From: a virus
Reading direction: 5' to 3' (one strand)
Virus record (IMG/VR): IMGVR_UViG_3300024518_004576
Span: 1 to 46,692 of that record
Length of the DNA stretch: 46,692 nucleotides
Part shown: positions 1 to 46,692 of the stretch, piece by piece
Layout of the letters: each line of letters starts with the position of its first letter
How positions within the stretch are numbered: the stretch's first letter is position 1
Notes under the pieces: generated by a model
The model's input: only the letters and a program-made list of their open reading frames with translations
Told to the model about the DNA's origin: nothing
Databases searched by the model: none
Program-made: the position numbers and the translations under genes

Positions 1-35
1 CGCGAGATTGCCAGGCTGCAGAAAAGGTTGTCTAA

Positions 36-251
36 ATGACGAAAGCTGAACTCAAAGAACGGTTGGACGCAGCGCGGGCCGATCTAGACGCTGCCTATTG
101 GGTTGCGTGGATAGCTGCCGGCGCTGCCGACGCTGCCGACGCTGCCGACGCCTACGCCGCCGCCGCCGCCCTAGCCGCCTCCGCCCGTGCTGCCTACCTC
201 GACGCCTATGAGGCTTACGAAAGCGCAGATGACGATGACGACGAAAGCTGA
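36..251 (+). CDS. Small acidic Ala/Asp/Tyr-rich protein, TKAEL array member
   Basis: This 71-aa protein belongs to a family that starts MTKAELKERLD and ends in an acidic tail (SADDDDDES). The middle is a run of AAD and A-rich repeats broken by Tyr, probably one long alpha helix. Acidic residues far outnumber basic ones (about 17 D/E). Paralogues follow at 229 and 700 and precede it at 46393. The copy starting at 46562 is the same gene seen from the other end of the contig, where it starts MTTKAEL. The stop overlaps the start of the next gene. The function is not known. The first 68 bases look like a recombinant junction with the 46393 copy. Confidence 0.75.
   Translation: MTKAELKERLDAARADLDAAYWVAWIAAGAADAADAADAYAAAAALAASARAAYLDAYEAYESADDDDDES
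38..163. repeat. Terminal overlap, left copy (matches 46567-46692)
   Basis: Positions 38-163 are identical to the last 126 bases of the window, which indicates a circular or circularly permuted molecule of about 46.5 kb. The match does not begin at base 1. Positions 3-68 instead match 46360-46425, so the left end carries a junction that skips one 172-bp array unit present at the right end. I read this as an assembly break at a variable repeat, not as a true terminal repeat of the virion DNA. Confidence 0.85.
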
Positions 252-462
252 ACTCAAGGAAAGGTTGGAGGAGGCGTGGGCAGTCTACGACGCCGCCGCC
301 AACGCCTACTACGACGCCGACTCCGCCGACTCCGCCTCCTACTACGACGCCCGTGCCTCCTACTACGACGCCGCCTACGCCTACGTTGATGCCCTCGACG
401 CCTACCGCGAGGCCCTCAAGGCCCTCGACGCCCATGAAAGCGTAGACGATGACAAAAACTAA
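229..462 (+). CDS. Small acidic Ala/Asp/Tyr-rich protein, TKAEL array member
   Basis: This 77-aa paralogue of the preceding gene reads MTMTTKAELKERLEEA, then a middle rich in YYDA and DAY repeats, then an acidic end (ESVDDDKN). I chose the ATG at 229 because the conserved TKAEL motif begins right after it; the ATG at 235 is equally possible. The reading frame stays open upstream to 187, but the family alignment argues against using it. The start lies inside the end of the upstream gene (stop at 249-251), so translation is probably coupled. The function is not known. Confidence 0.7.
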   Translation: MTMTTKAELKERLEEAWAVYDAAANAYYDADSADSASYYDARASYYDAAYAYVDALDAYREALKALDAHESVDDDKN

Positions 463-486
463 ATGCCACTCATCCTCGAATAGTGC

Positions 487-514
487 TTGCGCGACGATAT
501 GAGAGAGCTATAGT
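487..514 (+). promoter_or_regulatory. Leaderless promoter for the 521 gene
   Basis: TTGCGC (487-492), a 16-nt spacer, then TATAGT (509-514), with the ATG only six bases later at 521. There is no Shine-Dalgarno sequence, so the transcript probably begins at or next to the A of ATG. The -10 region through the start, AGCTATAGTAAATA, is repeated almost exactly in front of the gene at 43273. Confidence 0.7.
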
Positions 515-520
515 AAATAC

Positions 521-703
521 ATGACAACGACAACGACGAACACCGACCGCACTGGATACGACCTACTGAACTACTCTGACGCAGAGTACATCCGCCCCGC
601 CACAAAGGAGGAGTATGAGGCATCTATCGCACAGGCCCAGGTCGACGGTGGCGGCGGCGTCATCCGAATCGATGGCCTCAGCTGCTACGCGGTCGAGTCA
701 TGA
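521..703 (+). CDS. Small hypothetical protein, first gene of a leaderless unit
   Basis: This 60-aa protein starts with a Thr-rich stretch followed by a compact segment containing TGYDLLNYSDAEYIRP and a later GVIRIDGLSCYAVES. The mixed alpha/beta pattern looks like a small folded domain. I do not recognise a named family. It lies directly behind a good promoter with no ribosome binding site. Its last codons (GGTCGAGTC) overlap the next start through ATGA, a junction nearly identical to those at 25397 and 25789. It probably co-transcribes with the TKAEL paralogue at 700. Confidence 0.75.
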   Translation: MTTTTTNTDRTGYDLLNYSDAEYIRPATKEEYEASIAQAQVDGGGGVIRIDGLSCYAVES

Positions 704-942
704 CCAAAGCTGAACTCAGGGCTAGGGTGGACAAGGCGAGGGCCGATTTAGACGCTGCCTACGTCGCCTACGGGACCGCCCGCGACGCCGTCGACGAAGC
801 CGATGCAGCCCTCGCTTACGACGACGCCGACGTCGCCTACGACGCCGCCCTCGAGGCTTACGAAAGTGCAGACGATGACGACGAGTACGCTAGCCTAAGT
901 GACGCGGAGCTGGCGCGGCGGATGACTACACAGACACTGTAG
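700..942 (+). CDS. Small acidic Ala/Asp/Tyr-rich protein, TKAEL array member
   Basis: This 80-aa family member (MTKAELRARVDKARADLDAAY) has a diverged middle (DADVAYDAALEAYESADDDDE) and an extra C-terminal segment, YASLSDAELARRMTTQTL, that the other copies lack. The start overlaps the previous stop by four bases (ATGA). The DNA of its opening codons resembles the array copies but is more diverged, so it is an older duplicate. The function is not known. Confidence 0.7.
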   Translation: MTKAELRARVDKARADLDAAYVAYGTARDAVDEADAALAYDDADVAYDAALEAYESADDDDEYASLSDAELARRMTTQTL

Positions 943-947
943 GAGAA

Positions 948-998
948 ATGACCGACTACGATAGGAAAGCAGACGATGACGAAAGTTCACTTGCCTAG
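948..998 (+). CDS. 16-aa acidic peptide, possible TKAEL remnant
   Basis: A short frame of 16 residues (MTDYDRKADDDESSLA) has a good ribosome binding site (AGGAG at 941-945) three bases before its ATG. Its ADDDES end resembles the acidic tails of the array proteins. It may therefore be a deletion remnant in which the Ala-rich middle was lost. It could equally be a chance frame. Confidence 0.3.
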   Translation: MTDYDRKADDDESSLA

Positions 999-1018
999 CC
1001 TAAAATCCGAGCTAGGGT
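991..1018 (+). promoter_or_regulatory. Probable leaderless promoter for the 1025 lipoprotein
   Basis: TTGCCT (991-996), a 16-nt spacer and TAGGGT (1013-1018) are followed by six bases and the ATG at 1025. The spacing is identical to the promoter at 487-514. No Shine-Dalgarno sequence precedes the start. The -10 is weaker (TANNNT type). Confidence 0.5.
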
Positions 1019-1024
1019 ATACCT

Positions 1025-1468
1025 ATGACCCGCTCGCTGATTCTCCTGCTCCTCGTTCTGACCTCCTCCTGCGCACCGGAGGGCCCTCCTGAGGGACTGC
1101 GGCCCTGGGGGGCCACTCCTGCTGAGGTGGTCATCCAAAGTCGATGGGAGGCAGAGATAGGCCCCTTCCCGGCCGTCCAGGTCTGGGAGACCACACAGGA
1201 CCAGGGCTGGTGCCCCAACGACGCAGGACATAAGCTGTCGGGGTGCTGGCTGGAGGTGCAATTCTCTGAGGGCCGGCAGAACTGGATTGAGATTTATCCG
1301 GATACCCACGGCGACCATTTGGTGGGAACTCTGCTCCATGAGCTCGGCCACCGCATCGGCCTCGGCCACCATGAGGACGGAATTATGGCCGAGGCCGCAC
1401 CTCATCGGGACTGGCTGACAGACGAGGAGATTGAGATGTTCCAAGCCTTGACGCAATCACCTGAGTGA
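1025..1468 (+). CDS. Secreted lipoprotein with metzincin-type zinc protease motif
   Basis: This 147-aa protein begins with a short hydrophobic signal (SLILLLLVLTSSC) ending in a lipobox-like Cys16. Near the C-terminus it carries HELGHRIGLGHH (residues 105-116), a full HExxHxxGxxH zinc site. GIM follows five residues later and could be the Met-turn, so His105, His109 and His115 are the likely zinc ligands with Glu106 as catalyst. This is the metzincin signature in a very small protein. Two more HExxH lipoproteins occur at 19371 and 19853. The target is unknown: host envelope proteins, tail maturation and superinfection control are all possible. It has its own promoter and is followed by a terminator. 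Confidence 0.8.
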   Translation: MTRSLILLLLVLTSSCAPEGPPEGLRPWGATPAEVVIQSRWEAEIGPFPAVQVWETTQDQGWCPNDAGHKLSGCWLEVQFSEGRQNWIEIYPDTHGDHLVGTLLHELGHRIGLGHHEDGIMAEAAPHRDWLTDEEIEMFQALTQSPE

Positions 1469-1544
1469 GGCATACCAGAAAGCGAAAACTTGCCACGCTT
1501 CCCCTAGCGTGACCCGAGCGCCCCTTCTACCCTGAAGCGCGTTC

Positions 1545-1581
1545 GCCCCGTGGAGACGAACGCTCCACGGGGCACTTTTTT
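1545..1581 (+). terminator. Strong intrinsic terminator
   Basis: An 11-bp perfect stem (GCCCCGTGGAG at 1545-1555, CTCCACGGGGC at 1563-1573) with a 7-nt loop is followed by a six-T tract at 1576-1581. It closes the accessory unit ending with the 1025 lipoprotein and separates it from the structural operon promoter. Confidence 0.93.
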
Positions 1582-1598
1582 GTCCTCCGATTCCATGT

Positions 1599-1628
1599 TT
1601 GACAAGAACCTGGAGAGTTTGGTAAACT
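1599..1628 (+). promoter_or_regulatory. Promoter of the structural operon
   Basis: TTGACA (1599-1604), an 18-nt spacer and TAAACT (1623-1628), nine bases before the GTG start at 1638. It follows directly after the terminator and is the only good promoter I see before 22 kb, so it probably drives the whole capsid and tail operon. No Shine-Dalgarno precedes the GTG. Confidence 0.75.
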
Positions 1629-1637
1629 ACTCCCCGA

Positions 1638-2411
1638 GTGTTTAACGGAATTTCCATATCTCCCCAAAACGTGCTCGGCGCGCCGGCGTGGACCCCTGGC
1701 GTTCTATCGCCTGCGTGGTGGCATCGCGACGACGACCCCGCACGTGTCATCAACACCACCCCCGACCCGGATACCTACCGCTCGACGCCTAACCGCGGCA
1801 GCATCGGAGGGCTGCGGGACCAAGCGGTAGAGGCTGCCCAGCCCGAACTGAGCTCGCTGAATGGGCTACCGACAGCAATTGGGCTTGGCGGATCGAGCGG
1901 GGAGAGCTGGCCGTCTGACCAGGCGGCCTCTAACTTTCGGTTTTTGCATGACGGGTCTGGGATGTCGGCGATGTTGGTGTTCCGCCTAGCGAGTCTGGCG
2001 GGCACGCGCTGGCTACTAGCTACCCACTCAGGGTCTGCCACCGTCGGCATGGGCGTGTACAGTACTGCGGGCAGTCTGTTCACTAATATCTCCAACGGGA
2101 CGACTCAGGTGGTGCTGCAATTTATCGCCGGGCTGGTGGTTGACACCACCTACATACTCCGACTCCACTACAGCACGGCCGCTAGCCCACAGTTCTCGAT
2201 GCAGCTTGATGAAGGCACACCGGTGACGGCGTCGGAGGCGGCGACGCCAGCAGCAGGGGACCCGGGCGGAGCGCTGACGATGCTGAATCGGACGCCGGCA
2301 ATTTCCAACCTGGGCATCTCGGGGTCCGTCTCGGAAGCGGTGATGCTGTCTCGGGTGTATACGTCGGCGGAAGAAGCGGTGATGTACGACTACCTAGGAA
2401 GGTGGCGTTGA
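1638..2411 (+). CDS. Putative lectin-like (LamG/ConA-fold) virion protein
   Basis: This 257-aa protein contains a stretch (about residues 85-257) with the alternating beta pattern of concanavalin/LamG jelly rolls: FRFLHDGSGMSAMLVFRL, then TTYILRLHYST, and at the end VSEAVMLSRVYTSAEEAVMYDYLGRW, which is typical of LamG-type phage fibre domains. The likely role is glycan binding on the virion surface or head decoration. It is the first gene of the structural operon, upstream of the capsid protease. The start is a GTG behind a leaderless-type promoter. Its stop overlaps the next start (TGATG). Confidence 0.6.
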   Translation: MFNGISISPQNVLGAPAWTPGVLSPAWWHRDDDPARVINTTPDPDTYRSTPNRGSIGGLRDQAVEAAQPELSSLNGLPTAIGLGGSSGESWPSDQAASNFRFLHDGSGMSAMLVFRLASLAGTRWLLATHSGSATVGMGVYSTAGSLFTNISNGTTQVVLQFIAGLVVDTTYILRLHYSTAASPQFSMQLDEGTPVTASEAATPAAGDPGGALTMLNRTPAISNLGISGSVSEAVMLSRVYTSAEEAVMYDYLGRWR

Positions 2412-2698
2412 TGCCCCTAGCACTAGACGGCGACGACGCCATAGAGATCCAACTCCTGCTTCGCAAAAAACGTGGATACCCCAACTACATGGCTGAGGAC
2501 GCCGTGCGCCCCAATGACGACGGTGTCATCTGGGTGGATAGCGGGTGCCGCGGCATCGCCGACGACGTCCGCAACGGGCTTCTCACCGGGCAGGAGCGGG
2601 GTCGTGTGATCTCCTTGATGGCGCGGGCGCAAGAACGACCTCGGCCTGACCCACCAGGGCTCCAAAATAAACCGGTTGACAGGCCTTCCAGGAATTGA
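2411..2698 (+). CDS. Small hypothetical protein of the head operon
   Basis: A 95-aa protein whose ATG (2411) overlaps the previous stop codon. The N-terminal half is acidic; the middle has GCRGIADDVRNGLLTGQERGRVISLMARA, probably two helices. The C-terminus is proline and arginine rich. I do not recognise a family. Its position between the lectin-like protein and the capsid protease suggests a head-related role, but nothing in the sequence proves it. Confidence 0.6.
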   Translation: MPLALDGDDAIEIQLLLRKKRGYPNYMAEDAVRPNDDGVIWVDSGCRGIADDVRNGLLTGQERGRVISLMARAQERPRPDPPGLQNKPVDRPSRN

Positions 2699-2712
2699 GA
2701 AAATAAGGACTC

Positions 2713-3768
2713 ATGGTTCTTCGCTACGATGTATCCGCGCTCCCGCAGGTGACCTACACAGGCGCCGGAGCTCTCCGTGTGCCGGGTCGAGTCGCCCGTA
2801 CCGGGGTTCAATCCTATTACCGTCCCGACGGAACTTGTGTCCGGGAGTACCGCCCGGAGGAAGAGGTTCTGGAAGCCAAATCCCTGGCCTCTCTCGCGGG
2901 CGTGCCCGTCACGGTCGGTCATCCAGGTCTCGTTTCCCCACAGACCTGGAAGAAAGATGGCGCGGGATGGGTCTCAGATCGGGAGCCTGAGCCCGAGGTA
3001 ATCGAAGGTGAGACCTACATAGGCGCTCAACTCCTCGTTCAGGAGGCCGACGTCATTTCCAAGATCACGGCAACCCAGGAATTACGCGAAATCAGCGCCG
3101 GGTACACCTGTGATCACGATGAGACGCCTGGGGTGACCCCGACCGGTGTCCCGTATGACCGGATTCAACGAAATATCCGATTCAACCACGTTGCTCTGCT
3201 GCCAAAAGGGCAGGCCAGGGCCGGACAACATGCCACTTTGCGGCTGGACTCAGCCGACAACCTCAAGATTCCCGGGCAAGCGCCCAATTCCACATCCAAG
3301 GAAAACATGGAAAAGCACGAAGCCGAATTGAAGGCACTCCAAGACAAGGTAGACGCCGTCACGGCTGAGCGTGATGGGCTCCAAGCAAGGTGCGATGCGG
3401 CTGACGCCGCCCGCGCCAAGGCTGACGCCGAGCTCCCAGGCCTGGTGGCCGATGCCGTGGATCTACGAGTCCGCGCTGGCAAGATTCTGGGCGCAGAGTA
3501 CGACTTTGGCACCAAGAGCGCGAAGCGAGTACGCCTCGACACGCTGGCCAAGCTCGAGATTAAGCTCGACGAGAAGAGCGTAGAGAGCGACGCCTATGTG
3601 TCCGCTCGATTCGACACGGAACTCGCTCACATCGTTGAGGCGGCCAAGCCGACTGACCACGGAGTCAAGAGCGGCAATAAGGGCATCGTAGAAGATGTAG
3701 ACGGCCAGAAAGCCGTCGCTAAAACCCTAGCCTCGGCGTTCAAGCTGGGCGCAGTGAGGAGCGCGTAA
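2713..3768 (+). CDS. DUF2213-type capsid maturation protease fused to scaffold
   Basis: In this 351-aa protein the N-terminal 180 residues match the DUF2213 head protease pattern (GVPVTVGHPG, LREISAGYTCDHDETPG, NHVALLPKGQARAG), with candidate His and Ser-containing active-site segments. The C-terminal part from about residue 195 is a charged coiled coil (KHEAELKALQDKVDAVTAERDGL), as in scaffolding proteins. The arrangement implies self-cleavage after prohead assembly. An internal start (ATG 3307 behind AAGGA) could produce a separate scaffold. The main start has a ribosome binding site (AAGGA). The stop overlaps the decoration gene. Confidence 0.85.
   Translation: MVLRYDVSALPQVTYTGAGALRVPGRVARTGVQSYYRPDGTCVREYRPEEEVLEAKSLASLAGVPVTVGHPGLVSPQTWKKDGAGWVSDREPEPEVIEGETYIGAQLLVQEADVISKITATQELREISAGYTCDHDETPGVTPTGVPYDRIQRNIRFNHVALLPKGQARAGQHATLRLDSADNLKIPGQAPNSTSKENMEKHEAELKALQDKVDAVTAERDGLQARCDAADAARAKADAELPGLVADAVDLRVRAGKILGAEYDFGTKSAKRVRLDTLAKLEIKLDEKSVESDAYVSARFDTELAHIVEAAKPTDHGVKSGNKGIVEDVDGQKAVAKTLASAFKLGAVRSA
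3298..3309 (+). promoter_or_regulatory. Internal ribosome binding site and start for a separate scaffold
   Basis: AAGGA at 3298-3302, four bases before an in-frame ATG at 3307, falls exactly at the junction between the protease domain and the coiled-coil region. Nested scaffold genes of this kind are known (lambda C/Nu3). Use of this start is inferred, not shown. Confidence 0.5.
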
Positions 3769-4244
3769 TGGCCGTCCAAGAAGTCATCACCACCCGTCTC
3801 GTGGGGTACCCCGCAGACACCAACGCCCGCCCCTTGGTCAACGGCCTTGCGGACGGCGATCAAGAGGCTGGTCTGGTCGTCATCCGTGACGGCAACAACG
3901 ACCTCCGCCCCCCGACGTCGGCCGCCGAGCTCGCTCGGATCGTGGGTCTCAGCGTCACCAGAGCTAGCCGCGCAGCTGGGGGTGCGGGCGGTGAGCACTA
4001 CGGAGACAACGAGCCTCTACAGGCGATGGAGCGAGGCACGATGTACGTGACTTCCGAAACGGCTTGCACCGCAGGTGACAAGTGCTTCGTGCGACACGGG
4101 GTGGTCTCCACTCCCGCCGGCGTTCTCGGCTCTGTCCGAAATGACGTCGACACCGCGGACGCCGTCCAAATCGAAGGCCTCGTTTTCGATGAAACTCTAG
4201 CAGCCACGGGCGTCGTGCGAGTGCGCGTCAACCTCCCGGCGTAA
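3768..4244 (+). CDS. Putative head decoration / structural cement protein
   Basis: This 158-aa protein sits between the capsid protease and the major capsid protein, where DUF2190-like or gp24-like cement proteins are normally found. The C-terminal half looks like a small beta barrel (TMYVTSETACTAGDKCFVRHG, then a final VVRVRVNLPA). The start codon overlaps the preceding stop (TAATG). It probably binds the capsid exterior and stabilises it. Assignment rests on position and general pattern. Confidence 0.65.
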   Translation: MAVQEVITTRLVGYPADTNARPLVNGLADGDQEAGLVVIRDGNNDLRPPTSAAELARIVGLSVTRASRAAGGAGGEHYGDNEPLQAMERGTMYVTSETACTAGDKCFVRHGVVSTPAGVLGSVRNDVDTADAVQIEGLVFDETLAATGVVRVRVNLPA

Positions 4245-4254
4245 GGAACACAGC

Positions 4255-5175
4255 ATGCCCGTAATCACAAGCATCCCCAGGGAACTGACGGCCGTTATGC
4301 AGGTGCAACGCACCCTGTATCGCCCGGCGTTCTTCCGCAACGTACTGTTCGTCGACAATTCGATGCCAGAGTACGTCCAGAATATTCACACCCGCCAGCT
4401 GACGCATGCGGCTTCGGTGCAACCTGCAGGCCCCCTGGGCAGCCAGGTGCCGATGGCTCAGGTCAATCAGGCCAGCACCTCGGTCAGCGTCATCAAGTAC
4501 GTGGCTGGGTATGAGTACTCGGATGACGAGCTCATGGAAGCCCAGGCTGGCGTTGGCATCAGTCTCAGCGCCGAGCGCGCTTTGGCTAACTCCCTCGCGG
4601 CTGAACAGAAGCTCGACGAGATCGCTGCGCAGGGTGACACCACGGTAGGCCTCGGAGGCTTCGGTAACAACGGCACAGTGCCGACGGTTACCGCGGTGAC
4701 GAAAGCTGCTGGAGGCACCACGTGGGCAGTCGCTACGGCGCTTGAGATCGTTGAGGATCTGTGGGCCATGGCTCTCGGGGTGCGGTCAAATTCTATGCAG
4801 AACTACAAAGCTGCAGCGGTTTTGTTGCCTGAGGCACAGCATGTGTCTGCGGTGAGCACGACCAATGCGTCGACGGACAAGAACGCGATCCAGATTTTCA
4901 GAGAGCAGAGCGGCGGCCAGATCGACATTCAGGTTTGGGATCGTCTGGACGGACTCGGCGCAGGGACGACCCCCCGCGCGATGGCGCTGGGCATTCCGGT
5001 GACGGGTGCTGCGACGGGCGAAGGCGCTCCGGCGAAAATGGACATCCCTCGTGAATTCATTCAAAGCGGGAGTCCTTTACAAGTGCAAGGTGGATGGAGT
5101 ATCTTACAGAACTTCCGCACCGCGGGCGTTACGATCCGTAACCCCGAGGCCTTCACCTACATGGACGCACTATGA
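4255..5175 (+). CDS. Major capsid protein (DUF2184-like, HK97 fold)
   Basis: This 306-aa protein has the features of DUF2184 capsid proteins. The N-terminal region contains RPAFFRNVLFVDNSMPEYVQN, followed by ISLSAERALANSLAAEQKLDEIAAQGD. The C-terminal third contains DIPREFIQSGSPLQVQGGW and a closing FRTAGVTIRNPEAFTYMD. It forms the icosahedral shell. A strong ribosome binding site (TAAGGA) precedes the ATG, as expected for an abundant product. The next gene overlaps by ATGA. Confidence 0.88.
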   Translation: MPVITSIPRELTAVMQVQRTLYRPAFFRNVLFVDNSMPEYVQNIHTRQLTHAASVQPAGPLGSQVPMAQVNQASTSVSVIKYVAGYEYSDDELMEAQAGVGISLSAERALANSLAAEQKLDEIAAQGDTTVGLGGFGNNGTVPTVTAVTKAAGGTTWAVATALEIVEDLWAMALGVRSNSMQNYKAAAVLLPEAQHVSAVSTTNASTDKNAIQIFREQSGGQIDIQVWDRLDGLGAGTTPRAMALGIPVTGAATGEGAPAKMDIPREFIQSGSPLQVQGGWSILQNFRTAGVTIRNPEAFTYMDAL

Positions 5176-5438
5176 GCCAAATCACGGACGCCGACCTCGT
5201 CGGAAAAATCTGCCGCAATCTGCAGAAGGGGAACCTCTCTGTCAAGAGTGGCCCCCGCGGCTCTCACGGCACACGTTCCTACGTCAAGCCGGGCGAGACG
5301 TTTGAGGTCCACCCCAAATCAAGCGCTGCTTGTTTTCACCTGCTGAACTGCGGGGAGTTGGAGCTGGTCACAGAGGTGCCCACTTCCAAGCCCGCCCCCA
5401 AGCCTGAGGTCTCGAAGAAAGATCACAAGAAATCCTGA
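5172..5438 (+). CDS. Small hypothetical head protein
   Basis: An 88-aa protein with a compact beta-rich middle (RSYVKPGETFEVHPKSSAACFHLLNCGELELV) and a Pro/Lys-rich C-terminal tail. The GETFEV and LxxxGxLEL pattern resembles the small proteins often found directly after major capsid genes in this type of operon. It overlaps both neighbours by a few bases. The function is not established; head or connector accessory is likely. Confidence 0.6.
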   Translation: MSQITDADLVGKICRNLQKGNLSVKSGPRGSHGTRSYVKPGETFEVHPKSSAACFHLLNCGELELVTEVPTSKPAPKPEVSKKDHKKS

Positions 5439-5719
5439 TGGCTCTCGTTTCCGCTGATTTCAAAGCCAGGTACACCGAGTTCGCCAAGCTGACGGACACA
5501 CAGGTGGATCTGGCTTTGGCGGATGCGGACGCTATCACGGCGGCTGACATGGATACCACGTATCGAGAAGATGTGGTATTCCTGCAATGCGCCCATGCGC
5601 TGGCCACGTCGCCGCTCGGGCGTAATGCTCGCCTGTCTGAACCCGGTAAAACGACCGTGTACCAGGTGCTACTTACAAATTACTACACGTTGCACTCCAT
5701 CGGACACGTGCTCTTCTGA
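5438..5719 (+). CDS. Head-tail connector protein (DUF4054-like)
   Basis: This 93-aa helical protein fits the DUF4054 pattern: an N-terminal FKARYTEFAKLTDTQVDLALADAD, a middle VVFLQCAHALATS and a final YYTLH segment. Members of this family form the adaptor ring below the portal. Its position directly before the tail completion gene agrees. Start and stop overlap the neighbours. Confidence 0.75.
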   Translation: MALVSADFKARYTEFAKLTDTQVDLALADADAITAADMDTTYREDVVFLQCAHALATSPLGRNARLSEPGKTTVYQVLLTNYYTLHSIGHVLF

Positions 5720-6150
5720 TGCCAATTAAGGACACCAAGTCGGCGAAGTACACCGCCCTCCTGAGGGATTCCTACAGTGCGATTACGGTCGGGGTTCACT
5801 CAGAAGATGGAGATCGTGAAGAAGGCCCGACGAACGTAGACATCGCGACCGCCCATGTGTTAGGGTTGGGCGTCCCAAAGCGAGACTTCATCCGCCCTTG
5901 GGTTGATCGCCACGCCACTGAGCATAAACGCATGATCCAGAACGAATTCGCCAAAGCCCGGATAGCCGGACGTCCCCCCGCGACCGCGGGCAGGCGCGTG
6001 GCGTTGGTCATGGAGGGCAACATGAAGGCGGAGTTCGCAATTCTCCCGGAATTGTCGGACGCCACCAAACGGCGCAAAGGCTCGTCCACCCCACTCGTGG
6101 ATACCGGCGTGTTGCGTGCGTCCGTTCGGGGCAAGTATGAGGCTTCATGA
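5719..6150 (+). CDS. Tail completion / neck protein (gp10-like)
   Basis: This 143-aa protein has the HK97 gp10-like plan. A beta strand (ITVGVHSEDG) is followed by TNVDIATAHVLGLGVPKRDFIRPWVD, corresponding to the usual EFGTxxxPARPFLR motif, and later a C-terminal PLVDTGVLRASVRG matching LxDTGxLxxSI. Such proteins join the connector to the tail. It starts on the last base of the DUF4054 gene and overlaps the following neck protein by ATGA. Confidence 0.75.
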   Translation: MPIKDTKSAKYTALLRDSYSAITVGVHSEDGDREEGPTNVDIATAHVLGLGVPKRDFIRPWVDRHATEHKRMIQNEFAKARIAGRPPATAGRRVALVMEGNMKAEFAILPELSDATKRRKGSSTPLVDTGVLRASVRGKYEAS

Positions 6151-7880
6151 CCACGTGGGCGACTTTCCGCTCGACGCTGCTGGGGGCTATCGAGACCTAC
6201 GCGGGCGCGACTACTGCCGTCCAGTGGGAGCACGACGACCGGCTGATGGCGCAGACGCATGTGCTGCTCGACGTCGTCTCCACGCAGGAGATGGGAACCC
6301 GTTTAGGCTACCTCACACAGCCTTTTCCGGCGCTCCCCCTGCTGTGTTGGTCGATTGTCAGGAATGTCAACATCCAGGTGAAGGTGGAGAGCATCTTCGA
6401 CGGATCTCCCGAAGACGCCCTGGGGGTGATGGAGACGATCAGGCTCGGTTTACTGCAGCCGGATTTCCGCACCGCACTGGGCGACGAGATCATTCCAGAA
6501 TTCGACCTTTTGCCGACCGTGACATCCGCTCGGTACGAGTCCGACGGACGGACAGTCAGTGTGTACGTCTTCGAGATGCAGCTGAGGGCGTTATTCACGC
6601 ACTCACCAGCGGTGTCCCAGAACATCATCGAGGAAGTCAACGCCACCTACAACATCGACTTCATGGACGCGACGGGAGTGTCAACTGTGCCTACTGAGAT
6701 TTTCTTCCGCGACGACCTGGTCGACTACTCGGGCACGCTACGCACGAGCACCCAGTCCACGCTTTTCGATTCTAAGCAGACGTTCGACGCCAATCCTCTG
6801 TACTTTGACGATCAAGAGGTCTCGGGCTCTGGAACCTCCTCCTCCCATAGCATCCCTCGTGCGAGCTCCACGCTCGGCGTATCCAATACCACTGTAGGGA
6901 AGCGCGTTCGCCAGACTTTCCAGCATTTCAACTCTCAGTCCGGCAAGGTGCACCGCATCCAGGGCACCTTCGTGCTCGGGCCGACGGTGGCAGGGATCAC
7001 GAAAGAGATCGGTTACGCCGTCGGTGACAACGGCGTGTTTCTGCGATCCGTCGGAGGGGTCGTTTCTCTCGTCCTCAGCTCGGGCGTGACAGGTGCCGCT
7101 GTGGAGACGACGGCGGTCCAGTCCGACTGGAGTGTGGACGGGCTAGGGGAGGGCGCTCTGAACCCCTCCGGGGAGACAGTGGACTGGGACAAGATCCAGC
7201 TGATGCGAATCAGCTTCCTGTGGCAGGGCGCAGGCGGTGTAGAGGTGGCCTTCCGGATCGGAGACAGATTCTACGCAGTCCACCAATTCCACGCCAGCAA
7301 TCTGCTGGCTGCTCCGTTCATGTCGACCCCGAATCTCCCCTACCACGTCTCAATCGAGAACGACGGCACGGGGCCTGTCGCGTCAATAGAACATTTCTGT
7401 GAGACGATCATCTCCGAGGGCGGGCATAACCCCATTGGGATCCCGAGACACAAGAGCACAGAGGGCACCCACGTGGCCGCCACCGCCGCCGACACCCTCT
7501 ACGCCGTGATAGGTATTCGCCCTGCCTTGGTGGGGGTCAATCTGTCCCTGCATACCATGTCGATGATCGCCACCTCAAACGACGATTTTGAGTGGGTGGT
7601 CATGCTCAACCCCACGGTCGCTGGGACTTTCACCTACTCCGCGATTGATGGCAGTGTTCAGTCCGAGGGCGCGACGGGGGCTACCGCGAACACCGTTACC
7701 GGGGGCACGAAACTCATAGGGGGCATGGCACAATCCTCCGGAGGCGAGACTCTCGACATAGGCACCGAAATCAGACCCGGATTTTCCATTGCGGGAGTGG
7801 CGGACACAATCGTGCTCTGTGTGCGCCCTTTGTCCAGCAACGCGAATATCGAAGGCTCCCTCCATTTTGAGGAACTGTAA
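6147..7880 (+). CDS. Neck terminator protein fused to a jelly-roll-like decoration domain
   Basis: This 577-aa protein is much longer than a usual neck terminator. Residues 1-185 have the expected plan (N-terminal helix FRSTLLGAIETYAG, then beta strands ending in VSVYVFEMQLRALF) and should form the ring between connector and tube. Residues 190-577 form a separate beta-rich region with GYAVGDNGVFLRSVGGVVSL, DWDKIQLMRISFLWQGAGGV and MSTPNLPYHVSIENDGTG. From memory, this pattern occurs in virion surface proteins of other environmental phages. The fusion would place a decoration or receptor-binding module at the neck, like whiskers or a collar. No frameshift or stop interrupts it. Confidence 0.75.
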   Translation: MTTWATFRSTLLGAIETYAGATTAVQWEHDDRLMAQTHVLLDVVSTQEMGTRLGYLTQPFPALPLLCWSIVRNVNIQVKVESIFDGSPEDALGVMETIRLGLLQPDFRTALGDEIIPEFDLLPTVTSARYESDGRTVSVYVFEMQLRALFTHSPAVSQNIIEEVNATYNIDFMDATGVSTVPTEIFFRDDLVDYSGTLRTSTQSTLFDSKQTFDANPLYFDDQEVSGSGTSSSHSIPRASSTLGVSNTTVGKRVRQTFQHFNSQSGKVHRIQGTFVLGPTVAGITKEIGYAVGDNGVFLRSVGGVVSLVLSSGVTGAAVETTAVQSDWSVDGLGEGALNPSGETVDWDKIQLMRISFLWQGAGGVEVAFRIGDRFYAVHQFHASNLLAAPFMSTPNLPYHVSIENDGTGPVASIEHFCETIISEGGHNPIGIPRHKSTEGTHVAATAADTLYAVIGIRPALVGVNLSLHTMSMIATSNDDFEWVVMLNPTVAGTFTYSAIDGSVQSEGATGATANTVTGGTKLIGGMAQSSGGETLDIGTEIRPGFSIAGVADTIVLCVRPLSSNANIEGSLHFEEL

Positions 7881-7883
7881 ATC

Positions 7884-9221
7884 ATGGCAATCTCAGATCT
7901 AGTAACCAGCACGCTCAGCATCGCGGATTCGTCTCCAAGTCGTCGTGATTTCGGGACTCTCTGCATTTTCGGGGACGCGCCCTACATCGGCGCACGTCTC
8001 TACACCGCCGATCCGTCGGGCCTCGCCGCGATGGTAACGGACGGATTCTCCGCGAAGGATCGGGCCTATCAGATCGCCCAGGTGGTCGCCGCGCAAAGCA
8101 ACGGGTCAGACCAGTTCTGGGTCTACGCCCGAGCCGTGAGTCACGCCCAGACGTTTGATCTCACGCCGACCAATACGACCGAAGATTTCGTCTACACTTT
8201 CGACATCTCCGCGTGGGATACCGCAGCGCAGACTACCACGGCGATCAGCTACACGGTCGCCGCCGCAGCCACGGTCGCCAGCGTTTGCACGGGCATCCAC
8301 GCGCTCGTAAACGCCGTCGTGGGGGTCACCGCTACGGACGACACCACGCATATCACGATGACCCCCACGACCGCGGGCACCTACGTCTTCGCGGACAACA
8401 CGCCGCGAGACCTGCAGATCGACGATGAGGGCACGGACGCGGGTATCGCAACGGACCTCGCCGCCGCTGTCATCGCCATAGAGGATGCGGGCGGGGACTT
8501 CTACGGCGTTCTGCTGGACTCCCTGTGTGAAGCTGAGCTCAACGCCGCGAGAGTGTGGTGCGACGCCAACAGCAAGATCCTCGGAGGGCACACGTCGGAC
8601 TATGGAGTCATCGACTCAGGAGACTCCACGGACGTGGCTTCGGATTTCAGTGGAGCGAGCTCACACTACGGTGCGATCATGTTCAGCCGAGCTTCGATGA
8701 GCTCGCATGTTGGAGCGGCTGGCCTGAGTCAGCTTTTCGCGCTTCGCCCCGGACAGGGAGTTTTCGCCAACCGGACATTACAAGGCCCGACCGGAGACAA
8801 GCTCTCTCCCACGGAGAAGAGCACGGCGCGCGGCAAGAAGGCCAACGTCTACATCTCCTCCGCCGGCATCAATCACACCCTGGATGGCTGGGCGGGCTCG
8901 GGCCGATACCTGGACGTCACCAGGAACAACGATTGGTTCCAGTACACCTGTGAACTGGCCGTCTTCCAGGCCCTCATGGCCAATGAAATCGTCCCCTACA
9001 CGGACGCCGGGCTCGTTATCCTGGAAGCCGCGCTTCGGGGGGTGTGTAACCTGGCGAAGAGGCAAGGCGTTCTGGCGGAAGGCTGGACCCTAGATGTCGT
9101 GGCCGTCGCCGACACCCTGGCCGTCGACCGCACCGCGCGCGTCTACAACGGATTCACCATCAACGGACAAATCCAAGGCGCGATCCAGACCGTCGATTTC
9201 CAAATCTTCCTGAAAGTCTAA
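7884..9221 (+). CDS. Tail sheath protein (DUF3383-like)
   Basis: This 445-aa protein has the tail-sheath layout of DUF3383. It opens with an N-terminal strand segment and DFGTLCIFGDAP, a variable insertion (about residues 90-180, Thr-rich) follows, and the conserved core has FYGVLLDSLCEAELNAARVWCDANSKI. The C-terminal section runs from GWTLDVVAVADTLAVDRTARVY to the final GAIQTVDFQIFLKV strand. It forms the contractile outer tube and identifies the particle as myovirus-type. A ribosome binding site (GAGGAAC) precedes the ATG. Confidence 0.9.
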   Translation: MAISDLVTSTLSIADSSPSRRDFGTLCIFGDAPYIGARLYTADPSGLAAMVTDGFSAKDRAYQIAQVVAAQSNGSDQFWVYARAVSHAQTFDLTPTNTTEDFVYTFDISAWDTAAQTTTAISYTVAAAATVASVCTGIHALVNAVVGVTATDDTTHITMTPTTAGTYVFADNTPRDLQIDDEGTDAGIATDLAAAVIAIEDAGGDFYGVLLDSLCEAELNAARVWCDANSKILGGHTSDYGVIDSGDSTDVASDFSGASSHYGAIMFSRASMSSHVGAAGLSQLFALRPGQGVFANRTLQGPTGDKLSPTEKSTARGKKANVYISSAGINHTLDGWAGSGRYLDVTRNNDWFQYTCELAVFQALMANEIVPYTDAGLVILEAALRGVCNLAKRQGVLAEGWTLDVVAVADTLAVDRTARVYNGFTINGQIQGAIQTVDFQIFLKV

Positions 9222-9225
9222 AAAC

Positions 9226-9669
9226 ATGGCGAGCCAAACAAAATTCTACGACGCTTCTCAGGTTACCGTCAACATCGCGGGCGTCCCGATCAAAGACGCC
9301 ATCGCCGATCCGTTCATTGAGCTCGTTCCTCGGGGAGATTCCTTTGAGGACGACATCGGCGCGGACGGGACCGTGGTGCGCTTCGCCACGAATGAGACCC
9401 GGTGGGACTGCACCTTGACCTTGAAGGGCCACTCTGAGGACATAGTGAAGCTCTCTGCGCTCTTCGGCGCGGACAAATCCGTAGGCAACGGCGCCGGCGT
9501 CGGAGTCTTCATGGTCAAAGACGGTTCTGGTTCGACGCTTTTCGCTTCGGACACCTGCTGGATTAAGGGTGGGGTCCCAAAGAACTTCGGTAAGACGCTC
9601 GGGGACGTTGCTATCACGCTCACGGTGGTCGAAGTCGACGCCGTTGGCATGCTTGCGGGTGGCAACTGA
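9226..9669 (+). CDS. Tail tube protein (DUF3277-like)
   Basis: This 147-aa beta-rich protein directly follows the sheath. Visible hallmarks are YDASQVTVNIAGVPI at the start, the middle DSFEDDIGADGTVVRFATNET and the closing GDVAITLTVVEVDAVGMLAG. It forms the inner tube through which DNA leaves. The stop overlaps the assembly chaperone start. Confidence 0.88.
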   Translation: MASQTKFYDASQVTVNIAGVPIKDAIADPFIELVPRGDSFEDDIGADGTVVRFATNETRWDCTLTLKGHSEDIVKLSALFGADKSVGNGAGVGVFMVKDGSGSTLFASDTCWIKGGVPKNFGKTLGDVAITLTVVEVDAVGMLAGGN

Positions 9670-10103
9670 TGGAATTCGAGACCGAAGGCACCAGCTTCAG
9701 TTTTTCCAGGCTTCCCGTGAAGAAGTCCCTGGAAGGTCTCGGACTCGTGACCGCGCTGATCGCTCCTGTAGCGGCCGGCGCGGTCGCCGCGCGCGAGGGT
9801 TCGCTAGGGGATGTCCGCGGAAATCTTGCCCAAGGGATGGATTCCCTGCCCAAGATGCTGGACCTCTTCGCGCCCTACGTGAAGTTCAAGCGCGAAGGTA
9901 TCGGCAACGGGGGGTGGATGGAGCTTGGTCCTTTGGTAGAGGAGGCTCTTCCCTCCCCGTTAGCCACTCTCGAACTGCTAACCCGCTGCGTGCTTACGGA
10001 GTACGGCGGTTTTTTAGCCGTCCGGGATTGGTCCGCCCGACTCCCGCCGGAGCTCGCCGCCTTCGTATCCCCAGCTGGCTCGACGCCACCGTCTGGGGAG
10101 TAG
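9669..10103 (+). CDS. Tail assembly chaperone, short (G-type) product
   Basis: This 144-aa protein lies between the tube and the tape measure, the standard place for a tail assembly chaperone. It is mostly helical (SLEGLGLVTALIAPVAAGAVAAREG and later ATLELLTRCVLTEYGG). This is the zero-frame product. A slippery heptamer at 10010-10016 allows a -1 shift into a second frame that remains open to 10228. The product coats the tape measure during tail assembly and is not expected in the virion. Confidence 0.8.
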   Translation: MEFETEGTSFSFSRLPVKKSLEGLGLVTALIAPVAAGAVAAREGSLGDVRGNLAQGMDSLPKMLDLFAPYVKFKREGIGNGGWMELGPLVEEALPSPLATLELLTRCVLTEYGGFLAVRDWSARLPPELAAFVSPAGSTPPSGE

Positions 10104-10228
10104 CGACCGACGAGAGGGTCACCGACTCCTACCACACAATAATCACTCAATGGACGCTAGATGACTATCTGGAGTGCAGGGAATACCTAGCGGCCCTTGA
10201 CGAGGCCGCCGCCCGAAAGGCACCGTAA
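9669..10228 (+). CDS. Tail assembly chaperone, -1 frameshifted (GT-type) product
   Basis: A -1 shift at T TTT TTA joins 116 zero-frame residues to 70 residues from the other frame. The extension reads SRPGLVRPTPAGARRLRIPS, WLDATVWGVATDERVTDSY and a helical DDYLECREYLAALDEAAARK end, all protein-like, and it stops exactly at the tape measure start (TAATG). This mirrors lambda G/GT. The total is about 186 aa. The coordinates include the re-read base at 10016. Confidence 0.85.
10010..10016 (+). other. Programmed -1 ribosomal frameshift site (T TTT TTA)
   Basis: The heptamer TTTTTTA is positioned in the zero frame as X XXY YYZ (GGT TTT TTA GCC). It is the same heptamer used by HIV-1. The -1 frame beyond it is open for 70 codons and ends at the next gene. 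GC-rich sequence follows, but I did not identify a clear stimulatory stem. Confidence 0.88.
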
Positions 10229-11949
10229 TGGCCCTCCGCGACATACTGGCCCGCTTCAGAATCGACGTTGACGCCGGCGCGCTTCGCAAGGTGGACCGAG
10301 GTCTGACCAAGACCAAGAAGTCCACCGAGGGCCTTCTGACCTCTCTCGGAGGGCTGCAGACGGCATTCGCGGCGGCGGGCGCTGCGCTAGCTGGCAATGC
10401 GTTGCGCGCGTTCGTAGGGGACGCGCTATCGGCCGCGGACGCCATTGATAAGATGTCCAAGCAGGTGGGGCTGGCCTCGGATGAGTTCCAGATTCTGTCT
10501 CAGTTCGCCTTGGAGTCAGGCGCATCCGCGGAGGATCTCCGGATCACCCTTAAGTCCCTCAGCAAGAACGCGGTCCTGGCGGCAGGCGGCAACGCCCAGA
10601 TGGTCACACGGTTCACGGACCTGGGCATTGCCGTCAAAGACGCCAACGGTAAACTCAAGTCCACGGCCGACCTGCTGTTCGAAACGGGCGGCGCGTTAGG
10701 TGACCTGGAGAACCCCACGGAGAGGGTCGCTAAGGCACAGGGGATCCTGGGAGAGGCGAGTTTGAAACTCCTTCCAGGGTTTGAAGCAGGTTCAAAATCC
10801 GCCGATGCGCTAAGACTTAAACTTCAAGACCTAGCGGTGGTGTACGACAAGTCTTTCATAGCCCAGTCCGTACGAGCGAAAGATGAAATCTCCCGGCTGC
10901 GTCTGCAGTTCGAAGCGGTCCGAGTCTCTATCGTCTCGCGCTTCTTGCCGGGCCTCATCAGGACCGTGGTCCGCCTGCAACCGATGATCCGTGCCTTCTC
11001 CAAGTGGACGAAGTCTGCGCAGGCAGGGCGTCTCGCTACCATCGCGCTCGGTGGGGGTATGCTGCTTGCGGCGTCGAAGGCGGGGCCTCTCTTGCGGGTC
11101 CTCGCCCTACTGGGCCGCGTGTTTCTGAAGTTTCTCCTGCCCATCGCGATCATCGAGGATCTCTGGGTCACGATGCAAGGAGGGGACTCCGTCACCAAGC
11201 GTTTGGTGGACGGACTACTGGGCATCGGCACGACCGCGAAAGTCGTGAAGTTCCTACAGCGTGGGTGGGACAACATGTTCGCGTTCCTCGACCGTCGAGG
11301 CCCCCAGGTGTGGGAAGGTCTTACCCAGGGGGTGGCGGACATGATCCAAGGCGCCGTGGATCTGCTCGCTTGGCTCTCAATGCAGTGGGACGAAAACTTC
11401 GGTGGCATGCTCTCCAGCTTCGAAGGCTTCGGCAAGGGCGTAGGCAACATCATTGATCTGTGGATCGTGGCCCCGTTTCTGTGGGCGGTAGGATTGATCT
11501 CCGACGCCTTCTTGAGCATCTCAGTCTCGTTCAACGCCGTCCTGGCGAGTATCGTCGAGACGGTTACAGGATGGGCGGGTTCGTTCTTCGACGCCGTCTT
11601 CGACGCACTCACGCACCCTTTTGATACGGCCGTGGTCTACATCAAAAACCTGTGGTCTGGGATTAACTCCATCATCGAGGGGGTTAAATCCGTGGCTGGA
11701 GCGGCCGGTGAATTCCTGGGAGGGGCGGCACAGTCGCGGCTTGGCGCCCGCGCGGAGCAGCTGGGCACCGCGGCGCGGAGCAGCTCCTCTACGACTAATT
11801 CGAGATCCACGACCATTAACGATCACCGTAATCTCACAATTAGCTCTGGATCCGGGAATACTCGGGATTTAAATCGCGCCGCGAGCACACTCACCGGTGT
11901 GTTAAATCGCGACCGCCGCAGCACCCTTGCCGGGGTCGGGGCGGGGTGA
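10228..11949 (+). CDS. Tape measure protein
   Basis: This 573-aa protein follows the frameshifted chaperone. The N-terminal part is helical and Ala/Gly-rich, with the tail-length-protein segment AADAIDKMSKQVGLASDEFQIL. Several hydrophobic stretches occur in the middle (ATIALGGGMLLAASKAG, LLGRVFLKFLLPIAII) and another near residue 430, as expected for a protein that enters the membrane on ejection. The C-terminus is Ser/Thr-rich. At about 1.5 angstrom per residue this predicts a short tail of roughly 85 nm. A 194-bp non-coding stretch follows. Confidence 0.88.
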   Translation: MALRDILARFRIDVDAGALRKVDRGLTKTKKSTEGLLTSLGGLQTAFAAAGAALAGNALRAFVGDALSAADAIDKMSKQVGLASDEFQILSQFALESGASAEDLRITLKSLSKNAVLAAGGNAQMVTRFTDLGIAVKDANGKLKSTADLLFETGGALGDLENPTERVAKAQGILGEASLKLLPGFEAGSKSADALRLKLQDLAVVYDKSFIAQSVRAKDEISRLRLQFEAVRVSIVSRFLPGLIRTVVRLQPMIRAFSKWTKSAQAGRLATIALGGGMLLAASKAGPLLRVLALLGRVFLKFLLPIAIIEDLWVTMQGGDSVTKRLVDGLLGIGTTAKVVKFLQRGWDNMFAFLDRRGPQVWEGLTQGVADMIQGAVDLLAWLSMQWDENFGGMLSSFEGFGKGVGNIIDLWIVAPFLWAVGLISDAFLSISVSFNAVLASIVETVTGWAGSFFDAVFDALTHPFDTAVVYIKNLWSGINSIIEGVKSVAGAAGEFLGGAAQSRLGARAEQLGTAARSSSSTTNSRSTTINDHRNLTISSGSGNTRDLNRAASTLTGVLNRDRRSTLAGVGAG

Positions 11950-11981
11950 GTAAGGTTTTCATGCAGTTAAAGGTGAAATCA

Positions 11982-12124
11982 CTGAACAATCGATCACAAC
12001 GGCACCCCCCCGCGTGTGCACCCAGACTTATAATAGAGATCCTTTAATAGTATATAGGTAATAGTAAAATATATAGATAGTATAGGAAGTTCGGACACAC
12101 ACGCGGAGGTCTCTGAGTGTGATC
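11982..12124. repeat. AT-rich palindromic cassette, copy 1
   Basis: Positions 12006-12106 (101 bp) are the exact reverse complement of 44547-44647, and a flanking 19-bp piece (CTGAACAATCGATCACAAC at 11982-12000) also has its reverse complement at 44653-44671. The centre is about 65 bp of nearly pure A/T with repeated TAATAG/TAGTATA motifs in a GC-rich genome. The ends carry CCGCGTGTG in inverted orientation, and GATCACA (11992-11998) is mirrored by TGTGATC (12118-12124). The cassette fills the gap between tape measure and Dit-like genes and has no reading frame. Its role is unknown: replication origin, bidirectional regulatory site or MITE-like element. Confidence 0.9.
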
Positions 12125-12143
12125 AACCTTTCAGTGATTCAAA

Positions 12144-12944
12144 ATGGCATTCCCTCAAATTCCTTTCCTGCCCCTCCCAGACCCAACTGTGCAGGGTTTG
12201 ATGAAATGGGTCGACACCATCGGCGCGACGAAGTCTCTCAACGGCGTGGTGCGTAACTACGACGACGAGTCCACGGCGGAGGTGACGGCCCATCCCGTAG
12301 CGGACGGTAGTGTCGTGACCGATCACGTCATCCAGAATCCGCAGACCCTCACTCTCGAGATCATCTCGTCGAACACCCCCATCTCGGACACCCCCGGGTT
12401 CTCCCGGAAAGAGCTGGACCTGACTTTCCCGAAATCCCGTTTCACCCCTCGAGGCCTGCTCCTGCTCACACGGGGTGCAGGGTTGGTCGTAGGTGCCGCC
12501 GTGAGCGCGTTGACGGGAGCATTCGGGGTAGAGACTCCTGGTGCGGCAAAGTTCACCACGCTGCAATCTGACGGAACGTTTGTTGACATCATCAACAACC
12601 TGCACACACTTCTTCTTCAGCTGAAGCAGTCGCCCCCCGACAGCGGCGTGCTGGTGTCAATAGGCGGGAGGGAGTATAATCAGTATTTGCTGAACCGCGT
12701 CACGAAATCGGTCTCATCCGGATCCGGGGGGCTTGCCACCTTCGCGGTGGACCTGGTACAGTTCAGAACGGTCAGCACGGCGAGCGTGCCTCTACCGGAT
12801 CCGAGCAAGTCCATAGCGAAGCGTAACAAAGGCCGCGGGAACAAACCTGCGCAACCCCAGACGGATGACGAGGCTGACGCCCTGATCGGGGGAAATCAGT
12901 CCCTCCTCGCTAGTGGCGCAGACGCACTCGGCGGACTCCTATGA
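12144..12944 (+). CDS. Dit-like baseplate/tail hub protein
   Basis: This 266-aa protein follows the tape measure, where a Dit-like protein is expected. Visible blocks are TVTAHPVADGSVVTDHVIQ-like strands (EVTAHPVADGSVVTDHVIQN), IINNLHTLLLQLKQSPPDSG and a final Gly/Ser region. The pattern fits Dit-like N-terminal domains that cap the tube at the baseplate. There is no clear Shine-Dalgarno before the ATG, and the AT-rich cassette lies just upstream, so expression may depend on it. Confidence 0.7.
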   Translation: MAFPQIPFLPLPDPTVQGLMKWVDTIGATKSLNGVVRNYDDESTAEVTAHPVADGSVVTDHVIQNPQTLTLEIISSNTPISDTPGFSRKELDLTFPKSRFTPRGLLLLTRGAGLVVGAAVSALTGAFGVETPGAAKFTTLQSDGTFVDIINNLHTLLLQLKQSPPDSGVLVSIGGREYNQYLLNRVTKSVSSGSGGLATFAVDLVQFRTVSTASVPLPDPSKSIAKRNKGRGNKPAQPQTDDEADALIGGNQSLLASGADALGGLL

Positions 12945-13276
12945 TTTTTCAGATCGACACACCCATCGATGGGACCCCATTTTTCGATCAGCGCATGACG
13001 CTTGACGGGGAGGACTACAGCATCCAGCTGAGGTGGAACGTGCGAAGAGACGTCTGGACATTTGACCTGCTACGTCTGTCCGATAACGTCTTCATCATCC
13101 AAGGGCAGACGCTCAAGGTTGGGCGAAACCTCCTGCGGCGGAAAGTCGTCCGGCCACCGGGTAGCCTGGTCTGCCTCACGCAGGACGGAACACTGACAGA
13201 ACCAGGCTTGCACGATCTCGGCGAGGGTGCTACTCATAGGCTCTACTACTTTGATGAAGAGGAGCTAGCTGTATGA
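12941..13276 (+). CDS. Baseplate plug protein (Pam3 gp18-like)
   Basis: A 111-aa beta protein with the pattern of the small plug proteins of short myovirus baseplates: FDQRMTLDGEDYSIQLRWNVRRDVWTFDL, then IIQGQTLKVGRNLLRR. It starts with ATGA on the previous stop. The likely role is to close the tube lumen in the hub. Confidence 0.7.
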   Translation: MIFQIDTPIDGTPFFDQRMTLDGEDYSIQLRWNVRRDVWTFDLLRLSDNVFIIQGQTLKVGRNLLRRKVVRPPGSLVCLTQDGTLTEPGLHDLGEGATHRLYYFDEEELAV

Positions 13277-13344
13277 TACCCCCCGAACTAGTTCTCGCCG
13301 CGCTCATCTGGCTCGGGTGCGTGTACTGGACGGAATGTAAGTGA
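13273..13344 (+). CDS. 23-aa membrane peptide coupled to the SPFH gene
   Basis: MIPPELVLAALIWLGCVYWTECK is a single hydrophobic segment with a short charged end. It starts in an ATGA overlap with the plug gene and stops in a GTGA overlap with the SPFH gene, so it is embedded in a coupled chain. That arrangement, not homology, supports it as real. It may be a membrane anchor or partner of the SPFH protein. Confidence 0.5.
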   Translation: MIPPELVLAALIWLGCVYWTECK

Positions 13345-13868
13345 CATCCAGCATTCAAGCCATCGTCGATTTGCTCCGAACGTTCTGGCAATGGGTGCGC
13401 CCATTTGTTGTGATTCCCGTCTTCGCACGCGGCGCGCGCCTGACGCTTGGGACACGGCCTAAGATCCTGGCGCCAGGGTTCCACCTCTTGATGCCCTTCG
13501 CGCACTCGTGTGACGTGGTCAACGTGGTGCCTTGGGTGGAGATGCTCGCGATTCAATCCGTCACGAGCAAGGACGGGGTCTCTCTACACGTCAGCGCGAC
13601 GATCACGTGTGCGGTGGAGGACGTCGAGCTTTATCACCTCCGTACGGAATCCGGAAGTGACTCCGTGTACGAGGCGGCGCGCGGGGTGCTGGGGGACTTC
13701 ACCCGGCGTAACCGTTCGGGCCGATTTCTCGCGGGCAGGTGCGACCGCACTATCGAGAAAGCGATGCGCGTTGAACTCCTCAAGTGGGGGGTGCATCTCA
13801 TCTCCGTGAAATTCCCGAATCGCGTGAAAGCGAGAGCGTATCGCCTCATTGGAGGGAATGAGGGATGA
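13341..13868 (+). CDS. SPFH/band-7 domain protein
   Basis: This 175-aa protein has a short hydrophobic N-terminal segment (WVRPFVVIPVFARGARL) followed by an SPFH core. GTRPKILAPGFHLLMPFAHSCDVVNVVPW corresponds to the conserved G-x-x-x-x-x-x-PG-x-H-x-x-x-P block. TSKDGVSLHVSATITCAVEDVE matches TxDGxxxxVxxxxxYxVxD, and the terminal part carries LLKWGVHLISVKFPN. Such proteins form membrane-associated ring scaffolds (prohibitin, stomatin, HflK/C). A copy among baseplate genes is unexpected. It could organise the host membrane at the injection site or modulate FtsH. The start GTG overlaps the micro-gene stop. Confidence 0.8.
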   Translation: MTSSIQAIVDLLRTFWQWVRPFVVIPVFARGARLTLGTRPKILAPGFHLLMPFAHSCDVVNVVPWVEMLAIQSVTSKDGVSLHVSATITCAVEDVELYHLRTESGSDSVYEAARGVLGDFTRRNRSGRFLAGRCDRTIEKAMRVELLKWGVHLISVKFPNRVKARAYRLIGGNEG

Positions 13869-14755
13869 CCTTCCAGTTCAAGCGCACGTTCAATCTCACC
13901 GTCGGGTCCATCAACGTCGAGCAGAAGCTGAATGCGACCGCGCTCCGAATTCAATTCGCCATTGAGAGAGGGGCCGCCATCAAAGACAAAGGCCCGATCC
14001 CTCCTCCCACAGTGGAGCCGAACAACGCCGAGGTCGCGGTCTGGAACCTGTCCCCCGCCGACCGCAATGCGCTGGAGATCAACCAGAGCGAATCCCAGGT
14101 GATCGCCGCGCTTGGCGCGTCCGAGGATCGAGAGGGCCCCCCGGTGCGGCTCGAAGTTGGGTACGGTGACGACCTCACACAGATTTTCTTCGGGAATCTC
14201 CGCAAGATAGAGAATCTGAAGGACGGCACGGACTGGATCACCCGCATCAGCGGGGGGGATTCCGAGAACAAGCTCGCTTTCGCGCACGTCTCGGAGAGTT
14301 TCAAGGTCGGCACCCCCCACGCGCTGGTGCTGACGAAGCTGTCCGCCGCGCTCGGGCTGGGCAATCCCGCTACCATCCCCCCGATAGGTGCCCTCAAGCA
14401 GACCAGGCGCTTCCACGGCCCCGCCGCGGAGGAGCTCCAGGCGTTTTGCGCGTCGATTGGGTACTACTGGAGCGTCCAAAATGGCCAGGTACAGATCGGG
14501 CCGAAGGGTTTGCCTGCATTGCCGGGCGTCGGCCCTCTGATTTCCCCTCTGACGGGGTTGATCGGCCGGCCGCGCATCGACAACCGGGGCAACGTGTTCG
14601 GTACGTCGTTGATTTTGCCCGACTTAGTGCCGGGCGCGGCGTTTGCTGTGGCGTCAGATGACGTGCAAGGAGCCTACGTCACTCAGAAAACTCGGCATTA
14701 TGGTGACAGCCATGGCAATGAGTGGTACGTTGATTTTGAAGGAGCCCCCCTATGA
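13865..14755 (+). CDS. Baseplate hub protein
   Basis: This 296-aa protein lies between the plug/SPFH genes and the spike. Typical hub features are EVAVWNLSPADRNAL, VRLEVGYGDDLTQIFFGNLRKIENLKDG and GTDWITRISGGDSENKL, the pattern of gpD/gp27-like hub domains that ring the spike. The start overlaps the SPFH stop (ATGA). Confidence is from pattern and position. Confidence 0.72.
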   Translation: MTFQFKRTFNLTVGSINVEQKLNATALRIQFAIERGAAIKDKGPIPPPTVEPNNAEVAVWNLSPADRNALEINQSESQVIAALGASEDREGPPVRLEVGYGDDLTQIFFGNLRKIENLKDGTDWITRISGGDSENKLAFAHVSESFKVGTPHALVLTKLSAALGLGNPATIPPIGALKQTRRFHGPAAEELQAFCASIGYYWSVQNGQVQIGPKGLPALPGVGPLISPLTGLIGRPRIDNRGNVFGTSLILPDLVPGAAFAVASDDVQGAYVTQKTRHYGDSHGNEWYVDFEGAPL

Positions 14756-14907
14756 CCGATGATCTAGCGCGCCAGTTCAGAGAGGCCATCTGGAACGTCA
14801 AAGTGAAGCTGGAACTCTGTCCGTCAGGGGCCGACGCGCGCCGGGACATGTTACAAGACGACCTTCGTAAATTGACACAAAGAGCATTGGAGAACCTAAA
14901 TGACTGA
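14752..14907 (+). CDS. 51-aa helical hypothetical protein
   Basis: A small charged protein (MTDDLARQFREAIWNVKVKLE, later RRDMLQDDLRKLTQRALENL) that is probably two amphipathic helices. The start forms ATGA with the hub stop and the stop lies inside the next gene, so it sits in a coupled chain. No family recognised. Confidence 0.6.
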   Translation: MTDDLARQFREAIWNVKVKLELCPSGADARRDMLQDDLRKLTQRALENLND

Positions 14908-15232
14908 AGAACTTAGTCGCATCAACCCCACCCACACTCGCATTTTCGTAGCTTGTGGCTCAGATTACGTCCACGGAACTACGGTGCCTCCAGGTAAACT
15001 ACCGACGCGAGAGTTCCTCGCGCGCCGCACGAAGGGGGAGACGCTGACGGTATTTTTCTCGGATAAAGGGATTGAGGAAGAACGCCACGAGTACGACGAG
15101 GAAGGCCTACTGAGGTACATCGAGTCGGCGACCCCAAAGTATGGGGGAGCGGATGTGAACGGGTGTAAGGTAACTCTCTCCGGGACTGGCGTGGAGAAGC
15201 TCACGCCCAAAAAAGAGGTGCCACGTGGATGA
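14900..15232 (+). CDS. Hypothetical protein
   Basis: A 110-aa protein of mixed alpha/beta composition (THTRIFVACGSDYVHG, LARRTKGETLTVFFSDKG, then a charged EERHEYDEEGLLRYIES). It overlaps both neighbours and lies between hub and spike genes. I do not recognise it; a baseplate accessory role is only a guess from context. Confidence 0.6.
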   Translation: MTEELSRINPTHTRIFVACGSDYVHGTTVPPGKLPTREFLARRTKGETLTVFFSDKGIEEERHEYDEEGLLRYIESATPKYGGADVNGCKVTLSGTGVEKLTPKKEVPRG

Positions 15233-15461
15233 GCTCCAGTTTGCAGTACGGGAGGAGGTTCGGGCTAACGGGGTCCTGGAATTGGATCGTCATGTCGCGT
15301 CGACCCGGTGGCTGTATGACGCTCGCACGTTGGCCCGCCTGTTGAGATCAGACGGAAAAGATCCTGCCTATGAAGTGAGAATTTATGTCGTAGATATGAG
15401 TGATGGGTATGAACTCGAAGCCTATGGGCCCGCCCAGGCTAGGGGGACGGATTGCCCATAG
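15225..15461 (+). CDS. Hypothetical protein
   Basis: A 78-aa charged protein (LQFAVREEVRANGVLELDRHV, YDARTLARLLRSDGKDPAYEVRIYVVDMSDGYE). The overlap with both the upstream gene and the spike gene supports translation. No family recognised. Confidence 0.6.
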   Translation: MDELQFAVREEVRANGVLELDRHVASTRWLYDARTLARLLRSDGKDPAYEVRIYVVDMSDGYELEAYGPAQARGTDCP

Positions 15462-16087
15462 ATGAACCAACCGAGCGCCAGCTGATCGAGGCCGTCATGG
15501 AGCGCCGTCTGCGCAGCGTGCACACGTCCGTCCCGGGCATCGTGCAGAGCTATGATAGCACACTACAGACCGTCTCAGTGCGTCCCGTGGTGAAATTCCA
15601 GAAACCTGACGGCACCTACGCAGACCCTCCAATTTTAGACGAAGTCCCCATCGCCTGGGCGGGGGCGGGGGATTTCGCGATCACCTACCCCCTCGCGAAG
15701 GGGGACGGGTGCCTGGTGCTTTTCTCGGAAGAGGATCCGGCCGGCTGGTTCTTTGGGGGAGACGTAGAGGAGCCCGAGATCCAGAAACGATTTGGGTGGT
15801 ACGCAGTCGCCATCCCCATGCAGTCGCGAGCACTCGTCAACCCGATGTTGCCCACTCAGATCGATTCCGATGCGGTCGTAATTAGCAAATCTCCGGGGGT
15901 CCCCCCTCCGGATTATGTGGCTCTGGCCACCAAGGTGGATTTGCTATGGACGACTCTTGACACCGTGCTGCGCACAGCGTGGGTGGTAGTGCCGACGGAT
16001 GGCGGCGCTGCGCTGAAAGTTGCATATGCCGCGGCATTTCCAGTCCCCCCCACCTCTGTGGCCGCCTCCAATCTGAAGGTAACTTGA
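15452..16087 (+). CDS. Baseplate spike protein (gp138 / gpV-like)
   Basis: This 211-aa protein has an N-terminal OB-like domain: VHTSVPGIVQSYDSTLQTVSVRP, then FAITYPLAKGDGCLVLFSE and GWFFGG. This matches the gp138/gpV spike fold that pierces the outer membrane. The short C-terminal part is beta rich. I use a TTG start at 15452 because AGGGGGA stands just upstream and an in-frame ATG only appears well inside the domain. Confidence 0.78.
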   Translation: MPIDEPTERQLIEAVMERRLRSVHTSVPGIVQSYDSTLQTVSVRPVVKFQKPDGTYADPPILDEVPIAWAGAGDFAITYPLAKGDGCLVLFSEEDPAGWFFGGDVEEPEIQKRFGWYAVAIPMQSRALVNPMLPTQIDSDAVVISKSPGVPPPDYVALATKVDLLWTTLDTVLRTAWVVVPTDGGAALKVAYAAAFPVPPTSVAASNLKVT

Positions 16088-16088
16088 C

Positions 16089-16457
16089 ATGGCAGCATTC
16101 CCAGTACCCGGAGACTGGCGCCTGAACGCCACTGGGACGGACATCGAGTTGGTATCCGGGGCAGACGCCGCGGCTCAGTCGATCCAGATTGGAGTCGAAA
16201 CCATCGCCCCCTACTACGTCTTCGATCAGTCAGCGGGGATCCCCTACTTCGACAAGATTTTCGGCAGTAATCCAGATTTGGGCTCAATCAGGAGACTTCT
16301 GACCGATTTTATGTTATCCTTCCCGGACGTGGCCCGAGTAGACACCCTTGAATTGGACCTAGACAAGACCTCCCGTGAACTGCAGGTACACTATTCCGTG
16401 ACGCTGAACACAGGAGAATCTTTCTCGGACGACATTATCTATGGCCGGACTGACTAG
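16089..16457 (+). CDS. Baseplate wedge protein (gpW/gp25-like)
   Basis: This 122-aa protein follows the gp25 pattern: DIELVSGADAAAQSIQIGVETI, PYFDKIFGSNPDLGSIRRLL, then FPDVARVDTLELDLDKTSRELQVHYSV. It initiates sheath assembly at the wedge. It lies between spike and baseplate J, the usual order, and overlaps the J gene by 17 bases. Confidence 0.82.
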   Translation: MAAFPVPGDWRLNATGTDIELVSGADAAAQSIQIGVETIAPYYVFDQSAGIPYFDKIFGSNPDLGSIRRLLTDFMLSFPDVARVDTLELDLDKTSRELQVHYSVTLNTGESFSDDIIYGRTD

Positions 16458-17586
16458 CACAGGGTTCCAGCGCAAGACTTTCGAAGAGATTGTCGCCGCA
16501 ATGGAGTCCTCCTTGCGTGCGACCGTCTCACCGACGCTCGTCTTCGGGGCAGAGTCCAGCATAGGTCAGGTCGTGAATTCCTCGGCCGCGGAGATCGCAG
16601 ATGTGTGGGAGGCGACCGAAGAAGCCTACGGCGGCCTGGACGTGGACAACGCCACCGCGGATCGATTCGAGGCTCTGTGTCTGCTGACTGGTGTCCGCCG
16701 CCTCGGTCCGACCGCGGGCTTGTGCGACGCCACGGTCGACCTGGACGCGAGCCAGACCTATGCGCCCGGTGCCATGGTCGCACACGTGCTGGACGACACG
16801 GACAACACCTGGCAGAACCGGGACACCGTCACTTCTACCACGGCCACCACGTATCCAGCGGTGTTCGTGTCGCAGGCTACAGGCTCCGCGGCTGTCGCGC
16901 CGACAGGAACGCTCACCGTCATAGCCTCTCCAGTTGCTGGGTGGAACTCCATCACGAATGCTACGGACGCCACGCCAGGCACGGACATCGAGTCTCTGGG
17001 GGCGCTCGCCATTCGACGGCAAGATTCTCTCGGAGGTGCGGGCAGAGGCACGCTCGCCGCTATCGTCGCGGACGTCTCAGCCCTTACCGGGATGCTGGAC
17101 GTTTTCGGCATCGAGAACACACAGGACGTTTCGGTTTCCGGACGCCCCCCTCACTCTATCGAGATCGTCGCGTGGTCAGGCAGTGTCCCGGCCGTAGCGG
17201 ACGACGACATCGCGCAGGCCATTTTCGACGCCAAAGGTGCGGTCGAGACTTTCGGAGCGGACACCGGCAACGCCACCGACTCGGAGGGAGGCACCAAGGT
17301 CATCTCATTCACCGAAGCCACTGAGTCGGTCACGACCGTGGCCGTCACTATCGTCAGTGCTGCAGGGTACGACGCGGACGCAGTGAAAGCTGCCATCAAA
17401 GCCGCGTTCGATCAAGACAGAGAGATCGGTACAGACATCGTCTACAACCTCCTGACCTCGTCCGTGTTTGAAGTGGACGGTGTGGACAACTGGTCTGCTT
17501 TCACGGTCAATGGGGGGACCTCCGATGTGCCCATAGCAGAGGTCGTCATCGCCACGTTGGCTCTTGGCGGGATCACGGTTACCTGA
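16441..17586 (+). CDS. Baseplate J-like protein (gp47 family)
   Basis: This 381-aa protein is a clear baseplate J family member. An N-terminal helix (TFEEIVAAMESSLRATVSPTL) precedes SSIGQVVNSSAAEIADVWEATEEAYGG. A beta region with AVAPTGTLTVIASPVAGWNSITN and LGALAIRRQDSLGGAGRGT follows, and then PHSIEIVAWSG and the C-terminal VTTVAVTIVSAAGYDADAVKAAI. It forms the wedge arms linking hub to fibres. The overlap with gp25 is typical. Confidence 0.85.
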   Translation: MAGLTSTGFQRKTFEEIVAAMESSLRATVSPTLVFGAESSIGQVVNSSAAEIADVWEATEEAYGGLDVDNATADRFEALCLLTGVRRLGPTAGLCDATVDLDASQTYAPGAMVAHVLDDTDNTWQNRDTVTSTTATTYPAVFVSQATGSAAVAPTGTLTVIASPVAGWNSITNATDATPGTDIESLGALAIRRQDSLGGAGRGTLAAIVADVSALTGMLDVFGIENTQDVSVSGRPPHSIEIVAWSGSVPAVADDDIAQAIFDAKGAVETFGADTGNATDSEGGTKVISFTEATESVTTVAVTIVSAAGYDADAVKAAIKAAFDQDREIGTDIVYNLLTSSVFEVDGVDNWSAFTVNGGTSDVPIAEVVIATLALGGITVT

Positions 17587-18140
17587 TGGGGGCGGATTTC
17601 TCAGCACCCCGCACGTTGGATCCGATCAACTCCCCGACCGTTCTTGAGGTTGGGAATCTCGGGCAGGCACAGGGCAGTAACATCGCGTGGCGAACATCGT
17701 TTCAAGACCCCACAGATGCAGGGAGCTCGTTCGCGCTGCTGACCCAGCCCATCCTGGACGTGACGCACACCTACAGTGCCGCGAATTCCTGGGGCGGGTA
17801 CTCGAACGGCACCTCACCCGTTTTCGAAAACACCATCGCCCTTACGCTTCCACAAAACGCTTTCACGTTGATCCGATACGAATTTGCGTTCACCGGAACC
17901 TCGCTCATTTATTATCGCACGGGCCAGTGTGTTTTTCGCCGGACGGATCAAGAGCCCGGCGTCTGCACGAGAGTCGTGGCCATGGCTGGGCTGCCTTTCG
18001 CGAGCACCCAGAACCTGGTGGCCAACGTAGATGACGGAGACGACTGGCCGGCGATCTCTACACAGGGCTCCTCGGGCAACGACATGACTGGCCGCATCCG
18101 CATCTGGTACGAATCTGCAGGAGCAATCCCAGGATTATGA
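17586..18140 (+). CDS. Small beta-rich tail protein, paralogue A
   Basis: A 184-aa protein of beta strands and aromatic residues (FTLIRYEFAFTGTSLIYYRTGQCVFRR) ending in DMTGRIRIWYESAG. The next protein has the same plan (NAYTKIRYQFIYSAGGSYTTLYYREGYATFLR, ending VVGRIRMWRE), so the two are paralogues. Their position after baseplate J suggests tail-tip or fibre-associated decorations. Confidence 0.65.
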   Translation: MGADFSAPRTLDPINSPTVLEVGNLGQAQGSNIAWRTSFQDPTDAGSSFALLTQPILDVTHTYSAANSWGGYSNGTSPVFENTIALTLPQNAFTLIRYEFAFTGTSLIYYRTGQCVFRRTDQEPGVCTRVVAMAGLPFASTQNLVANVDDGDDWPAISTQGSSGNDMTGRIRIWYESAGAIPGL

Positions 18141-18673
18141 CACCTGAGTCCATCATCAAGGCGGCCTCCCAGGGCTTCCCTCGCCCTCACGAGGAGCAGG
18201 GGGGCTACATCCTGCAGGCTGATTCCAACGGAGAACAGGCCGTGTGGTCCGACTCCCTGGTAGATCCACTGGAGTCTACGTTTCACTACCGCCCGCTCCC
18301 ATCACTCTCCGTCGCTCATGTGATGGACACCGGGAATAGCTGGGCCGCTTTCGATTCCTCCCTCGCGCACCCTCTCGTCCTGAAAAATAACGCCTACACC
18401 AAAATCCGGTACCAGTTCATTTATTCTGCGGGGGGGTCGTACACCACCCTGTACTACCGAGAGGGGTACGCCACGTTTTTGCGAGTGAACGACGATGCCA
18501 CTCTGCACGGTGCGTTGGTGGACTACGGGACGGTGGACGATATTGGAGCCTTCACGACCAACCTCGCTACGAATACTGTTCCTTATCCGCTCATCACTGT
18601 GACATCGTCTAATCCCACAGACGTGGTGGGACGTATTCGCATGTGGAGAGAAGTGGAGTCACAGACCCAATGA
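18137..18673 (+). CDS. Small beta-rich tail protein, paralogue B
   Basis: A 178-aa paralogue of the preceding protein. Both share a central hydrophobic beta hairpin with a YYR(E/T)G turn and a GRIR(I/M)W motif near the end. It overlaps both neighbours by ATGA. Probably a fibre or tail-tip component; no named family. Confidence 0.65.
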   Translation: MTPESIIKAASQGFPRPHEEQGGYILQADSNGEQAVWSDSLVDPLESTFHYRPLPSLSVAHVMDTGNSWAAFDSSLAHPLVLKNNAYTKIRYQFIYSAGGSYTTLYYREGYATFLRVNDDATLHGALVDYGTVDDIGAFTTNLATNTVPYPLITVTSSNPTDVVGRIRMWREVESQTQ

Positions 18674-19107
18674 GCGCCGACGTCAACCTGGCCAGGTCCC
18701 TCGCGGAAGAGATGCGCCCCGATCTCATCGCACCCGTGGCCCCCCGTGCCTTTGCGCGCGCCGCGCTGCCTAAAATGTCATGGGAGGTAGACTCCCAGCA
18801 ATTCCAGCACTCTCAGGTACTCGGGCAATTTTTGAACGGCACGGAAGATTTTGACTTCCCTTTTGATGTTTCCGGGGATACAATCATAGTCCTGCGAGCG
18901 CTCGCCATAGGTGCCGGGTTTTCGGGGGAAACGTGGATAGAGATGTTCGGGCTTTTCAACGGGGGCCTCATCCACTCCACAGTCACGTATCAACCCACCA
19001 CCAGCGGAGCCACCGCGGGAATGTCCGTGGCGTCGAGCCAACCGCGTTTCACCCTTATCGACATAACCTCAAATTTTGATCTGCGATTCTGGATCCGGGA
19101 GCTCTGA
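18670..19107 (+). CDS. Small beta-rich tail protein
   Basis: A 145-aa protein with an initial helix (MSADVNLARSLAEEMRPDLI) and a beta-rich rest (DTIIVLRALAIGAGFSGETWIEMFGLFNGGLI, then RFTLIDITSNFDLRFWIREL). The ending resembles the two previous proteins loosely, so it may be a third, diverged member. The ATG at 18670 overlaps the previous stop. Confidence 0.62.
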   Translation: MSADVNLARSLAEEMRPDLIAPVAPRAFARAALPKMSWEVDSQQFQHSQVLGQFLNGTEDFDFPFDVSGDTIIVLRALAIGAGFSGETWIEMFGLFNGGLIHSTVTYQPTTSGATAGMSVASSQPRFTLIDITSNFDLRFWIREL

Positions 19108-19374
19108 ATGTCCGACACACGCACCGAAACGTATTCTGCCCCTAGCGTCGCGTACGTAGTCGCCACCGGCGCCACGGACCTGACAGGGTTGACCGAGAAC
19201 AAAGCCGGCAAAGCGTGCCGCATGATCCACATACTCGTGGCCGGGGACATGACCATCACAGATGTCGCAGGGAATACCACGGGCACGATGTCCATGACAG
19301 CGGGCGTCAGTCATCCGCTACAGGCCACCGACGTCAACCTAACTTCCCCCACAGAGATCCTGGTTTATTTTTGA
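19108..19374 (+). CDS. Small beta protein, possible fibre tip or decoration
   Basis: An 88-aa protein of short beta strands with many Thr and Gly residues (HILVAGDMTITDVAGNTTGT, then VSHPLQATDVNLTSPTEILVYF). It resembles small trimeric decoration or fibre-tip proteins, but I cannot name a family. The stop overlaps the TTG start of the lipoprotein gene. Confidence 0.6.
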   Translation: MSDTRTETYSAPSVAYVVATGATDLTGLTENKAGKACRMIHILVAGDMTITDVAGNTTGTMSMTAGVSHPLQATDVNLTSPTEILVYF

Positions 19375-19865
19375 AACACGCGCTCACAAAATGGCTCGTC
19401 CTGGCAGGGTTCGCCCTCACCTCCGGCTGCCCCCCGAGCACTGTCTCCCTGGACCTGAACGCCCCGGGCGTAGCCACGGACGTGCGCGCGATCTCCGCTG
19501 CGCTGGATATCTGGGAGGAGACGTTCGTGACTCGAAAAGACTTCGCGATCCTCACGACCCACGGGCTGGTGAAGAACGCGAAGGGCAAAACGCTCATGGG
19601 TCGCGCGATCTGCCTACCACACTACACAGAGATCACGATTTTCGTGGACGCGGTGCCCCGAGCCAACTATTTCAACGGAGTGGTTTGGACAACGCTGCAT
19701 GAGATGGCCCACGTGCATCTGTCGTGCAAAAATACCGATCACATGGAAGGGACCGTACTGGCGAAGTCCGGCCCCGGGGAGCCCAGGATTGACTGTGCCT
19801 CGTTCGAAAAGCTGGTGGCGTACGGGAACACACCTAAACCAGGGGTTGACTTGTGCGCGCCCTGA
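19371..19865 (+). CDS. Lipoprotein with HExxH zinc protease motif (paralogue 1)
   Basis: A 164-aa protein with a signal peptide (MKHALTKWLVLAGFALTSGC) ending in a lipobox-like Cys20. A conserved DIWEETF block follows, then LHEMAHVHLSC, a minimal HExxH zinc site with a nearby Cys, and Cys residues later that may pair. The next gene shares DIWxxxF and LHE(L/M)AHV plus Cys. A third HExxH lipoprotein is at 1025. I choose TTG at 19371 because it overlaps the previous stop (TTGA) and gives a complete signal peptide. Substrate and role are unknown. Confidence 0.78.
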   Translation: MKHALTKWLVLAGFALTSGCPPSTVSLDLNAPGVATDVRAISAALDIWEETFVTRKDFAILTTHGLVKNAKGKTLMGRAICLPHYTEITIFVDAVPRANYFNGVVWTTLHEMAHVHLSCKNTDHMEGTVLAKSGPGEPRIDCASFEKLVAYGNTPKPGVDLCAP

Positions 19866-20284
19866 TTTTCCCCCTGCTGTTGGCCGGGTGTCAGACCGAC
19901 GCCGCAGACGAAACCCTCTATCTGGAGCACGCGGATCAAGTTCACGAGGTGGTCGCCGCCTATGACATTTGGCAGCAGCGGTTCCCCGCACCCCGCACCA
20001 GCCTCCACGTGGACCGACATTTGCCCTCCCACGATTACCGGATCGGGGAGACCCGTTGTAAGCGAGTGCGGGAGAAGATACGAGCCGACGGGCAGGATCT
20101 GACCGGTACCGTGTTGCACGAGCTAGCGCACGTCGCGACGGAGTGTCTGGAGCCCCATACCGTGAGCCCCCTGAGTTTTTTCCACGACACCGTGGGAGGT
20201 CGACATTTCGATTGCGAGACGCAGAAGGTCATCGCGAAGTACCTCCCCTCCTACTCAAAAGAATGCAACGATGCCGAATTTTGA
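19853..20284 (+). CDS. Lipoprotein with HExxH zinc protease motif (paralogue 2)
   Basis: A 143-aa protein with a perfect lipobox (MRALIFPLLLAGC). DIWQQRFPAPRTSLHV is followed by VLHELAHVATEC (HExxH) and a later FHDTVGGRHFDCE that could supply a third ligand. It is a tandem paralogue of the previous gene, which it overlaps. It precedes a small membrane protein. Possible roles are envelope remodelling at lysis or superinfection control, but there is no direct evidence. Confidence 0.78.
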   Translation: MRALIFPLLLAGCQTDAADETLYLEHADQVHEVVAAYDIWQQRFPAPRTSLHVDRHLPSHDYRIGETRCKRVREKIRADGQDLTGTVLHELAHVATECLEPHTVSPLSFFHDTVGGRHFDCETQKVIAKYLPSYSKECNDAEF

Positions 20285-20555
20285 TCTTGCCCAGCTGAAC
20301 ACTCTCCTGATAGGAGCGGGCACCGTTATAGCCGGCCTGTCCGCGCTCGTGGTGACTTTTTTCTCAGAGCTCCGGAAGTTCCGGAAGTCGGTGGATGGAG
20401 AAGACGCGGACCCGTCGTTGCGGGAATTGGTGCAGAGCAACGACGCGCGGCTTGGGAAGGTGGAGAAAGTTCAAGGGCAGCATACAACCGCGATCCAGCT
20501 GCTTGATCTTAATCAACGGACAGCTGCCATAGAGGACCAGCCCGAGGCGCACTGA
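20271..20555 (+). CDS. Small single-pass membrane protein (holin-like or tail-associated)
   Basis: A 94-aa protein with one clear membrane segment (LNTLLIGAGTVIAGLSALVVTFF, about residues 9-31) followed by a basic stop-transfer (RKFRK) and a soluble helical part with coiled-coil character (NDARLGKVEKVQGQHTTAIQLLDLNQRTAAIE). The layout resembles XhlA/DUF2746-type phage proteins associated with lysis. It lies after the two lipoproteins, so the three may work at the envelope. Confidence 0.65.
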   Translation: MPNFDLAQLNTLLIGAGTVIAGLSALVVTFFSELRKFRKSVDGEDADPSLRELVQSNDARLGKVEKVQGQHTTAIQLLDLNQRTAAIEDQPEAH

Positions 20556-21079
20556 TGGATCCTGTCGAGTCCTACCTGCTAAACGCGCTGCAAACGCTGG
20601 GCCCCTCCCATTGGGGGAAGCCGATCATCGCGGCCGTGATGGCGTCGATCACCGACGAGCTGCAGGAACTAGACGACGTGATTTTTGCGACCTTCGCCCG
20701 GCACGCCATCGACACGGCAGACCACGCGGGTCTGATCACGCTAGGGAAGCTCGTCGGGCAAGGACCGCGGGGTTACACGGACGAGATGTTCCGCCGCGCC
20801 ATCCGCGCGCGCATCGCAGCGAACAACTCCGATGGCACTTTGACGTCTTTGTTCAACGTCTGCCACTTGCTGTTTGATCCAGATGCCTCTACACTCGCGA
20901 CGATGTACGCGCACCAGCACGCGTATAACACGTATCACATCACGATCACATCCGCACCCCCAGAGGGGTCCCGTAACGCCGCGGCAGAGATCATCCCGCT
21001 GGCGAGGCAGGGTGGAGAGCGCGTGCTTCTGGACACACAGGATCCGATCTCCCTTACCTGGATGACGCAAGACCTATGA
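20555..21079 (+). CDS. DUF2612-like baseplate protein
   Basis: A 174-aa protein with the DUF2612/YmfQ plan: ELQELDDVIFATFARHAIDTADHAGLITLGKLVGQ, then YTDEMFRRAIRARIAANNSDGTLTSLFNVCHLLF. Such proteins link wedge and fibre at the baseplate edge. It is immediately followed by the tail fibre gene, which it overlaps by four bases. Confidence 0.78.
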   Translation: MDPVESYLLNALQTLGPSHWGKPIIAAVMASITDELQELDDVIFATFARHAIDTADHAGLITLGKLVGQGPRGYTDEMFRRAIRARIAANNSDGTLTSLFNVCHLLFDPDASTLATMYAHQHAYNTYHITITSAPPEGSRNAAAEIIPLARQGGERVLLDTQDPISLTWMTQDL

Positions 21080-22257
21080 CTGTCGAACGATTTGCCACCA
21101 ATCCCGTATACTCCGTGCAGGGGGACGCCTACGACGGCCTCCCCAACAAGTCGAAGCCGTCCACCACAGGCTTCGAGGACGGCTTCAGACCGGACACTGA
21201 CGTCAGCGTCACAGAGCTGAATTGGCTGCTTAATCAACAGAGGGATGAGCTGCGGGGGGATGCCGCGCTGCAGTTCCACGAGGTGGAGACAGGCGCCGGG
21301 GCGGAGCTCACCACGGGCCTGGTGTCTACACCAGCAGGACACTATCTGGGGGTTAACCTGAACGCGCGTTTGATCGGATCCGCCACCTCGTTATATCGGG
21401 ACGTCACGGCCCCGACAATGACCAACGGGTACGCGCTGGCGTTTGACCCGAACACCGAACGCCTCGTTATGGCGGGCTTCCACGCCACCAACATGGTGGC
21501 GTACTCCGACAATTACGGATTTTCCTGGAGCTACGCCACAGACGTCCCAAACGTTTTCTACGGCCAGATTGTCTGGGACGACACCAATGGGCTGTTCATC
21601 ATGCTGGGCTCCTCGGGCGCAGCTCCGTACATCACGACCTCCGCCACGGCCGCGAACGCAACGTGGACTACTCGCACGCCAGGGACGTTAGGGTCCGTCT
21701 TCTCCAAGACGATGGCGCATTATGAGGGGATCACGATCCGTGATTGTTACCAGGCCACTACGGCCGTGGTGATCGACCTGTCTACCGACGGGACCACGTG
21801 GAATACGCACACCATCATGACAGCTGGATACGGTTTCGCTCGCATTATGGGGCTGGCCGTAGATGAGACCACCGGGAAATTCATTGCCGCGATCAAAGAC
21901 TCCGCCAGTTACACCGTGGAGATCTGGTCATCTCCTCTGACTGACGGTACCACCTGGGCGAAGGAGACCGAGACCGAGCTGACCAAATCCGGAGCCCAGG
22001 GTCAGTTGGCTAACGAGGTGATGAAATGCACGGACACGGGCAGGCTAGTGCTCGCGGGAATGGTGACGGGCACAGGAAGCGCCGGAGTATTTTACTCTGA
22101 TGATCTAGGGAGCAACTGGACTTTTGTGCCGCTCTATTGGGTAGGTAACGCGAATGGGTCTGACGAATTTCGACTCACGATAGTAGGCTCAAAAATCTCC
22201 GTGGGAATCAAATCTGGGACATACACCACAAGCGCCGCTTTCATAAATCTCATTTGA
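21076..22257 (+). CDS. Tail fibre with BNR/Asp-box propeller
   Basis: A 393-aa protein with a short N-terminal attachment region (about 90 residues, including VSVTELNWLLNQQRDELRGDA) and a repeated beta-propeller part. Asp-box-like motifs are visible (YSDNYGFSWSYA near residue 144, then a DGTTWN turn, then YSDDLGSNWTFV near the end). Such propellers bind or cleave surface glycans. It is the last gene of the structural operon and the likely receptor-binding protein. Confidence 0.75.
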   Translation: MTVERFATNPVYSVQGDAYDGLPNKSKPSTTGFEDGFRPDTDVSVTELNWLLNQQRDELRGDAALQFHEVETGAGAELTTGLVSTPAGHYLGVNLNARLIGSATSLYRDVTAPTMTNGYALAFDPNTERLVMAGFHATNMVAYSDNYGFSWSYATDVPNVFYGQIVWDDTNGLFIMLGSSGAAPYITTSATAANATWTTRTPGTLGSVFSKTMAHYEGITIRDCYQATTAVVIDLSTDGTTWNTHTIMTAGYGFARIMGLAVDETTGKFIAAIKDSASYTVEIWSSPLTDGTTWAKETETELTKSGAQGQLANEVMKCTDTGRLVLAGMVTGTGSAGVFYSDDLGSNWTFVPLYWVGNANGSDEFRLTIVGSKISVGIKSGTYTTSAAFINLI

Positions 22258-22283
22258 CTCTATCGACTGAAGTGGACTAGACT
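22254..22283 (+). promoter_or_regulatory. Promoter of the replication operon
   Basis: TTGACT (22254-22259), an 18-nt spacer and TAGACT (22278-22283), with the ATG at 22295 eleven bases further. No clear Shine-Dalgarno lies between, so the leader is at most a few bases long. The -35 overlaps the end of the tail fibre gene. Confidence 0.65.
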
Positions 22284-22294
22284 GTTGCACCCCT

Positions 22295-24475
22295 ATGAGC
22301 GAGACCTGCTGCGTCACTGCATATTCCGCACTGCTAAACACCAAGCCAGCTGCGCAGAGTATGCAGCTAACGTGGACGGATTTCTGCCAGCTCTTCGGAG
22401 GTTGGAGATCGACGAAGTCAAAGACCGCGTCTCCGCTCTGGTCGCCTACCATCGTAGAGGGGACGCGGGCGAACGCTAACGTCCGCGCCTGTGGTCCCTT
22501 AGTGCTGGACCTGGATGACGGCAGCGCGATGGCGGTGCTCGAGAAGGTCCAAGCGGACGGCCTGGAATTCATCTTCCACACCACGCATTCCACCACGGAC
22601 GAGCATATCAAGGGGCGGGTCATCATCCCCCTGTCGGAGGAGTGCAGCCCCGAAGCCTTCCGGTCGGTGTGGCAGTACGCCGCCAGACGCTTCAGCGGAG
22701 CGGACGTGGCTTGCAAAGACGTCTCCCGCGCCTACTACCTCCCTCCGGAGGGGTGCGTCTACACGCACGTGAAGGGCAAGGCGCTGGACGTGGACTCCAT
22801 CCCAGCGCAAACCTCCGTCCCCACGGTGCCCCTCGCCCCGCTGGACGTCACCCCGGAGGATCTCGTCCGCCTGGCCAAGGCTCTCGGGAAGCGCACCTCA
22901 CACAACAGCCAGGTCGCATCCCGCTCTCTCCTGAAGGTGGCCGCCGGGGAGGCCTATGCGGTGGACGGAGAACGGAACAACCTCACTTACGCCCTAGTGG
23001 GCTTCGTGGTCCGCCGCTGGCCGACATGCAGCCCCATGAGTGTTGCTGCGGTGTTCGGCCCGAGCCTTAGTCACATGGGCGACGACTGCCCAGACGTGGA
23101 GGGCATGGCGGCGCGGCTGCAGCAAGCCATCGCGGAGGAAGCCAAGCCTACCTACTCGGGGTTCTTCGACAGCGAGCGCACAAACCCGCTCACCGAGCGA
23201 GAGTTAGACGACATGGCGGCAGGGTTGGAGATGGATCGCGCCATGCTCGAGAGAACCTGGGCACTGAGGTATAGAGGCGGGGAGATCTACATCCGCAACG
23301 GACAGGGGAGATACAACTCCCTGGACCCCAGGGCGTTCTCACCGCAGCGAGACCTGGCCGCGGTGCCGGGACTCCGCACCACTCGGCAGACCGATGCAGG
23401 GGAGATAGGGCTCAGCCCAGGGGAGTTCCTGGACACCTGCTACCGCATCACGGAAGTGCGATACGACTACGAGATCCCCGCGTGCCGCGTACAGAACGGC
23501 ATGCTGCTGCAACCTGTCCCGCGAAAGGTTCTGTCGCCGGAGTATCACGCGCCGTTTCAGGAATGGTTTGAGACTCTGGACATCCGCGTGCAGGATTGGA
23601 TCGTCCGCGCTATCAAGGAGCCCGGCCCCTGCCTGCCCGCCTTGGTGTTCCACGGTGAGCGCGTGGCGGGCAAGTCCTTGTTTGCGGAGGCGCTCGCACG
23701 GGTGTGGGAGGCGAATCGTTACTCGGAGTGGGCCGAGGCTATCTCCGAGAATGACGCGGGTAACCTTGCGCATACGCCGGTGGTGTTTGCAGACGAGTCG
23801 TTCGAGGCGGATGCTGAGCAGATCCGCAAGCTGGTCTTCCGCGCCACGACGACCATCCGTGCGAAATACCGCGCGGCCACGTCGGTGTCTGGCAACCTGA
23901 GGATCCTGGTGGCGCTGAACAACCTGGCGAAATTCAAGCTCGGGGGCAGCCTGAACTGGGAGGAGGTGCAGGCCACCGCGGAGCGCCTCATCTTCATCCA
24001 GGTCGGGCCCGACACCCGAGCGGTGATCGAGAAACACTTCCCCCACTGGAACACGTGGAAAGAGGATCACACCCTCACCCAGCACCTGCTGTGGATCGCG
24101 GAGAACCACACCCCGGAGACACACCACACGAGGTCCGGCTTCCGGCAGGACTTGGGCGCCGTGGCACTGCTGGCGTCAAAGACAGGACTGAGATCCAAGA
24201 TCTGCCAGTGGTGTGCGGAGTACATCCTGTCGGGTGCCGTGGACTCCACCGGAGGGAAGGACTCGATTGAGCTCACCGGCGAAGGCCTGCTCATCTCCCC
24301 TCGGATTCTCGAGCGCTCTTGGGGTGTACACGGCACCGGGCGGGCGCCCGGACTGGACGCCGTAGCCTCCGCCCTCGAAGGGATTTCGGAGAAAAGAGAT
24401 CACAGGCACTTGATCTCTCGCGAGGTCCTGTTAGGCTGGGCTGCAGACAAATCCTACCCATCGTTATTCGACTGA
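22295..24475 (+). CDS. Primase-helicase (primase-like N-terminus, SF3/D5-type ATPase)
   Basis: In this 726-aa replication protein the first 160 residues contain LVLDLDDG and later VSRAYYLPP, the pattern of archaeo-eukaryotic primase-like domains in bifunctional phage primases. The C-terminal half has a Walker A (FHGERVAGKSLF), a Walker B (PVVFADESFE) and a sensor-like RILVALNN, consistent with a D5/SF3-type hexameric helicase. It starts the replication operon behind its own promoter. The last codons lie within one arm of a 19-bp inverted repeat (24463-24481). Confidence 0.82.
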   Translation: MSETCCVTAYSALLNTKPAAQSMQLTWTDFCQLFGGWRSTKSKTASPLWSPTIVEGTRANANVRACGPLVLDLDDGSAMAVLEKVQADGLEFIFHTTHSTTDEHIKGRVIIPLSEECSPEAFRSVWQYAARRFSGADVACKDVSRAYYLPPEGCVYTHVKGKALDVDSIPAQTSVPTVPLAPLDVTPEDLVRLAKALGKRTSHNSQVASRSLLKVAAGEAYAVDGERNNLTYALVGFVVRRWPTCSPMSVAAVFGPSLSHMGDDCPDVEGMAARLQQAIAEEAKPTYSGFFDSERTNPLTERELDDMAAGLEMDRAMLERTWALRYRGGEIYIRNGQGRYNSLDPRAFSPQRDLAAVPGLRTTRQTDAGEIGLSPGEFLDTCYRITEVRYDYEIPACRVQNGMLLQPVPRKVLSPEYHAPFQEWFETLDIRVQDWIVRAIKEPGPCLPALVFHGERVAGKSLFAEALARVWEANRYSEWAEAISENDAGNLAHTPVVFADESFEADAEQIRKLVFRATTTIRAKYRAATSVSGNLRILVALNNLAKFKLGGSLNWEEVQATAERLIFIQVGPDTRAVIEKHFPHWNTWKEDHTLTQHLLWIAENHTPETHHTRSGFRQDLGAVALLASKTGLRSKICQWCAEYILSGAVDSTGGKDSIELTGEGLLISPRILERSWGVHGTGRAPGLDAVASALEGISEKRDHRHLISREVLLGWAADKSYPSLFD

Positions 24476-24577
24476 GCGGGGTGCATACTAGAGCGAGTTG
24501 ACCTTCGCTTTACTCCCTGGCTCCCCATTTAAGGGTGCAAAAGGGTTTGGTCGCCTTTCCCCGCTCAGTCGAATAAC
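24463..24577. repeat. 19-bp perfect inverted repeat around the end of the primase gene
   Basis: GTTATTCGACTGAGCGGGG (24463-24481) has its exact complement at 24559-24577, separated by 77 bases. The left arm covers the last codons and stop of the primase-helicase gene; the right arm ends just before the ribosome binding site of the next gene. A stem in the mRNA could stabilise the transcript end or control the downstream start. Alternatively the arms are protein binding sites. The loop holds TTGACC but no good -10. No T-tract follows, so this is not a standard terminator. Confidence 0.85.
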
Positions 24578-24588
24578 TGGAGAGCCCA

Positions 24589-24708
24589 ATGAAACTCTAT
24601 CAGATTGACCCGTATGGCTCTTGTGGCTCACTGGAAGACGCCAAACAAGCCGCTCAGCATAGGGTGGATAGGTTGAACCGATGGCTGAAGAAAAATTACA
24701 AGAACTGA
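24589..24708 (+). CDS. 39-aa hypothetical protein
   Basis: MKLYQIDPYGSCGSLEDAKQ continues to RLNRWLKKNYKN, a compact helical microprotein with a basic end. A ribosome binding site (GGAG) stands seven bases before the ATG. It is the first gene after the inverted repeat. No family recognised. Confidence 0.6.
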   Translation: MKLYQIDPYGSCGSLEDAKQAAQHRVDRLNRWLKKNYKN

Positions 24709-24718
24709 AGGAGCTGAA

Positions 24719-24937
24719 ATGATGTTGGACGGTGTAAAGGAGTGGGACTTGTTTGATTGGTGCGGCGTGGTGGCGGTTACGGCCATGGTGGTCTTCATCG
24801 TGGCGTTGATGTCCTCTAACGCCCGCAACAACGACACGAGCGACCTGACGCCGGAGGCCCGCGAGTGGGTTGAGGAGTGCGCGCAGTTCAGGGAGCTCGG
24901 CGACTGTGTGTGGACGTGGAGACGGCTGCACCCATGA
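24719..24937 (+). CDS. Small single-pass membrane protein
   Basis: A 72-aa protein with one hydrophobic segment (CGVVAVTAMVVFIVALMSS, about residues 15-33) and an acidic soluble C-terminus with two Cys residues. AAGGAG precedes the ATG. It could be a holin-like or superinfection protein, but nothing proves it. It overlaps the next gene by ATGA. Confidence 0.62.
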   Translation: MMLDGVKEWDLFDWCGVVAVTAMVVFIVALMSSNARNNDTSDLTPEAREWVEECAQFRELGDCVWTWRRLHP

Positions 24938-25257
24938 GCGTATCCTGCGGTGACACATATCACTCGTCAGAGGTTGCGAGACCACTCCTGATGAGGCTTC
25001 CGTCGCCCGACGCGCCGAGGGATTTGCAATACAACATGTGCGACCCGGATTACATGGCGGAGCGCGTTCGCACCATTCGCACTGCACACTATTCATCCGG
25101 GGAAACTCTATCACGAGAGGACGTCGCTGTGCTGCTGCTGCTTGCCGACGACTATTTGCATTTGACCACCTGCGCGTGCGGTCAGGAGCACTGCGTACGG
25201 AAGTTGCGGGACATCTGGAGAGCGCGTCGAGGACGCGAGCAATCTAAGGAGCAGTGA
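24934..25257 (+). CDS. Hypothetical protein with clustered Cys/His
   Basis: A 107-aa protein. The C-terminal region has TTCACGQEHCVRKLRDIWRAR, a CxCxxxHC cluster that might bind a metal. The middle (SREDVAVLLLLADDYLH) is helical. Start and stop overlap both neighbours. No family recognised. Confidence 0.62.
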   Translation: MSVSCGDTYHSSEVARPLLMRLPSPDAPRDLQYNMCDPDYMAERVRTIRTAHYSSGETLSREDVAVLLLLADDYLHLTTCACGQEHCVRKLRDIWRARRGREQSKEQ

Positions 25258-25400
25258 TGAAGATTACGAAAGACGGCGGGACGTTTGCAGCAGGGACCAC
25301 GTGGCGGCAAACTGGCGCTAACTGCTGGGGAGTCGCCCTCCGCCAAACCCGCGAGCAGTGGGCCAACAACACTAGCGAGTTCACGGAGGTCGAGTCGTGA
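25257..25400 (+). CDS. 47-aa hypothetical protein ending in the TEVES junction
   Basis: MKITKDGGTFAAGTTWRQTG continues to an end in FTEVES. It starts in a TGATG overlap and its last 19 bases (ACGGAGGTCGAGTCGTGAG, 25383-25401) contain the ribosome binding site and start of the next gene. The same 19 bases recur at 25775-25793. The coupling supports it as a real gene. Confidence 0.6.
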   Translation: MKITKDGGTFAAGTTWRQTGANCWGVALRQTREQWANNTSEFTEVES

Positions 25401-25792
25401 GTCACCTCCGCCTGGTGCGGGATGACGAGACGGTCGAGTCCTGTGCCTGGGAGCGCGCTATGTCGACTGCGCGAATCTGCGGTGAGCGCGTTGTCCGCGA
25501 GTTCACAACCCAGCCCTCGGATAACGTATACCAGGTCGAGTGGAGATCGGCGCAACGACAGATAGCTCTAGGTCTGATACGGGTGTCGTGCGCGTGGGAA
25601 GATATATCGGGGCTCGTGCGCCGTACACACCCAGACCTGCCAAAGCATGGCCGCATCGCGGCATGGCGGATACTGGAGCGTGAGGGGCGCCAGTGGGGCC
25701 CTGTCCTTGACGCGTTCGCAGCTTCCGACGTGGACGATTGGGTGTCGCAGCCGACGCAGCCGATCCGCGACCTAACGGAGGTCGAGTCGTGA
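25397..25792 (+). CDS. Hypothetical protein
   Basis: A 131-aa protein starting at GTG in a GTGA overlap and preceded by GGAGGT. It contains SCAWERAMSTARICGERVV, VYQVEWRSAQRQIALGLIRVSCAWEDISGLVRR and RIAAWRILEREGRQWGPVLDAF, mostly helical. The end (TEVES) repeats that of the previous protein. No family recognised. Confidence 0.62.
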   Translation: MSHLRLVRDDETVESCAWERAMSTARICGERVVREFTTQPSDNVYQVEWRSAQRQIALGLIRVSCAWEDISGLVRRTHPDLPKHGRIAAWRILEREGRQWGPVLDAFAASDVDDWVSQPTQPIRDLTEVES

Positions 25793-25845
25793 GCCGCGCT
25801 GCCAGGCGACTCCGGACTTTCGCAAAACGGGGAGACGAGATATGA
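25789..25845 (+). CDS. 18-aa basic peptide in a coupled chain
   Basis: MSRAARRLRTFAKRGDEI starts at GTG behind GGAGGT and stops in ATGA with the next gene. It is strongly basic. It may be a real micro-protein or only a coupling leader that carries ribosomes to the 25842 gene. Confidence 0.35.
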   Translation: MSRAARRLRTFAKRGDEI

Positions 25846-26009
25846 AAAAAGGTTATTCGATCATTGACGGCTTCAAGAGAGACATCATCGCGGAGGAGTC
25901 TGCGAACATGGCAATCATGGCGTACCTGCAGAAGTTCCCCGACGAGAAAACGATCCTCGTCGACGGGATGGAATACAAAACCCGCCGCGCTCTGGTGAAG
26001 TGCCCTTGA
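25842..26009 (+). CDS. 55-aa hypothetical protein
   Basis: A small protein (MKKGYSIIDGFKRDIIAEES at the start, TILVDGMEYKTRRALVKCP at the end) with one helix and a beta hairpin. It overlaps the micro-gene before it and the nuclease after it. No family recognised. Confidence 0.6.
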   Translation: MKKGYSIIDGFKRDIIAEESANMAIMAYLQKFPDEKTILVDGMEYKTRRALVKCP

Positions 26010-26965
26010 TCACTGTCTCCCCTTCCCAACTCGGGCTGTACCAGCGCTGCCCCCGGCGCTGGGCTTTCCGTTACATCGGGAAGATCAAACCACCGCGGCC
26101 CTCCTATTACGATTTTGGGGACAGCGCGCACAAGTACCTGGAGAATTGGTACCGTGACGGCGCGGCGATTGATACGAGCACCAAGGAGGGGGACCTGGCG
26201 CATCGGCTCTTGGACATCCTGCCCTCCCGAGGCGCCTCCGCACCGGAGCTGCACTTCGTCCACCCTCTCTGCGAGGGCGTGGAACTTCAAGGGTACATCG
26301 ATCTACTCACGCCGGACGGAGACGGGTGGGCTGTAGACGACTACAAGTTCTACGCCACCATGGATTACGCGGAGACGGAAGCGAGTCTCGCGGAGAATCT
26401 ACAGGCAAACATCTATTCGTGGGCCACTGGGGGGGACTGTACCTTCTCCATGAACTACGGGCTCAAAAAAGCCAAGACGGTCGAGAAAGTTTCTCGCTGT
26501 ATGCCTATTGCGGAGACGACCAAATTCGTGCAAGGTCTCGTGCCTACGGCGAGATTGATCGTCGGCCACCTTGCACGAGGGGACGTCAACGCTGTCCCCA
26601 GAAACCCAACGGTGTGTGACCACACCAGTGACGGCTGCCCCTACGGGGAGCGATGTAACCTAGGAGAAATTGAGATGGACCAGGAATTTATGCAAAGACT
26701 AGAGGCGATGAAGGCGAAAGCCGCGGCGGAAGCGGGAGTAAATCCCCCCGAAGCCGCAGAGTTGGAAACTCCCGCGCCCCCGCCCGAGCCGGAACCCGAG
26801 CCGGAACCCGAACCTGTGAAAAAACCACGCGGCCGCCCGCGCAAAGCTCCCGTGACAGCTGCCCCACCGCCGCCCTCACCTCCGGCTGCCCCCGCGCCTG
26901 CCGAGACGAAGCTCGCGATCCCCGTCGGAGGCACGGTCACGATCACGATCCGGATCGAGCCGTGA
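26000..26965 (+). CDS. Cas4/RecB-like PD-(D/E)XK nuclease with AT-hook tail
   Basis: A 321-aa protein. The start (TVSPSQLGLYQRCPRRWAFRYI) is the typical SxSxLxxYxxCPrrwa box of PDDEXK_1 nucleases; GDSAHKYLENWY and then GYIDLLTPDGDGWAVDDYKFY give the catalytic D...DxK. The terminal cysteines (VCDHTSDGCPYGERC) together with the first Cys are the usual Fe-S ligands. After residue 225 a low-complexity tail follows with PEPEPEP repeats and KKPRGRPRKAP, a textbook AT-hook, so the nuclease may be tethered to AT-rich DNA. Likely role: DNA end processing in recombination or replication. The GTG start is approximate; TTG at 26006 is possible. Confidence 0.8.
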   Translation: MPLITVSPSQLGLYQRCPRRWAFRYIGKIKPPRPSYYDFGDSAHKYLENWYRDGAAIDTSTKEGDLAHRLLDILPSRGASAPELHFVHPLCEGVELQGYIDLLTPDGDGWAVDDYKFYATMDYAETEASLAENLQANIYSWATGGDCTFSMNYGLKKAKTVEKVSRCMPIAETTKFVQGLVPTARLIVGHLARGDVNAVPRNPTVCDHTSDGCPYGERCNLGEIEMDQEFMQRLEAMKAKAAAEAGVNPPEAAELETPAPPPEPEPEPEPEPVKKPRGRPRKAPVTAAPPPPSPPAAPAPAETKLAIPVGGTVTITIRIEP

Positions 26966-27105
26966 TCGAAGACGTCGGCCCCGACGACAAGGTGCACTTT
27001 CTGACCTGCGAATTGTGCGGAGAACCCTGTCTTTTGTGGGATGACGATCCTCCGATCCTCTGTGAGTGGTGTGAGGATAAATTGAAAGGGTCCCCCGAGG
27101 CGTGA
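26962..27105 (+). CDS. 47-aa zinc-ribbon protein
   Basis: A microprotein with CELC, a further Cys four residues later, and CEWC: two CxxC knuckles as in zinc ribbons, with acidic surroundings. It starts and stops in GTGA overlaps between the nuclease and helicase genes. It may bridge or regulate these DNA enzymes. Confidence 0.65.
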   Translation: MIEDVGPDDKVHFLTCELCGEPCLLWDDDPPILCEWCEDKLKGSPEA

Positions 27106-28736
27106 GTCGAATCCGGAACCTGCCCAAACGTGACTGGCAAGCTGAAGCTGTAATCTACGCGGAGGAACTCTCTCGGGAACTCCGCACGCCGCAAGGCACC
27201 CAACGGCTTCACCCCATCCAGGCAGCGTGTTTACTGGAGGCCCCTCTATGTGGGGGGCTCTTTGCCAACGCGCGGGTGGGTTCCGGCAAGACTCTCATCT
27301 CAGGTTTGCTCCCCACGGTGTTCGGGTCGCGACGCCCTCTGCTACTGGTGCCGTCCAACCTCCTGAAAAAAACGAGAGCTGCCTTCCGGGAGCTCCGCCT
27401 TCACTGGCGCCTGCCTCTCTCCTATCGTATCGAGTCGTACTCGAAACTAGGGACCGTGACGGGCGCGAAGATGTTGAGCGAGTACGATCCCGATCTGATC
27501 GTCTGCGACGAAGCGCACAAGTTGAAACGGATTTTGAACAGCGCCGTTGCGAAGCGCGTGTTGCGGCACAAGATGAACAACTGGGGTCGCGTCCGCATGT
27601 GCTTCCTTTCAGGGACCTTCATGCGTGATGGGTTGATGGACTACGCCCACATGCTTTTCATGGCGCTGGGTAAAGGCGCTCCCGTTCCCCTGAAAACAGG
27701 AGACCAGGAAACCTGGGCCTCGTTATTGGATCCAAGGGGGGATGGGACCGAATACCAATTCCTGTCCGAGGATCTTGGCGCCGTGCGGAATCGAGAAGAG
27801 GCGCAAGACGCCTACCGGGACCGGCTCGTCAGCGCCCCCGGGGTGATCGTCTCGACGCAGACCTACACGGAGCGCGCTTTACATATCGAGTGTCACGAGG
27901 TGCAGGCTCCTGTGATGATGGACGATCTCTTCGCGCCACTGAGGTTGGACTGGACTGCGCCCGACTCCTGGACTTTCGGGGATGCCTTCGGGGTTTACGC
28001 TTGCGCACGCCAGCTGGGCATGGGGTTCTCCGCGAAGCATGTACCCTGGCCTCCGGAGGATTGGTACAAGGCACGCACCGCGTTCTGCTCCGACACCCGT
28101 AGCATCATTGAGTGCTCGGACAAGCTCGACTCCGTGTACCAGATCAAAGGCGCGTGTGAGCGGGGTGAGCTGCAACTGGACTCCTACGACGAGTGGAAAG
28201 AGCTCGAGCCCACGTTCAAAGTCACCCGGGAGACCGTCTGGCATTCGTACCACGTCCTCGATAAAATCCAGGAGCTCGTGGCGAAGAGTGGACGGAGGAC
28301 CATCGTGTGGACCACGTCCGTGGAGCTCGGGCGTGAGTTGGAACGTCGGACGGGTTGGTGTTTTTTTCAACAGGACGCCTGTGATCTCAGGGGCAGGCTC
28401 ATCGACAACGTCCGTGACAAGATCGTGATCGCCAGCTACCAGGCGTGCCGCGAGGGACACAACCTCCAGCGCTGGCAGCACAACGTTTTCACCTCACCTC
28501 CGGCGAGCGGGCTGGACTTTGAGCAGTGGTGCAGCCGCACGCACCGGGACTACCAAACGGAGGACGTGACGTGCGACGTGCTTCTGACTTGCACGGAGGA
28601 CCTGGATGCGGTAACTAAAGCGATGCGGACAGCGGAGAGCACCAAAGCCACGCTCGGTTTTGAGCAGAAGCTCCTCTTCGCCACGGTGGCCATTCCACAA
28701 ATCAAGCAACAGGGGTACGCCTTCTACAGGAAATGA
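27102..28736 (+). CDS. Superfamily 2 DNA helicase / translocase
   Basis: A 544-aa protein with motif Q-like HPIQAACLL, Walker A ARVGSGKT (residues 57-64), motif II VCDEAHKLK, motif III LSGTF and a C-terminal arginine-finger motif QWCSRTHRDYQ. The DEAH box and SNF2-like spacing suggest a dsDNA translocase or replication/recombination helicase. It follows the nuclease and zinc ribbon in a coupled chain, so a joint end-processing role is plausible. Confidence 0.85.
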   Translation: MSRIRNLPKRDWQAEAVIYAEELSRELRTPQGTQRLHPIQAACLLEAPLCGGLFANARVGSGKTLISGLLPTVFGSRRPLLLVPSNLLKKTRAAFRELRLHWRLPLSYRIESYSKLGTVTGAKMLSEYDPDLIVCDEAHKLKRILNSAVAKRVLRHKMNNWGRVRMCFLSGTFMRDGLMDYAHMLFMALGKGAPVPLKTGDQETWASLLDPRGDGTEYQFLSEDLGAVRNREEAQDAYRDRLVSAPGVIVSTQTYTERALHIECHEVQAPVMMDDLFAPLRLDWTAPDSWTFGDAFGVYACARQLGMGFSAKHVPWPPEDWYKARTAFCSDTRSIIECSDKLDSVYQIKGACERGELQLDSYDEWKELEPTFKVTRETVWHSYHVLDKIQELVAKSGRRTIVWTTSVELGRELERRTGWCFFQQDACDLRGRLIDNVRDKIVIASYQACREGHNLQRWQHNVFTSPPASGLDFEQWCSRTHRDYQTEDVTCDVLLTCTEDLDAVTKAMRTAESTKATLGFEQKLLFATVAIPQIKQQGYAFYRK

Positions 28737-28739
28737 GAT

Positions 28740-29114
28740 ATGCAAAAAAAAATCTGCGTGGATTTTGATGGAGTAATCCACTCGTACGACAGCGGCTGGC
28801 AGGGCGCGTGCCAGATCCCCGACCAACCTGTCGACGGGGCGTTTGAGTGGCTGGGGCGGCTCGTTTGGCAGGGTTTTGAGGTGTCGATCTACTCGGCTCG
28901 CTCAAAGGAGGAGGGGGCCATTGAAGCCATGCAGCGTTGGTTTACAGACCATGATATCAGTGTGTGGACCTTGGAAAGATTGAGGTTCCCTACACAGAAA
29001 CCTGCCGCCCACCTGACAGTGGATGATCGGGCTTTCTGTTTCCAAGGGGACTTCCCTAGTGTCGGGTGGGTTGAACGATTCCAACCGTGGACTAAATTAA
29101 GGCGGAACGAATGA
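28740..29114 (+). CDS. HAD-like phosphatase
   Basis: A 124-aa protein with the HAD motif I (CVDFDGVIHSY, nucleophile Asp8 and Asp10), motif II IYSARS and the final VDDRAFCFQGDFP acid motif. The size matches the small phage HAD phosphatases associated with nucleotide or polynucleotide 3' phosphate removal. A ribosome binding site (AGGAAATGAG) lies just before the ATG. Confidence 0.8.
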   Translation: MQKKICVDFDGVIHSYDSGWQGACQIPDQPVDGAFEWLGRLVWQGFEVSIYSARSKEEGAIEAMQRWFTDHDISVWTLERLRFPTQKPAAHLTVDDRAFCFQGDFPSVGWVERFQPWTKLRRNE

Positions 29115-29224
29115 AGATCCTACCAACTGTGATCGGCGCAGTAGTCGGGGCACTCCTCGACTTCGTGCTTCGAAAACTGACCAACAAAAAGAAAGAGCAG
29201 AATGACGACAACAGAGACACATGA
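29111..29224 (+). CDS. 37-aa membrane peptide
   Basis: MKILPTVIGAVVGALLDFVL followed by RKLTNKKKEQ is one membrane segment and a basic cytosolic end. It starts with ATGA on the phosphatase stop and overlaps the next gene. The layout is that of small holin-like or membrane-anchoring peptides. Confidence 0.5.
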   Translation: MKILPTVIGAVVGALLDFVLRKLTNKKKEQNDDNRDT

Positions 29225-29768
29225 GTACGACCTCAGCGCAGAGGACATCCAGAACTACAACCACCGGCAGGAGGCATCATGGCTCCCCGACACAGACGGG
29301 ACGTTTGACTTACACCTCACAAGCGCGGAGTACAAGCCGAGTGATGGGACCTCGTTCCCCATGTACTTCTTCACGTTCAAGCTGCTCGGGTTCAATTGCC
29401 CCAATACCATTGTCAACGAGACGTTGGTGCCCGGGGGCAGTCTTATGAAAATCTGCCACAAGATCGAGACCATGGGCCTCGAGGACTGGAAGCGAAAATC
29501 ACGTGCGCTAAAAGAGCGGGGGCTACTCTTCGCGCTGCACGGGAAAGACTTCCAGGAGGCAGCGTCGTACGGGGAGCTGCGGAACCAGCTCGTCGCCGCG
29601 AGTGATGCGGGGGTTCTGGAGCAGATGTTTGAGACCGGCGAGATCAAGGACATTAGGATCAGCCAAGTCCGCAAGGAGCTCAAGGAGAGCAGGGAGCTCC
29701 GCAAGGTGAAGCCCGACGCGCCCATCAAGTACGCCAAGATCCCAGCTCAAACCTTTATGAGTCTGTGA
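29202..29768 (+). CDS. Putative single-strand DNA-binding protein
   Basis: A 188-aa protein directly upstream of the DNA polymerase. The central part (GTFDLHLTSAEYKPSDGTSFPMYFFTFKLLG) has the strand pattern of OB-like phage SSBs of the DUF669 type, followed by a helical C-terminus rich in Lys/Glu. The typical acidic SSB tail is missing. The assignment comes from context and general pattern, and homology is unproven. Confidence 0.45.
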   Translation: MTTTETHEYDLSAEDIQNYNHRQEASWLPDTDGTFDLHLTSAEYKPSDGTSFPMYFFTFKLLGFNCPNTIVNETLVPGGSLMKICHKIETMGLEDWKRKSRALKERGLLFALHGKDFQEAASYGELRNQLVAASDAGVLEQMFETGEIKDIRISQVRKELKESRELRKVKPDAPIKYAKIPAQTFMSL

Positions 29769-31621
29769 TGGGAGAGACCACGTTCGATCTTGAGACGGAC
29801 ATCATCCGTCCAGGCATGCCGGCACCTCCGCCGGTGTGCCTGGCGTGGTCTCGCGGCTCAGAGAAAGGGCTCTTGATTCGTGAGGAGATGGAGCCCTTTC
29901 TCCCTGAGTTGCTCGCTTCCGATCTGATCATCGGGCACAACGTCATCTACGATCTCCTCGTGTCGTACGAGTGGTTTCCAGATTTCCGTGATGCCGTCCT
30001 TGACGCGCTCCGGGAGAATCGCGTCCTGGACACGATGCTACTTGAGCGCATTGGGCAGATTCAAGGGCAGGCTTCACAAGGGCCTCTGGCTCTGGACGAA
30101 GTCGTAGTCCGCTACGGCATGCCCCGCCCAAGCAAGGACACAGCTATTCGGCTGACCTTCGGGAGGTATCTCAACGGCGGAGACCTGCCAGCGGCGCACC
30201 GAGAGTACGCCCAGTCGGACGCCGTCATCACGCAGACTTTACTCAAGAGGCAGAGGGGGCGGATTGGCTTCCGTCAGCAGGACATGGGGTGGATGGTCCG
30301 CACCGCGTTTGCTCGCAACCTCACCTCCGCTCGAGGCCTCCGCACACGCGCCAGCGGCATTGAGGATCTCCGCAAGGGGGTTGAGTCGCAGATCGATCAC
30401 CTGCTGCAGCGGGCGTTGGACAACGGGTTCTTGGTACGCAAGACGGACGCCAAGTTCGCGTCCGATCTGCGCCACCGCCAACGTGAGGGCAAGGAGGGGG
30501 AGCCTTCCTGGTTCTCCAAGAAGATGGAAGTCATCAAGGGGGCCGTCACGGAGGCCTACGAGGGCGCGGCGCCGAAGACGGACAAGGGGGGCGTAGCCAC
30601 CGACCGCGTGACGCTGGAAGACTCTGGGGATCCGGAGCTCGAGGCGTTCGCCGGGTACGGACAGAGCAGCGCGATACTCGCTAAAGATCTCCCCCTGCTC
30701 GAGGCCGGGGTGCACCAGCCTATCCACACGCGTATGAGCTGGGCGGCAACTCTGCGAAGCATCAGCAGCAATCCCAACATCCAGAACCTCAGGGGGGCCC
30801 CTGGGATCCGTGAGTGCTTTGCGCCTCGTGAGGGGCACTGTTTCGTGCAGTTCGACATCGGTGGGCTGGAGCTCGGGACGTTCGCTCAGTTACTGATCTG
30901 GAGGCACGCCAGACGGTCCGTAGCTGACGCCATCAACGATAACCACGATTACCATTGTGGGGTTGCGGCGGTGTTGATGGGTATTCCGTACAAGGAGGCC
31001 TTCGCACGAAAACAGGCCGGGTGCCCCGAACTGAAAAAGAACCGGGACATCTCCAAGGTGGCGCTATACGGCCGAATGGGCGGAATGTCTTGGAAGAAGC
31101 TGGTCCCGTACGGTAGAGGACGAACGCCCCCGGTGTTCCTCGAGAAGGAATTCTGTGAAGGCCCTTTGAGGAATGCGGTTGAGGCGGCGATGCCGGAGAT
31201 CCCCTTCTATCTCAAGCAGATCCGTAAGCTCAAAAATCCAACGGACCTGTACGATCTGGCGATACCTGGCACCCACATCATGCGGCGCAACGCCACCTAC
31301 TGCGCCGCGGCGAATACCGGGTTCCAAGGTCTGGGCGCCGTGGTGACTGGGCACATCCACTGGCTACTCGCGGAGGCGTGCCTACGTGGAGCGCTACGGG
31401 GGTGCGCGCTGTTAGCGTTCATTCACGACGAGTGGATCATGGAATGTCCCATCGGCCGCCAGGACAAGATGTCTAAGGTGGCGAGATCCATAGTACGGAA
31501 CGGCTCGGCGGAGATTCTCCCCGACGTGCCCCTTGACTCAGCGCCGTGCGCGATGTCAGTCTGGTCGAAGATGGCCGAAGCAATCTACACAGACGGAGAA
31601 CTGCAGATATGGAAGCCCTAA
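29765..31621 (+). CDS. Family A DNA polymerase with 3'-5' exonuclease
   Basis: A 618-aa polymerase. Exonuclease motifs are TTFDLETD, LIIGHNVIYDLL and YAQSDAVIT. Polymerase motif A is FDIGGLELGTFAQLL, where the usual YSQIE is IGGLE. Motif B lies around DISKVALYGRMGGMS, and motif C is FIHDEWIME with the HDE core. SNPNIQNLRG and IRECFAP are also typical. It is the replicative polymerase. The GTG at 29765 overlaps the previous stop; the ATG at 29768 is equally likely. Confidence 0.92.
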   Translation: MMGETTFDLETDIIRPGMPAPPPVCLAWSRGSEKGLLIREEMEPFLPELLASDLIIGHNVIYDLLVSYEWFPDFRDAVLDALRENRVLDTMLLERIGQIQGQASQGPLALDEVVVRYGMPRPSKDTAIRLTFGRYLNGGDLPAAHREYAQSDAVITQTLLKRQRGRIGFRQQDMGWMVRTAFARNLTSARGLRTRASGIEDLRKGVESQIDHLLQRALDNGFLVRKTDAKFASDLRHRQREGKEGEPSWFSKKMEVIKGAVTEAYEGAAPKTDKGGVATDRVTLEDSGDPELEAFAGYGQSSAILAKDLPLLEAGVHQPIHTRMSWAATLRSISSNPNIQNLRGAPGIRECFAPREGHCFVQFDIGGLELGTFAQLLIWRHARRSVADAINDNHDYHCGVAAVLMGIPYKEAFARKQAGCPELKKNRDISKVALYGRMGGMSWKKLVPYGRGRTPPVFLEKEFCEGPLRNAVEAAMPEIPFYLKQIRKLKNPTDLYDLAIPGTHIMRRNATYCAAANTGFQGLGAVVTGHIHWLLAEACLRGALRGCALLAFIHDEWIMECPIGRQDKMSKVARSIVRNGSAEILPDVPLDSAPCAMSVWSKMAEAIYTDGELQIWKP

Positions 31622-31800
31622 ACACCATCACGATCCGAAACACCATAGTGGGGGTGCAGATCACATTCACCGACATCCATGGGAGGAGCCGGACCACGTG
31701 CCCCCGAACCACGGTACAGTTGGCCGCACATGAGGCTGAACGACTCCTCCTGTCCGAGGACTCCTCCTCTTGGCTCACCACACTACAGGGGGCGAAGTGA
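31609..31800 (+). CDS. Small hypothetical protein
   Basis: A 63-aa protein (MEALNTITIRNTIVGVQITF, then AAHEAERLLLSEDSSSWLTTLQGAK), a beta hairpin followed by a helix. The start overlaps the polymerase end by 13 bases behind GGAGAA. It is coupled to the next gene by GTGA. No family recognised. Confidence 0.6.
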   Translation: MEALNTITIRNTIVGVQITFTDIHGRSRTTCPRTTVQLAAHEAERLLLSEDSSSWLTTLQGAK

Positions 31801-32480
31801 GAGCCTACCATATTACATCCGACACCCTCCGTGACGGACGGCCCCTCCCCGCCATCGGTGAGACACTCCACCACGACGGTCCCGTGCGGCTCTGCGCCAG
31901 TGGACTCCACGCCTCAATACACATACTTAACGCCCTGAAATATTGCCCGTACAACCCTACGTGGATCCATGTGGTGGAATGTGAGGGAGAAATCCAACAG
32001 GGAAGCGACAAACTCTCCTGCAGCCAACGCACCATCGTGGAATCCCATCCGTGGGACACCCGTGCCGTGGTGATTCTGGCACTGGAGTGCGCCGCGCTAT
32101 CCTGCGCCTCCGCGGGGGCCCCCTACCAGGATCTGTTAGACGTGGCCCACGATCCTAATAGTACATGGCAGCAGATGCAATCCGCCGCCCTCGACGCCTA
32201 CGACGACGCCCTAGCCCCCACCGCCCTCACCGCCCGCCACGCCTACCTTGAGGCCTGCTCCGACGCCGCCCTCACCGCCCGCTACGCCGCCTACGACGCC
32301 GCCTACACCGCCCGCTACGCCGCCTACGACGCCGCCGCCCGCGCCGCCAACGCCGCTGCCAACGCCGCCAACGCCGCTGCCGCCGAAGCCGCCGCCTACA
32401 CCGCCTACACCACCGCCCTCCCCGTGTGGGAGACCGGGGAACTGCGAGCTGTCGAATTACTGACGGGAGGCGCGAAGTGA
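31797..32480 (+). CDS. DUF7666-like protein with Ala/Tyr-rich repeat tail
   Basis: A 227-aa protein. The first 110 residues (GRPLPAIGETLHHDGPVRLCASGLHASIHILNALKYCP, WIHVVECEGEIQQGSDKLSC, RTIVES) match a domain I know only as DUF7666-like. From about residue 130 a long repeat region begins with AAYDAAYTARYAAYDAAARA units, then NAAANAANAA. This low-complexity helix resembles the tiny TKAEL proteins and may share their origin. The DNA behind it is a GCC-rich repeat prone to slippage and unequal recombination. Confidence 0.6.
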   Translation: MRAYHITSDTLRDGRPLPAIGETLHHDGPVRLCASGLHASIHILNALKYCPYNPTWIHVVECEGEIQQGSDKLSCSQRTIVESHPWDTRAVVILALECAALSCASAGAPYQDLLDVAHDPNSTWQQMQSAALDAYDDALAPTALTARHAYLEACSDAALTARYAAYDAAYTARYAAYDAAARAANAAANAANAAAAEAAAYTAYTTALPVWETGELRAVELLTGGAK

Positions 32481-32833
32481 GCGCGCTGGACGCCCAGGTC
32501 GGGGGAAACCACTACAAGAAATATGGGATTCAGCCCGTGGAGATGTACGAGGCTCACGACTGCCCTGCCCTCGAGGCCCTGGCGTTACGGTACGTAATCA
32601 GGTGGGCCGACAAAAATGGTAAGGAAGACCTGCGCAAGGCCTTGCACCTTTTGGATGTGATGGACGAGCTGAGGGCGAATCCCCCGGAGGTCAACGTGGG
32701 CGCCTTTTTGGCCCAGTTCCCTCACAGAGAGCAAATGGCCTTGATGGCGATCATGGCCGAGAAGCGCGACGACGCTCGACACATCCTCCAGGTGATCCTG
32801 AGGGACGCTCGCACACTGTTGGGTAGGAAATGA
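32477..32833 (+). CDS. DUF3310 (SaV-like) protein
   Basis: A 118-aa protein starting DAQVGGNHYKKYGIQPVEMYEAHDCPALEALALRYVIRW and DKNGKEDLRKALHLLD, the clear DUF3310 signature. This family, wide-spread in phages, is sometimes annotated as a nucleotide kinase-like protein; its function is unclear. The GTG start overlaps the previous stop. The C-terminal part is helical. Confidence 0.85.
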   Translation: MSALDAQVGGNHYKKYGIQPVEMYEAHDCPALEALALRYVIRWADKNGKEDLRKALHLLDVMDELRANPPEVNVGAFLAQFPHREQMALMAIMAEKRDDARHILQVILRDARTLLGRK

Positions 32834-33849
32834 GCCATTTCGTATTGCTGGGGGGCTGCCTGGAGTTGATGCCAGGTTTTGACGAATCCAGCGTCGACGC
32901 CGTCGTCACGGATCCCCCGTACGGGATCGACTTTCAAGGGCGGGAGTGGGATCGTCAGGTCCCCGGTCCTGAATACTGGGCGGAGTGCCTTCGAGTGGCG
33001 AAGCCGGGCGCGTGGTTGGCTGCAATGGGGGGCCCAAGAACCTACCATCGACTAGCGTGTGCCCTTGAAGATGCAGGGTGGGAGATCCGCGACTGCCTGT
33101 GCTGGCTCTACGGCTCCGGAATGCCTAAAGGCCCGAGCACTGAGCGCGCTGGCATGAACGGTAGAGGCACTTGCTTGAAGCCAGCGTGGGAGCCAATCGT
33201 GCTAGCCCGGAAGCCCTATACCGGTGCCATACTAAGGAATCTAGACACTTACGGTACCGGCGCCCTAAACATCGACGACTGCAGGATCCCCGCTGACGCC
33301 GCCGATTTTGAGAAACTGCAAAAAGGTGTTGACGCCATCCGTGCACGCGGTGGTGTAATGGAGAATTCCTGGGCCAACGACTCCGACCTCACTGGCGCCA
33401 ACCCGGCAAGCCCTCTCGGGCGCTGGCCCGCCAATGTCATCTTGGACGAGGAAGCCGCGGCGCAGCTGGACGCGCAGTCCGGGGACCGACCGGGCATGAG
33501 CGCGAGTCGATTCTTTTACTGCCCGAAAGCATCGAAGTCTGAGAAAGAGGCCGGCCTGGAATCCTTGGAGTTTGGTACGACGGATGACGGACGGAAGACA
33601 GCGGCGAGCACACCTCACCAAAGGGGGAAGACCCTTCGGAAGAACACCCACCCCACCGTGAAGCCCATCGCGCTCATGCAGTGGATCGTGGAACTCATCT
33701 GCCCTCCGGGAGGGGTGGTCCTGGATCCTTTCTGCGGCTCCGGCAGCACGGGGTGTGCCGCGCTGTGTGCGGGTAGAGACTTCATTGGCATAGACTTGGA
33801 TCCGAAGTCCGTTGAGATCGCGGAGATGCGAATTGACAAGTGGTCCTAA
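32830..33849 (+). CDS. DNA N6-adenine / N4-cytosine methyltransferase
   Basis: A 339-aa enzyme with catalytic motif IV VVTDPPYGIDF near the N-terminus and the SAM-binding motif I DPFCGSGSTGCAAL near the C-terminus, preceded by NTHPTVKPIALMQWIV. The order IV before I places it in the beta class. No partner restriction enzyme is visible, so it is an orphan, probably protecting phage DNA from host restriction or regulating it. It is the last gene of the replication operon, before a terminator. Confidence 0.9.
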   Translation: MSHFVLLGGCLELMPGFDESSVDAVVTDPPYGIDFQGREWDRQVPGPEYWAECLRVAKPGAWLAAMGGPRTYHRLACALEDAGWEIRDCLCWLYGSGMPKGPSTERAGMNGRGTCLKPAWEPIVLARKPYTGAILRNLDTYGTGALNIDDCRIPADAADFEKLQKGVDAIRARGGVMENSWANDSDLTGANPASPLGRWPANVILDEEAAAQLDAQSGDRPGMSASRFFYCPKASKSEKEAGLESLEFGTTDDGRKTAASTPHQRGKTLRKNTHPTVKPIALMQWIVELICPPGGVVLDPFCGSGSTGCAALCAGRDFIGIDLDPKSVEIAEMRIDKWS

Positions 33850-33859
33850 TGCGAAAGCT

Positions 33860-33888
33860 TGCCAAAAGCGGGTGGGCGTGATATCTAA
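33860..33888 (+). promoter_or_regulatory. Probable promoter in front of the 33895 hairpin
   Basis: TTGCCA (33860-33865), a 17-nt spacer and TATCTA (33883-33888). The start point would fall at about 33895, the first base of the terminator stem. Transcripts would therefore begin with the hairpin, giving either a short RNA or an attenuated leader. The preceding GCGAAAGCTTGCCA resembles GCGAAAACTTGCCA at 1482-1495. Confidence 0.45.
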
Positions 33889-33894
33889 TGACTG

Positions 33895-33950
33895 GCCCTC
33901 CGGCTCGTGTGACGTAAGTGGGTTCCGTCGCGTGAGTCGGAGGGCTTTTT
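33895..33950 (+). terminator. Intrinsic terminator after the replication operon
   Basis: GCCCTCCGGCTC (33895-33906) pairs with GAGTCGGAGGGC (33934-33945) in a 12-bp stem with one G-U, followed by TTTTT. The ribosome binding site of the next gene (GGAGGTGAC) comes straight after. Confidence 0.85.
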
Positions 33951-33964
33951 CTTTTGGAGGTGAC

Positions 33965-34201
33965 ATGAAATCCCTGAAGTACGACCTGCTCGAGGCCACC
34001 TTAGTATGCGCGTTCTTTGCACGTAATCGTGGTGAGGACTATACAGACACCAACTTCGTGACGGACGTCAGTGCCGCCTTCCTGGCAGTGCGAGAGGAGA
34101 CCCCTGAGGTGCTTAGGCACATGGTGCAAGCGATGAGGGAGCACGTCATGCACACTTACCCCGAAGAGAGCGGCGGAGTTGACCCTAATTCAATCAATTG
34201 A
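33965..34201 (+). CDS. Small hypothetical protein
   Basis: A 78-aa helical protein (MKSLKYDLLEATLVCAFFAR, VSAAFLAVREETPEVLRHMV). The start at 33965 is supported by GGAGG; the frame is open further upstream, but that part crosses the terminator. It overlaps the resolvase gene by 23 bases. No family recognised. Confidence 0.65.
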   Translation: MKSLKYDLLEATLVCAFFARNRGEDYTDTNFVTDVSAAFLAVREETPEVLRHMVQAMREHVMHTYPEESGGVDPNSIN

Positions 34202-34652
34202 TCCCGGGGTCAAGTTCGGCTCTGCGCTGATCGAAGGCGGGAAGCTAATCTGGTCCGGGCGGCACCTGCCCGTGAGGGAGGTCGACCTTGCGGTGTGTGA
34301 GGACCAGCACAGTCGTGGCGCGAAGACACGCCAGAAAACAATTTACCGCACCTGCCAAACGGCGGGATGGCTGCTAGCACACACCCTCGCGAAATCTCAT
34401 GGCTATGTCTCGGTCGCGGACTGGCGAGGCGCTCTGCTCGGGCGCCCCCAGATCAGCAAGCTTGCCTCGTGCCGCGAGGTCTGGCGCATGGTCGGGCCTC
34501 TCCCGGGGGTGCCCGAGATCCCCACAGACACGACCCCCGAGGTCTGGCTCGACGAGCTCGACGCCATTGGGATCGGACTGGCCGTGCACAAGGCTCCGAA
34601 CATCGTGAGGAAAATCGCTCGTAGACTTCGGAGCGTTTTCCAGGTACCCTAG
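34179..34652 (+). CDS. RuvC-like Holliday junction resolvase
   Basis: A 157-aa protein with QSIDPGVKFGSALIEGG (first acidic residue Asp8), CEDQHSRGAKTRQ in the middle and DELDAIGIGLAVHKA at the end. This is the order of acidic motifs of RuvC-like resolvases. Probably resolves branched DNA before packaging. The TTG start lacks a well-spaced ribosome binding site and probably relies on coupling from the overlapping upstream gene. Confidence 0.72.
   Translation: MTLIQSIDPGVKFGSALIEGGKLIWSGRHLPVREVDLAVCEDQHSRGAKTRQKTIYRTCQTAGWLLAHTLAKSHGYVSVADWRGALLGRPQISKLASCREVWRMVGPLPGVPEIPTDTTPEVWLDELDAIGIGLAVHKAPNIVRKIARRLRSVFQVP
34622..34650 (+). promoter_or_regulatory. Possible leaderless promoter for the 34657 gene
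   Basis: TAGACT (34622-34627), a 17-nt spacer and TACCCT (34645-34650), then six bases and ATG at 34657. The spacing is the same as at 487-514 and no Shine-Dalgarno is close enough, but both boxes are weak. Confidence 0.35.
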
Positions 34653-34656
34653 AAAC

Positions 34657-35088
34657 ATGCTACAAGTAGTTCCGGATTCCGTCGAACCCTGGAAGCAGCT
34701 TACCCACGAGAGCGAGGACGAGTTCCTTTACTTCCTGTCGTGGCTCCACGGTGAGCGGGAAATCCCCACACACCAAGTAGCCGTCAAGAACTCCTGGGCC
34801 GCGCGCGCGAAGGCATTTGATGAGCGCCTCTCCGTCCCCCTCCCCACGGATCGGGATGGCGCCATCCGTGAGAACTTCCGCATGCTGGCCTACCTCGGCA
34901 GCCGGAAGTTGATCCGCCGCGAGCAGGGGAGCGACGAGATCAACATGAGCGTACGCGACTTGGTAACCGTCATGGCGTTCCTGGACGGGCAAGACACGGC
35001 CGGAGGGGAGGCCGAGATTGATTGGTCAAAGATTTCCGATTCGGAGTTTGACATCATCAACCAAATAACGCAGAAAGGAAGGACGTAG
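34657..35088 (+). CDS. Putative small terminase subunit
   Basis: A 143-aa protein. EPWKQLTHESEDEFLYFLSWLHGER is the opening typical of small-terminase and helix-turn-helix phage proteins (W-x-x-L-x-x-E-S-x-x-x-F-x-x-F). VKNSWAARAKAFDERL follows. The C-terminal part is acidic. It lies 2.5 kb upstream of the large terminase with other genes in between, which weakens the call. Confidence 0.5.
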   Translation: MLQVVPDSVEPWKQLTHESEDEFLYFLSWLHGEREIPTHQVAVKNSWAARAKAFDERLSVPLPTDRDGAIRENFRMLAYLGSRKLIRREQGSDEINMSVRDLVTVMAFLDGQDTAGGEAEIDWSKISDSEFDIINQITQKGRT

Positions 35089-35108
35089 ACCCACCAAAGG
35101 AACCCAAC

Positions 35109-35633
35109 ATGTCCCACAATCTAATATGGATTGACATCGAGACCACTGGCCTCAACGCCTCAGAGGACTCGATCCTGGAAGTCGCCGTCGTGGCCACGGA
35201 CTCGACGCTCAAGGAGCTAGCGTTTAAGGAGGTCGTCGTCCGACAAGACGATAACACCCTGAGCAGAATGTGCGACCGCGTCCTGCAGATGCACGTCAAG
35301 ACCGGTCTCGTGGACAAGGTCCTGTCCGAAGACTCTTTGCCCTCAGACGAAGCCGAGACCCTCCTGTGTCAGTGGATGGAAGTCTACAACGTCCCGAGCC
35401 GTAGCGCGATGTGCGGAAGCTCCGTGCACTTCGACCGCGCGTTTCTGAAAGTAGACATGCCTCGGTTGGAGGGGATGTTCCATTACAGAAACTTCGACTC
35501 AACGTCCCTGCTCATTGCCCGCGGTCTGTTCCCGAAGCGGTTCGGGAGCGTCAGCCAGATGCGGGGGACGAAGCACAACGCCCTCGACGACATCCGCCAG
35601 TCCATCGCGTTGGCTCGGGGGTTGTTGGCGTGA
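35109..35633 (+). CDS. orn: Oligoribonuclease-like 3'-5' exonuclease (DEDDh)
   Basis: A 174-aa protein very similar in plan to bacterial oligoribonuclease: LIWIDIETTGLNASEDSILEVAVVATD (Asp9, Glu11), MCGSSVHFDRAFL, MPRLEGMFHYRNFDSTSL and KHNALDDIRQSIALA with the DEDDh His and Asp. It would degrade short oligonucleotides to recycle nucleotides. A ribosome binding site (AAAGGAA) precedes the ATG. The stop overlaps the DnaA-like gene. Confidence 0.9.
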   Translation: MSHNLIWIDIETTGLNASEDSILEVAVVATDSTLKELAFKEVVVRQDDNTLSRMCDRVLQMHVKTGLVDKVLSEDSLPSDEAETLLCQWMEVYNVPSRSAMCGSSVHFDRAFLKVDMPRLEGMFHYRNFDSTSLLIARGLFPKRFGSVSQMRGTKHNALDDIRQSIALARGLLA

Positions 35634-35887
35634 CGTTCCATGAAATGGTGGCGTACGTTGCCGATCAATTCGGCCTCACACCCGAGCACCTCCAGGAACG
35701 CGTCATGCGTCAGCCCCTCCCTCTGGTGCGGGGGGTTGTTTGGTCTATCGCCACAGAGCAGTACGGTTACAGCGTCTCGGGGTGGGGATGGCATCATACA
35801 TCCGTCACCCATGCGATATCCACAACTCGTCAAAACCCCCTCCCGATCGTCCAGAGCCTGCTCAAGAAAGATTACTCACAATGCTAG
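35630..35887 (+). CDS. Stand-alone DnaA domain IV-like DNA-binding protein
   Basis: An 85-aa protein. MVAYVADQFGLTPEHLQER is the first helix of DnaA domain IV (V-x-x-x-F-G-x-x-x-x-D/H-L), then QPLPLVRGVVWSIATEQYGYSVSGWG aligns with the A-R-x-x-x-x-Y-L-x-x-x-x-T-x-x-S helix. WHHTSVTHAI corresponds to the (R)DHTTVxHA signature that contacts the DnaA box. No AAA+ domain is present. The GTG start overlaps the exonuclease stop. It might bind DnaA-box-like sites and either compete with host DnaA or mark a phage origin. It could also be a derived HTH with another target. Confidence 0.72.
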   Translation: MTFHEMVAYVADQFGLTPEHLQERVMRQPLPLVRGVVWSIATEQYGYSVSGWGWHHTSVTHAISTTRQNPLPIVQSLLKKDYSQC

Positions 35888-36621
35888 CCGGATGCGATAT
35901 CAGCAAGTACCAGGCCCCCAACGCCTCAGGAGAGACGTTCCAAGTAGGAAAGGGGTTCCATGCCTACGACACCTTCGACTTCCTCTATATTAGAGCGTTC
36001 TACGGAGATCGGGAAGACCGCTCCGTAGCGAATCACTCGTACAACTGTCTACGCGCAAACGTGCCCTACGGCTATTACCAGTTCTGGCGCCCGGGCTGTT
36101 CCGTTCCCGCGCCTGAGGCGTTGGGAGGCGCGAGCCTAAGGATGGCATTGGACGTGGAGTCAAATGACAAGTACGATCCACCACTGACCTCCAGCTCCGC
36201 CTCTGAAATCATGGAGTACCTGAGGCAGTTTCGGGCTGAGCATGGGTACGATCCGGTCATCTACACGAGCCAGAGGGACTGGGGCAAGCTCGGGATCCCT
36301 TATCCGACCCAATGCCCCTTGTGGGTAGCTCACTGGACGAATGCCCCCGACCCGGCCCTGCCTGCAGGCGCAGAGGACTACGCGATCTGGCAGTACAGTA
36401 ACAGTGGGGGGAACTTGGACCTCGACAGAGCGGAGAGCTTGGAGCCGTTCCTGATTCCGTCTAAATCCAGTGACACCACACCCGACTTAGATGGGGAGCT
36501 AATCACTCTCGCGGAGGCCTACGTCAAGGAGATGGTAGGCTACGCCGGCTCCGCGGAGGATACAGTGAACCTCGCCTACGAGACGGCCGCTCTCGTACTC
36601 GCCCGCCGGAGGGGGGAGTGA
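35881..36621 (+). CDS. Endolysin, glycoside hydrolase family 25
   Basis: A 246-aa muramidase. GCDISKYQ (Asp6) at the start, MALDVES (Asp91, Glu93), PVIYTSQRDW, LWVAHW and YAIWQYSNSGGNLDLDRAES are the GH25 landmarks. The C-terminal 45 residues form a helical tail (LITLAEAYVKEMVGYAGSAEDTVNLAYETAAL). No signal peptide is visible, so a holin is needed; none is adjacent, and candidates are the small membrane proteins at 20271, 24719 and 29111. The ATG at 35881 begins the domain exactly. Confidence 0.9.
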   Translation: MLAGCDISKYQAPNASGETFQVGKGFHAYDTFDFLYIRAFYGDREDRSVANHSYNCLRANVPYGYYQFWRPGCSVPAPEALGGASLRMALDVESNDKYDPPLTSSSASEIMEYLRQFRAEHGYDPVIYTSQRDWGKLGIPYPTQCPLWVAHWTNAPDPALPAGAEDYAIWQYSNSGGNLDLDRAESLEPFLIPSKSSDTTPDLDGELITLAEAYVKEMVGYAGSAEDTVNLAYETAALVLARRRGE

Positions 36622-37139
36622 TCCGGTATGAAGTCTGGACGCTGCACGCCTCCGGCAAACAGCTTCTCGCGTCGGTGTGGCTCACACGGGAATCCGCAGA
36701 CGGGCACGCGGGTTGCCTGGACTCCCAGCGCAAGGCCTGGGAAAGCTGGCCGATCTACCATGTGGTGGAGGGGATTACCATGCCGGAGCGGGAGGGTATT
36801 TACGACTACCGCGGGGCCTCGTACCGCATTACAAAATTGATTACATCGTGCCCGACGTGCGGGCACCCCCACGCAGAGGACTCTCTGAAGTGCCGCGCAT
36901 GTGAAAGAACGGCAGAGGCCCAAACGGAATTGGACTCCTGCAGTGATGGCGTCTTTTACGTGGGGTACAACGAACGCGCAAGGGAGTCGAAAGCTAAGCT
37001 CAAAGCTAGGGTGGACGAGGCGTGGGCCGCTTACGACGCCGCCTATTTCAACACCCGTGCCTCCAGCGCCGCCTACGATGACGCCCGTGCTGACTACCTC
37101 GAGGCCTACGAGGCCTACGAAAGTGTAGACGATGAGTGA
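36618..37139 (+). CDS. Zinc-ribbon protein fused to a TKAEL-type acidic domain
   Basis: A 173-aa protein in three parts: a beta-rich N-terminus (IRYEVWTLHASGKQLLASVWLT), a CPTCGH...CRAC zinc ribbon (about residues 78-96) and a C-terminal module KAKLKARVDEAWAAYDAAYF ending in EAYEAYESVDDE. The last part is clearly a member of the tiny acidic protein family at 36-942. So the module exists both free and as a fused domain. The function is not known. Confidence 0.72.
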   Translation: MIRYEVWTLHASGKQLLASVWLTRESADGHAGCLDSQRKAWESWPIYHVVEGITMPEREGIYDYRGASYRITKLITSCPTCGHPHAEDSLKCRACERTAEAQTELDSCSDGVFYVGYNERARESKAKLKARVDEAWAAYDAAYFNTRASSAAYDDARADYLEAYEAYESVDDE

Positions 37140-37200
37140 CATCAGTGACAAGGACCGAACGTTCGCTGTGTACGTCCACCACGGGCGGTGCGAGAAATGA
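37132..37200 (+). CDS. 22-aa peptide, possible micro-gene
   Basis: MSDISDKDRTFAVYVHHGRC plus two residues fills the gap between two genes exactly, with its ATG inside the end of the previous gene and its stop in ATGA with the next. Only this placement supports it. Confidence 0.3.
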   Translation: MSDISDKDRTFAVYVHHGRCEK

Positions 37201-37553
37201 AAGCCGCAATATTCACGGGGTCGCGCGAGTGGGTGGACCTGGAGCCCGTAGCCCTGGAGCTCCCCCTTTGGGACGTAGTCATACACGGAGACTGCCCGAA
37301 GGGCCTTGATGCCGTAGTGGCGGGCATGCGTCAGGATTACGATACCCTCATACCCATGCCCGCCCAATGGGACAAGCACGGTAGAGCCGCTGGCCCGAAG
37401 CGCAACGCGGAGATGTTGAAGGTGCTGCTGGCCCTGCGTGAGTGTGGATACGAGGTCAGCGTGCAAGCTTTCCCGCTGGGCGTCAGCAAGGGTACTAGAG
37501 GAATGATGCGCCTAGCGGAGACCTCCGGCGTTGCTGTGGAGGTCCACACGTGA
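37197..37553 (+). CDS. DUF2493 / SLOG-like protein (YAcAr)
   Basis: A 118-aa protein. AIFTGSREWVDLEPV, VVIHGDCPKGLDAVVAGM, MPAQWDKHGRAAGPKRNAEMLKV match the DUF2493 plan (GSR, GxxxGxD, PAxWxxxGxxAGxxRN), a Rossmann-like SLOG domain thought to bind nucleotide-derived ligands. Found in many phages and predicted to act in nucleotide signalling or defence modulation. The ATG at 37197 overlaps the stop of the small frame before it. Confidence 0.8.
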   Translation: MKAAIFTGSREWVDLEPVALELPLWDVVIHGDCPKGLDAVVAGMRQDYDTLIPMPAQWDKHGRAAGPKRNAEMLKVLLALRECGYEVSVQAFPLGVSKGTRGMMRLAETSGVAVEVHT

Positions 37554-39079
37554 TCCAGCGCGCCGAACTTGCCCGAGAGCATGCCCGGCGACACGGGTTC
37601 CTGGGTTTCGCGAGGGCGTTTTGGCACCTCGCGGAACCGAGCGCGGCGTTCGTGGAGAGCTGGCATCACGGGGCGATGTGTGAGTTCGCCACGGCGTTCT
37701 CGATGTTTCAGTTCAAGATCGGCGTGGTCAACGTCCCCCCGTCCCACACAAAATCGCTGCTCTTCCAGGTCCTCTGGCCAGCCTGGGTGTGGTCTCAGCG
37801 CCCTGCCGAGGCGGTGATGTCGGTGTCGTACGATCTCAACCTCGTGGTTAAGCACGCGGAGCGCACCTACGACGTGGTGTCCTCTCCCCTTTTCCAACAG
37901 GCCTTCCCTGGCAAGGTGACCATCAAGGGGTCGAAGCCCTCCTTCCGCGACTACTCCAACACCGCTGGGGGTCGCAGGTTTTCCACCTCAATCGACGGAA
38001 AATCCACCGGCACGCACGCGGATTACCAGGTACTCGACGATCCCGTCAAGGCCAAAGACTTCACCGTGGTGGAGCTGGACAAAGCTTGGTCCCGAATCTC
38101 TAGGACGTTCTCCACGCGCCATCGTAACGCCGAGCGCTTCTCTCGCTTGCTCGTGATGCAAAGGCTTCACGCGATGGATCCCGCACAACGTTTCCTCCAA
38201 CAGCCGGGCACCGAGCACCTGTGCCTGCCCTTCGAATACGTGCCCCAATGTAGTTGGGATCTCGGGAACTCACTGGGGATCGCCGATCAGCGCACGGAGC
38301 CGGGCGAGGTGCTGTGGGAGGCGAGGTTCCCTACCCCCGAGTCCCGCGCCCTCGCGCGCGCTAACCTCGGAGGCGAGGCAGACGCACAACTCCAACAGAA
38401 CCCTACGCCCGGCACGGGGGGTTACGTCGAGGAGTCATGGCTCGAACTGGTGTGGCAAGACCTCCCCTTGGACTGCATATTCTTCCAGTCCTGGGATTTC
38501 GGGCACAAAGGGGAAAAGGCCAGTCATTCTAACTCTGTGGGGCAGCTGTGGGCGGCCACGTCGTCTCTTGTCAAGGCGTACCGGCTGACCAATTCCCGCA
38601 CGGACCGGGAGAAGGGGCACGCCCCCGAATTCGAAGAGGTGCGTCTGGCACCCGCTACTCGCTTTCTCCTGGTCGACGAAGTAGCGGGGATCTGGAACTA
38701 CCCAAAATCCCGCATAGAATTCCGCGCCGCGCAAGACCGACCCTACTGGGATCGCGCCGACGTGAAGATCATTGAGGACAAAGCCAACGGCGTGGCGATC
38801 CGCCAGGATTTCGACGCGGAGGTCCCTGGTCTGATGGCCGTGGAGGCGGAGGGTTCGAAAGAACTCAGATTTAAAGTCCAGACTACCAAATTTGCTGGAA
38901 AACTGGTAGTCTATCCGGATGCAACTTTTGCGGATGTCAATCGAGCGGAGCTAGTGGGTTTCCCGAATTTCGGAAAAGACGACCGCGTGGACACCACGTC
39001 CCAATTCCTCCGTCTTGCGGGGGAGCTCACCGGCTACAATGCGGATCTAGCCGCCGCGGCAAAGGCCTTGATTGAATGA
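37550..39079 (+). CDS. terL: Large terminase subunit
   Basis: A 509-aa packaging motor. VNVPPSHTKSLL is the Walker A (TKS instead of GKS), YQVLDDPVK the Walker B. The nuclease part has FFQSWDFG, KIIEDKANGVAI and GKDDRVDTTSQ with the expected acidic residues. It cuts and packages the genome through the portal. The GTG start overlaps the SLOG gene; the portal gene follows by ATGA. Confidence 0.92.
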   Translation: MIQRAELAREHARRHGFLGFARAFWHLAEPSAAFVESWHHGAMCEFATAFSMFQFKIGVVNVPPSHTKSLLFQVLWPAWVWSQRPAEAVMSVSYDLNLVVKHAERTYDVVSSPLFQQAFPGKVTIKGSKPSFRDYSNTAGGRRFSTSIDGKSTGTHADYQVLDDPVKAKDFTVVELDKAWSRISRTFSTRHRNAERFSRLLVMQRLHAMDPAQRFLQQPGTEHLCLPFEYVPQCSWDLGNSLGIADQRTEPGEVLWEARFPTPESRALARANLGGEADAQLQQNPTPGTGGYVEESWLELVWQDLPLDCIFFQSWDFGHKGEKASHSNSVGQLWAATSSLVKAYRLTNSRTDREKGHAPEFEEVRLAPATRFLLVDEVAGIWNYPKSRIEFRAAQDRPYWDRADVKIIEDKANGVAIRQDFDAEVPGLMAVEAEGSKELRFKVQTTKFAGKLVVYPDATFADVNRAELVGFPNFGKDDRVDTTSQFLRLAGELTGYNADLAAAAKALIE

Positions 39080-40521
39080 CCAACTACATAGCAGACGCAG
39101 CCGGGACCCTTCGGAAGGACGGAATCTACAATACGGCAACAGGGCTGGGCCTCAGCACATCCGACCGCGGCAAATGCATGGCCGTGGAAGATATGCCTTT
39201 TCTGACCCAGGCAGAGTTGGACGTCCTGTGGGCGCAGAACTGGCTGGCGCAGCGCGTGGTGCGCGCGGTCGTCGACCACGCCATGGTGCGTGGGTTCGAG
39301 ATCGACGAGGATACTGACGGCTCCAAGCTGAAGGCCTGGCGGAAGTTGAACCACGAGAGATACTCCGAGGGCGCCTTACAGCGCGCGCACTACTTGTCGG
39401 GAGTCTACGGCGGTGGAGGTGTTTTCCTGGGCTACGGCGCTGGGGGCGGGGCGCTTGACAGGGCTCCGCCCGAGGCCGGGAAACTGGAATTCCTTGATGC
39501 GTTCTCCTGTTTCGATCTCCAAGCCACCCAGAGGTATGAAAAAAAGAACGACCCAAAACTGAGATTTCCCGAGCAGTACCTGGTCCAAGGCTCTCACCCG
39601 CGCAACGAGATGGAGTTCCATGAGACTCGCCTGCTGCGCGTTGTGCGCTCCCCTGCCGTGAAAAAGAACCAGAAAGAAGAGGACGTCTCCGCATCCCCGG
39701 AATGGGGTATTTCCCTGTTGCAGCCGATCTGGGACGATCTCGGTCGTTACGCCATGGCGTGGGCTGCGGCTGGAAACCTTCTTCAAGAGGCGAGCACCCC
39801 TGTGTTCACCTTGAAAAATCTGCACCGTGCCATCGCGCAGAAGGGGCGCCAGTTTCTCATCGACCGCATGGTAAGTTTCAATCACGGGAGCTCCATCCTA
39901 AAGTCGGTAGTGCTCGAAGAGGGGGAGGAGTACAGGCGCGAGTCCGTCAGCTTCGCAAGCCTTCCCCAGACGCTGCAGGCTATCATCGTGAGCGTCGCGG
40001 GCGCGGCGGGCATCCCTGTGACGGTGCTGTTTAAACAGGCGCCCAGTGGCCTCAGCGCCACCGGGGAGAGCGATCTCCGGCAGTGGGACGACTACTGCGC
40101 GGCCTACCAAACCTTGTTCTTGAAACCCCAGATCGAGTTCCTGCTGGGCGCGCATCTGGGCACGAAAGTGACGATCACCTTTCCGCCCCTCAAGACTCCG
40201 ACTCAGCTGGAGCTGGAGCAAGTCCGGAATCTTCGAATAACAGGAGACCGCATCGTCTGGGAGTCGAGTCTGGGCACGGATAAAACCTGGGCATCGGCTT
40301 TGGCAGCTGGTATACGTATAGAAGACTCCGACGAATTTGCTGCCGGGGTGGAGGACCTAGATGATCAAATCGATAGTGGAGACGAGCCTGACAACAGTGG
40401 AGGCGCTGGATCGAATTTCGGTGGAGCTGGGTTTGAGCCTAACGGCGGACGCCCTCCGAATGCGGCTGAAGAGGGCGGGCCTGCCGAATCTGACGACCCT
40501 GCTGGGGACGAAGGCAGCTGA
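39076..40521 (+). CDS. Portal protein (DUF1073-like)
   Basis: A 481-aa protein following the terminase. TQAELDVLWAQNWLAQRVVRAVVDHAMVRGFEI is the DUF1073 opening. GGGGVFLGY, then SFASLPQTLQAIIVSVAGAAGIPVTVLFKQAPSGLSATGESDLRQWDDY is its most conserved block. The last 60 residues are low-complexity acidic (GDEPDNSGGAGSNFGGAG) and share 161 bases with the start of the next gene in another frame. Confidence 0.9.
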   Translation: MTNYIADAAGTLRKDGIYNTATGLGLSTSDRGKCMAVEDMPFLTQAELDVLWAQNWLAQRVVRAVVDHAMVRGFEIDEDTDGSKLKAWRKLNHERYSEGALQRAHYLSGVYGGGGVFLGYGAGGGALDRAPPEAGKLEFLDAFSCFDLQATQRYEKKNDPKLRFPEQYLVQGSHPRNEMEFHETRLLRVVRSPAVKKNQKEEDVSASPEWGISLLQPIWDDLGRYAMAWAAAGNLLQEASTPVFTLKNLHRAIAQKGRQFLIDRMVSFNHGSSILKSVVLEEGEEYRRESVSFASLPQTLQAIIVSVAGAAGIPVTVLFKQAPSGLSATGESDLRQWDDYCAAYQTLFLKPQIEFLLGAHLGTKVTITFPPLKTPTQLELEQVRNLRITGDRIVWESSLGTDKTWASALAAGIRIEDSDEFAAGVEDLDDQIDSGDEPDNSGGAGSNFGGAGFEPNGGRPPNAAEEGGPAESDDPAGDEGS

Positions 40522-41482
40522 TCGAGTCGAGGCTCGCAAAACCCGCGACCGACTAGCTGCATCAAAGCGGCAGCTGCGCTCTCACGAAGAAGAGATCTCC
40601 ACGCTCCGAGAAAAGGTGGACCTTTATGAGAGCCTACCGGAACCGGCCCCTGTACCGGTTCCACGCCGCAACTCCGGGGGCAAACGCCACGGGGCATTCG
40701 TCGTGTTGGCTTCCGATTGGCACATCGGTGAAACCGTAGACCCCATCAAAGTAGCGGGCGTCAACGAGTACAACCCCGCCGTCGCGAAGCAGAGGGCAGA
40801 GAGATTCTTCCAGGGCGTTGTGCGCCTTGTGGACACCCATCGCGCCACGTTCGACATCCCCCAGATCGTGATGTGGTTCGGAGGGGACTTGATGACCGGG
40901 CACATCCACGAGGAGCTGATGGAAGGCAATGCCATGTCCCCCGTCGAGGAGGTTATCTGGCTACGCGACACCATTCTATCCGGGATCAACTTTGTCCGGT
41001 CGGAGACTGGCGCCCAACTCATCGTGCCCTGGGATTTTGGCAACCACGGCCGGACCACCCCAGGACGGCGCATCGCGACCGCAGGGGAGAATTCCTACGA
41101 ATACATGCTGGGGCAAATCTTGGCAAAGGATGTCCCGGAGCTGCGGGTTGATTTGTCCAAGCACACCTACGTGGACGTGATGCACCACACGCTGCACTTC
41201 TGTCACGGGGATGATGTCCGCTACGGCGGGGGTGTCGGCGGCTTGGACGTGCCTTTGAAAAAAGCCATCATGGGGTGGGACAAGGTCAAGCGCGCGGACT
41301 ACCACCACATCGGGCACTTTCACCAGACCGGCTACGGGACCAACTACATCACCAACGGGAGCCTTATCGGTTACGGGGAGTACGCCTACTCGATCCGAGC
41401 CAACCCCGAACCACCTCGTCAGGCGAGTTACGTGCTTGACGCGAAGCGAGGGCGGTGTATGATGACTGACATATGGGTATGA
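40361..41482 (+). CDS. Calcineurin-like metallophosphoesterase with HTH-like N-terminus
   Basis: A 373-aa protein. An N-terminal helical segment (TVEALDRISVELGLSLTADALRMRLKRAG) looks like a helix-turn-helix, then a coiled coil (LRSHEEEISTLREKVDLYESL). The catalytic part has ASDWHIGE, WFGGDLMTG, WDFGNHGR, HFCHGDD and HIGHFHQT, the five motifs of two-metal phosphoesterases (Mre11/YfcE type). It may trim DNA ends or hydrolyse a nucleotide. GGAGG six bases before the ATG at 40361 supports this start even though it overlaps the portal gene by 161 bases. Confidence 0.85.
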   Translation: MIKSIVETSLTTVEALDRISVELGLSLTADALRMRLKRAGLPNLTTLLGTKAADRVEARKTRDRLAASKRQLRSHEEEISTLREKVDLYESLPEPAPVPVPRRNSGGKRHGAFVVLASDWHIGETVDPIKVAGVNEYNPAVAKQRAERFFQGVVRLVDTHRATFDIPQIVMWFGGDLMTGHIHEELMEGNAMSPVEEVIWLRDTILSGINFVRSETGAQLIVPWDFGNHGRTTPGRRIATAGENSYEYMLGQILAKDVPELRVDLSKHTYVDVMHHTLHFCHGDDVRYGGGVGGLDVPLKKAIMGWDKVKRADYHHIGHFHQTGYGTNYITNGSLIGYGEYAYSIRANPEPPRQASYVLDAKRGRCMMTDIWV

Positions 41483-41688
41483 CTAGATTTCACGGGCCGA
41501 TGAAATTTCGCCCCCCGAGGGGTGACGCTCGCGCGCGCCGCTGCGCGGAGTGCGGCCAAATCCACTATGGAGAGGAGTGCTCCGGAATCAATGAACTCTA
41601 CGGAGAGGCCTGGGAGGCCCGTGAGACGGAAGACCTAATGCGTGAAGTCGAGGAGGCCCTAGGCTTCCGGTTGGAGGTGGCAGAATGA
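41473..41688 (+). CDS. Small hypothetical protein with Cys cluster
   Basis: A 71-aa protein with RRCAECGQIHYGEECSG, possibly a zinc knuckle, and an acidic helical end (EDLMREVEEALGFRLEVAE). It overlaps the phosphoesterase end by ten bases and the next gene by ATGA. No family recognised. Confidence 0.62.
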   Translation: MGMTRFHGPMKFRPPRGDARARRCAECGQIHYGEECSGINELYGEAWEARETEDLMREVEEALGFRLEVAE

Positions 41689-41852
41689 ACAATTACATCG
41701 TGAAAATACCCGTAATTTGCTGGGAGATCGTGCGCGTCAAGGCGGACTCTGAAGAGCTCGCCGTCGAGGCGGCGGCAGACCTCCGATCCGAGGAGTACGA
41801 ATACGACACGGACCTTTTCACGGCACCCCAAGTGGAGGAAGAGGTACCGTGA
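41685..41852 (+). CDS. 55-aa hypothetical protein
   Basis: An acidic alpha/beta microprotein (MNNYIVKIPVICWEIVRVKA, then DSEELAVEAAADLRSEEYEY). The pattern beta-strand, helix with EAA, resembles many phage proteins that start with YxVxxPV. It overlaps both neighbours. The function is not known. Confidence 0.62.
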   Translation: MNNYIVKIPVICWEIVRVKADSEELAVEAAADLRSEEYEYDTDLFTAPQVEEEVP

Positions 41853-42040
41853 CACCCCGTCCCTTCCGCAAATGGCAGTTACCCCGCTGGATTGACCACA
41901 CTGTGTCCTACCTCTACCTGCGCATCGTGGGGAGTAGATGCATAGGCTGTGGCGCCTCCCTCCCGTGGGACGAGCACCTATGTGAGGATTGCAGGCGGAT
42001 CGATCACTCCATGGACGGCTGCCGTGGCCTCCCGTCGTAG
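41849..42040 (+). CDS. Zinc-ribbon microprotein
   Basis: A 63-aa basic protein with CIGCGASLPWDEHLCEDCRR, a CxxC-CxxC zinc ribbon. GTG start overlapping the previous stop. It overlaps the start of the minor head gene by 17 bases. The function is not known. Confidence 0.68.
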   Translation: MTPRPFRKWQLPRWIDHTVSYLYLRIVGSRCIGCGASLPWDEHLCEDCRRIDHSMDGCRGLPS

Positions 42041-42671
42041 GAGATCGCTGAAGGCCCGCAAAGGGTCCCGCAAAGCGAGCCGATTCAACGACCTCCAGGC
42101 CGCTCGCATGGAGGTCGTTTACCGGAAGGGCATTAAGGCGGGCCGCGTCTCTCGATCCCTCTCTCTGGAGATCTGGCGCATAGGAGAGCGCAGCGTGCGC
42201 AAGGTCGAGGGTGACATCCTCAAGATCCCAGGGATCGCTCCTGACGTATTCGAGGGGATTGATTCGACCAAGAGCTTGGCGAAGTTTCGCCGCACCAATG
42301 TGGACTTGATCAAGGACCTCACCCAGCAACAGAGGGAGGCCGTCTCCCAGACGTTGCAGAACTTTCGGGACGCCCGACCGAAAGAGCTCGCCGAGGAGTT
42401 GCGCCGGGTGACCGGGGTTAGTCAGGCGAAGTCCGACCTCTGGGCGAGGGACCAGACTCTAAAATACCACAGCCAGATCGACGAGGCCCGCGGTAAGACC
42501 GCCGGGCTGGAGCACTATATTTGGCGCACGGCGGGTCCAGGGGACGAGCGCACTCGCGAAAGTCACGCCGCGCTCGAGGGCCTGCGCTTCCATCGGGGCA
42601 ATCCCCCGGAAGTAGGCCATCCCGGTGAAGATTACCAATGTCGATGTATTCGTGAATGGGTGCTGACGTGA
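42024..42671 (+). CDS. Minor head protein (Mu gpF / SPP1 gp7-like)
   Basis: A 215-aa protein. The basic N-terminus (ASRRRRSLKARKGSRKASRF) is followed by helical regions and the conserved end YIWRTAGPGDERTRESHAALEGLRFHRGNPPEVGHPGEDYQCRC, the hallmark of the SPP1 gp7/Mu F head morphogenesis family. It probably acts in capsid assembly or DNA ejection. The GTG start at 42024 is my choice, because the basic stretch begins there; the frame is open a little further upstream. Confidence 0.85.
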   Translation: MASRRRRSLKARKGSRKASRFNDLQAARMEVVYRKGIKAGRVSRSLSLEIWRIGERSVRKVEGDILKIPGIAPDVFEGIDSTKSLAKFRRTNVDLIKDLTQQQREAVSQTLQNFRDARPKELAEELRRVTGVSQAKSDLWARDQTLKYHSQIDEARGKTAGLEHYIWRTAGPGDERTRESHAALEGLRFHRGNPPEVGHPGEDYQCRCIREWVLT

Positions 42672-42682
42672 AATATTTCACG
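42667..42682. promoter_or_regulatory. 16-bp perfect palindrome, candidate operator
   Basis: CGTGAAATATTTCACG is a perfect 16-bp palindrome covering the stop codon of the minor head gene. It lies about 70 bases upstream of the -10 box at 42747-42752. The size and symmetry suit a dimeric repressor site. No repressor gene is recognised in the window. Confidence 0.55.
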
Positions 42683-42743
42683 GACCAGTGACGTCAAACT
42701 CTTGCAGGGGGGCGGTGAGTTATGGCAGTGGGGGCTGTCTCAG

Positions 42744-42752
42744 TGTTAAACT
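42744..42752 (+). promoter_or_regulatory. Possible extended -10 leaderless promoter for 42760
   Basis: TGT-TAAACT (42744-42752) lies seven bases before the ATG at 42760; the TAAACT box is identical to that of the structural promoter at 1623-1628. No good -35 is visible (TGGCAG-like at 42723-42728), and no Shine-Dalgarno precedes the start. Confidence 0.45.
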
Positions 42753-42759
42753 TCGGCCC

Positions 42760-43083
42760 ATGAGTGCACTGTCGGATTTCGCAGAAGCGACCGTAGAGGG
42801 CCTGCTCGGAGAGGCGACTCCGGATATTGAGGTGTCAATCCCCGCCACCAATCTGGTTGTCAAACTCACAGGTGTGGACCTGGAGATTTGGGATTCGGAT
42901 GTACTGGCATTCGGTGGACTGTTCAACCACACCGACAGCGTCAACGGCCTGCAGTGGGGGAGAGGGTACCATGGTCTGCGGCTCGAGAAATGCGATTCGG
43001 GGGATTGGGAACTGCGACATGCTGGCATCTGTGGACGGGGGGCTGATCCGGAGGACGCCATCACGGCGGTGTTTGCTCCATGA
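42760..43083 (+). CDS. Small hypothetical protein
   Basis: A 107-aa protein. LSDFAEATVEGLLGEATPDIEVSI is followed by VVKLTGVDLEIWDSDVLAFGGLFNHTD and GYHGLRLEKCDSGDWELRHAGICG, an alpha/beta plan. The start is the ATG at 42760 because it sits right after the -10 box; the frame is open upstream to 42688. The next gene follows by ATGA. Confidence 0.65.
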   Translation: MSALSDFAEATVEGLLGEATPDIEVSIPATNLVVKLTGVDLEIWDSDVLAFGGLFNHTDSVNGLQWGRGYHGLRLEKCDSGDWELRHAGICGRGADPEDAITAVFAP

Positions 43084-43232
43084 GCCGTATCCCGGATCGA
43101 GTGCTCAAACGCCTCGTCGCTAACCAGGGGGTCCTTGAGAAAGCGCACACGAGCACACCGGAAAAACGATTGTCCAACCGTCAGGTCTATTTACTAGTCC
43201 TAGATCTACTAGATGCACGGGGAGGGCCGTAA
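43080..43232 (+). CDS. 50-aa hypothetical protein
   Basis: A small basic protein (MSRIPDRVLKRLVANQGVLE, then RLSNRQVYLLVLDLLDARGGP) that looks like two helices. The ATGA overlap with the upstream stop supports translation. No family recognised. Confidence 0.55.
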   Translation: MSRIPDRVLKRLVANQGVLEKAHTSTPEKRLSNRQVYLLVLDLLDARGGP

Positions 43233-43237
43233 AACAC

Positions 43238-43265
43238 TTGACCGAGGGATTCCTGCAGCTATAGT
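43238..43265 (+). promoter_or_regulatory. Leaderless promoter for the 43273 gene
   Basis: TTGACC (43238-43243), a 16-nt spacer and TATAGT (43260-43265), with the ATG at 43273 seven bases on. The -10 block GCAGCTATAGTAAATAGC is almost the same as that at 521 (GAGCTATAGTAAATAC). No Shine-Dalgarno is present. Confidence 0.78.
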
Positions 43266-43272
43266 AAATAGC

Positions 43273-43458
43273 ATGCAGACGCAACGACCTAGTCAAGCCC
43301 CGACACTTACCCCCTCCGAGTACTCTGACCTCATGGCAGAACTGAACCCCACCACTGAGGTGCCCGTGATCGCTCCCCAGGGGAACACAGACCGGCTCCT
43401 AGACCTGGTCTTCGGGGTGGACCTATCCCAGGCGAGCCTAGCCGAGGGGTCACAATGA
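43273..43458 (+). CDS. Small hypothetical protein, first gene of a leaderless unit
   Basis: A 61-aa protein. SEYSDLMAELNPTTEVPVIA is followed by a helix (RLLDLVFGVDLSQASL). The frame is open further upstream, but the promoter and the matching promoter at 521 fix the start at 43273. It overlaps the next gene by four bases. The function is not known. Confidence 0.65.
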   Translation: MQTQRPSQAPTLTPSEYSDLMAELNPTTEVPVIAPQGNTDRLLDLVFGVDLSQASLAEGSQ

Positions 43459-44294
43459 AACGGCAAGTAGTGTCGCTGTTGCATGGAGCGACGGACTTCT
43501 GGGACAATTCGCTGTCGCGAGAAGACACCGTCGTCCACGAGGACTGGATTGAGATTCTGCCCCCTCTCCACCTGCACGGCGTGGCGATGACGTCCAGTGT
43601 CAGACAGTCACACCTAGGGCGCTCTCAGGTCATGGAGGCCAATTACGCTGACGGCACTCTACTGACTTACTCTGTGTCAGATGGCCAATGGCGGACCGAC
43701 GGTGGATCTCCTGCCTGGACTCCATGGCGCTCACTCGCTATGGCGGGAAGAGCTCGGACGGCCGGGCGGATTAAGGAGAGGCGATGGTCCCTCCCAAAGG
43801 CATGTCCCGGCGTCCGAGAAGACGGCAGGGTGAAGTGGATGCACCTGGACGAGCCTACCACGGACACGGACCTAGGGCCGGCAAAGTGGCTTCGTGTGTG
43901 GGGAGACTCCCTGATCGCCGTGCCCCGCCCGTCCCTCCTACTGGCGGGGTCCAAGGTCGAGATCGTTAAGGAGGAGTACTACGAAAACGGCACATGCATC
44001 TACGCCGACTATGGGGTCTGCGCGGTGGATCTGGTGGACGGAGGGTACCTCCTACACTACGCCAGTGGAGACAGGTCGTGGCGATTCGGAGGCACCTACA
44101 CTACGCCCTGGCATGCGACCACCGCATTCGGGGTACAGGTAGGGCAGACGGGGGGCATCGGGTGGATGGATGGCGCATGGGACGTGATCATTCGCGCCAA
44201 GGGTGTGACGGTGTCTCACGGCGGGAGTGCCGCGACGTCTCGGACCCCGTTGAGGGCAGCTCAGAAACTTCGAAAGGTGCAAAAAGGCAAATAA
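43455..44294 (+). CDS. Hypothetical protein with an internal duplication
   Basis: A 279-aa protein. Two regions look alike: around residues 62-90 (MEANYADGTLLTYSVSDGQWRTDGGSPAW) and 188-225 (CIYADYGVCAVDLVDGG, YLLHYASGDRSWRFGGTYTTPW), each ending in a W-x-x-x-G-x-x-x-x-P-W pattern, so it probably has two copies of a small Trp-rich beta domain. The C-terminus is basic. It ends the unit before the terminator at 44346. No family recognised. Confidence 0.65.
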   Translation: MKRQVVSLLHGATDFWDNSLSREDTVVHEDWIEILPPLHLHGVAMTSSVRQSHLGRSQVMEANYADGTLLTYSVSDGQWRTDGGSPAWTPWRSLAMAGRARTAGRIKERRWSLPKACPGVREDGRVKWMHLDEPTTDTDLGPAKWLRVWGDSLIAVPRPSLLLAGSKVEIVKEEYYENGTCIYADYGVCAVDLVDGGYLLHYASGDRSWRFGGTYTTPWHATTAFGVQVGQTGGIGWMDGAWDVIIRAKGVTVSHGGSAATSRTPLRAAQKLRKVQKGK

Positions 44295-44308
44295 CTGGGC
44301 CTCAGAAT

Positions 44309-44336
44309 TAGCCCTCCTAACCCCCTGGGAGGGCTA
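44309..44336 (+). other. Hairpin upstream of the terminator
   Basis: TAGCCCTCC (44309-44317) pairs with GGAGGGCTA (44328-44336) in a 9-bp stem. No T-tract follows. It lies directly before the terminator and may protect the mRNA end. Confidence 0.6.
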
Positions 44337-44345
44337 GGAACCGAA

Positions 44346-44371
44346 AGCCCGGCCACATGGTCGGGCTTTTT
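44346..44371 (+). terminator. Intrinsic terminator after the 43455 gene
   Basis: AGCCCGGCC (44346-44354), a 4-nt loop and GGTCGGGCT (44359-44367), a 9-bp stem with one G-U pair, followed by TTTT. It marks the end of the accessory unit that begins at 43238. Confidence 0.9.
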
Positions 44372-44405
44372 AATGTCTCACATACCGCTCGGTATGCGAT
44401 AAATA

Positions 44406-44485
44406 CGGAGAAAATCATTTTTGGATTTAATTCGGCAATAAAGATCGGAGGGAAATCATTTTGTGGATTTAATTCGGCAATAAAG
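44406..44485. repeat. Two tandem AT-rich direct repeats (about 40 bp)
   Basis: Two copies (44406-44443 and 44446-44485) share GGATTTAATTCGGCAATAAA and an upstream AAATCATTTT. They lie in the 416-bp gene-free stretch 44295-44710. With only two copies this is not a CRISPR array. The AT richness and the palindromic cassette next to it suggest an origin-like or regulatory region. Frames on both strands crossing it are simply the repeat translated. Confidence 0.8.
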
Positions 44486-44532
44486 GCGAAAACTAATTTA
44501 ATTAAAAACCTCAATGAATCTGGCAAAGCATT

Positions 44533-44671
44533 ACAACTGTAGCCCCCCGCGTGTGTGTCCGAACTTCCTATACTATCTATATATTTTACTATTACCTATA
44601 TACTATTAAAGGATCTCTATTATAAGTCTGGGTGCACACGCGGGGGGCTACAGTTGTGATCGATTGTTCAG
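44533..44671. repeat. AT-rich palindromic cassette, copy 2 (inverted)
   Basis: Positions 44547-44647 are the exact reverse complement of 12006-12106. In this copy the ends form a 23-bp perfect terminal inverted repeat (44533-44555 and 44635-44657, starting ACAACTGTAG), enclosing 79 bp of mostly A/T. A further 19 bp outside (44653-44671) match the flank of copy 1. Copy 1 lacks the perfect ends, so the palindrome is longer here. It lies between the terminator at 44371 and the gene at 44711. Confidence 0.92.
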
Positions 44672-44674
44672 CCC

Positions 44675-44680
44675 TTGACA
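44675..44680 (+). promoter_or_regulatory. Possible -35 box for the 44711 gene
   Basis: A perfect TTGACA lies 30 bases before the ATG at 44711, the right distance for a leaderless start. The region 17-18 bases downstream (CAAATT) is a poor -10. No Shine-Dalgarno is present. Confidence 0.35.
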
Positions 44681-44710
44681 AGGCCCTCTAGGCGCCCCAA
44701 ATTGCCTGGC

Positions 44711-45370
44711 ATGAAACGGACCCTGACCCCCTCTGAATTCCACCCCTACGATTTCGCGCTCGGGGACACACTCCAGGTGCACTTCGTCGCAGGCTACAGG
44801 TCACGCGTCATGGAGGTCCGAGGTTGGACTTACGGCCGCCTGGACGGCGTGCGGTTGTCCGGAGATCCCACTGCCCTCTCCGAGCAAGAAACCCCCTCGA
44901 CGCTCTACCCCTGGCGGGATGGCCTAACGCTGAGCTTAGAAGGCAGCCGTACGCGCTCGGTGGCTCGTGTGGTGCACTGGACCCAGGAGGGCCACACACC
45001 GGCCTCTCCGACGAACCTCGTGGCAGTAGGACGTGTCGACCTCGCATGTGACCCCCCTCCGGCAGAGCAGGTGGTCGAGAGGCTGGAGGCGTGTGACGTG
45101 GACACCGGTACCCTCCGTCCAGGGGATCATGTTCGGATCACATTTCGCCGACGCGGTGGCCGGCCTCACATGAGGTACACGAATGTGTTGGCGCAACTGG
45201 TGCCTGAGGGCGTGAGGGTATCCGGCGACGCCCTCTCGCAGTGGTACCCAGGCGCGGAGGGCCTCCTGCGTTCCGGTCGACGTCACCAAGGGCAGCAGAC
45301 CCTGACGTTCCGCCTTGATCGACCAGACAGTCGGAAGGTCGGCGTAGAAAGAATCTACGTCACCCGTTGA
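44711..45370 (+). CDS. Hypothetical protein with two tandem homologous domains
   Basis: A 219-aa protein in two halves with the same plan. In the first: DFALGDTLQVHF, VRLSGDPTALSE, LYPWRDGLTLSLEGSRTRSVARVVHW. In the second: LRPGDHVRITFRR, VRVSGDALSQWYPGAEGLL, QQTLTFRLDRPDSRKVGVERIYV. So a domain of about 90 residues was duplicated. The beta-rich pattern suggests small barrels. The ATG at 44711 is chosen because the first domain begins soon after. No family recognised. Confidence 0.68.
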   Translation: MKRTLTPSEFHPYDFALGDTLQVHFVAGYRSRVMEVRGWTYGRLDGVRLSGDPTALSEQETPSTLYPWRDGLTLSLEGSRTRSVARVVHWTQEGHTPASPTNLVAVGRVDLACDPPPAEQVVERLEACDVDTGTLRPGDHVRITFRRRGGRPHMRYTNVLAQLVPEGVRVSGDALSQWYPGAEGLLRSGRRHQGQQTLTFRLDRPDSRKVGVERIYVTR

Positions 45371-45395
45371 CAGTACTCATGGAGGCAGGTAGGTT
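45367..45395 (+). promoter_or_regulatory. Promoter for the 45463 accessory unit
   Basis: TTGACA (45367-45372), a 17-nt spacer and TAGGTT (45390-45395). The start point near 45402 gives a leader of about 60 bases that contains a terminator-like hairpin before the ribosome binding site. The -35 overlaps the stop of the previous gene. Confidence 0.65.
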
Positions 45396-45416
45396 ATGAG
45401 TCTCTTCCTCCTGCCT

Positions 45417-45446
45417 CCCCCTGGAATGGTCCGGGGGGCGGCTTTT
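45417..45446 (+). terminator. Terminator-like hairpin in the leader (possible attenuator)
   Basis: CCCCCTGGA (45417-45425) pairs with TCCGGGGGG (45430-45438, one G-U pair), followed by CGGC and TTTT. An alternative stem GGAGGCAGG (45381-45389) with CCTGCCTCC (45410-45418) shares two bases with it. A ribosome binding site (AGGAG, 45452-45456) follows. Confidence 0.55.
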
Positions 45447-45462
45447 AATTCAGGAGAACCCA

Positions 45463-45780
45463 ATGACACTAACGATCGAGATAGAGCGTATCCCCGCGGA
45501 CGATATCGGGCCTGGCGGCTACATCGTGACGGACTCCGGCGGCAAAAAACACTTTGGCCCGACGCTGCCCGTCGCGCTACACAGTCTGGCAGCCTGGTTG
45601 CCTGAGGACGCCTTCGAGTCGCCCAAGGAGAAGCTAGAGAAGGCCTATGCGGCGGGCAAGGTGGTCCGCCACGTGCCCTACGGGTATGACTACGTGCACG
45701 CCGCGGGGATGGATTTCTCGCGCCTTGGCCAGCCAGGGCCCGCCTTCAACGAACCTGAGAATTGGGAGATAATCGAATGA
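45463..45780 (+). CDS. Hypothetical protein, tandem paralogue A
   Basis: A 105-aa protein. It begins MTLTIEIERIP, has FGPTLPVALHSLAAWLPEDAFESPKEKLEKAYAAGKVV and ends PGPAFNEPENWEIIE. The next protein has the same blocks (MKLTIEID, MDAFYSPQEKLQRAYAAGKVM, PAFDEPEEWEVAE), so they arose by tandem duplication. A good ribosome binding site precedes the ATG. The function is not known. Confidence 0.7.
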   Translation: MTLTIEIERIPADDIGPGGYIVTDSGGKKHFGPTLPVALHSLAAWLPEDAFESPKEKLEKAYAAGKVVRHVPYGYDYVHAAGMDFSRLGQPGPAFNEPENWEIIE

Positions 45781-46103
45781 AACTAACGATTGAGATTGAC
45801 CAGGTGCGTGAGGCCCTGGACAGCCAGGACACCCACGTCCAGTGGAGAGTGACCGCTCCCGACGGCACAGAATATCTGGACGCATACTTATGCTCGGCCG
45901 TCAGCGACATGATTGGCGACCTCCCCATGGACGCCTTCTACTCGCCCCAGGAGAAGCTCCAGCGGGCCTATGCGGCTGGCAAAGTGATGCTCAACCAGCG
46001 CTCGCAGTATCACCACGTGCGCGTTGGGGAGCTAGACCTCTACGGCTGGCTCACCGCGCAGCCTGCCTTCGACGAGCCCGAGGAATGGGAGGTAGCTGAA
46101 TGA
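45777..46103 (+). CDS. Hypothetical protein, tandem paralogue B
   Basis: A 108-aa paralogue of the previous protein, sharing the DAF-SP-EKL-AYAAGKV core and the final PAFxEPExWExxE. It starts in ATGA with the upstream stop and ends in ATGA with the zinc-finger gene. Confidence 0.7.
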   Translation: MKLTIEIDQVREALDSQDTHVQWRVTAPDGTEYLDAYLCSAVSDMIGDLPMDAFYSPQEKLQRAYAAGKVMLNQRSQYHHVRVGELDLYGWLTAQPAFDEPEEWEVAE

Positions 46104-46396
46104 GCACCACATCGAAAAGTTTCTGGGAGTCTGTCGACTCGATAGCCGATGAGGCGCGCCACGAGCGCACCCTACGCGGCTTCCGGCACGAACCCTGTGG
46201 ACACTGCTCGAGCTCGGGCAGAGAGCCGGGTAGTAAATGGGCATACGTGGATGCTGATGGGTATAGATGCGTGGGCTATGCCAACTGCACCGAGTGCAGC
46301 GGGAGACGGTATCTCGTTGCCGACGTGACGCCAGAGGAGCAGGACGCCGCCCTTACACTCGAGATTGCCAGGCTGCAGAAAAGGTTGTCTAAATGA
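46100..46396 (+). CDS. DnaJ-like zinc-finger protein
   Basis: A 98-aa protein with CGHCSSSGREPG and CTECSGRRYL, the CxxCxxxG pairs typical of DnaJ-like zinc centres, followed by a helix (DAALTLEIARLQKRLSK). It overlaps the first array gene by four bases. The function is not known; it may bind nucleic acid. Confidence 0.65.
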   Translation: MSTTSKSFWESVDSIADEARHERTLRGFRHEPCGHCSSSGREPGSKWAYVDADGYRCVGYANCTECSGRRYLVADVTPEEQDAALTLEIARLQKRLSK

Positions 46397-46578
46397 CGAA
46401 AGCTGAACTCAAAGAACGGTTGGACCAGGCGAGGGTAGTCTACGACGACGCCCTCGGTACCGCCGCCGCTGCCCGCGACGCCCTCGGTACCGCCCGCGAC
46501 GTCGCCGACGACGCCCGTGTCGTTTACTGCGCTGCGCGGGAGGCCTACGAAAGTGCGACTGATGACGACGAAAGCTGA
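46393..46578 (+). CDS. Small acidic Ala/Asp-rich protein, first TKAEL array member
   Basis: A 61-aa family member (MTKAELKERLDQARVVYDDA) with GTAAAARDALGTARD repeats and an acidic end (ESATDDDES). Its first 31 bases after the initial AT are identical to those at 38-68 and 46567-46597. The left end of the window lacks this unit (172 bp), so it is probably lost in part of the population. The function is not known. Confidence 0.72.
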   Translation: MTKAELKERLDQARVVYDDALGTAAAARDALGTARDVADDARVVYCAAREAYESATDDDES

Positions 46579-46692
46579 ACTCAAAGAACGGTTGGACGCA
46601 GCGCGGGCCGATCTAGACGCTGCCTATTGGGTTGCGTGGATAGCTGCCGGCGCTGCCGACGCTGCCGACGCTGCCGACGCCTACGCCGCCGC
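46562..46692 (+). CDS. TKAEL array member, cut by the window end
   Basis: This frame starts MTTKAELKERLDAARADLDA inside the end of the previous gene and is cut by the window edge. From 46567 it is identical to the gene at 36-251, so it is the same gene seen from the other side of the circular junction, with a slightly different start. Confidence 0.75.
   Translation, partial: MTTKAELKERLDAARADLDAAYWVAWIAAGAADAADAADAYAA
46567..46692. repeat. Terminal overlap, right copy (matches 38-163)
   Basis: The last 126 bases are identical to positions 38-163. Closing the molecule through this match gives about 46,529 bp. Confidence 0.85.

Follow-up and report, generated by a model that had tools for sequence, protein, structure and literature searches.

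Acidic DNA mimics of the Ocr type are small, acidic, helical phage proteins, and in each of these respects the proteins described here (the TKAEL proteins, after their shared N terminus) resemble them; however, no sequence match to known mimics was found for the TKAEL proteins, which are modeled as a single Ala-rich helix, with no known mimic fold. The alanine-zipper lipoproteins (Lpp/OprI, PF11839, NF040598) likewise possess an Ala-rich helix with 7-residue periodicity, but the TKAEL proteins begin MTKAEL, without a signal peptide or lipobox, and the alanine-zipper model scores copy 4 only weakly (E 0.078, 13.5 bits against a curated cut-off of 43). This phage's own member of DUF7666 (PF24703) carries similar GCC-coded Ala/Tyr/Asp repeats; the TKAEL proteins, in contrast, are without the DUF7666 domain and have a conserved head and tail, and the resemblance is one of composition only. 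At the level of gene organization, the point of comparison is dmd-tifA of phage T4, a small counter-defence gene multiplied in tandem via short repeats, with deletions arising by the same route (PMC9391042). There is thus precedent for small phage genes being duplicated through recombination, and tandem multiplication of a small gene through short repeats is what the two loci have in common. The T4 repeats are microhomologies of 6-10 bp (PMC9391042). TifA, which bears a positively charged cluster, is not related to the acidic TKAEL proteins. Furthermore, the T4 copies are recent whereas those described here have diverged, and in our array, unlike dmd-tifA, genes overlap in two frames at two joints and one of the copies has been fused to a different gene.

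The window, by which we mean the whole stretch of 46,692 nt that was analyzed, is the entire virus record, a circular myovirus contig encoding a tail sheath, tape measure, baseplate, terminase, portal, head protease, and major head protein together with a DNA polymerase, helicase, and methyltransferase. No close relative was found in the phage records searched, leaving the phage an orphan; relatives recognized by head protease or terminase are only about 29-45% identical. The final 126 nt (46567-46692) repeat positions 38-163 exactly, so the contig circularizes inside the array, which lies around both contig ends. Other repeats were observed elsewhere in the window. A 131-nt element sited between gene modules occurs twice, at 11982-12112 and 44541-44671, in opposite orientation and with 96% identity, and a copy at 44530-44660 makes 37-nt inverted arms. 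In addition, TTTTTGGATTTAATTCGGCAATAAAG occurs twice as a direct repeat, at a distance of 42 nt, within an AT-rich stretch at 44418-44485.

The family in this phage comprises four small neighboring paralogous genes, whose acidic, Ala/Asp/Tyr-rich products of 61-80 amino acids all begin M-T-(T)-K-A-E-L, and one gene-fused copy. The relevant features are as follows.

1 to 37, plus strand: candidate recombinant joint, in which 3-37 equal 46360-46394 (upstream of copy 1) and are followed by the copy 2 body
36 to 251, plus strand: second occurrence of copy 2, at the contig start (71 amino acids), with a hybrid head derived from copy 1
229 to 462, plus strand: copy 3, 77 or 75 amino acids (start 229 or 235), overlapping the copy 2 stop by 23 or 17 nt, respectively
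521 to 703, plus strand: unrelated 60-amino-acid gene separating copies 3 and 4, its stop sharing ATGA with the copy 4 start
700 to 942, plus strand: copy 4, 80 amino acids, with a C-terminal extension beyond DDDDE
948 to 998, plus strand: possible vestige, a 16-codon open reading frame (MTDYDRKADDDESSLA) behind AGGAGA
32172 to 32420, plus strand: GCC-rich Ala/Tyr/Asp repeats, within the C-terminal half of the DUF7666 protein (31797-32480; E 8e-12)
36984 to 37136, plus strand: copy 5, fused in frame to the zinc-ribbon gene 36618-37139 as its C-terminal module (SKAKLKARVDEAW...EAYESVDDE)
46393 to 46578, plus strand: copy 1, 61 amino acids (MTKAELKERLDQ...EAYESATDDDES), starting at an ATGA that shares the stop of the gene 46100-46396
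46562 to 46692, plus strand: 5' part of copy 2 at the contig end, beginning MTTKAEL and overlapping copy 1 by 17 nt

The original prediction, made from the sequence, listed at least four TKAEL genes, at 46393, 46562/36, 229, and 700. All of them exist, and the exact 126-nt repeat makes 46562 and 36 one gene. With three mismatches allowed, the head pattern matches the window 5 times, against 0.05 expected from shuffles, so the array is not a matter of chance. The prediction did, however, miss both the fused copy, which a profile made from the four neighboring genes recovered at E = 9.2e-12 and whose host gene has a zinc-ribbon score under Pfam's cut-off, and the repeats of the DUF7666 gene. Internal stops are absent from all copies; the bodies differ in length by whole codons, and heads and tails are conserved. 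The open reading frame at 948-998 strings together words resembling a head and a tail and has next to no body; it is possibly a vestigial copy.

At the junctions of copies 1 and 2 and of copies 2 and 3, one DNA stretch is read in two frames across a 17-nt overlap: the tail GAT GAC GAC GAA AGC TGA (DDDES*) contains the next start, ATG ACG ACG AAA GCT GAA (MTTKAE), and the word GATGACGACGAAAGCTGAAC occurs in the window only at these two joints. Given that tail and next start are the same 17 nt, the poly-Asp of copies 1 and 2 is not an independent feature. The tails, predicted to be poly-Asp, read DDDES, DDDDDES, DDDKN, and DDDDEYASLSDAELARRMTTQTL; the poly-Asp is partly a by-product of gene overlap, and the overlaps sharing tail and start are new. 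Copies 1 and 4 start at an ATGA in common with the preceding gene's stop, and translational coupling across the array is plausible.

Are the array genes translated? In the coding frame, the heads have a pN/pS of 0.45 (pS 0.41, pN 0.18; bootstrap share with a ratio of at least 1, 0.0014), against 1.04 and 0.65 in the other two frames, and dN is below dS in 10 of 10 copy pairs; the sample behind these values is small, with 18 head codons from five copies that are not independent of one another. Amino-acid differences are fewer than silent ones, clearly only in the coding frame, which argues that the genes are probably translated. The prediction would have fallen had the TKAEL segment lacked purifying selection, and such selection is what the coding frame displays.

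The bodies have a different character. In copies 1-4, GCC makes up 49 of 61 body Ala codons (80%), compared with 321 of 948 in the large genes elsewhere (34%), and other stretches rich in Ala use GCC for 51 of 179 (Fisher p 1.4e-12 against the bodies); for the repeats of the DUF7666 gene the count is 36 of 38. This homogenization suggests DNA-level expansion of the bodies. At lag 7, residue identity is elevated (z 5.1), indicating a 7-residue periodicity, but the hydrophobic moment is borderline for copy 1 (p 0.05) and not significant for copies 2-4, so that it gives no clear sign of an amphipathic coiled coil, and the period may therefore come from a 21-nt duplication. The idea that the family diversifies by repeat shuffling is thus supported indirectly, by GCC homogenization and periodicity.

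Unequal crossing over between identical 31-bp gene starts had also been proposed. Copies 1 and 2 do have 31 identical nt at the head, but this is true of these two only: the remaining exact matches among heads span 13-24 nt, for a range of 13-31 nt among the four neighboring paralogous copies. At the contig start, copy 1 (172 nt) is absent from the joint, in which the region upstream of copy 1 runs straight into the body of copy 2 across the 31-nt identical repeat. Loss of 172 nt between the heads of copies 1 and 2 would yield the joint seen there. This one joined end is consistent with recombination, although a single mismatch, at position 2, leaves room for a chimera formed in sequencing or amplification, and we thus read the joint as either a recombinant lacking copy 1 or a chimera.

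We found no homologue by blastn or tblastn in phage records, by peptide and alignment scans of viral contigs, or with DNA patterns drawn from tail, head, and joint and run against viral and bacterial contigs and species genomes, nor did we find among viral contigs a related phage with an array. Because low-complexity filtering in tblastn removes most of the query and may miss relatives, we additionally applied the profile to 50 contigs chosen for carrying a related head protease or terminase; it detected the family in none of them. Two hits, L005 and L095, proved unrelated on reading, and for two joint-pattern hits (L013 and L014) a composition scan shows no such Ala/Asp/Tyr-rich stretch. Protein family searches, including PADLOC, gave no match above cut-off, in agreement with the original view that no named system is of this kind, and no literature was found on DUF7666 or on Alacoil phage proteins.

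Directly upstream of the array lies a tandem pair of paralogues (45463-45780 and 45762-46103; 37% identical, E 6e-21) of no known family. Just downstream, the gene 1025-1468 has a lipoprotein-like signal and the HELGHRIGLGHH zinc-peptidase motif (HExxHxxGxxH), with weak matrixin and Metallopep scores and no match in phage records. Together, array and neighbors likely form an accessory gene cluster, beyond which lie the following features.

1545 to 1573, plus strand: terminator-like stem of 11 pairs followed by a T run, 3' of the array and the metallopeptidase-like gene
1599 to 1628: promoter-like site, after the terminator-like stem
2713: head maturation protease, downstream of the array
4255: major head protein, downstream of the array

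The terminator-like and promoter-like sites lie between the array cluster and the head genes; the terminator scan returned 1 site versus 1.6 in shuffles and so is not above shuffles.

What, then, are the products? Their pI is 4.05-4.26 and their net charge is -7.5 to -13.5. AlphaFold models copy 4 alone as one helix over residues 3-64 plus a short second helix (mean pLDDT 84), in keeping with the long acidic helices originally foreseen; single-sequence models of Ala-rich peptides tend toward helix, and the prediction lends weak support to a single long acidic helix. For the fused protein the model is of low quality (pLDDT 64) and does not reveal what the N-terminal part is.

Several explanations compete for these observations. 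The explanation that we prefer, and consider somewhat probable, is that the genes are a phage-specific accessory family encoding short acidic Ala-rich helices, with copies gained and lost by recombination. One could instead suppose that low-complexity GCC DNA expands by slippage and that the encoded proteins have little function. GCC homogenization, the similar repeats in the DUF7666 gene, the failure to find homologues, and the possible vestigial copy all fit such drift, but heads that preserve amino-acid sequence, clearly so in the coding frame alone, and copies free of internal stops do not, and we regard it as rather unlikely. The array might also be an assembly product of a repeat region, with copy number or order wrong. 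The contig does break within the array, and its two ends disagree; yet body and flanks are particular to each copy, and copies 3 and 4 and the fused one are inside the contig, so that this source of error seems quite improbable.

Two further alternatives concern function. The helices may imitate the charge of DNA and, as Ocr does, block a host restriction, CRISPR, or DNA-binding protein. A pI of about 4.1, a net charge reaching -13.5 in 80 amino acids, the helical prediction, and the presence of several copies in a likely accessory cluster are what such mimics would lead one to expect; on the other hand, nothing in the families searched, PADLOC included, matches, part of the acidity follows from the gene overlap (DDDES), and in copies 1 and 2 the bodies are rich in Ala and not uniformly acidic. 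We consider DNA mimicry unlikely, and any tie to restriction or CRISPR, raised by the original prediction, would be speculation. Still less credible to us is a role in virion assembly as a coiled-coil scaffold or head chaperone, for which the upstream position relative to the head protease and capsid genes and the helical, acidic products would speak: the terminator-like and promoter-like sites separate the array from the head genes, one copy is fused to a distant zinc-ribbon gene, and the family is missing from the 50 contigs selected by head protease or terminase.

Returning to the preferred explanation, an accessory family with recombining copies, we envision a mechanism in which copies are gained or lost through recombination between the head repeats. 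Each exchange would retain the stop/start overlap, such that every new copy could be translated via coupling to the preceding one, and bodies would lengthen or shorten by exchange or slippage within the GCC/GAC/TAC repeats. The products would act as soluble helical binders expressed from an accessory cluster ahead of a terminator. We tentatively posit that their most likely target is a host protein or a defence protein, and that the number of copies and the length of the bodies would tune dose or binding, a possibility that we would place well short of probable. At low confidence, we favor an accessory protein-binding, possibly counter-defence role; given the T4 precedent of counter-defence gene amplification, such a role is reasonable as a first test and is not a finding. 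More speculatively, and with doubt, we suggest that the overlap may be a self-propagating cassette, in which head exchanges add or remove a whole translation-coupled gene and so vary how many acidic helix effectors a phage population carries and how long these are.

If copy number does vary in the population, this locus would be a compact natural example of an array of phage genes whose joints keep them translatable through each exchange. The protein family was seen in no other record searched, and, if the proposal is true, it would offer a testable case of rapid change in small phage effectors.

Follow-up and report, generated by a model that had tools for sequence, protein, structure and literature searches.

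Inverted AT-rich stem-loop cassettes in a PrimPol-encoding phage as candidate replication-initiation elements

Why does a phage genome carry the same non-coding segment twice, in opposite orientations and among its late genes? The question is raised by virus record IMGVR_UViG_3300024518_004576, whose 46,692 bases (the window, that is, the whole stretch of DNA analysed) belong to a contractile-tailed phage encoding a PrimPol–SF3 helicase protein. An earlier note on this DNA listed four possible roles for the repeat: paired replication origins, a site inverting 32 kb of the genome, a regulatory site or a MITE-like element without a transposase. Paired origins are the best supported of the four by comparison with relatives, although GC skew is silent. 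We give a probability of roughly 0.55 to the reading that the two copies, A and B, are displaced, duplicated replication-initiation elements resembling the stem-loop origin of plasmid pRN1.

Identity of the two cassettes

Consistent with the earlier note, positions 12006–12106 (A) are the exact reverse complement of 44547–44647 (B), the maximal exact identity extending over 101 of 101 bases, and the neighbouring 19-mer CTGAACAATCGATCACAAC recurs in inverted orientation on the B side. By chance, an inverted 101-mer without mismatch would be expected about 1e-50 times. A MAFFT alignment of A and B shows 19 identical nucleotides followed by a short divergent stretch, the 101 identical nucleotides and renewed divergence, with 96% identity over 131 nt. 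The two are the sole copies in the 46,692-base record, where exact occurrences of the CCGCGTGTG and CACACGCGG arms are likewise restricted to A and B. Among 37 genomes compared, only this phage contains a dispersed inverted repeat exceeding 31 nt.

Cassette A: 12006–12106, plus strand; 101 bp identical (inverted) to B, with a 79-nt, 71% AT loop between CCGCGTGTG arms.
Cassette B: 44547–44647, minus strand; exact reverse complement of A.
19-mer CTGAACAATCGATCACAAC, A side: 11982–12000, plus strand; common to B.
19-mer, B side: 44653–44671, minus strand; common to A.

The copies are separated by 32.5 kb, or by 14.0 kb along the complementary arc. The genome reaches its highest AT content in islands at these two regions, which provide the AT-rich unwinding region of iteron-type origins such as the SPP1 ori. 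AT content is 59% in the 101-bp segment and 80% in a 61-bp core (12024–12084), so that the core earlier described as about 65 bp of A/T is A/T-rich but not pure A/T. In agreement with the earlier note, neither copy lies inside a gene: all reading frames across A are broken by stop codons, and B is not covered by any annotated-type open reading frame.

Selection, recent copying or gene conversion was offered as the cause of the identity, and selection or recent copying is a fair inference, the copying being undatable since no homologous cassette was found. An assembly error is an unlikely source of the repeat, because the two ends of the contig share an exact 126-bp repeat, which points to a k-mer exceeding the 101-bp repeat in length.

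Stem-loop anatomy

Both copies can be drawn as large stem-loops around the same AT-rich loop. In A, a dyad overlooked in the first reading extends beyond the 101-bp segment and comprises three nested stems (11977–11986/12130–12139, 11991–11997/12118–12124 and 12010–12018/12098–12106) whose centres coincide within half a base. Its 26 paired bases are reached in 0 of 500 local shuffles, the shuffle maximum being 16. In B, a single perfect stem (44533–44555/44635–44657) encloses the 79-nt, 71% AT loop common to both copies, and folding relative to shuffles gives a z of about -8, as RNA or DNA; both strands fold strongly.

Extended nested dyad of A: 11977–12139, no strand assigned; stems of 10, 7 and 9 bp around a single centre.
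B stem-loop: 44533–44657, no strand assigned; 23-bp perfect stem, 79-nt loop, folding z about -8.

A blind detector (stem of at least 9, loop of 65–140, AT-rich loop) applied to the whole window finds exactly A and B. Since the arms of B are perfect and the middle arms of A are imperfect, B may have undergone palindrome correction, or A may have decayed. An Rfam 15 search returned no match at gathering scores, only hairpin matches far below cut-off at B, and a tRNA search found none.

Genomic setting

A occupies a 194-nt gap between the tape-measure and Dit-like tail genes, and B a 380-nt gap behind a gene without assigned function. The late genes flanking A and B keep the conserved family order on both sides.

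Tape-measure gene: 10228–11949, plus strand; left neighbour of A.
Dit-like tail gene: 12144–12944, plus strand; right neighbour of A.
MuF-like head gene: 41949–42671, plus strand; directly followed by a DUF2213-type gene in relatives, the B segment lying between the two here.
Intrinsic-terminator-like hairpin with a T-run: 44344–44369, plus strand; an inverted repeat just upstream of the B region.
Two AT-rich tandem copies: 44412–44485, plus strand; 26-nt shared unit with a period of about 42, next to B.

The tape measure–Dit junction, where A lies, is closed in G027 and G035, the two relatives whose gene order is that of the window, and the MuF–DUF2213 junction, where B lies, is closed in several relatives; both cassettes are therefore probably insertions in this lineage. 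The AT-rich tandem pair lies between the terminator-like hairpin and B and has no further copies in the window. Cumulative GC skew, which the earlier note suggested checking, has no turning point at either copy (its minimum falls at 20–23 kb and its maximum at the contig end, neither significant), and AT skew has none at A or B.

Searches for cassette homologues

The BLASTN search suggested in the earlier note yielded no homologue: nothing significant was returned for A against phages or for B against plasmids. Scans of IMG/VR for the exact cassette pattern gave no match, and comparison with 50 relative records gave weak matches of 15–26 nt only. When the core is compared with the AT-rich islands of relatives, that of G004 scores above all of 300 shuffles (0/300), a similarity that is no more than suggestive, given the many comparisons and the AT-rich sequence, and is seen for G004 only. 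Sheath and DNA polymerase, used as single-protein baits, retrieved no relatives.

Pattern scans for the arm pair in IMG/VR and GTDB genomes returned seven loci, which have no comparable AT-rich core and were taken as unrelated. A separate non-coding hairpin is conserved between a viral contig (L004, 7940–8150) and a Desulfoscipio geothermicus genome (L008, 2765–2975); the element in the latter has no Rfam match.

The PrimPol–SF3 protein

The phage encodes TerL, portal, MuF-like, tape-measure, Dit-like and baseplate hub proteins, together with a family-A DNA polymerase, a helicase and a 726-residue primase–SF3 protein (DUF5906-like). The latter gives a DUF5906-like match just below the Pfam cut-off as well as primase matches, and archaeo-eukaryotic primase (AEP) and SF3 motifs are present in its alignment. 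An AlphaFold2 model built with 24 homologues has a pLDDT of 81.7 and a pTM of 0.56, so that the domain folds are credible but their arrangement is not. Foldseek relates this model to the C-terminal region of NrS-1 PrimPol (E 4.5e-8), the SaPI5 primase-helicase (about 1e-6) and African swine fever virus PrimPol (6e-9), and phmmer against PDB sequences gave no match. By its motifs and predicted fold, the protein is a PrimPol–SF3 protein, and the phage is thus, like pRN1, a replicon with such a replication protein.

PrimPol (archaeo-eukaryotic primase)–SF3 helicase (DUF5906-like) replication protein: 22295–24475, plus strand; putative partner of the cassettes.
Third large stem-loop: 24463–24577, no strand assigned; perfect 19-bp stem and 77-nt loop, overlapping the PrimPol stop codon in a pRN1-like position.

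The PrimPol gene is 10 kb from A and 20–22 kb from B. The third stem-loop, of which about 2e-5 are expected by chance, shows no homology to A or B, and the AT content of its loop is only 49%. As a pRN1-like origin candidate it equals or surpasses A and B; it could serve as main origin, with A and B in an auxiliary part, or all three may be used.

AT-rich cassettes upstream of PrimPol in relatives

Searches of IMG/VR with a TerL and a helicase alignment retrieved 80 loci each, and 36 relative phage records were read whole. The 28 of these that have a PrimPol gene, all distant relatives, form the comparison set; searches detected no homologue of the cassette among the relative records. Nonetheless, a comparable architecture is found beside PrimPol. 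In 18 of the 28, the most AT-rich 100 bp of the genome lies at -300 to 1500 bp upstream of the PrimPol open reading frame (1.1 expected, p 6e-19), a value that, like the p-values below, overstates the independent evidence because some of the 28 records are related to one another. Likewise, 9 of 16 detected clusters of AT loop and inverted arms fall within 1.5 kb upstream of PrimPol, an interval that makes up 3.3% of the sequence (p 4e-10), and none is so placed, with no such concentration, upstream of the helicase or TerL gene. The arms are real rather than a product of local composition, since inverted arms are observed in 10 of the 28 and 0.53 are expected (p 1e-12) when the sequence is shuffled in blocks of 25 bp so that the AT island is preserved. 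Two-sided compensatory arm changes distinguish the related phages G029 and G028, G052 and G056, and L123 and L179. Sequence thus changes with structure kept in the PrimPol-upstream cassettes of relatives, a comparison for which A and B have no homologue.

Most of the relatives' islands are surrounded by iteron arrays, with up to 13–14 copies of 7-mers, for instance TGCGGAAC repeated eight times at 11-bp spacing (G023) and CTTCGTA nine times at 13-bp spacing (G062). A stem with AT loop but no 7-mer array is found in G029, G028 and G047, which gives the window's iteron-free form a precedent in the family. An AT core with iterons and inverted arms next to an initiator gene has, anatomically, the appearance of an origin. 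SaPI origins offer a comparison for such iteron-bearing, AT-rich islands upstream of PrimPol. In the window, no iteron cluster is present at A or B, and neither an AT island nor an iteron cluster lies beside PrimPol; a strict detector found no cassette in G027 or G035. Iteron-like GACGGCC arrays, with 20-bp and 10-bp spacing, were also noted about 2 kb upstream of PrimPol in G050 and G058.

Comparison with known replication systems

pRN1, a plasmid with a PrimPol–SF3 protein, requires for its replication a 100-bp stem-loop (21-nt stem, 58-nt loop) that is functional when moved and is conserved in structure, not in sequence (PMC4234260). Like this element of the ORF904-encoding plasmid (PMC4234260, PMC3869888), A and B are non-coding stem-loops of about 100 bp with a large loop in a PrimPol–SF3 replicon, B with a stem of 23 bp and A with a 9-bp inner stem and nested outer stems. 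The pRN1 element is, however, a single copy directly 3' of its gene, whereas A and B are two inverted copies at 10 and 20–22 kb; the place next to and 3' of the replication gene is taken instead by 24463–24577. With its PrimPol–SF3 protein assembling on a relocatable stem-loop, pRN1 is the best mechanistic model.

In NrS-1, PrimPol has two recognition sites, one per strand (PMC7102993). NrS-1 thus resembles the window in its replicative PrimPol with a helicase-like C-terminal ring and in its two sites, one on each strand (PMC7102993, PMC8718748); its sites, however, are 8 nt long and central, whereas those of the window are 101-bp cassettes 32.5 kb (or 14 kb) apart. A and B are also analogous to ssiA and ssiB of RSF1010/IncQ, a pair of sites for single-strand initiation that an AEP primase recognises and from which the strands are primed separately (PMC4538821, PMC6925257), but the ssi sites lie together in oriV beside iterons, and A and B are far apart and iteron-free, with putative primase recognition. 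In phage SPP1, about 13 kb separates two AT-rich origins, one of which lies in a late-gene moron segment (PMC6316719). Its oriL and oriR are, as A and B, two AT-rich elements on a circularised genome of similar size, with oriR and B among late genes and an A–B arc of 14.0 kb; unlike A and B, which are iteron-free and accompanied by PrimPol–SF3, they rely on gp38-bound direct repeats and a DnaB-type helicase (PMC6316719). The relatives' islands share with A and B an AT-rich core between inverted arms, but they are one element beside PrimPol, usually with iterons, and the window has two, elsewhere, with none. The likenesses to pRN1, NrS-1, RSF1010 and SPP1 are to be read as analogies of working, not as claims of membership.

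The literature searched for replication origins of PrimPol phages yielded only pRN1-like plasmids and one suggestion, by the pRN1 authors, that phage BIP-1 has the same type of origin (PMC4234260); such origins are almost uncharacterised. The cultured phage BPP-1 has a stem-loop of the same architecture about 0.5 kb from its PrimPol gene (26607–26710; L284 2608–2711), with a 22-bp stem of tandem TTGCCTCG boxes and a 60-nt, 65% AT loop.

Proposed role and alternatives

Observation covers the identity of the copies, their dyads, the family-wide association of AT-rich inverted-arm cassettes with PrimPol, the covarying arms of relatives and the unusual placement in the window. Beyond this we infer an origin function for the elements of relatives, membership of A and B in that functional class, binding by PrimPol and activity of both copies. 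A and B would then be identical cis-acting initiation elements, each with an AT-rich core that melts easily and is flanked by inverted arms able to extrude as a stem-loop; the PrimPol–SF3 helicase protein probably assembles at the cassette, melts the core and primes synthesis. The single element that relatives carry just upstream of PrimPol, usually with iterons, is absent from that place in the window lineage, which would carry instead an iteron-free stem-loop version twice, inverted, in the late region. The copies being inverted, each strand of a circular genome has one copy in the same polarity. By analogy with RSF1010, PrimPol–SF3 might prime each strand once from two identical, widely separated stem-loop sites on opposite strands, the pair having replaced a lost ancestral iteron origin beside PrimPol, an elaboration we hold as tentative and rather doubtful. 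Against an origin function stand the distance of A and B from PrimPol, their lack of iterons and the lack of a skew signal, as well as the cassette-free state of G027 and G035 under the strict detector and the competing candidate at 24463–24577. The comparison yields a testable, family-wide candidate location for the origin, an AT-rich core with inverted arms upstream of PrimPol, and one lineage in which the element has apparently been moved and doubled in inverted orientation, where strand-by-strand priming is directly testable.

The position of A and B at gene-block borders, A before the Dit-like and baseplate genes and B behind a terminator and before the genes that follow, would also suit an AT-rich promoter or operator, or a transcript-processing hairpin, ahead of late-gene blocks. 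The terminator-like hairpin and AT-rich tandem repeats preceding B agree with such a regulatory role, and the AT-rich dyads upstream of PrimPol in relatives, which often lie between divergent modules where promoters are also expected, could be early-gene operators. However, a scan for sigma-70-like promoters found no site in A or B and no enrichment across the relatives' cassettes over shuffles, and the iteron arrays of relatives, spaced at 9–13 bp, suit origins at least as well. Moreover, the copies are inverted and the genes run in the same direction, so that a directional signal would serve both only if bidirectional; we consider the regulatory site proposed earlier conceivable but unlikely. 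The lack of promoters also weighs against an antisense RNA pair, in which RNA from B, complementary over 101 nt, could anneal to the Dit-like gene's leader. Inverted copies among plus-strand genes would indeed give perfectly complementary plus transcripts, and both strands fold strongly, but the Rfam result described above and the usually single-copy state of the same architecture in relatives make this reading highly improbable.

Two identical copies with inverted arms, at junctions closed in gene-order relatives, might equally be a MITE-like or passively copied mobile element with inverted termini and no functional role. Terminal inverted repeats are indeed present, but no flanking direct repeat marks a target-site duplication, the match between A and B ends at different points on each side, and no further copy was found in the window, in phages or plasmids or by the IMG/VR pattern searches. 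The phage has no detected Y1 transposase, integrase or resolvase, and the architecture agrees with the PrimPol-linked cassettes of relatives, so that the MITE-like element of the earlier note appears quite improbable. Recombination between the copies, inverting 32 kb or the complementary 14-kb arc, is very unlikely. A and B are perfect inverted repeats able to recombine, and 101 bp is long enough for homologous exchange. However, no Phage_integrase (tyrosine) or Resolvase (serine) domain was found in the phage, a host recombinase being conceivable, and the sequenced arrangement around A and B is the collinear late-gene order of the family. Common isomers should, in addition, break a short-read assembly at the 101-bp repeat (k near 127, as deduced from the 126-bp end repeat), but the contig spans both copies.

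Other features of the genome

Three further features of the window were noted. A protein with an SPFH/Band_7 domain, unusual for a phage, is encoded inside the tail gene block (13341–13868). A family of small, repeat-containing genes rich in Ala, Asp and Tyr occupies 187–462, 700–942, 32177–32426, 36618–37139 and 46395–46692; several have the common start KAELK..., and the contig ends, with their 126-bp exact repeat, fall inside this family. Three small proteins, encoded at 1025–1468, about 19391–19865 and 19853–20284, carry HExxH metalloprotease-like motifs.
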